Shown in pieces: positions 1 through 21,237 of a DNA stretch of 21,237 nt. The first letter of the stretch is position 1. Every line of letters starts with the position of its first letter. This stretch comes from a virus: the IMG/VR virus record IMGVR_UViG_3300043467_000316, positions 1-21,237 of that record; one strand, written 5' to 3'. Below the pieces are notes generated by a model. The model did no database searches. It was not told the origin of the DNA and worked only from the letters and a program-made list of their open reading frames with translations. The translations under genes and the position numbers were made by a program.

Positions 1-11
1 TGTCGCATGAA

Positions 12-203
12 GTGACTGTGTTGAACAACAAGATTAGTTTGGTTGTTACTTCAGACAACAAACAAGCTACCAATACGGGAGCAGAACTAGCCCGTGAGAA
101 GCTGCGTCAGGATTTGGAAAAAGAAATCCAAAAAAACCGTGATGACATCATGCACAACCGGCAAGACATTGCCGTTATCTACGAAAAACTGGGGAAAAAA
201 TAA
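12..203 (+). CDS. Small coiled-coil protein upstream of holin (5' end uncertain)
   Basis: The frame is open from the first base of the window, so this may be the end of a longer gene. The first possible start inside the window is a GTG at 12, with no visible Shine-Dalgarno because upstream sequence is missing. From there it encodes 63 residues. The C-terminal half is highly charged and helical (ELAREKLRQDLEKEIQKNRD), with spacing that suggests a short coiled coil. There is no signal peptide or membrane segment. Its stop overlaps the holin start as TAATG, so the two are probably co-translated in a lysis-linked unit. I recognise no family. Small coiled-coil proteins are common just before phage holins, but nothing in the sequence assigns a function. 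Confidence 0.6.
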   Translation: MTVLNNKISLVVTSDNKQATNTGAELAREKLRQDLEKEIQKNRDDIMHNRQDIAVIYEKLGKK

Positions 204-718
204 TGCTGACTCTACTCTCAACTCTTATCTCGTTCTTGATGGGTGGTTTGCCCAAGCTGTTGGATTTTTTCCAAGACAGGTCTGACAAAGCGCATGAGCT
301 AAACCTTGCCCAAATGCAAATTCAGCGCGAGTTGGAATTGCGCAAAGCAGGGTTTGAAGCCCAAGAGCGCATTGAACATATTCACACAGAACAGTTGGCA
401 ACTGAAAGCGCGGCGGCGACCAGTCAAGCCCTTATTGGCGCACAGCAGGCTGAGATGCAGGCAATCTACGCCCATGACACCTCGCTTAATGAAGGCACTA
501 GCGAATGGATGAGAAACCTTCGCGCCAGCGTTCGCCCAGTCATTACCTATGGTTTCTTTTTCTTGCTAGTGTTTGTGGATGTGGGACTGTTTGCCTACGG
601 CTGGCACAATGGCGTTACGTTTGTAGAATTGGCTGAGATGCTGTGGGATTCTGACACCCAAGCGCTGTTTGCTTCAATCATTGCGTTCCACTTTGGTGGC
701 CGGGCGTTTGGCAAATGA
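203..718 (+). CDS. Holin, three-TM (GTA-type) family
   Basis: A 171-residue membrane protein that probably forms the inner-membrane lesion releasing the endolysin. A hydrophobic N-terminal stretch (about residues 1-22) is followed by a long charged helical region (about 28-90). Two further hydrophobic segments lie at about 112-134 and 153-169. The RASVRPVITYG motif just before the second segment, and the overall layout, match the family called holin of 3TMs for gene-transfer release. It overlaps the preceding gene as TAATG, and its stop overlaps the lysozyme start as ATGA, giving a coupled holin-endolysin cassette. The soluble coiled middle is normal for this family. No separate spanin gene is visible nearby. 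Family recognition is from sequence pattern; lytic function follows from family and neighbour. Confidence 0.85.
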   Translation: MLTLLSTLISFLMGGLPKLLDFFQDRSDKAHELNLAQMQIQRELELRKAGFEAQERIEHIHTEQLATESAAATSQALIGAQQAEMQAIYAHDTSLNEGTSEWMRNLRASVRPVITYGFFFLLVFVDVGLFAYGWHNGVTFVELAEMLWDSDTQALFASIIAFHFGGRAFGK

Positions 719-1191
719 ACATCTCTGACAAGTGCCTGCACATGATTCGCCACCATGAGGGGGTGCGTCAGAACCCGTATAAATGCCCAGCAAAGTTGTG
801 GACTGTGGGGGTCGGGCATGTTATGTTTCCAGAGCAGGGTAAGCTAAAGATTGACGACCGTGACGCATTCCAACCACCCGCCGAAGCCATGCGGAAATAC
901 AGCATGGAGGAAGTAAATGCAATACTTAGAGCAGATTTGGACAGATTTGAGCGGGGAGTGGAACGTTACTGCCCTGTTGCACTTACACAAGGTATGTTTG
1001 ATGGCCTTGTTAGTTTTAGTTTTAATGTCGGTTTGGGAACGCTACAGCGCTCTACGCTTCGTCAAAAGGTTATTAGAGGCGATAAAGAAGGCGCGGCAGA
1101 AGAACTCTTAAAGTATTGCATGGCCGGCGGCAAAGTCCTTAAAGGACTTCAAAACCGCCGGATTGATGAGCGCGCATTATTCCTTAGTTAG
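715..1191 (+). CDS. Endolysin, GH24 phage lysozyme
   Basis: A 158-residue muramidase that cleaves the MurNAc-GlcNAc bond of peptidoglycan. The catalytic layout is E15, then eight residues, C24, then five residues, T30 (within TVGVGH). This is the E-8-[D/C]-5-T pattern of the P1/P22/R21 group, with cysteine in the middle position. The typical C-terminal substrate-lobe motif follows (FSFNVGLGTLQRSTLRQK, about residues 101-118). The catalytic glutamate is only 15 residues from the start and there is no SAR or signal peptide, so export should depend on the overlapping holin gene. Its last 15 bases overlap the 3' end of a leftward gene, so two operons converge inside coding sequence. Confidence 0.93.
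   Translation: MNISDKCLHMIRHHEGVRQNPYKCPAKLWTVGVGHVMFPEQGKLKIDDRDAFQPPAEAMRKYSMEEVNAILRADLDRFERGVERYCPVALTQGMFDGLVSFSFNVGLGTLQRSTLRQKVIRGDKEGAAEELLKYCMAGGKVLKGLQNRRIDERALFLS
1124..1161. other. Nested inverted repeat in the 3' end of the lysozyme gene
   Basis: Outer arms CCGGCGG (1124-1130) and CCGCCGG (1155-1161) enclose an inner near-perfect arm pair AAGTCCTT (1133-1140) and AAGGACTT (1142-1149). The RNA from either strand can fold into this two-step hairpin. It lies about 16-50 bases from the point where the rightward lysis genes and the leftward 4050-1177 operon run into each other, so it may act as a pause or termination element. There is no clear U-tract on either side, so it is not a canonical intrinsic terminator. 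It could also be chance within coding sequence. Confidence 0.5.
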
Positions 1192-1338
1192 CGCTCGGTA
1201 CGCCTCAATAGCGGTCTTCAAATCGCATTGCAGCTGCTGTATGCGGTCATCCTGTTCGCACAACTTGGCGTAGGCTTCTTCGGCAAACTTGGCCAAGTTG
1301 GCTTGGCTCCAAGTTGCAAAGTCTGGGCGGTTAGTCAT
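1177..1338 (-). CDS. Hypothetical small protein, last gene of leftward operon
   Basis: Encodes 53 residues. The ATG at 1338 is preferred over a longer in-frame start because an AAGGA box lies five bases upstream and because it overlaps the stop of the preceding leftward gene by eight bases. The protein is helical and charged, with NLAKFAEEAYAKLCEQDDRI in the middle. This suggests a short coiled coil or helical hairpin, and there is no membrane segment. I recognise no family. The stop lies inside the end of the convergent lysozyme gene, a 15-base tail-to-tail overlap. No terminator follows it apart from the inverted repeat at 1124-1161. Confidence 0.6.
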   Translation of the reverse strand: MTNRPDFATWSQANLAKFAEEAYAKLCEQDDRIQQLQCDLKTAIEAYRALTKE

Positions 1339-1522
1339 TGGTTTCCTTCTTTGACGGCGCGTCCAATTCAAGGCGGTAATACTTAGCCGGCATCTTGGCT
1401 TTCTTGTCCAATATATTGCGCAGCCATTCGGCGCCGCCAAGCTCTTGTAAGATCATCCAGTGTCTATCTGACATCCGGACTTGTCGGCCTAGTAAAGGCT
1501 CAGGTGGTTTTGGTCTTGGCAT
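1331..1522 (-). CDS. Hypothetical small protein
   Basis: A 63-residue basic protein. Its ATG immediately abuts the stop of the upstream gene (TAA then ATG), with an AGGAG box ten bases before it. The central segment (MSDRHWMILQELGGAEWLRN, about residues 17-36) is typical of short phage proteins of the 'DRHW...LGGaeWLR' type, in which a helical DNA-binding-like segment is often seen, but this is only resemblance. There are no cysteines and no membrane segment. It sits in a chain of coupled small genes downstream of the helicase. Confidence 0.6.
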   Translation of the reverse strand: MPRPKPPEPLLGRQVRMSDRHWMILQELGGAEWLRNILDKKAKMPAKYYRLELDAPSKKETND

Positions 1523-1708
1523 TTACCTGACTCTCCTAAGCGGCATGTCCATCACGCGCTCTGGCGGTGGGGGCGTCATCTTCTCAGATGGCGGCGCCCA
1601 GCCGTACTTGCGCCAGATGGCTTGCACGTCAGAGCCTGACGTCCATTTAAAATCCTTGGTCGGGATTGACGGGTAGCTGATTTTTGAATGTGGTGGCATT
1701 TCGATCAT
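1523..1708 (-). CDS. Hypothetical proline-rich small protein
   Basis: A 61-residue protein rich in proline, with a KMTPPPPERVMDMPLRRVR-like tail. A FKWTSGSDVQAIWRKYGWAP segment (about residues 20-39) could be a short helix with conserved tryptophans. The ATG at 1708 overlaps the stop of the preceding gene as ATGA, and an AAGGAG box lies about ten bases upstream. The segment suggests a compact phage accessory protein, but I recognise no family. It is co-transcribed with, and probably translationally coupled to, its neighbours. Confidence 0.6.
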   Translation of the reverse strand: MIEMPPHSKISYPSIPTKDFKWTSGSDVQAIWRKYGWAPPSEKMTPPPPERVMDMPLRRVR

Positions 1709-1896
1709 GGTTGTATTGCTCCTTTAAATAGTTCTATTCTCTCCCGCGCAACGCGCAGGGTGTTGTAGCGCTGGTGAAGGCGCTCTAATACTGAAACACG
1801 CCGGTCATTCTGTCGCTCGTGCTCTAGCATCTCTAAGACTTTCGATTCGTCGAGCGTCTTCAAGTTTTCGTTTAGCTTTCGCCATGTAATTTTCAA
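1705..1896 (-). CDS. Hypothetical small helical protein (TTG start)
   Basis: A 63-residue, strongly charged, helical protein with leucine-rich stretches (LEMLEHERQ, VSVLERLHQRYNTL) that look like a short coiled coil. The start is a TTG at 1896, supported by a GGAGA box six bases upstream; no ATG in this frame is better placed. The first 92 bases overlap the end of the preceding gene in another frame, which is unusually long for this operon. Either the overlap is real coding in two frames or one of the two genes is shorter than drawn. No family is recognised. Confidence 0.5.
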   Translation of the reverse strand: MKITWRKLNENLKTLDESKVLEMLEHERQNDRRVSVLERLHQRYNTLRVARERIELFKGAIQP

Positions 1897-2032
1897 TTCG
1901 TTTCTCCAGTCCGTCTATAGTTAAAGTAATGCTAGCGTGCGCTCGCCTGGCCGCGTTAAGCTCGCGCTCGCGTATGCGGTGCACAGATTTGGCCGCTTTG
2001 AGTTTGGTTTTCCATAGGTCAATATGTTTCAT
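1805..2032 (-). CDS. Hypothetical basic coiled-coil protein
   Basis: A 75-residue, very basic helical protein (many K, R, A and E), predicted by eye to be almost entirely coiled coil or helical hairpin. The ATG at 2032 is chosen over a GTG at 2056 because it overlaps the stop of the 27-aa zinc-ribbon gene as ATGA, the same junction used elsewhere in this operon. The net positive charge could indicate nucleic-acid or membrane-surface contact, but no family is recognised. The last 92 bases overlap the next gene in a different frame. Confidence 0.55.
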   Translation of the reverse strand: MKHIDLWKTKLKAAKSVHRIRERELNAARRAHASITLTIDGLEKRIENYMAKAKRKLEDARRIESLRDARARATE

Positions 2033-2112
2033 GGTTTTTTCCCACATTGAGGGCACTGCATAAAAAAGAATGGTTTGCGTTTACCGCAGTTGTGGCAACA
2101 GTTGTATGTCAT
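2029..2112 (-). CDS. 27-aa zinc-ribbon micropeptide
   Basis: A 27-residue open frame from an ATG at 2112 to a TGA that overlaps the next ATG. Its start overlaps the stop of the upstream 30-aa gene, both as ATGA. It has two CxxC knuckles, C6-H-N-C9 and C20-P-Q-C23, separated by ten residues including FFF. Each knuckle is followed by glycine and lysine (CGKR, CGKK). This is the pattern of a minimal four-cysteine zinc ribbon, with little else in the protein. Such ribbons bind zinc and usually contact nucleic acid or protein. Mu Com, an RNA-binding activator of mom translation, has a similar paired CxxC ribbon but is about twice as long. The exact coupling on both sides argues that it is translated. 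No specific family can be named with confidence. Confidence 0.6.
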   Translation of the reverse strand: MTYNCCHNCGKRKPFFFMQCPQCGKKP

Positions 2113-2201
2113 CTGGGCGCGTCCTCATAGTTGTCAGGGTTAAACTTAGGCACGTTGGCGCCTTTGTCTTTGGGGTTTGGAAAGGGCGGGAATGGCCACA
2201 T
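2109..2201 (-). CDS. 30-aa proline-rich micropeptide
   Basis: A short frame beginning at an ATG that shares one base with the helicase stop (TAATG) and ending in a TGA that overlaps the start of the zinc-ribbon gene (ATGA). It encodes 30 residues that begin MWPFPPFPNPKDKG and end in an acidic stretch. The proline- and aromatic-rich start resembles short phage peptides that act as tags or partners, but no function is known. Evidence for reality is positional: it exactly fills the space between two coupled genes and has no stop. It has no recognisable Shine-Dalgarno of its own, consistent with coupling to helicase translation. Confidence 0.5.
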   Translation of the reverse strand: MWPFPPFPNPKDKGANVPKFNPDNYEDAPR

Positions 2202-3517
2202 TATTTAAGTTCCTCCATTGCAATGTCAGATATAGCGCGCTTGTCGTGCAAGGCCGCCCAGATTTTCTCGTCAACCGTTTTGTTGGTCAGCATCACGTAG
2301 CACCACACAGGATGTTGTTGCCCGCTGCGGTGCAAACGTCCGATGGTTTGCTCGTAAAGTTCGAGACTCCACGGCAGGGACAGAAAGACCATGTGGCACC
2401 CCCCATGCTGCAAGTTAAGCCCGTGACCTGCTGATTTTGGGTGCACGGCCAATAGTCGAATCTTGCCGTCGTTCCATCGCTTGACGGCGTCGGTGTCGTC
2501 AAGGGTTGTGACGTTAAAGCGTCGCTTGAGTTCGGCAAGCTCTTCTTGGTAGGTGTAAGCGATGATGGTGTTGGCATGCTGGTTCTCGTTCAGTAATTCC
2601 TCAAGGCGTTCAAACTTGTGCATGCTGTACCAGATTGGACGTTGCGTAGATATAAACTTGCCAGGCACGTCTGACGCCGTGGTGGTCGTGTCGTAAACAA
2701 ACCCTGACGCCAGTTGTTGTAGCTTGCCCGTGACAACCGCCGCGTTGATGGCTGTGACGCCTTCCAACACAAAATCTTTTTTTAGCTTGTTGTACGGCGT
2801 CAGATCCATGTCGCATTTGATCTCAACCGTATGCAAAGGCGGCAGCTTGTCCTTATACTCACCTGCTTCCAAGACAAATGTGGCAGGCTTAATTACGTCC
2901 ATGACCTTGGCCAGCGACCCTACACGCGGCGCCCATTCGCCAAACTCTTTGTTAATTAGCACAAAGTATTGCTGCATAAACGCGCCTTTGCTGCGCCCCA
3001 GCAATGACTGGTCAACGATCTTGCACTGGCCAAAGACGTCTTCAAGGCCGTTGCTAGTAAACGAGCCGGTCAAACCCCAGCGCGTCGTCATGGGGTCAAC
3101 CACTTTAAGGAACGCTTTAAAGCGTGTGCCGCTGGGGTTCTTAAGCCGCGTCAGTTCGTCAAACACCACGCCGTCAAAATTTAATTTTTGCTCGGCCAGC
3201 CATTGCAAGTTGTCGTAGTTAGTCACGACCACTTGGGCGTTGCTTTTGAGAGCGTCTAAGCGCTGCTTAGGTGTGCCAACGCACAAAGCCATGCTGATGC
3301 GGTCAGCCCACTTAGGGCGCTCAACTGGCCACACGTCGGTACAGACGCGCTTGGGCGCCAGCACCAGCCAGCGCTTGACGTGGCCGTCGCGGATCATCTC
3401 CCACATGGCCGTCAATGTGATGGCGGTCTTACCCGCACCCACTGGCGCCAAGATCATGGCGCGGTCATGCTCAAAGAGAAAGTCAGCGGCTGTCTCTTGA
3501 TAGGGTCTAAGTTGCAT
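2201..3517 (-). CDS. SNF2-like superfamily 2 DNA helicase/translocase
   Basis: A 438-residue ATPase with the usual two RecA-like lobes. Visible motifs, in order, are the Q-like LRPYQ (3-7), Walker A APVGAGKT (24-31), Ia LVLAPKRV (51-58), Walker B variant FDELT (119-123), motif III LTGS (149-152) and motif VI QTIGRLHRSGQ (390-400). The GRLHRSGQ form is typical of SNF2-type phage helicases, which remodel or translocate on DNA during replication and recombination. The length fits a compact phage version without accessory domains. The ATG at 3517 overlaps the preceding gene by 11 bases and has an AAGG box upstream. It lies downstream of a VRR-NUC nuclease, a pairing common in phage replication modules. 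Confidence 0.9.
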   Translation of the reverse strand: MQLRPYQETAADFLFEHDRAMILAPVGAGKTAITLTAMWEMIRDGHVKRWLVLAPKRVCTDVWPVERPKWADRISMALCVGTPKQRLDALKSNAQVVVTNYDNLQWLAEQKLNFDGVVFDELTRLKNPSGTRFKAFLKVVDPMTTRWGLTGSFTSNGLEDVFGQCKIVDQSLLGRSKGAFMQQYFVLINKEFGEWAPRVGSLAKVMDVIKPATFVLEAGEYKDKLPPLHTVEIKCDMDLTPYNKLKKDFVLEGVTAINAAVVTGKLQQLASGFVYDTTTTASDVPGKFISTQRPIWYSMHKFERLEELLNENQHANTIIAYTYQEELAELKRRFNVTTLDDTDAVKRWNDGKIRLLAVHPKSAGHGLNLQHGGCHMVFLSLPWSLELYEQTIGRLHRSGQQHPVWCYVMLTNKTVDEKIWAALHDKRAISDIAMEELK

Positions 3518-3800
3518 CTTTTTTAACCTTAACGTATCTAACGCGGGGATCAGAGTTAATACGGCGCGTGCCTTCCAAAAGCCCTAAGTAATAAACACGT
3601 TTAACAAACACTTTTAGTGAAATCAAATCCCATTTGCGCGTCTCTAAAAATTCATTTATAACTTTATCGGCTATAGGATCGCCGGTAGTACCCTCCATGA
3701 AATCTTTAGCGACAGACTCCAGTTCAGGTTTAGTAATTAAATGGTTAGCTACGCGGTTTAGTGAAAAGGCTACTTTTTTCTGTCTGAATTGCCCACTCAT
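3507..3800 (-). CDS. Hypothetical protein between nuclease and helicase
   Basis: A 97-residue basic protein. The ATG at 3800 is chosen because AAGGAG lies seven bases before it; in-frame ATGs at 3806 and 3830 are badly spaced from it. The first 56 bases overlap the end of the VRR-NUC gene and the last 11 overlap the helicase start, so all three genes are one unit. The sequence looks all-helical (VANHLITKPELESVAKDFME, about residues 18-37), ending in a lysine-rich VKVKKDAT tail. No family is recognised. Position suggests a role in replication or recombination, but nothing in the sequence proves it. Confidence 0.65.
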   Translation of the reverse strand: MSGQFRQKKVAFSLNRVANHLITKPELESVAKDFMEGTTGDPIADKVINEFLETRKWDLISLKVFVKRVYYLGLLEGTRRINSDPRVRYVKVKKDAT

Positions 3801-4050
3801 CAACATGCTCCTTAGTCCATAAACACACATAGTTCTGGCGCAGTAACGCCATCTCTGTTTGAAATAATTTTTGCAGTTCCGACAATCTGCCGCCTTTGGT
3901 TTTCAATTCCACAAACCACGTCTGGCCATCGGGTAAACACGCAATGCGATCTGCTACACCTTTGCGCCCAGGACATGTAAACTTCCAAGTCCGGCCACCA
4001 ATGCGCTGCACTGCCCAATCAAAATAAATTTCAATTTCTTTTTCTTTCAT
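3745..4050 (-). CDS. VRR-NUC domain nuclease
   Basis: A 101-residue, single-domain PD-(D/E)xK nuclease of the VRR-NUC family, whose members cut branched or flap DNA structures. The active site is readable: D34 in GVADR, E48-L-K50 in VELKTKGG, and Q60 in SELQ, with an N-terminal glutamate (E5) in the helix that usually completes the site. The ATG at 4050 fits the domain start; a longer in-frame extension upstream would run through the promoter region and has no RBS. A promoter-like element ends seven bases before this ATG, so the mRNA may be nearly leaderless. It is the first gene of the leftward operon and precedes an unknown gene and the SNF2-like helicase. Confidence 0.88.
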   Translation of the reverse strand: MKEKEIEIYFDWAVQRIGGRTWKFTCPGRKGVADRIACLPDGQTWFVELKTKGGRLSELQKLFQTEMALLRQNYVCLWTKEHVDEWAIQTEKSSLFTKPRS

Positions 4051-4057
4051 GCCGTAA

Positions 4058-4085
4058 AGTATACATGTAAAAAAGATTTGCACAA
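4058..4085 (-). promoter_or_regulatory. Candidate leftward promoter for VRR-NUC/helicase operon
   Basis: Read leftward, TTGTGC (4085-4080) is followed after 16 bases by TATACT (4063-4058), a fair sigma-70-type pair. The -10 ends only seven bases before the VRR-NUC ATG, so a transcript would start at or next to the start codon. No Shine-Dalgarno is visible. Its -35 overlaps the -35 of the rightward promoter. Confidence 0.5.
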
Positions 4086-4106
4086 CAATTATTTCTGTGC
4101 TAACAT
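4078..4106 (+). promoter_or_regulatory. Candidate rightward promoter for the replication operon
   Basis: TTGCAC (4078-4083) and TAACAT (4101-4106) are separated by 17 bases, a sigma-70-like arrangement. They lie 27 bases upstream of the DUF2800-like gene start at 4133, which has an AAAGGA box. The partly palindromic TTGCACAA sequence places the two divergent -35 elements on top of each other, so the two operons may compete for polymerase. Confidence 0.5.
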
Positions 4107-4132
4107 TCAGGTTCAATTTAATAAAGGACAGT

Positions 4133-5260
4133 ATGCTTCACTCAAATATCGTCGGCGGCTCTACAGCAAAGCGCGTCATTAACTGCCCAGGCAGTGTGGC
4201 GCTGGTGCAGAAGATGCCGCCTAAGCCTTCAAACAAATATGCTGACGAAGGCACACTCCTACACAACGTCATGGCTGAACTTATCATGGGCGACGAAGCC
4301 CCTGAGCATTACCTTGGCGCGCGTTACGAAGATCAGATCCTCACGCAAGAATTGATCGACAACAAAATTAAACCAGCACTGGAAGCATTAGATGCAATCG
4401 ACCCCAAACGTGTCATGGAAATCGAGGCCGAGACACACGTCAATTTTGGTGACTTGTTGCCTGGGGTTTTTGGCTCTACTGACCTTATCGGTCGTCTTGG
4501 CTCTCGTGCCGTTGTATTGGATTGGAAGTTTGGTGATGGCGTTATGGTTGAGGTTGAAGAAAACCCGCAGCTGATGTTCTACGCCGCAGCTGCTATGCGC
4601 ACGCCAGAAGCGCAATGGGCGTTTGAAGGTGTCACTGAAATTGAGATGGTTATTGTGCAGCCGCCTGAAGTGCGCCGCTGGGTGACAACGCCTGCGCGCA
4701 TCGCTGAGTTTGAATTGCAGTTGGTGCAGGCCGTCAAGCAGGCAGAAAAGCCAGACGCTAAGCTGGCCGTTGGTGACCACTGCAAGTGGTGCGCGGCCAA
4801 GCCCGTGTGCCCTAAGATGACCGGCGCTGCTGACCGCGCATTGAAAGTGCAGATCGAAGCGTTGCCGGCGCCGCAAATTAGCGACTACCTCAAGACCGCT
4901 GACATGCTAGAAGACTGGATCAAAGACCTGCGCGCTCTTGCCTTGCAGATGCTTGAGTCTGGCGCCAAGTTACCCGAATACAAACTGGTGGCCAAGCGTG
5001 CCATCCGGTCATGGTCAGACGACGAGAAAGCGAAAGTCGCTTTGTTTGCGTATGGCCTCACAGAATCTGAAGTGATGGAGACAACTGTCGTCTCCCCCGC
5101 GAAGGCCGAAAAGGCGCTCAAAAAGCGCAAGATCGGCCTACCGGAAGACCTCGTGGTCGCCATCTCGTCAGGTAACACTTTGGCAAACGTGGATGATCCA
5201 CGACCCGAAGTGATGCTCTTGGGCAAACAGTTATCTGCTGCCCTTTCTAAACTACAGTAA
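4133..5260 (+). CDS. DUF2800-like RecB/Cas4-type nuclease
   Basis: A 375-residue protein of the DUF2800 type, a PD-(D/E)xK fold found in phage replication modules. Core nuclease motifs are H44 in EGTLLH, D117 in FGSTD, D130-W-K132 in VVLDWKFG, and Q146 in NPQLMFY. Four cysteines (C18, and C217, C220, C226 in CKWCAAKPVC) are placed as in AddB and Cas4 nucleases, where they hold a 4Fe-4S cluster. The ATG at 4133 is preferred over an upstream one at 4097 because AAAGGA precedes it and the conserved start is INCPGS. It is the first rightward gene, followed by the 218-aa gene after eight bases. The likely role is end processing in replication or recombination; the exact activity is unproven. Confidence 0.82.
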   Translation: MLHSNIVGGSTAKRVINCPGSVALVQKMPPKPSNKYADEGTLLHNVMAELIMGDEAPEHYLGARYEDQILTQELIDNKIKPALEALDAIDPKRVMEIEAETHVNFGDLLPGVFGSTDLIGRLGSRAVVLDWKFGDGVMVEVEENPQLMFYAAAAMRTPEAQWAFEGVTEIEMVIVQPPEVRRWVTTPARIAEFELQLVQAVKQAEKPDAKLAVGDHCKWCAAKPVCPKMTGAADRALKVQIEALPAPQISDYLKTADMLEDWIKDLRALALQMLESGAKLPEYKLVAKRAIRSWSDDEKAKVALFAYGLTESEVMETTVVSPAKAEKALKKRKIGLPEDLVVAISSGNTLANVDDPRPEVMLLGKQLSAALSKLQ

Positions 5261-5268
5261 GGAAAATC

Positions 5269-5925
5269 ATGTCAAATTTAGTAACCTTCTCTCAAGCAAA
5301 CTTGCCTGCCGTTTCAACCTTGTCTAGCGCTTTGCGTTCGATCCAAGCCGAGGTCGGCCCAGCTGGTGTTGTCATCATCAAGATGGACAAGACTGGCCAC
5401 TGGGTCTTTGGTGCAGATCAAACCGAAGTTGAAGACGACGCAGTCTGGGCTGTCAACCCTTTTTCATTTGTGCACGGTTTCATCGCCTGGGGCGACGGTG
5501 AAGTGCTAGGTGAGAAGATGGTATCTGTCAGCTCACCTTTGCCTGAGTTGGATGAGGCACCGCCCCAAGCTAAAAAAGGTTGGGAAACTCAAGTCGGTAT
5601 GTCACTCAAGTGCATCTCTGGCGAAGACAAGGGCATGGAAGCGCGCTTCACCACCACGTCAGTGGGCGGTAAGCGTGCAGTTCAGACCTTGGCCGTGGCC
5701 TTGGCCGAGCAAGTTGAGAAAGACCAAGCCAAGCCAGTGCCTGTTGTGCGTCTGAAGAAAGACCACTACGCCCACAAATCCTACGGCAAGATTTACACGC
5801 CAGTGTTTGAAGTTGTCGAGTGGGTGAGCATGGATGGCGAAGCGCCCAAAGCAGACGAGCCAGCATGGCCAACTGCCGAACAGGAAGCTGCCAAGGCGCC
5901 TGCGCGCCGCCGCCGTTCAGCGTAA
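5269..5925 (+). CDS. Conserved phage protein, candidate ssDNA-binding/replication accessory
   Basis: A 218-residue protein with a compact N-terminal domain (VGPAGVVIIKMDKTGHWVFG, about residues 29-48, then WAVNPFSFVHGFIAWGDGEV) and a likely second beta-rich domain around residues 105-185. A low-complexity tail ends in RRRR. It has a GGAAA-type RBS seven bases before its ATG and follows the DUF2800-like gene by eight bases. In many phages the gene next to a DUF2800 protein encodes a single-strand DNA-binding protein (DUF2815 type). This sequence is not obviously that family, so the role is inferred from position only. The basic tail is unlike the acidic tail of bacterial SSB. Confidence 0.6.
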   Translation: MSNLVTFSQANLPAVSTLSSALRSIQAEVGPAGVVIIKMDKTGHWVFGADQTEVEDDAVWAVNPFSFVHGFIAWGDGEVLGEKMVSVSSPLPELDEAPPQAKKGWETQVGMSLKCISGEDKGMEARFTTTSVGGKRAVQTLAVALAEQVEKDQAKPVPVVRLKKDHYAHKSYGKIYTPVFEVVEWVSMDGEAPKADEPAWPTAEQEAAKAPARRRRSA

Positions 5926-5933
5926 CTTTTCTG

Positions 5934-5954
5934 ATGGGCGTTATGAGCGCCCAT
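5934..5954 (+). promoter_or_regulatory. RNA hairpin upstream of the Mom-like gene
   Basis: ATGGGCG (5934-5940) and CGCCCAT (5948-5954) form a perfect 7-bp stem with a 7-base loop. The hairpin sits in the short gap after the 218-aa gene. It ends three bases before the AAAGGAG ribosome-binding site (5958-5964) of the Mom-like gene. No U-tract follows, so a terminator is unlikely. Mu mom is controlled at translation through RNA stems near its RBS, so a regulatory role is a reasonable but untested inference. Confidence 0.45.
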
Positions 5955-5972
5955 TGGAAAGGAGACACTACA

Positions 5973-6539
5973 TTGAAGTCATATTCTGTTCGGCCAATTT
6001 TGTACGCGGATACAAAGCCTTTCATTTTGGATTTGCATTACGCTAAACGAATGCCGTCGGTGAGTTTTGCGTTTGGTTTATTTTTAACTGACGCGCTTGT
6101 TGGCGTGGTTACGTATGGGATGCCTGCGTCGCCGTGGCTTTGCAAAGGCATTTGTGGAAATGACAATCGACATTTGGTTCTTGAATTAAACAGGTTAGTG
6201 TTGACAAACAATATAAAAAACGAAGCATCTCTTTTGGTAGGGCGTTCCTTGGCCATGTTACCCACACCGCGTGTAATTGTTTCATACGCGGATACCGCGC
6301 AAGGCCACGTCGGGGTTGTGTACCAAGCGTGTAATTTTTTATTTACCGGCACCACAAAACCTCGAACAGACATGGCCGCAAAAGATGGCAAGCATAGCCG
6401 GCACCACTCTGGCGATAAAACAAACCGTGTCGCCCGTTCTGCAAAACATAGGTATGTAACTTTTATAGGTTCTAAAAAAGAAGCCGCCCCATTACGCGCC
6501 GCATTGCAATATCCAACATTAAAATACCCTAAAAAATGA
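5973..6539 (+). CDS. mom: Mom-like adenine modification protein (GNAT-type)
   Basis: A 188-residue protein resembling the Mom family of phage Mu, which converts DNA adenine to a carbamoylmethyl form and shields phage DNA from restriction. Family-type segments are HYAKRMPSVSFAFGLF (22-37), VGVVTYGMPASP (43-54), VLELNRLVL (69-77) and SYADTAQGHVGVVYQACNF (104-122), the last corresponding to a GNAT-like core. The C-terminal tail is basic, as expected for DNA contact. The start is a TTG at 5973, chosen because AAAGGAGA lies about eight bases upstream and the family's sequence starts there; longer in-frame starts at 5820, 5934 or 5943 add sequence that overlaps the previous gene or its hairpin. A TTG may limit expression of a potentially toxic enzyme. 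The stop overlaps the polymerase start as ATGA. Confidence 0.8.
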   Translation: MKSYSVRPILYADTKPFILDLHYAKRMPSVSFAFGLFLTDALVGVVTYGMPASPWLCKGICGNDNRHLVLELNRLVLTNNIKNEASLLVGRSLAMLPTPRVIVSYADTAQGHVGVVYQACNFLFTGTTKPRTDMAAKDGKHSRHHSGDKTNRVARSAKHRYVTFIGSKKEAAPLRAALQYPTLKYPKK

Positions 6540-8434
6540 CACTCTGGTTAGATTTTGAAACGCGCAGTATGTGCGACCTACGCTCTAAGGGCGTATACAA
6601 CTACGCTCAGGATGCCAGTACCGATGTGCTGTGCATGTCGTATGCGTTTGATGACGAAGACGTGGTGACGTGGATACCGTCTGAGCCATTCCCTGAGCGC
6701 GTGCGCAGTTACACCGGCCAGATTAGGGCGCACAACGCAGCGTTTGAGCGCTTGATTTTTTGGTACGTGTTGCAGATTGATTTTAAGTTAGAACAGTTTT
6801 ATTGCACTGCAACACAAGCCCGTGCCAACTGCGCGCCGGGCAGTTTGGAAGACGTTGGCCGCTTTGCTGGCGCGTCCATGAAAAAAGACCACAGAGGCGC
6901 GCAACTGATTCGCCTTATGTGTGTGCCGCCATTTAAAGACTCGCCTGAGCTTAGGCAAGAGATGATCAAGTATTGCGAGCAAGACGTGCGCGCCATGCGT
7001 GCGATCAGCAAGGGCATGCGTGACCTCAGCGATGAGGAGCTGCTGGACTATCACGTCAACGAGCAGATCAACGACCGTGGCGTGCTGGTGGACGTGCCGC
7101 TGTGCCACGCCGCAGTCAAGTACGCGTCAGACGAGTTAATTGAGATTGAAGAAATTGTCAAGGAAGTTACCGAGGGCGCTATCACCAGCGTTCGCAGCCC
7201 CCGCATGCGTGAGTGGGTCTGGGATCGCGTGGACGAGGAAGCGCGCAAGCTGATGCAAAAGGACGACAAGGTCAGCATTGACAAAACCGTAAGAGCCAAC
7301 CTTTTAAACTGTGATGGAGTACCACCCGATGTTCAAGAAGTTATCCAATGCGCAGACGACCTCTGGGCTTCGTCAGTCGCAAAATTCAGTCGACTTGCAG
7401 CTTTGGCAGATATTGAAGATGAGCGAGTCCGAGGAGCGTTTGTATTTGCAGGCGGTTCAGCAACAGGACGCGCATCGTCCTACGGCGCCCAAGTTCACAA
7501 CTTCACCCGCAAGTGCGCTGAAAAGCCCGACGACGTCAGGCAAGCTATGGTCAGAGGGCACGCAATCGTGCCTCGGTATGGAAAGCGCGTTACCGATGTT
7601 CTCAAAGGAATGCTCAGGCCCGCCATCATCCCCGCCGCAGGCAAGCACCTTGTGGTTGCCGACTGGGCGGCCATTGAAGCGCGGGTCAACCCGTGGCTCT
7701 CAGGACGAGGTGCCGATAAACTGGAACTATTCCGCAGTGGGGAAGACGTCTATAAAGTTAATGCAGCCGCGACGTTCAACATTCGCGTCGATGACGTCAC
7801 CAAAGACCAGCGCCAGATCGGTAAGGTTCAAGAACTTGCCTGTGGATTTGCTGGCGGCGTGGGCGCTTTTGCTGCTATGGGTCGGGCTTATGGGATCAGT
7901 CTTCCTGAGCCGGTTGCCAAACGCATGGTTGATGGCTGGCGCCGTGCTAATCCTTGGAGCGTACCTTATTGGTCGGCGCTTGAGGACGCATACACCCGAG
8001 CAATGCGAAACAAAGGGCGCGAGTTCAAAGCCGGCCTTATAACATATTTATACGATGGCCTGCACCTGTGGTATGCCCTACCCTCTGGCCGCATTTTGTG
8101 CTACCCCTATGCCAAACTGGAATCAGAGGGCGTCAGTTATGCCAAAGCGGCATGGAAGCCAGCGCAAGATGCAAAAGAATGGCCACGCGCCCGTCTATGG
8201 AAAGGCTTGGCATGTGAAAATGTAACGCAGGCAGTGGCCAACGACTTGCTTCGCCACGCCCTGCGCCAACTCGATGACGTTGTGCTGCATGTGCATGATG
8301 AAATCGTATTAGAGACGGCGAACCCCAACGCCGCAGAAGAATTAAAACGTGTGATGTGTACAGCGCCAGCGTGGGCCGATGGACTACCGCTCAACGCTGA
8401 AGTAGAAACTATGACCCGCTACGGAAAGGGCTGA
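6536..8434 (+). CDS. Family A DNA polymerase with 3'-5' exonuclease
   Basis: A 632-residue replicative polymerase, compact like phage PolA enzymes and lacking the 5' nuclease domain. Exonuclease motifs are intact: D6-F-E8 (Exo I), HNAAFE at 66-71 (Exo II) and Y146-CEQ-D150 (Exo III). Polymerase motifs follow: GRASSYGAQVHNF (311-323), motif A VVADWAAIEAR with D376 and E381, motif B DQRQIGKVQELACGF with R426 and K430, and motif C VHDE (586-589). The phenylalanine at about 438 replaces the motif-B tyrosine, as in some PolA enzymes. The start overlaps the Mom-like stop (ATGA), and an HNH gene begins one base after its stop. It should act with the downstream primase-helicase at the fork. Confidence 0.95.
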   Translation: MTLWLDFETRSMCDLRSKGVYNYAQDASTDVLCMSYAFDDEDVVTWIPSEPFPERVRSYTGQIRAHNAAFERLIFWYVLQIDFKLEQFYCTATQARANCAPGSLEDVGRFAGASMKKDHRGAQLIRLMCVPPFKDSPELRQEMIKYCEQDVRAMRAISKGMRDLSDEELLDYHVNEQINDRGVLVDVPLCHAAVKYASDELIEIEEIVKEVTEGAITSVRSPRMREWVWDRVDEEARKLMQKDDKVSIDKTVRANLLNCDGVPPDVQEVIQCADDLWASSVAKFSRLAALADIEDERVRGAFVFAGGSATGRASSYGAQVHNFTRKCAEKPDDVRQAMVRGHAIVPRYGKRVTDVLKGMLRPAIIPAAGKHLVVADWAAIEARVNPWLSGRGADKLELFRSGEDVYKVNAAATFNIRVDDVTKDQRQIGKVQELACGFAGGVGAFAAMGRAYGISLPEPVAKRMVDGWRRANPWSVPYWSALEDAYTRAMRNKGREFKAGLITYLYDGLHLWYALPSGRILCYPYAKLESEGVSYAKAAWKPAQDAKEWPRARLWKGLACENVTQAVANDLLRHALRQLDDVVLHVHDEIVLETANPNAAEELKRVMCTAPAWADGLPLNAEVETMTRYGKG

Positions 8435-8435
8435 C

Positions 8436-8819
8436 ATGACAGAACAATGGCGCGCAGTGCCAAATTTTGAAACGTATTACGAAGTTAGCGATCACGGAAA
8501 CGTGCGCTCGTTGCCCCGTCAGGTGCCGTATGGCCGACACAAAGGGGCGACGTATGTTGGCCGTGATTTAAAGCAGTTTGTAACAAACGATTATTTGAGC
8601 GTAAAACTGGCAAGAGGCGGCGTTACAAAAACAACGTATGTGCATGCGCTTGTATTGCAGGCGTTTGTGGGTGAGCGCCCAGTTACAGAGGATCGCGGTG
8701 AGATACGTCACCTTGATGGCGACAGAACAAACAACACGCTTTCCAACTTGCTTTATGGGACTGTGGTGGAAAACGGCGCAGACAGAGTTAAACATAACAA
8801 AATGAAGGCAACAGTATGA
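8436..8819 (+). CDS. HNH homing endonuclease with NUMOD4 domain
   Basis: A 127-residue protein starting with a NUMOD4-like segment (EQWRAVPNFETYYEVSDHG, about residues 3-21), which helps target DNA. An HNH-type catalytic segment follows (EIRHLDGDRTNNTLSNLLYG, about residues 90-109, with H93, D95 and the NN pair). Such proteins nick or cut a specific site and spread into phages lacking them. It sits exactly between polymerase and primase-helicase genes: one base after the polymerase stop, and its own stop overlaps the next ATG as ATGA. No intron or intein disrupts the neighbours, so it is free-standing. It has no strong RBS of its own and probably relies on coupling. Base composition is lower in GC than the primase-helicase gene. 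Confidence 0.88.
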   Translation: MTEQWRAVPNFETYYEVSDHGNVRSLPRQVPYGRHKGATYVGRDLKQFVTNDYLSVKLARGGVTKTTYVHALVLQAFVGERPVTEDRGEIRHLDGDRTNNTLSNLLYGTVVENGADRVKHNKMKATV

Positions 8820-11104
8820 ACTTTCTTGATTTTTTAATTTCTTTGGCCCCCGAGGGCGAGACTGCGCTGATCGTGCGTCAGAAGCCCATTGGCAAAGAAC
8901 TGCAATTCCATGCTGACGGCGCGATCAAATGCACATGGCCGGCTATGTTGCCTACCGCACGCATCAAAGACGACTGGGCAATCTACGGCAACACGGCCAG
9001 CTTTATCATTGACCGCTTTAAAGATGGCCACGTCTCCGCGTCTGCGATTAACTGTGAGTATGTGCTTGTCATGGTGTTGGATGACGTGGGCACAAAGGCG
9101 GCCATTCCACCACTTGAGCCGACTTGGAAAATTGAGACGTCTGAAGGGTCATTTCAGTGGGGCTATGCCTTCTCAGACCAGCCCACCAAAGCCGACTTTA
9201 GCGCGGCCATCAAAGCCATCGCCGACGCAGGCTACACCGACAAGGGCGCAATCAACGCCGTGCGCAATTTCCGCTTGCCTGGTTCAATCAATCTGAAACC
9301 CGACCGCAACAACTTCGCCGCCAAGTTGGTGGAGTTTCACCCCTCGCGTGACTTTACCCTTGACCAAATTTGTGACGCGCTTGGCGTCGTCCCCGCGCCC
9401 GCTGACTCTGTTGGATTTAAGCCTATCCGCTTGTCAGACGACGGCGCCGACGATGTGATGGCGTGGCTTAGTGGTCAAGGTCTGTTGCTGTCAAAACCCA
9501 ATCAAGAGGGCTGGGCTGGCGTGATCTGCCCCAACTCAGCCGAGCATACCGACGGCAACCCTGAAGGCCGTTACATGCCCGCCAACCGCGCCTACTGCTG
9601 CCTGCACAGCCACTGCGTCGAGTTTGGCTCATCGCTGTTTTTGCAGTGGGTGTCAGATAACGGCGGCCCCAAGCACGCCCCTGGCTTACGTGATGAGCTA
9701 CTGACCTTGGCCATGGATCAGGCGCTGTCCAAAATTAAGCCAACCGAGGCGTTCCCTGACGCGGCGGCGGCCATCATCGCCGAGGTCGAGCGCAAAGAAC
9801 TGGGCCGCGTTCAAAAGGCGCAGTGGTATGAGCGCTTCGCCTACATTCAAGACGATGAGTCTTATTTTGACATGCAAGACCGCCGCGAAGTTTCCCGGTC
9901 GACTTTCAACGCGTTGTATCGTCACATATCTTGCAATTCGATCCATGGCAAGCGCCCCAAGGTCGAGGCGTCAATTTGCTTTGATGAGAACCGCCAGGAA
10001 TGCGGCGCCAAAGCGCTTGTGGGGATCACTTACGCCGCCGGCGAGTCGGTCATTGTGGCCCGCGACGGTGACCTCTACGGCAACCGCTGGCGCGACGCCC
10101 GCCCCCCAGTGGCCGCCGGTGATGTGAGGCCGTGGATGGATCACTGCAAAACCCTTGTGCCTGACCAGCGCGAGCTTGACCACGTCTTAAACGTGATGGC
10201 CTTTAAACTTCAGCACCCGAACGTCAAGATCAATCATGCCGTGCTTCATGGTGGTGACCAAGGCTCAGGCAAGGACACCATGTGGGCGCCGTTCATTTGG
10301 GCCGTGTGTGGCCCCCACCTTAAGAACCGTGGCCTGCTGGACAATGACACCATGTCGTCGCAGTTTGGTTATGCCCTTGAATCTGAAATTTTAATTTTGA
10401 ATGAGTTGAAAGAGCCCGACGCGAAGGAAAGGAGAGCATTAGCAAATAAACTAAAGCCCATCATCGCCGCGCCCCCTGAGATGCTGACCGTCAACCGTAA
10501 GGGCCTGCACCCTTACCAAATGGCGAACCGCGTGTTTGTGCTGGCCTTTTCCAACGACCCCGTGCCCATCTCGCTAGATTCCCAAGACCGCCGCTGGATG
10601 TGCATTTGGTCGCACGCCCCCCGCATGACCACCGACGCCGCCGCCCGTATGTGGGCATGGTACAAAGCCGGCGGGTTTGCGGCCGTGGGCGCCTGGCTGA
10701 TGGCCCGCGACGTCTCCGCGTTTAACCCCGGCGCTGCGCCCATGATGACAGAATTCAAATTGAACTTGGTCGAACATGGCATGAGCATGGCCGAATCGTA
10801 CTTGGTGGAACTGATGCGCGGGCGCCTGGGTGAATTTTCAAAAGGCGTCGTGGCGTCCCCCTTCCATGCACTGTGTGACCGCGTGGCTGGCGCTGCGCCC
10901 GCCGGCGTGAAAGTCCCGCAGCCCGCCCTTCTGCACGCGCTCAAAGAAGCCGGCTGGGTGGATCTCGGGCGCGTGGCGTCCGGTGACTTCCAAAGCAAAA
11001 AACACATGTTTTGCGCGCCCGAGATGGCCAGCCGGCCAAAGTCAGAGCTGCGCCGCATGGTCGAAGATATACCGGCGCCCTTGGCCGTGCGCTTGGTGAA
11101 GTGA
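8816..11104 (+). CDS. Primase-helicase (RepB-like primase N-terminus, DUF5906 helicase)
   Basis: A 762-residue two-part replication protein. The N-terminal part carries a RepB-like primase pattern: D89-D90-VGTK, ETSEGSFQWGY (107-117) and RLPGSINLK (153-161). A cysteine/histidine cluster (ICPNSAEH and CCLHSHC, about residues 238-262) may bind zinc. The C-terminal part is a superfamily 3-like helicase of the DUF5906 type: Walker A GGDQGSGKDT (479-488), a downstream ILNELKEP segment, and DRRW near residue 592, the usual sensor/arginine-finger region. It would prime and unwind DNA for the PolA enzyme. The ATG overlaps the HNH stop. Codon use is strongly C/G-ending, unlike the tail-fibre gene. Confidence 0.88.
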   Translation: MNFLDFLISLAPEGETALIVRQKPIGKELQFHADGAIKCTWPAMLPTARIKDDWAIYGNTASFIIDRFKDGHVSASAINCEYVLVMVLDDVGTKAAIPPLEPTWKIETSEGSFQWGYAFSDQPTKADFSAAIKAIADAGYTDKGAINAVRNFRLPGSINLKPDRNNFAAKLVEFHPSRDFTLDQICDALGVVPAPADSVGFKPIRLSDDGADDVMAWLSGQGLLLSKPNQEGWAGVICPNSAEHTDGNPEGRYMPANRAYCCLHSHCVEFGSSLFLQWVSDNGGPKHAPGLRDELLTLAMDQALSKIKPTEAFPDAAAAIIAEVERKELGRVQKAQWYERFAYIQDDESYFDMQDRREVSRSTFNALYRHISCNSIHGKRPKVEASICFDENRQECGAKALVGITYAAGESVIVARDGDLYGNRWRDARPPVAAGDVRPWMDHCKTLVPDQRELDHVLNVMAFKLQHPNVKINHAVLHGGDQGSGKDTMWAPFIWAVCGPHLKNRGLLDNDTMSSQFGYALESEILILNELKEPDAKERRALANKLKPIIAAPPEMLTVNRKGLHPYQMANRVFVLAFSNDPVPISLDSQDRRWMCIWSHAPRMTTDAAARMWAWYKAGGFAAVGAWLMARDVSAFNPGAAPMMTEFKLNLVEHGMSMAESYLVELMRGRLGEFSKGVVASPFHALCDRVAGAAPAGVKVPQPALLHALKEAGWVDLGRVASGDFQSKKHMFCAPEMASRPKSELRRMVEDIPAPLAVRLVK

Positions 11105-11137
11105 CAATGCCACCGCCTACGGCGTCGACATAAAAAA

Positions 11138-11161
11138 AAGGCCCCTATCGCTAGGGGCCTT
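11138..11161 (-). terminator. Intrinsic terminator of the leftward early operon
   Basis: AAGGCCCCTA (11138-11147) and TAGGGGCCTT (11152-11161) form a perfect 10-bp stem with a TCGC loop. Read leftward, the stem is followed by an uninterrupted run of seven to eight T (11139-11132), the classic Rho-independent signature. It lies six bases beyond the stop of the last leftward gene (11167). In the rightward direction only a weak TTAACTT follows, so it could still reduce read-through from the primase-helicase. Confidence 0.9.
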
Positions 11162-11166
11162 AACTT

Positions 11167-11226
11167 CTATAAATCAAGAAGGATGGCAATCAACGCTGCC
11201 AGTATAAGCGCAAATAATAGGGCCAT
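11167..11226 (-). CDS. 19-aa hydrophobic membrane micropeptide
   Basis: The frame begins at an ATG that shares one base with the stop of the upstream gene (TGATG) and ends at TAG just before the terminator. It encodes only 19 residues, almost all hydrophobic (FALILAALIAILL), which is enough for one short transmembrane helix. Its exact fit between a coupled start and the terminator argues that it is real. Micropeptides of this kind in phage early regions may alter host membranes or block superinfection, but nothing here fixes a role. It could also be a translated remnant. Confidence 0.45.
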   Translation of the reverse strand: MALLFALILAALIAILLDL

Positions 11227-11441
11227 CAATAGGCGCTCCGCATCGCTTCCATGGCGCCGCTTTGCATAAGCCGGCGCGCGTCCGGGCCTTCGGCCAGGGC
11301 CATCTTGTATTCATGCTCCGATACCTGGCCGCGCTCGTATCTAAACCCAAGATCGACGTAATAATGATCCGCATACGTGAGCGGCGCCCATGGCGCGATG
11401 ATCTCGCGCATCAGTGGGTGTAGATTATCCTTCGTTTTCAT
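11226..11441 (-). CDS. Hypothetical small protein, early operon
   Basis: A 71-residue protein, rich in tyrosine and charged residues (YADHYYVDLGFRYERGQ, about residues 23-39). The ATG at 11441 has a GGAGAGG box about six bases upstream and overlaps the end of the preceding gene by 17 bases. The stop is shared with the next micropeptide as TGATG. There are no cysteines and no membrane segment. I recognise no family. Base composition is rich in GCGC and GGCGCC, like the rest of this operon. Confidence 0.7.
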   Translation of the reverse strand: MKTKDNLHPLMREIIAPWAPLTYADHYYVDLGFRYERGQVSEHEYKMALAEGPDARRLMQSGAMEAMRSAY

Positions 11442-11751
11442 ATAGATCCTCTCCGGTGTATGTGGCCGCTGGGGCCGTGTTTAAATTCTCATAAAAGCCG
11501 GTCAACGTGTTTTCGCTGCCGTACGGCGCGCCCTTACCCTGGTGACCTCGGCCACTGTTTAAACCGTAGTACATGGCCACATAATCGGCCGTGCTCATGT
11601 CGACCCAATAGTTCGGAAAATAACGGCGCTCCGGACCCTTACTTTTTACGGTCCTATGCTTGCCGGTGCATTTGGCGTGCTCATTCATTACCGCGCCGGC
11701 GTGGTCATCGTTGACAATATAGATTGTCCGGCCTAATCTCATTTTTAACAT
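11425..11751 (-). CDS. Hypothetical protein, early operon
   Basis: A 108-residue protein with a basic middle (CTGKHRTVKSKGPERRYFP) and a tyrosine-rich C-terminal half (VAMYYGLNSGRGHQGKGAPY). A glycine-rich, partly disordered part follows about residue 60. The ATG at 11751 overlaps the stop of the upstream 49-aa gene by seven bases. It has no obvious RBS of its own and may depend on translation of its neighbour. An alternative start is the ATG three codons downstream. No family is recognised; it is likely expressed early from the leftward promoter. Confidence 0.65.
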   Translation of the reverse strand: MLKMRLGRTIYIVNDDHAGAVMNEHAKCTGKHRTVKSKGPERRYFPNYWVDMSTADYVAMYYGLNSGRGHQGKGAPYGSENTLTGFYENLNTAPAATYTGEDLYENEG

Positions 11752-11894
11752 GTGGCCACCTTATCCAGCGCTTCGCGCGCCCGGTCTAATGCAATTTGAA
11801 AATTGTCGGCGCGCGCGTTGTCCGGTAGATCCGGCGCGATTAGATCCGAATAGAAAATAAGCGCTTGCAGCGCGTTCATTAGGTCTTCGCTCAT
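11745..11894 (-). CDS. 49-aa helical hypothetical protein
   Basis: A short acidic, helical protein: LMNALQALIFYSDL near the start and FQIALDRAREALDKV near the end, separated by a proline-containing turn, suggesting a two-helix hairpin. The ATG at 11894 has an AAAGG box six bases upstream. The stop overlaps the next start by seven bases. No family is recognised. The frame is open, well placed and in phase with the operon's coupled style, which supports it being a gene despite its length. Confidence 0.6.
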   Translation of the reverse strand: MSEDLMNALQALIFYSDLIAPDLPDNARADNFQIALDRAREALDKVATC

Positions 11895-11967
11895 AGTTTA
11901 CCTTTAGGTTATAGCGCGCACCAGCGCGCGCCCCTATACGGCCACCAGGGCCGCATAAAGTCGCGTG

Positions 11968-12198
11968 CTAGATAGTGCAGCAGCCGCAGCACGGCGCATC
12001 AATACACCGGCCGCGCGGGTTTCGGTAGAACGTACTAGGGCCGTTGTCACCGTAGAAAACGACGCGGGAGTCGCCGGGTTCATCTAGCCAAGCGCGGCGC
12101 GTTATAGTGTCAAATTTGATATCGTCGCCCGGGTTTATCCTGGCGCCGCTCCGGCTGCAGTGGCCGGGGTATTTTGCGCGCATGCTTTTAATTGTCAT
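11968..12198 (-). CDS. Hypothetical small Cys-containing phage protein
   Basis: A 76-residue protein. Its first half, KYPGHCSRSGARINPGDDIK (about residues 9-28), matches a widespread phage pattern in which a small metal-binding or beta-rich knuckle precedes a GD/GE turn. Usually a second cysteine sits in the first knuckle; here the motif reads C-S-R-S, so classical zinc binding there is doubtful. The C-terminus is cysteine-rich (APCCGCC), which could hold a metal or be a redox site. The ATG overlaps the stop of the HTH gene as ATGA. The role is unknown. Confidence 0.65.
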   Translation of the reverse strand: MTIKSMRAKYPGHCSRSGARINPGDDIKFDTITRRAWLDEPGDSRVVFYGDNGPSTFYRNPRGRCIDAPCCGCCTI

Positions 12199-12356
12199 TT
12201 GGCGCCCTCTTCTAATAGAATTTTCTTAAGAAAAGGGATTGCATAACCCGTCAAATTTGACAATTCCTTAAGGGTTAAATTAGGGTTTTGATCATATATG
12301 CGCTTTATATCGTCATATGACAAGCCGGTGATTGATCGTTTTAATGTATAGCTCAT
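12195..12356 (-). CDS. 53-aa putative helix-turn-helix protein
   Basis: A short protein whose core (LTLKELSNLTGYAIPFLKKI, about residues 29-48) reads as a helix-turn-helix: a first helix ending in leucine, a GY turn and an amphipathic recognition helix. The N-terminal half is basic. The ATG at 12356 is chosen over a long in-frame upstream extension because an AAAGGGGCACAAA leader immediately precedes it and the extension would overlap the neighbouring gene. It could be a small regulator acting on the early promoter or the repeat array, but no target is shown by sequence. The stop overlaps the next gene as ATGA. Confidence 0.6.
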   Translation of the reverse strand: MSYTLKRSITGLSYDDIKRIYDQNPNLTLKELSNLTGYAIPFLKKILLEEGAK

Positions 12357-12367
12357 TTTGTGCCCCT

Positions 12368-13126
12368 TTATGCTGTTGCTGTAATTGATATAACGCGGCG
12401 CTGGTGGCCGCTGGCGTGATCTGCAATCACAATGTCGCGCGCTTGCTTGCTGGTGCCGGCGCATAATAAACAGCTGGCGCATGTCGCGCGCTTGCCACCT
12501 TCGGCGCTGGCCGGGCACGTCGTCTCGCCGGCTTGCTTGTCAATGCCGACCGATACCCTAAAAACCCGCATGCCTAATAAATTGGCATGCGCCGCGTCGT
12601 CGATAGAATCGGCGCTGGCCATTAAAAGCGGCGCCCAGGCGGCGTGATCAAAATTTGGGTTTTTCCATGCATGCGAATAACCCGAATGACCGGCCACATG
12701 TTGCACCAGCGCGCGCCAGTATTCGACCGGCGCAGCGAACGGGTCGCCGTACGTGCCGATCCTTAAAAGTAAACCAGCGATCGCGCGCGCTATAGTGGCC
12801 GCGTCGGCGCGCTCATACCGGCCGCGCTTATATGCTTCGTAAACCGACCGGACCGACCGGCCGACGTTGACATAGCACGGCGGTTTTCCGGTTTTTTTGG
12901 CCAAAATCGGCCGGTGTTCACAGTCGCCGCAGATTGACGCGTCGTCGCCGGTGCTCAGCGCTTCGGTCGGCGCGATATCGGACCGGATAATAAATGTCTG
13001 AACCATAGCGCCGGTTTTCGCGTTGTCGGACCCGTCGATTTTATTGACAATCACGACAATGGGCGCGCCGTCGATCATTGAAGGGCCTTCGTACAAAATA
13101 TATCCCAAGGGTTTTGTTGTTTTCAT
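12368..13126 (-). CDS. Conserved cysteine-rich phage protein of unknown function
   Basis: A 252-residue protein, the largest in this operon. It begins GYILYEGPSMIDGAPIVVI and continues with CGDCEHR (C66, C69, H71) and a CYVNVGRSVRSVYEAYKRG segment. It ends with a second cysteine cluster (CPASAEGGKRATCASCLLC). I recognise this start and the CGDC-then-CYVN pattern from other phage genomes, where it remains uncharacterised. Two metal knuckles at opposite ends suggest zinc-dependent folding. There is no nuclease or ATPase motif. The ATG at 13126 follows GGGGCCGGCC, a weak RBS. Base composition is rich in GCGC and CCGGCC like its neighbours. Function unknown. Confidence 0.7.
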   Translation of the reverse strand: MKTTKPLGYILYEGPSMIDGAPIVVIVNKIDGSDNAKTGAMVQTFIIRSDIAPTEALSTGDDASICGDCEHRPILAKKTGKPPCYVNVGRSVRSVYEAYKRGRYERADAATIARAIAGLLLRIGTYGDPFAAPVEYWRALVQHVAGHSGYSHAWKNPNFDHAAWAPLLMASADSIDDAAHANLLGMRVFRVSVGIDKQAGETTCPASAEGGKRATCASCLLCAGTSKQARDIVIADHASGHQRRVISITATA

Positions 13127-13136
13127 GGCCGGCCCC

Positions 13137-13232
13137 TTATTTGGTTAAAACGTCAAAATAAGCCAGGGCGCCGATAAGCAGCGCGCCAGCGATAATGGCC
13201 ACGGCCAGTAGATCTAATAATGCTTTTTTCAT
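13137..13232 (-). CDS. 31-aa single-TM micropeptide
   Basis: A short frame with a lysine-containing start (MKK), one hydrophobic helix (LLAVAIIAGALLIGALAYF, about residues 8-26) and a short polar tail, suggesting an inner-membrane peptide with N-in, C-out topology. An AAAGGC box lies about nine bases upstream of its ATG. It fits neatly between the 90-aa and 252-aa genes. There is no toxin or holin signature beyond the single helix. Possible roles are membrane modification or superinfection exclusion; this is inference only. Confidence 0.55.
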   Translation of the reverse strand: MKKALLDLLAVAIIAGALLIGALAYFDVLTK

Positions 13233-13254
13233 GTTGTTTTGCCTTTAGTTAAAA

Positions 13255-13527
13255 TTAAATTGAAGCGGCCGCGTCGCGCAGCTGCGCCAGCATAGAACGG
13301 TCAACGGCGCCGATATATTCGTTTTTATCGTACGACTCCATAATTTTGCGCTGGGTGAAATAACCTAAAGCCAACACGTCGTCACACGTTAACGCGCCAG
13401 CGCTTATGACACCGTCAATTTGACGGTCAAAATCGACAAATACAATGTTGCCGTTATCTAGCAAGCTGGCCGCGATTCGCTGGCCGTTAACCGTATATTC
13501 GCGGCCGGTGTTAAATGTCAAAATCAT
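13255..13527 (-). CDS. Hypothetical protein, early operon
   Basis: A 90-residue acidic protein. The first half is probably beta-rich (MILTFNTGREYTVNGQRI, then NIVFVDFDRQIDGVI) and the second half helical (VLALGYFTQRKIM and SMLAQLRDAAASI). The opening motif resembles small phage proteins that begin with ITFxNGRxY and GQRI. The ATG at 13527 has an AAAGGC box and a leader, AAACGAAAGGCACAAA, nearly identical to that of the next gene. There is no membrane segment or cysteine. Function unknown. Confidence 0.75.
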   Translation of the reverse strand: MILTFNTGREYTVNGQRIAASLLDNGNIVFVDFDRQIDGVISAGALTCDDVLALGYFTQRKIMESYDKNEYIGAVDRSMLAQLRDAAASI

Positions 13528-13546
13528 TTTGTGCCTTTCGTTTATT

Positions 13547-13565
13547 GGCCGGCTTTGCGCCGGCC
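13547..13565 (-). other. GC-rich hairpin between early genes
   Basis: GGCCGGC (13547-13553) and GCCGGCC (13559-13565) form a perfect 7-bp GC stem with a TTTGC loop in the gap between the 57-aa and 90-aa leftward genes. Read leftward, it is followed by AATAAACG rather than a T-run, so it is not a standard terminator. It may stabilise or pause the transcript just upstream of the AAAGGC RBS of the 90-aa gene. Confidence 0.5.
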
Positions 13566-13573
13566 GGTCGGGT

Positions 13574-13747
13574 TTAATAATTCCATGCCTTCGTGTTTTT
13601 AGCAGCGGCCCACTTTTTAGCTGCTACTTTGCTGTCGAAATATGCGGACTCTATCGGCGCGCCGCTAAGCGCTGGCGTCGCGGTTATGTAGCATATAAAT
13701 TTATATCCTGATGCTTTGCGAGCGTTGAAAATATGAGAGTAGATCAT
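13574..13747 (-). CDS. 57-aa hypothetical protein, first early-operon gene
   Basis: A 57-residue basic protein. The N-terminal half is likely beta-rich and the C-terminal half helical (SKVAAKKWAAAKNTKAWNY). The final AWNY, and a run of alanine and lysine ahead of it, occur in other small phage proteins, but no function is known. The ATG at 13747 is preceded by AAACGAAAGGCACCAA, a clear RBS leader shared with the next gene. It is the first gene downstream of the leftward promoter at 13798-13825, with about 50 bases of leader. Confidence 0.7.
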   Translation of the reverse strand: MIYSHIFNARKASGYKFICYITATPALSGAPIESAYFDSKVAAKKWAAAKNTKAWNY

Positions 13748-13797
13748 TTGGTGCCTTTCGTTTAATGTAGTTTCCCTTTTCGCCGAAGCGAGCTTAG

Positions 13798-13820
13798 AGT
13801 GTAAGCGATTCTCTTACACT
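13798..13820. promoter_or_regulatory. Palindromic operator inside the leftward promoter
   Basis: AGTGTAAG (13798-13805) and CTTACACT (13813-13820) are perfect 8-bp inverted arms with a 7-base centre. They exactly fill the region from the -10 to the -35 base of the leftward promoter. This is where a dimeric repressor would block RNA polymerase. No repressor is proven; the 53-aa HTH protein of the same operon is one candidate, a host factor another. Confidence 0.6.
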
Positions 13821-13825
13821 GTCAA
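13798..13825 (-). promoter_or_regulatory. Strong leftward early promoter
   Basis: Read leftward, a perfect TTGACA (13825-13820) is followed after 16 bases by TACACT (13803-13798), a strong sigma-70-type promoter. It should give a leader of about 45 bases to the 57-aa gene and drive the operon down to the terminator at 11138-11161. The spacer is largely made of an inverted repeat, described separately. Confidence 0.8.
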
Positions 13826-13832
13826 ACATTTA

Positions 13833-13848
13833 TTTGCAAGTATGCAAA
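13833..13848. repeat. Short palindrome upstream of the leftward promoter
   Basis: TTTGCA (13833-13838) and TGCAAA (13843-13848) flank AGTA. It lies eight bases upstream of the leftward -35 and 12 bases from the first TGACCCAAA block. It could be an upstream activator or UP-like site, or simply AT-rich chance. Confidence 0.35.
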
Positions 13849-14121
13849 ATTAGCATAATCTTGGGTCATTTGGGTCACGATTAGGTTATGCATTCGCGCG
13901 ACGATGACCTAAGCGCTAGCGCGCGCCAATACTGGGGATCTTTATGCTTTGGGTCATTTGGGTCATTGATTCTAGATAATAAAGTTAAAGAAAAGTACTG
14001 TATATAAAGACAGTGTAACGCTAGGTTGACGACTCTACCGGCGCCAATTTTAAAACGATGACCAAATGACCCAAATGACCCAAAGCCGGTTATCACCCTG
14101 GGCGCCAGATCTGCGCTATTA

Positions 14122-14161
14122 GGTCATTTGGGTCATATAAAAACACATGACCCAAATGACC
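14122..14161. repeat. Inverted repeat formed by blocks D and E
   Basis: Blocks D and E face away from each other and make perfect 14-bp inverted arms (14122-14135 and 14148-14161) around a 12-base AT-rich centre, TATAAAAACACA. Extruded as a cruciform, or folded as single-stranded DNA, this is a strong stem-loop and is the symmetric centre of the array. Confidence 0.75.
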
Positions 14162-14217
14162 CAAATGAAGGGTCACACCTAAAAACATATGACCCAAATG
14201 ACCCAAAGACCAGCGGC

Positions 14218-14235
14218 CATGCTGGCGCCAGCATG
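14218..14235. repeat. Perfect 18-bp palindrome between repeat blocks F and G
   Basis: CATGCTGGCGCCAGCATG is fully self-complementary over 18 bases. It is the strongest palindrome in the region and includes the GGCGCC hexamer that is frequent in this part of the genome. It could be a dimeric-protein site or a cruciform element. Confidence 0.7.
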
Positions 14236-14309
14236 CAATTTAAAACCGTGACCCAAATGACCCAAATGACCCAAAGGCTAGCAAGCACATAAAAATAACC
14301 ACAATGCTA

Positions 14310-14327
14310 GGAGGGGGATGGGTAGGG
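14310..14327 (+). other. G-rich tract next to the repeat array
   Basis: The stretch reads GGAGGGGGATGGGTAGGG: one GG, one G5 and two G3 runs separated by one or two bases. It could form a two-layer G-quadruplex on the rightward strand. It lies about 35 bases after the last repeat block and upstream of the packaging operon. Confidence 0.4.
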
Positions 14328-14362
14328 CCGGCGGCATAGGGCCTGCGAAAACGTACGGGCCG

Positions 14363-14390
14363 TGAACAAAATTTTTTTATTGTGTAGAAT
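14363..14390 (+). promoter_or_regulatory. Candidate rightward promoter for packaging genes
   Basis: TAGAAT (14385-14390) is a good -10 element. A weak -35, TGAACA (14363-14368), lies 16 bases before it, with an A/T-rich spacer (AAATTTTTTTATT). The first gene, small terminase, starts 31 bases later. A late phage promoter may not need a consensus -35, so the call is tentative. Confidence 0.4.
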
Positions 14391-14420
14391 CCAGTTACGT
14401 GCAACAAGCATGGAGAGCCT

Positions 14421-14849
14421 ATGTTCTATTCAATTCCATTCACGCCGCGCAATGTGCAGGCGACAGAGTCACGCTTAAAGGCGGTATATGACGCCGCCAA
14501 GCTGGGCCTTAAAGGCGATTCCTTAGCCTTAGCCGCCGGCATGCTGCCCACCGAATACCGACAACTCACGCAACTTGACCCCGTTGTGGAGATAGCTGCG
14601 CAAAAAGGCAAAGCCGACGGTGAGATTGAGATGGCCAAGATTGTCAGGAGCGCCGCGTTAGAGGGCGACGCTAAGATGGCGCTAGAAGTCTTAAAGCACC
14701 AGCACGGCTGGGTGGCCAAGCAGGCCATATCTGTCGAAGTGGATCAGCGCATATCCATCACTGGCGCGCTGGCCGAAGCGGCCAAGAGGCTAGATGTGAT
14801 TGACGTACAGGCCAAGGAGCAAGATGCAATCGACCATATACAGCGCTGA
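14421..14849 (+). CDS. Small terminase subunit (candidate)
   Basis: A 142-residue protein immediately upstream of, and overlapping by 26 bases, the large terminase gene. Its N-terminal part (VYDAAKLGLKGDSLALAAG, about residues 23-41) can form a DNA-binding HTH. A helical, oligomerisation-type middle follows (KGKADGEIEMAKIVRSAALE, about 63-82), then QHGWVAKQ and a coiled C-terminus. This layout is usual for TerS, which recognises the packaging site and stimulates the large subunit. The ATG at 14421 has a GGAGAG box five to eight bases upstream. The identity rests mainly on layout and position. Confidence 0.8.
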   Translation: MFYSIPFTPRNVQATESRLKAVYDAAKLGLKGDSLALAAGMLPTEYRQLTQLDPVVEIAAQKGKADGEIEMAKIVRSAALEGDAKMALEVLKHQHGWVAKQAISVEVDQRISITGALAEAAKRLDVIDVQAKEQDAIDHIQR

Positions 14850-16350
14850 AGACGAACAAGAGTTAATGGCACGCCTATGGGCGCCAGCGATCAAGGACAA
14901 CCCACTGGCGTTTGTAATGTTTACGTTTCCTTGGGGTCAGCAGGGCACGCCACTGGAGCATTTCAAAGGCCCGCGCAAGTGGCAGCGTGAGGTCTTGCAG
15001 CAGATCGGCGATCATATTAAGCAGAACCAGGGCAAGATAGACTTTGACACGCTGAGAAGCGCAGTTTCATCGGGCCGTGGTATTGGTAAATCGGCCCTAG
15101 TGTCATGGATCACCATCTGGATGCTGTCCACAAGGATTGGCTCAACCACCATCATATCGGCCAACTCAGAATCACAGCTACGCTCAGTCACTTGGGCCGA
15201 GATAACTAAGTGGTTGGCCATGTCGTTGAACAGCCATTGGTTTGAAGTCAGCGCCACCAGGCTGATGCCGGCTAAGTGGCTCACCGAATTAGTCGAGCGT
15301 GATCTCAGGAAGGGCACACGTTACTGGGGCGTTGAGGGGCGGCTGTGGTCAGCGGAGAATCCAGATGCGTACGCAGGTGTGCACAACTTTGATGGTGTGC
15401 TGGTCGTGTTTGACGAGGCGTCTGGTATAGATGACTCAATCTGGGCTGTAACGGCGGGCTTCTTTACCGAGAACACGCCCAACAGGTTTTGGATGGCGTT
15501 CTCTAACCCACGGCGTAACACGGGGTACTTCTACGAGACGTTCAACAGCAAACGAGGTTTTTGGAATACCAAGGTAGTCGACGCCCGAACGGTAGAGGGC
15601 ACAGACAAACAGGTGTATCAGGGCATCATTGACGAGTACGGCCCAGACTCAGCGCAGGCGCACGTCGAGGTGTACGGTCAGTTTCCGTCTGAAGGGGATG
15701 ACCAGTTCATTGGAGCGTTCTTAGTTGATGAGGCGATGAAGAGGCCGCAGTATCAGGACGCCAGCGCTCCGATAGTGATCGGTGTCGACCCTGCCAGGTT
15801 CGGCGCTGATGCGACAGTCATTGCAGTGCGGCAAGGGCGGGATATTGTGCGGATTGACAGGCACAGGGGCGACGACACCATGACGGTGGTGGGGCATATT
15901 ATTGAGGTGATAGAAGAGTTTAAGCCAACCTTGGTCGTGATTGACGAAGGGGGCTTGGGCGCAGGCATTGTGGACAGGCTCAAAGAGCAGCGCTACAAGG
16001 TCAAGGGCATTAACTTTGGTAATAAGTCTAAGAATCCCATCATGTACGGTAACAAAAGGGCTGAAATGTGGGGGTCAATGAAAGATTGGCTCAAAACGGC
16101 ATCAATTCCGCTTGACAGATTTCTCAAAACTGATCTAATTTCACCTATGATGAAGCCCGACTCTAAGGGTACAATCTTCTTGGAGTCGAAAAAGGACATG
16201 AAGGCACGGGGGCTGGCCTCACCAGACGCGGCAGACGCGATTTGTGTGACTTTTGCATACCCTGTGGCCCACCGTGAGGCGCGTGAACCCACGCAGCGCC
16301 GCATGTATTCAGATCGAAGCGTGGTGACTACTTCTTGGATGGGATCGTAA
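14824..16350 (+). CDS. Large terminase subunit (packaging ATPase-nuclease)
   Basis: A 508-residue packaging motor. The ATPase part carries the Walker A-like GRGIGKS (84-90) and Walker B VVFDE (194-198). The nuclease part carries D322 in VIGVDPARFG, D374-E375 in VVIDEGG, and D468/D471 in SPDAADAICV, consistent with an RNase H-like active site. It cuts concatemeric DNA and threads it into the prohead through the portal. The ATG at 14824 is used, with an AAGGAG box four bases upstream; a TTG at 14800 has no better signal. It follows the small subunit with a 26-base overlap and is followed directly by a 49-aa gene and the portal. Confidence 0.95.
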   Translation: MQSTIYSAEDEQELMARLWAPAIKDNPLAFVMFTFPWGQQGTPLEHFKGPRKWQREVLQQIGDHIKQNQGKIDFDTLRSAVSSGRGIGKSALVSWITIWMLSTRIGSTTIISANSESQLRSVTWAEITKWLAMSLNSHWFEVSATRLMPAKWLTELVERDLRKGTRYWGVEGRLWSAENPDAYAGVHNFDGVLVVFDEASGIDDSIWAVTAGFFTENTPNRFWMAFSNPRRNTGYFYETFNSKRGFWNTKVVDARTVEGTDKQVYQGIIDEYGPDSAQAHVEVYGQFPSEGDDQFIGAFLVDEAMKRPQYQDASAPIVIGVDPARFGADATVIAVRQGRDIVRIDRHRGDDTMTVVGHIIEVIEEFKPTLVVIDEGGLGAGIVDRLKEQRYKVKGINFGNKSKNPIMYGNKRAEMWGSMKDWLKTASIPLDRFLKTDLISPMMKPDSKGTIFLESKKDMKARGLASPDAADAICVTFAYPVAHREAREPTQRRMYSDRSVVTTSWMGS

Positions 16351-16500
16351 ATGAAAAAGCCCGGACTCTACGCAAATATCAACGCAAAACAGGCTCGGAT
16401 AGCCGCCGGCTCCAAAGAAAAGATGCGCTCGCCTGGCGACAAGGGCGCCCCTACCGCCAAGGCGTTCAAAGAATCGGCTAAGACGGCCAAGAAGAAGTAA
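16351..16500 (+). CDS. Conserved 49-aa basic phage peptide
   Basis: A short, lysine- and alanine-rich protein beginning KKPGLYANINAKQARIAAGS and ending in KTAKKK. The KKPGLYANI and GAPTAKAFKES patterns recur in many phages between terminase and portal or among head genes, where they are annotated only as hypothetical. Its ATG abuts the terminase stop (TAA then ATG), and the portal ATG follows one base after its stop. The basic character suggests nucleic-acid or capsid-interior contact, but this is inference. Confidence 0.8.
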   Translation: MKKPGLYANINAKQARIAAGSKEKMRSPGDKGAPTAKAFKESAKTAKKK

Positions 16501-16501
16501 C

Positions 16502-18649
16502 ATGGCAGATCCAACAGGCATGGTCGCCGTTGCTAACGTAGCAGCTGGTGGCAAACCCCCAAAGAGTGACTCTGACATACTGACCGTTGCTCGCGCTAGG
16601 CTTGATATGGCTGTTTCTGCTCTTGCTGAGTCACGGGAAGACGAAATTGACGATCTGCGCTTCTATGCAGGCTCACCTGACAACCACTGGCAGTGGCCTG
16701 CTGACGTATTGGCCACTCGCGGTGCGGTGCAGGGTCAGACGATCAACGCACGCCCGACACTCACAATTAACAAACTGCCGCAACACGTTCGTCAGGTGAC
16801 GAATGACATGCGTCAGAATCGCCCAGGCGCTAAGGTCATCCCAGTGGACGACAACGCTGACGTGCAGGTGGCTGAGATCTTCAACGGCATGATTCGCCAC
16901 ATTGAATACATCTCAGACGCAGACGTGGCATACGACACTGCGTGTGAAAACCAAGTCGCCTACGGCGAAGGTTACATCACGCTGATGACCGAGTATTGCG
17001 AACCTAACACGTTTGATCAAGACATCAAGATTGGCCGCATTCGCAACTCATTTTCGGTGTACATGGATCCATTGATCCAAGACCCAACGGGTGCAGATGC
17101 TAAGTATTGCTTTATCACCGAAGATTTGACCAAAGCAGAGTATGAGCGTCAGTACCCAGACGCTGCGCCTATCTCAACGCTCCAGTCTTTGGGTGTAGGT
17201 GATCAGTCGATCAGCAATTGGCTCAATGAGGACACTGTACGCATTGCCAGTTATTACTACATTGACTACGAAAAAGCCAAGCTGAACATGTACCCAGGCG
17301 GGCAGACAGCCTTTGCCGGTACGGCTGAAGACGACCAAATGAAGGCAGTCTACGGCAAGCCCAAGCGCACACGCGAATCAGTCAACCCCAAGGTCAAATA
17401 CTGCAAGATCAACGGGTATGAGATTCTTGAGCAAAACGACTGGGCCGGCAAATGGATCCCCGTCATCCGCGTGGTTGGCAATGAGTTTGAGGTTGATGGA
17501 CGCCTCTACGTCAGCGGCCTTGTGCGTAACGCCAAAGATGCCCAGCGCATGTACAACTATTGGGTGTCACAAGAGGCTGAAATGCTTGCTTTGGCGCCTA
17601 AAGCACCGTTCATTGGCTACGGTGGCCAGTTTGAGGGCTACGAAGACAAGTGGAAGACGGCTAACACAAACAATTGGCCTTATTTAGAGGTCAATCCAGA
17701 CGTTACAGACGGCCAAGGCGCCGTGTTGCCACTACCCCAGCGTGCGCAGCCGCCAATGGCTTCTAGCGGTCAATTACAAGCCAAAGCTGGCGCATCTGAG
17801 GACATTAAGTCCACAACGGGTCAGTACAACGCTTCTTTGGGCATGGGTTCCAACGAACGCTCAGGCAAAGCCATTTTGGCTCGCCAGCGTGAGGGCGACG
17901 TAGGTACATACCACTACGGTGACAACCTGACCCGTGCTGTTCGTCACGTTGCACGTCAACTTGTTGATTTAATCCCTAAGATTTACGACACTCAGCGTAT
18001 TGCCCGCATCATTGGTGAAGACGGCGAGACAAAGATGGTCAAGATCAATCCTGAGCAAGAGGAACCGGTCAAAGAAATCCGCGACATGAACAATCCTGAC
18101 GTGGTGATCGAGAAGATCTACAACCCAGGTGTTGGCAAGTACGACGTGGTGGCCACGACTGGCCCAGGCTACGCGACTAAACGTCAGGAAGCCTTGGAAG
18201 CCATGGCTCAGTTGCTGCAAGGCAACCCACAGCTGTGGCAAGTGGCTGGCGACTTGTTTGTGAAGAACATGGACTGGCCAGGCGCTCAGGAAATGAGCAA
18301 ACGTTTTGCCAAGACCATTGATCCTAAGCTCATGGAAGACGGCGATAAGTCGCCTGAGTTGCAAGCTGCTGAGATGCAGATGCAGGCCATGGGTCAAGAG
18401 ATGGAAAACATGTATCAGATGCTTCAAAACGTGCAGCAGTCCATGGAAGCGCGCGACTTGGACATTAAGACGTTTGAGGCTGAGATCAAAGCCTACAGCG
18501 CAGAGACTCAGCGTATTTCAGCAGTGCAGGCCGGCATGAGCGAGGAGCAGATCCAAGACATTGCCATGGGCGTGGTTGCTGCGGCCATGGAGTCACAGAA
18601 CTTGATGATGCCTGAAATGCGTGAGCCTGAGCAAGGAATACCACAATGA
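16502..18649 (+). CDS. Portal protein, P22-like
   Basis: A 715-residue head-vertex protein that should form the dodecameric portal through which DNA is packaged and to which the tail attaches. Family features include DDLRFYAGSPDNHWQWP (about residues 49-65), RPTLTINKLPQHVRQVTNDM (about 83-102), AYGEGYITLMTEY and the long wing/stem region. The C-terminal about 120 residues are methionine- and glutamine-rich helices (MQAMGQEMENMYQMLQNVQQ), like the P22 barrel. The length matches the P22-type family. The ATG is one base after the stop of the 49-aa gene, and the next gene overlaps its stop by four bases. A P22-type portal indicates a podovirus-like virion. Confidence 0.93.
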   Translation: MADPTGMVAVANVAAGGKPPKSDSDILTVARARLDMAVSALAESREDEIDDLRFYAGSPDNHWQWPADVLATRGAVQGQTINARPTLTINKLPQHVRQVTNDMRQNRPGAKVIPVDDNADVQVAEIFNGMIRHIEYISDADVAYDTACENQVAYGEGYITLMTEYCEPNTFDQDIKIGRIRNSFSVYMDPLIQDPTGADAKYCFITEDLTKAEYERQYPDAAPISTLQSLGVGDQSISNWLNEDTVRIASYYYIDYEKAKLNMYPGGQTAFAGTAEDDQMKAVYGKPKRTRESVNPKVKYCKINGYEILEQNDWAGKWIPVIRVVGNEFEVDGRLYVSGLVRNAKDAQRMYNYWVSQEAEMLALAPKAPFIGYGGQFEGYEDKWKTANTNNWPYLEVNPDVTDGQGAVLPLPQRAQPPMASSGQLQAKAGASEDIKSTTGQYNASLGMGSNERSGKAILARQREGDVGTYHYGDNLTRAVRHVARQLVDLIPKIYDTQRIARIIGEDGETKMVKINPEQEEPVKEIRDMNNPDVVIEKIYNPGVGKYDVVATTGPGYATKRQEALEAMAQLLQGNPQLWQVAGDLFVKNMDWPGAQEMSKRFAKTIDPKLMEDGDKSPELQAAEMQMQAMGQEMENMYQMLQNVQQSMEARDLDIKTFEAEIKAYSAETQRISAVQAGMSEEQIQDIAMGVVAAAMESQNLMMPEMREPEQGIPQ

Positions 18650-19008
18650 AAGCAGCGGATTTTGTAGGCCAGTTGTTTTTGGCAAGAGATGTAGCTCATT
18701 CAGTGCATCTGAACACTCGCAGTTTCAGCAAGCACATGGCGCTTGGCACGTTCTATGATGAGATTATTGACTTGGCTGACGCATTTGCTGAAGCCTATCA
18801 AGGCCGGCATGGTTTGATGGGGCCAATCACTTTACAGTCTGGCAAGAAGACAAACAACATTATTGAGTTTTTGCAGGGTCAGCTTGCTGACATAGAAGAG
18901 GCAAGATATGATGTGTGCGAGAAGTCTGACTCGACATTGCAACAGCTTATTGACAACATCATTGAGCTGTATTTGACCACGCTCTACAAACTCCGGTTCT
19001 TAGCATGA
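18646..19008 (+). CDS. DUF5856-like protein
   Basis: A 120-residue all-helical protein. LFLARDVAHSVHLNTRSFSKH (from about residue 10), DEIIDLADAFAEAYQGRHG (about 39-57) and a final LIDNIIELYLTTLYKLRFL helix resemble DUF5856, a family of small, Dps/ferritin-like phage proteins. Histidines and acidic residues lie on two helices (H18, H21, E40, D43), which could bind metal as in Dps, but that is inference. The ATG overlaps the portal stop, with AAGGA eight bases before it. The stop overlaps the tail-fibre start as ATGA. Its role in the virion is unknown. Confidence 0.65.
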   Translation: MKAADFVGQLFLARDVAHSVHLNTRSFSKHMALGTFYDEIIDLADAFAEAYQGRHGLMGPITLQSGKKTNNIIEFLQGQLADIEEARYDVCEKSDSTLQQLIDNIIELYLTTLYKLRFLA

Positions 19009-21237
19009 CAGTTGTTGTTACCCACACCACACCAGCCGATAGCACGTTCAGCTCAACCGGCGCTGCGGCTTGGAATGCAGACCACACACTAGCTGGCGTG
19101 GGAACAATGGCCGAGCAGAACGCTAACGCAGTAGCCATCACAGGCGGCACAATCAACGGCACAACAGTTGGAGCAACAACCCCTGCGGCTAGTACGTTTA
19201 CTACGCTGACTGCTACGGGGACAACAAACCTTGGTACAGGCTCTGCCAACTTTTTAACAGCGGTTGGTTCTGCTGGTGCTCCAGCAATTTACACACAAGG
19301 CTCAAGCGCAAACATACAGTTAAGTTTGTCCAGCAAAGGCTCTGCAAATTTATCTTTTCAAACCAACACCTTTGCTCAACAACAACTTGTAGTTTCCCAC
19401 ACCGCATCAGCAGTCAATTACGTTCAGGTGACGGGTGCGGCTACTGGGGGTTCGCCAACAATAAGTGCACAAGGTTCAGACGCAAACATCAACTTAAACC
19501 TGAACGCAAAAGGTACTAGCGGTGTTGTATTGAACACCAACAGCATTGACGCTGTATTGGTAAAGAGTAGCATTCCAACTATTCTTGGTTCAACTTTAAC
19601 CACAAATTTATCAAACAAATATTTTGTACTTGCTTCTCGTCAATACACAACAACGGAAGTTGGCACAACTTTAATTGGTAGCGAAAACACAAGTAGCGCA
19701 AACACCGTGTATATCGGTGGTTACTATGGCGAACTTAATGCCGCAACGCAAATTGATTTCTACACTGCTGGCACTGTAGCAACGCGCTCTGGTTCACAAC
19801 AGTTTCGCGTAGCAAATACATCGTCTGCTGTTAACTATGTACAAGTAACGGGGGCGGCTACTAGTGGTACGCCTGTTATATCTGCTCAAGGTAGTGATAC
19901 CAACACGGGTATGTTGTATTACTCAAAGGGATTTGGAAGTCATCAATTTCGCGGCTATAACGGGGCAAATATTTTTGGTCAATTTTTTGCAAACCAAGCA
20001 AGCCCAGTTAACTACATAGAGTTTGGAGCGTCTTCCTCTGGTAACGCAGTGCTTGTAAGGGCTGCTGGCGCAGACACAAACATCCCCCTAGTCCTACAAC
20101 CAAAAGGTACTGGTGCGCTACAGGCTCAACAAACAGATTCCACAGCTACTGGTGGCAATGTAAGGGGTTCGTATGCCACTGATTGGCAAAAAAGTAGGGT
20201 TGCCGCTACTCAAGTTGCTAGTGGCTCATATAGTTTTATTGGTGGTGGAGATTCAAATACATCGGCGGCTTTTGGCAGTGTGGTTGTTGGTGGCTCTACT
20301 AACAGCACAACAGGCGGAGCATACAATGCTATTCTTGGTGGAGTTTCCAATGTTACTGGGTCAAATGGTCAAGTCATTACTATGGGCGGTGGTCACGCAA
20401 ACTCAGCCCAAGGATTTTTTAATATTGTCGGTGGCGGTTATGCAAACTCAGGAACATCCGGCCCTGCAGTAACAACTCAGTCAGCCACAATGAATGGCAC
20501 AACAGCCGTAACGCTATCTGGGTCTAATGCTTCTATAAAAGTAGGCCAGTTAATTACTGGAACTTCTATTGGAACTTATCCACATACCTATGTTGCCGCA
20601 ATCTCAGGAACAAGCCTAACCCTATCCCAAGCCGCAAGCGGTTCATCAACATCAACCCTATCCTTTTTTACCCCACACGGAGTAGTAGTAGGCGGTGGTA
20701 ACAATCAGGCCACAGGTGCATACAGCGTTATTTTGGGCGGGGGCGACGCAGGGACTGCGGCTAATCGTAATGTGGCTTCTGGTGATTGGTCTGTTGTGGT
20801 TGGTGGGCAAAAGAATGTTGCAAGTAGCAATTATTCATTTGTTGGTGGCGGTGGATACAACACCGCTTCATCAGGTAATGGTTCTGTAGTATGTGGAGGT
20901 GGATTCTATGGAAATTTACCAACACAATTTGCAGGAAATACTAGTTCTGGCACATCTTCTTTTATTGGCGCAGGATTTTCAAATCAAGCATCAGGTTTTG
21001 CTTCTTTTGTTGGCGCTGGAAACAGCAACCTAGCAAATTCAGCGTATTCAGTTATTAGTGGTGGCGCATACGGCACTACAAGAAGTATTAACGGTAACGC
21101 TGTTTTTCCTGCTGGTGCTTCTCCTATTGCTAGTTTAAGCGGTGTAAGTCAATCTGCCTTGCTTATTCTTGGAGTTGAAACTACAAATGCAACTGCAACA
21201 ATTTTACGTTCAGATACCTCAGCCGCATCCACAGTAA
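19005..21237 (+). CDS. Tail-fibre-like protein, C-terminus beyond window
   Basis: An open frame of at least 744 residues, starting at an ATG that overlaps the preceding stop and continuing past the window end; the TAA that closes the window is out of frame. The N-terminal part (ADSTFSSTGAAAWNADHTLA and AITGGTINGTTVGATTPAAS) is typical of phage tail proteins. Four related modules lie at 19251-20108, listed separately. After about residue 400 comes a YadA/Hep-Hag-like beta-roll with GGG and SFIGGG repeats (20211-20459 and 20675-21079), interrupted by a SATMNGTTAVTLSGSNAS-type insert. Such proteins form trimers that bind host surfaces. Codons are A/T-richer than in the replication genes. It may continue far beyond the window. 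Confidence 0.85.
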   Translation, partial: MTVVVTHTTPADSTFSSTGAAAWNADHTLAGVGTMAEQNANAVAITGGTINGTTVGATTPAASTFTTLTATGTTNLGTGSANFLTAVGSAGAPAIYTQGSSANIQLSLSSKGSANLSFQTNTFAQQQLVVSHTASAVNYVQVTGAATGGSPTISAQGSDANINLNLNAKGTSGVVLNTNSIDAVLVKSSIPTILGSTLTTNLSNKYFVLASRQYTTTEVGTTLIGSENTSSANTVYIGGYYGELNAATQIDFYTAGTVATRSGSQQFRVANTSSAVNYVQVTGAATSGTPVISAQGSDTNTGMLYYSKGFGSHQFRGYNGANIFGQFFANQASPVNYIEFGASSSGNAVLVRAAGADTNIPLVLQPKGTGALQAQQTDSTATGGNVRGSYATDWQKSRVAATQVASGSYSFIGGGDSNTSAAFGSVVVGGSTNSTTGGAYNAILGGVSNVTGSNGQVITMGGGHANSAQGFFNIVGGGYANSGTSGPAVTTQSATMNGTTAVTLSGSNASIKVGQLITGTSIGTYPHTYVAAISGTSLTLSQAASGSSTSTLSFFTPHGVVVGGGNNQATGAYSVILGGGDAGTAANRNVASGDWSVVVGGQKNVASSNYSFVGGGGYNTASSGNGSVVCGGGFYGNLPTQFAGNTSSGTSSFIGAGFSNQASGFASFVGAGNSNLANSAYSVISGGAYGTTRSINGNAVFPAGASPIASLSGVSQSALLILGVETTNATATILRSDTSAASTV
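19251..20108 (+). repeat. Four diverged protein modules in the tail fibre
   Basis: Segments at 19251-19340, 19404-19514, 19821-19931 and 20001-20108 encode related stretches of about 30-37 residues. They follow a pattern SAVNYVQVTGAAT..ISAQGSDAN....KG; the first lacks the SAVNY start. Protein similarity is clear between the second and third, while the DNA has diverged widely, so the duplication is old. They probably form repeated shaft or beta-sandwich units. Confidence 0.7.
20211..21079 (+). repeat. YadA/Hep-Hag-like glycine repeats split by an insertion
   Basis: Repeats of the form N.A.G.YSFIGGG/VVVGG recur about every 14-25 residues over 20211-20459 and again over 20675-21079. The two halves are separated by a serine/threonine-rich segment of about 70 residues (VTLSGSNASIKVGQLITGTS and following). 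The repeats resemble the left-handed beta-roll of YadA-type adhesin heads, and the insert looks like a separate small beta-domain. Confidence 0.65.

Follow-up and report, generated by a model that had tools for sequence, protein, structure and literature searches.

The array of short tandem repeats in front of the small terminase gene of this phage is most probably a replication origin, whose iterons the phage's own primase-helicase would bind through its C-terminal winged helix; we put the probability of this reading at about 0.86. Among relatives the 9-mer of which the array is built has been replaced some forty times, and nearly every replacement goes with changes in a few residues at the tip of the primase-helicase. 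The window is the whole stretch analysed, a virus record of 21,237 bases that is incomplete, part of the genome being missing.

The repeat array and its surroundings

Sixteen units of TGACCCAAA, 13 exact and three degenerate, lie in seven blocks at 13860–14275. The array and its neighbouring elements are as follows (coordinates of the window).

13860..13877, minus strand: iteron block A, two units, one of them mismatched (degenerate TGACCCAAG at 13860, exact at 13869)
13948..13965, minus strand: iteron block B, two exact units (13948, 13957); left border of the melting segment
13969..14018, no strand: AT-rich least stable 50 bp, candidate DNA unwinding element between blocks B (leftward) and C (rightward)
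14059..14084, plus strand: iteron block C, a short degenerate unit (TGACCAAA, one base short, at 14059) and two exact units (14067, 14076)
14118..14135, minus strand: iteron block D, one degenerate unit (TGACCTAAT at 14118) and one exact unit (14127)
14148..14165, plus strand: iteron block E, two exact units (14148, 14157)
14190..14207, plus strand: iteron block F, two exact units (14190, 14199)
14249..14275, plus strand: iteron block G, three exact units (14249, 14258, 14267)
14307..14390, plus strand: G-rich block (GGAGGGGGATGGGTAGGGCCGGCGGC...), T-tract and promoter-like TGAACA-16-TAGAAT, conserved between array and TerS across unit types
14421..14849, plus strand: small terminase candidate (TerS), fixed neighbour of the array, rejected as its binder

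The original prediction had counted 16 units in seven blocks, 13 of them exact, with A, B and D leftward and C, E, F and G rightward, and a recount by position agrees on every point. When one mismatch is allowed, the whole window holds 17 unit matches against 5.3 expected, a number that none of 100 dinucleotide shuffles reached, and exact units are confined to the array with zero elsewhere. The region is intergenic, as had been predicted, with leftward small genes that stop at about 13747 on one side and the rightward TerS, TerL and portal genes, beginning with TerS at 14421, on the other; the open reading frames that cross the array are a by-product of its repetitive sequence. TAAAA tracts, also predicted, are found 5–10 bp ahead of each of blocks C, E, F and G, and may possibly aid bending or melting. 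Such tracts, which in the window fall within 14059–14275, precede rightward blocks at a fixed short distance in two relatives with TTGTCCACA units (L148 and L210) as well. A Sigma70-like leftward promoter, TTGACA-16-TACACT, lies just left of block A at 13825–13798 on the minus strand, and L148 has a similar minus-strand promoter site (TTGACAGTGCAAAAGAATCCTTTACAAT). Rfam and tRNA scans of the window gave no matches.

Short tandem sites in mixed orientation can also be found in partition loci, and a partition or centromere-like site of a phage-plasmid, or else a CRISPR-like or selfish repeat, might look similar. Such an identity is extremely unlikely: no ParA- or ParB-like protein was seen in the 21-kb window of the incomplete record, the units have neither spacers nor mobile-element features, and they co-vary with the primase.

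Conservation of the array and switching of its unit

Viral contigs were scanned for TGACCCAAATGACCCAAA, and at least 119 stretches of DNA matched. About 98 of the 119 matches listed encode relatives of the window's TerS or TerL and belong to one phage family with a P22-like portal; with few exceptions these carry, directly upstream of TerS, an array of several units that is 250–440 bp long and has a strand pattern similar to that of the window, typically −−−++−−+++. The rest of the matches listed are mostly single unit pairs in unrelated contigs. The array lies upstream of TerS at a distance that is almost always 0.04–0.4 kb, and in the relatives' loci 557 exact units fall inside the array region before TerS versus 14 elsewhere, where about 7 are expected. 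The search of relatives that the original prediction had called for thus finds a conserved array, nearly always just before the small terminase gene and not randomly scattered. Dispersed repressor sites of the stoperator type were rejected on the same counts, together with the lack of any unit outside the array in the window.

Genomes of the family encode a P22-like portal, PolA, DUF2800, DUF2815, SNF2 and the primase-helicase, and full-length relatives measure 36–39 kb. The family is widespread, mostly uncultured and freshwater. Most of the metagenome-assembled (MAG) contigs bearing the phage were assigned to freshwater Beta- or Gammaproteobacteria, e.g. Rhodoferax, a binning that points weakly to freshwater Betaproteobacteria as hosts. 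Only one of 50,697 deposited phage records, MW202483, has a full-length primase-helicase of this kind, and comparison of the array DNA with deposited phages gave chance-level matches and nothing more.

Relatives were also fetched by TerL instead of by the repeat in order to expose other array types. The same spot upstream of TerS then proved to hold arrays of different 9-mers of the general form TnRYnnAnA, among them TTGTCCACA, TTGCCTACA, TGACTAACA, TAGCCAACA, TGACCCACA, TGACTCACA, TTGCCCACA, TAGCCCACA, TGGCACACA, TGACTTACA and TTGCTTACA, and in MW202483 the unit is TTGTTTACA. Positions 1, 7 and 9 (T, A, A) are fixed by the unit caller to set the phase, and an earlier caller without them returned the same unit families. 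Locus and layout are kept, but the unit itself switches between relatives, something that the original prediction could not have seen. A query with the primase C-terminus enlarged the sample to 307 loci. A confident tandem unit (caller threshold 5; shuffled regions reach at most 2.0) together with a readable wing is present in 190, and 108 of these are non-redundant. The unit has changed at least 42 times on a tree of relatives from which the wing columns were left out.

Four loci (L200, L159, L185 and L198) harbour a second repeat family (ACTAACTTA / TAAGTTAGT) beside TTGTCCACA units in the same intergenic region. Strings like ACTAACTTA were initially called as the unit of L200, a call that was rejected: the same array holds tandem TTGTCCACA, which fits its wing, KSR..D.

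The primase-helicase and its winged helix

The candidate initiator is encoded to the left of the array.

8816..11104, plus strand: primase-helicase, 762 aa, proposed origin initiator
10862..11065, plus strand: C-terminal winged helix, aa about 683–750, from AlphaFold models
10976..10999, plus strand: wing loop, aa 721–728, ASGDFQSK in the window's phage; residues 721, 723, 724 and 726 co-vary with the unit

The protein combines an AEP-like primase fold, zinc-binding cysteines, a D5/SF3-type helicase (DUF5906) and a C-terminal winged helix. DUF5906 is its only Pfam match; the Pfam search gave no Toprim domain, and the N-terminal fold matches AEP PrimPols. The helicase part matches that of NrS-1 by sequence (6k9c, E 6e-7) and by fold (1e-12), and the fold matches of the full model include the NrS-1 CTR, poxvirus D5/E5, ASFV PrimPol and PriRep1 (7pds), in addition to the AEP primases S-2L PrimPol and RepB'. 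An AlphaFold (AF2) model of aa 634–762 has a pLDDT of 80.6 with a core above 90, and the full-protein model has a pLDDT of 69 with weak interdomain confidence. Both models give the order helix, helix, strand, loop, strand, in which aa 721–728 form the loop, that is, the wing; the helix ahead of it (ALLHALKEAG) is conserved among relatives. In Foldseek/VIA searches the isolated domain matched only generic winged helices (Z up to 6.8), with no strong match of any kind, and the P4 origin-binding domain was absent from these matches.

Co-variation of wing and unit

Among the 108 non-redundant relatives, changes of the unit accompany changes at residues 721, 723, 724 and 726 of the primase-helicase. 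When all 330 C-terminal columns were ranked blind at matched background distance (<0.3), residues 721, 726 and 724 came out at the top, with 723 there or close to it. The top columns differ in 70–89% of pairs with different units versus 3–23% of pairs with the same unit, and for residue 721 the figures are 70–82% and 3–4%. The partial correlation with unit distance is 0.50 for the 10-aa window 717–726, compared with 0.003 for the median window and at most 0.12 off the wing. The best windows of TerS, TerL, PolA, DUF2815 and p11425 (the last compared over a small set of 32 loci) reach 0.12–0.22, where the wing on the same loci gives 0.31–0.57.

These figures bear on the idea that the array is a terminase recognition site (pac or cos) bound by TerS, which its almost invariable position 0.04–0.4 kb upstream of that gene would suit. 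That is very unlikely, given that a TerS 87% identical to the window's is found with TTGTCCACA arrays and TerS proteins only 57–61% identical are found with TGACCCAAA, and that the partial correlation of the best TerS window is 0.125, where the primase wing reaches 0.53 over the same loci. The separate conserved G-rich block is a better choice, and the segment 14307–14390 is a candidate pac/cos site plus rightward promoter.

The array might alternatively be the operator of a phage repressor or regulator that controls divergent promoters, leftward early and rightward packaging, as its place between divergent operons and the flanking promoter-like sites (13825–13798, minus strand; 14363–14390, plus strand) would allow; the primase-helicase could also autoregulate at the array. 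We regard an operator as unlikely. No small leftward gene is common to all array carriers: in 79 complete intervals the HTH ORF family is present in 35, the 252-aa family in 14 and the p11425 family in 64. Pfam and NCBIfam searches of the small genes gave no confident family. The covariation of p11425 is no better than background, and it is with the primase-helicase wing that the unit co-varies. Of the three candidate binders originally named, the primase-helicase is thus favoured by its wing, and the 53-aa HTH and 252-aa proteins, missing from most carriers, are rejected as universal binders; p11425 was likewise set aside for want of a co-variation signal.

The pairing of wings and units is regular. 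Arrays of TGACCCAAA go with ASGDYPS-like wings and those of TTGTCCACA with KSRxxDT, where K, R and D or E are present in 60 of 60 loci; TGACTCACA goes with KSRAHTT, TTGCCTACA with ASRxxST, TGACTAACA with MSRxYTS and TGGCACACA with HSRxFN. Residue 723 and base 8 of the unit are matched most closely, R with C in 80 of 81 cases and G with A in 21 of 21; S goes with T or A, and Q with G. An arginine facing C:G is the usual arginine–guanine contact on the other strand, which the pairing of R723 with C8 fits. Comparison of the sequences suggests a code in which R at 723 would read C, G would read A, Q would read G, and A, S, T and H would tend to T, with residues 721 and 726 probably reading bases 2–4 and 6.

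Diverged DnaA boxes, making the array an origin bound by the DnaA of the host, are another conceivable explanation: TTGTCCACA differs from the DnaA box TTATCCACA at a single position, and 41 of the 47 perfect boxes found occur in TTGTCCACA arrays. However, a perfect box (TTATNCACA) is found neither in the window's array nor in any of 22 TGACCCAAA loci, and sites resembling a DnaA box are no more frequent in the window than chance predicts. A switching of units in step with residues of a phage primase cannot be accounted for by the specificity of host DnaA, and recognition of the array by DnaA is highly improbable.

Shared ancestry, close pairs and exceptions

Ancestry was controlled for on a tree built without the wing columns. 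On this tree base 8 changes ten times and residue 723 nine times, and phylogenetically independent pairs are concordant for the three trait pairs at 6:0, 10.4:0 and 9.4:0. The unit of a locus is predicted from a relative more than 25% distant in 58% of cases by the wing window, against 31% by the whole C-terminus and 15% by the median window. In the 52 held-out loci with R723 there are 8.0 C8 units per locus, and no other base exceeds 2.9; the eight held-out loci with A723 favour T8. The A723 loci (wing ASADFKS, for example) have weakly called arrays of units ending in ATA, with T at base 8; they are a further specificity class, among loci outside those from which the code was derived.

Close pairs show how a unit may be switched. 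L184 and L206 are 96% identical outside the wing over the C-terminal 330 aa, the former combining ASRGYQ with TAGCCAACA and the latter KSRRHD with TTGTCCACA. L134 has the unit TGACTCACA and is close to the window in PolA (96%), TerL (93%) and TerS (86%), and its primase-helicase is 94–98% identical to the window's over aa 1–256 and 56–75% beyond. Because of this mosaic identity together with a different unit, some switches look like recombination of the helicase part. In five loci (L134, L135, L141, L142 and L145) the first 256 aa range from near-identical to closely similar to those of the window's protein, and the rest is about 60–70% identical. Such sequence comparisons suggest that recombination inside the primase-helicase gene accompanies unit switches.

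One exception is a 4.6-kb contig (L007/L279) that pairs an R723 wing (KSRAHTT) with a TGACCCAAA array and is either a recent recombinant or a chimeric assembly. Several one-base differences at unit positions 4–6 are also found between proteins with identical wings, and in view of both the recognition code is strong but partly degenerate. We think it rather likely that the wing constitutes a compact, swappable base-recognition code for the origin, whose specificity was changed dozens of times, either through point changes of the wing or through exchange of the helicase part, presumably avoiding cross-talk with co-infecting relatives or satellites.

Another primase, another array

Three relatives (L153, L156 and L172) have a TerL 84–85% identical to the window's and no recognisable copy of its primase. 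Their array is of the TTCGGTACA type and starts at the 3' end of the ORF before it. A protein of 682–685 aa, typed in L153 as Toprim + AAA_25, is encoded by L153 and L172. In L153 this gene spans 4378–6426, the array (6382–6666) begins within its 3' end, and TerS is of the Sf6 type. DSL-LC05, whose TerL is 69% identical, has an annotated primase/polymerase and CCCAGTGGGTCA-type repeats upstream of TerS; the window's primase-helicase was sought there without a match. The array thus goes with the replication protein and not with the terminase, since an unrelated primase accompanies an unrelated array despite a related TerL. In a Vibrio phage and a Thiohalocapsa phage that have helicase homologues, the densest repeats near the homologue lay at one place 5' of the helicase match and were uninformative.

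Layout of the probable origin and a proposed mechanism

A gap of at least 60 bp (median 101) separates a leftward from a rightward block in 84 of 100 non-redundant TerS-anchored arrays, and in 80 of these 84 the least stable 50 bp of the array lie inside the gap, where about 29% would be expected by length. The AT fraction there is 0.64 versus 0.50 around it. Computed as the original prediction had proposed, GC skew in ten relatives of 36–39 kb is weak and follows gene direction, with no clear switch at the array beyond it, and neither supports nor refutes an origin. That some 2.8 kb, including leftward genes, separate the array from the gene of the primase-helicase counts against the proposed reading. 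The prediction of a candidate origin or multi-site regulator with a specific binder nevertheless gains support from an array that is conserved, that co-varies base by base with the primase-helicase wing and that has an easily melted AT-rich segment at a fixed place, as judged from sequence comparison.

In such an origin the winged helix at the C-terminus of the primase-helicase would bind the 9-bp iterons. Its wing (aa 721–728) would read the variable bases, base 8 through residue 723 and bases 2–4 and 6 through residues 721 and 726, and the conserved helix would probably read the conserved T1, A7 and A9. On the two sides of the AT-rich segment, tandem blocks that face opposite ways would load two oppositely oriented helicase rings, which would melt about 13969–14018, and both strands would then be primed. 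The array with its conservation and layout, the switching of its unit, the soft segment, and the co-variation with its place on the wing are observed, whereas physical binding, helicase loading and bidirectional initiation are inferred.

Relation to known systems

The window has multiple short direct repeats in a non-coding region, an AT-rich melting segment between iteron blocks, and a self-encoded protein with primase, SF3/D5-type helicase and predicted C-terminal winged helix. By analogy with P4 alpha and with SaPI Rep / Cch2, we propose that the array may be an iteron origin onto which the primase-helicase loads itself. According to PMC4234260, the alpha protein of satellite phage P4 binds origin repeats through a winged helix, then unwinds and primes, and its primase is of the Toprim type. 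The likeness to P4 alpha and its ori repeats would lie in a self-loading primase-helicase with a winged helix and in an iteron origin. However, the unit sequence differs, the specificity residues of the window's protein lie in the wing, and its N-terminal fold matches AEP PrimPols; since the primase is AEP-like, it is not a member of the P4 alpha family proper.

SaPI Rep / PriRep1 and SCCmec Cch2 are described in PMC7581432 (citing Ubeda et al. 2007) as D5/SF3-type helicases whose C-terminal domain recognises a short-iteron origin, and PriRep1 (7pds) is among the fold matches of the window's protein. Their origins lie directly downstream of the rep gene, whereas the window's array is about 2.8 kb away before the terminase, and the accessible part of PMC7581432 describes no wing-to-base code. 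The NrS-1 phage polymerase, a PrimPol with a ring-shaped CTR, is the best sequence and fold match of the helicase part; its 8-nt recognition sequence is present twice in its genome (PMC7102993) without an iteron array, unlike the arrangement in the window. In geminiviruses the iterons and the Rep residues touching them change rapidly and in concert, the pairs being inferred by comparison, according to PMC12548392 (citing Arguello-Astorga and Ruiz-Medrano 2001). The speed of diversification is similar, but the parallel is conceptual only, as the geminivirus Reps are unrelated HUH rolling-circle initiators of ssDNA plant viruses.

The window's initiator would be itself a primase-helicase, and no O homologue was found in the window; the resemblance to the O protein of lambdoid phages, a phage-encoded initiator with iterons of matching specificities, is in the matching of initiator and iterons.

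A probable origin and its probable initiator are here assigned in a phage family that is widespread but has hardly any deposited representatives. Metagenomic diversity serves as a natural mutagenesis experiment, pointing to a code by which a handful of wing residues would specify bases of the origin repeat, and this code predicts that swapping four wing residues would change origin specificity. The finding raises the question of why origin specificity diversifies so fast within one phage family; one idea is that diversification avoids cross-initiation by co-infecting relatives or satellites.
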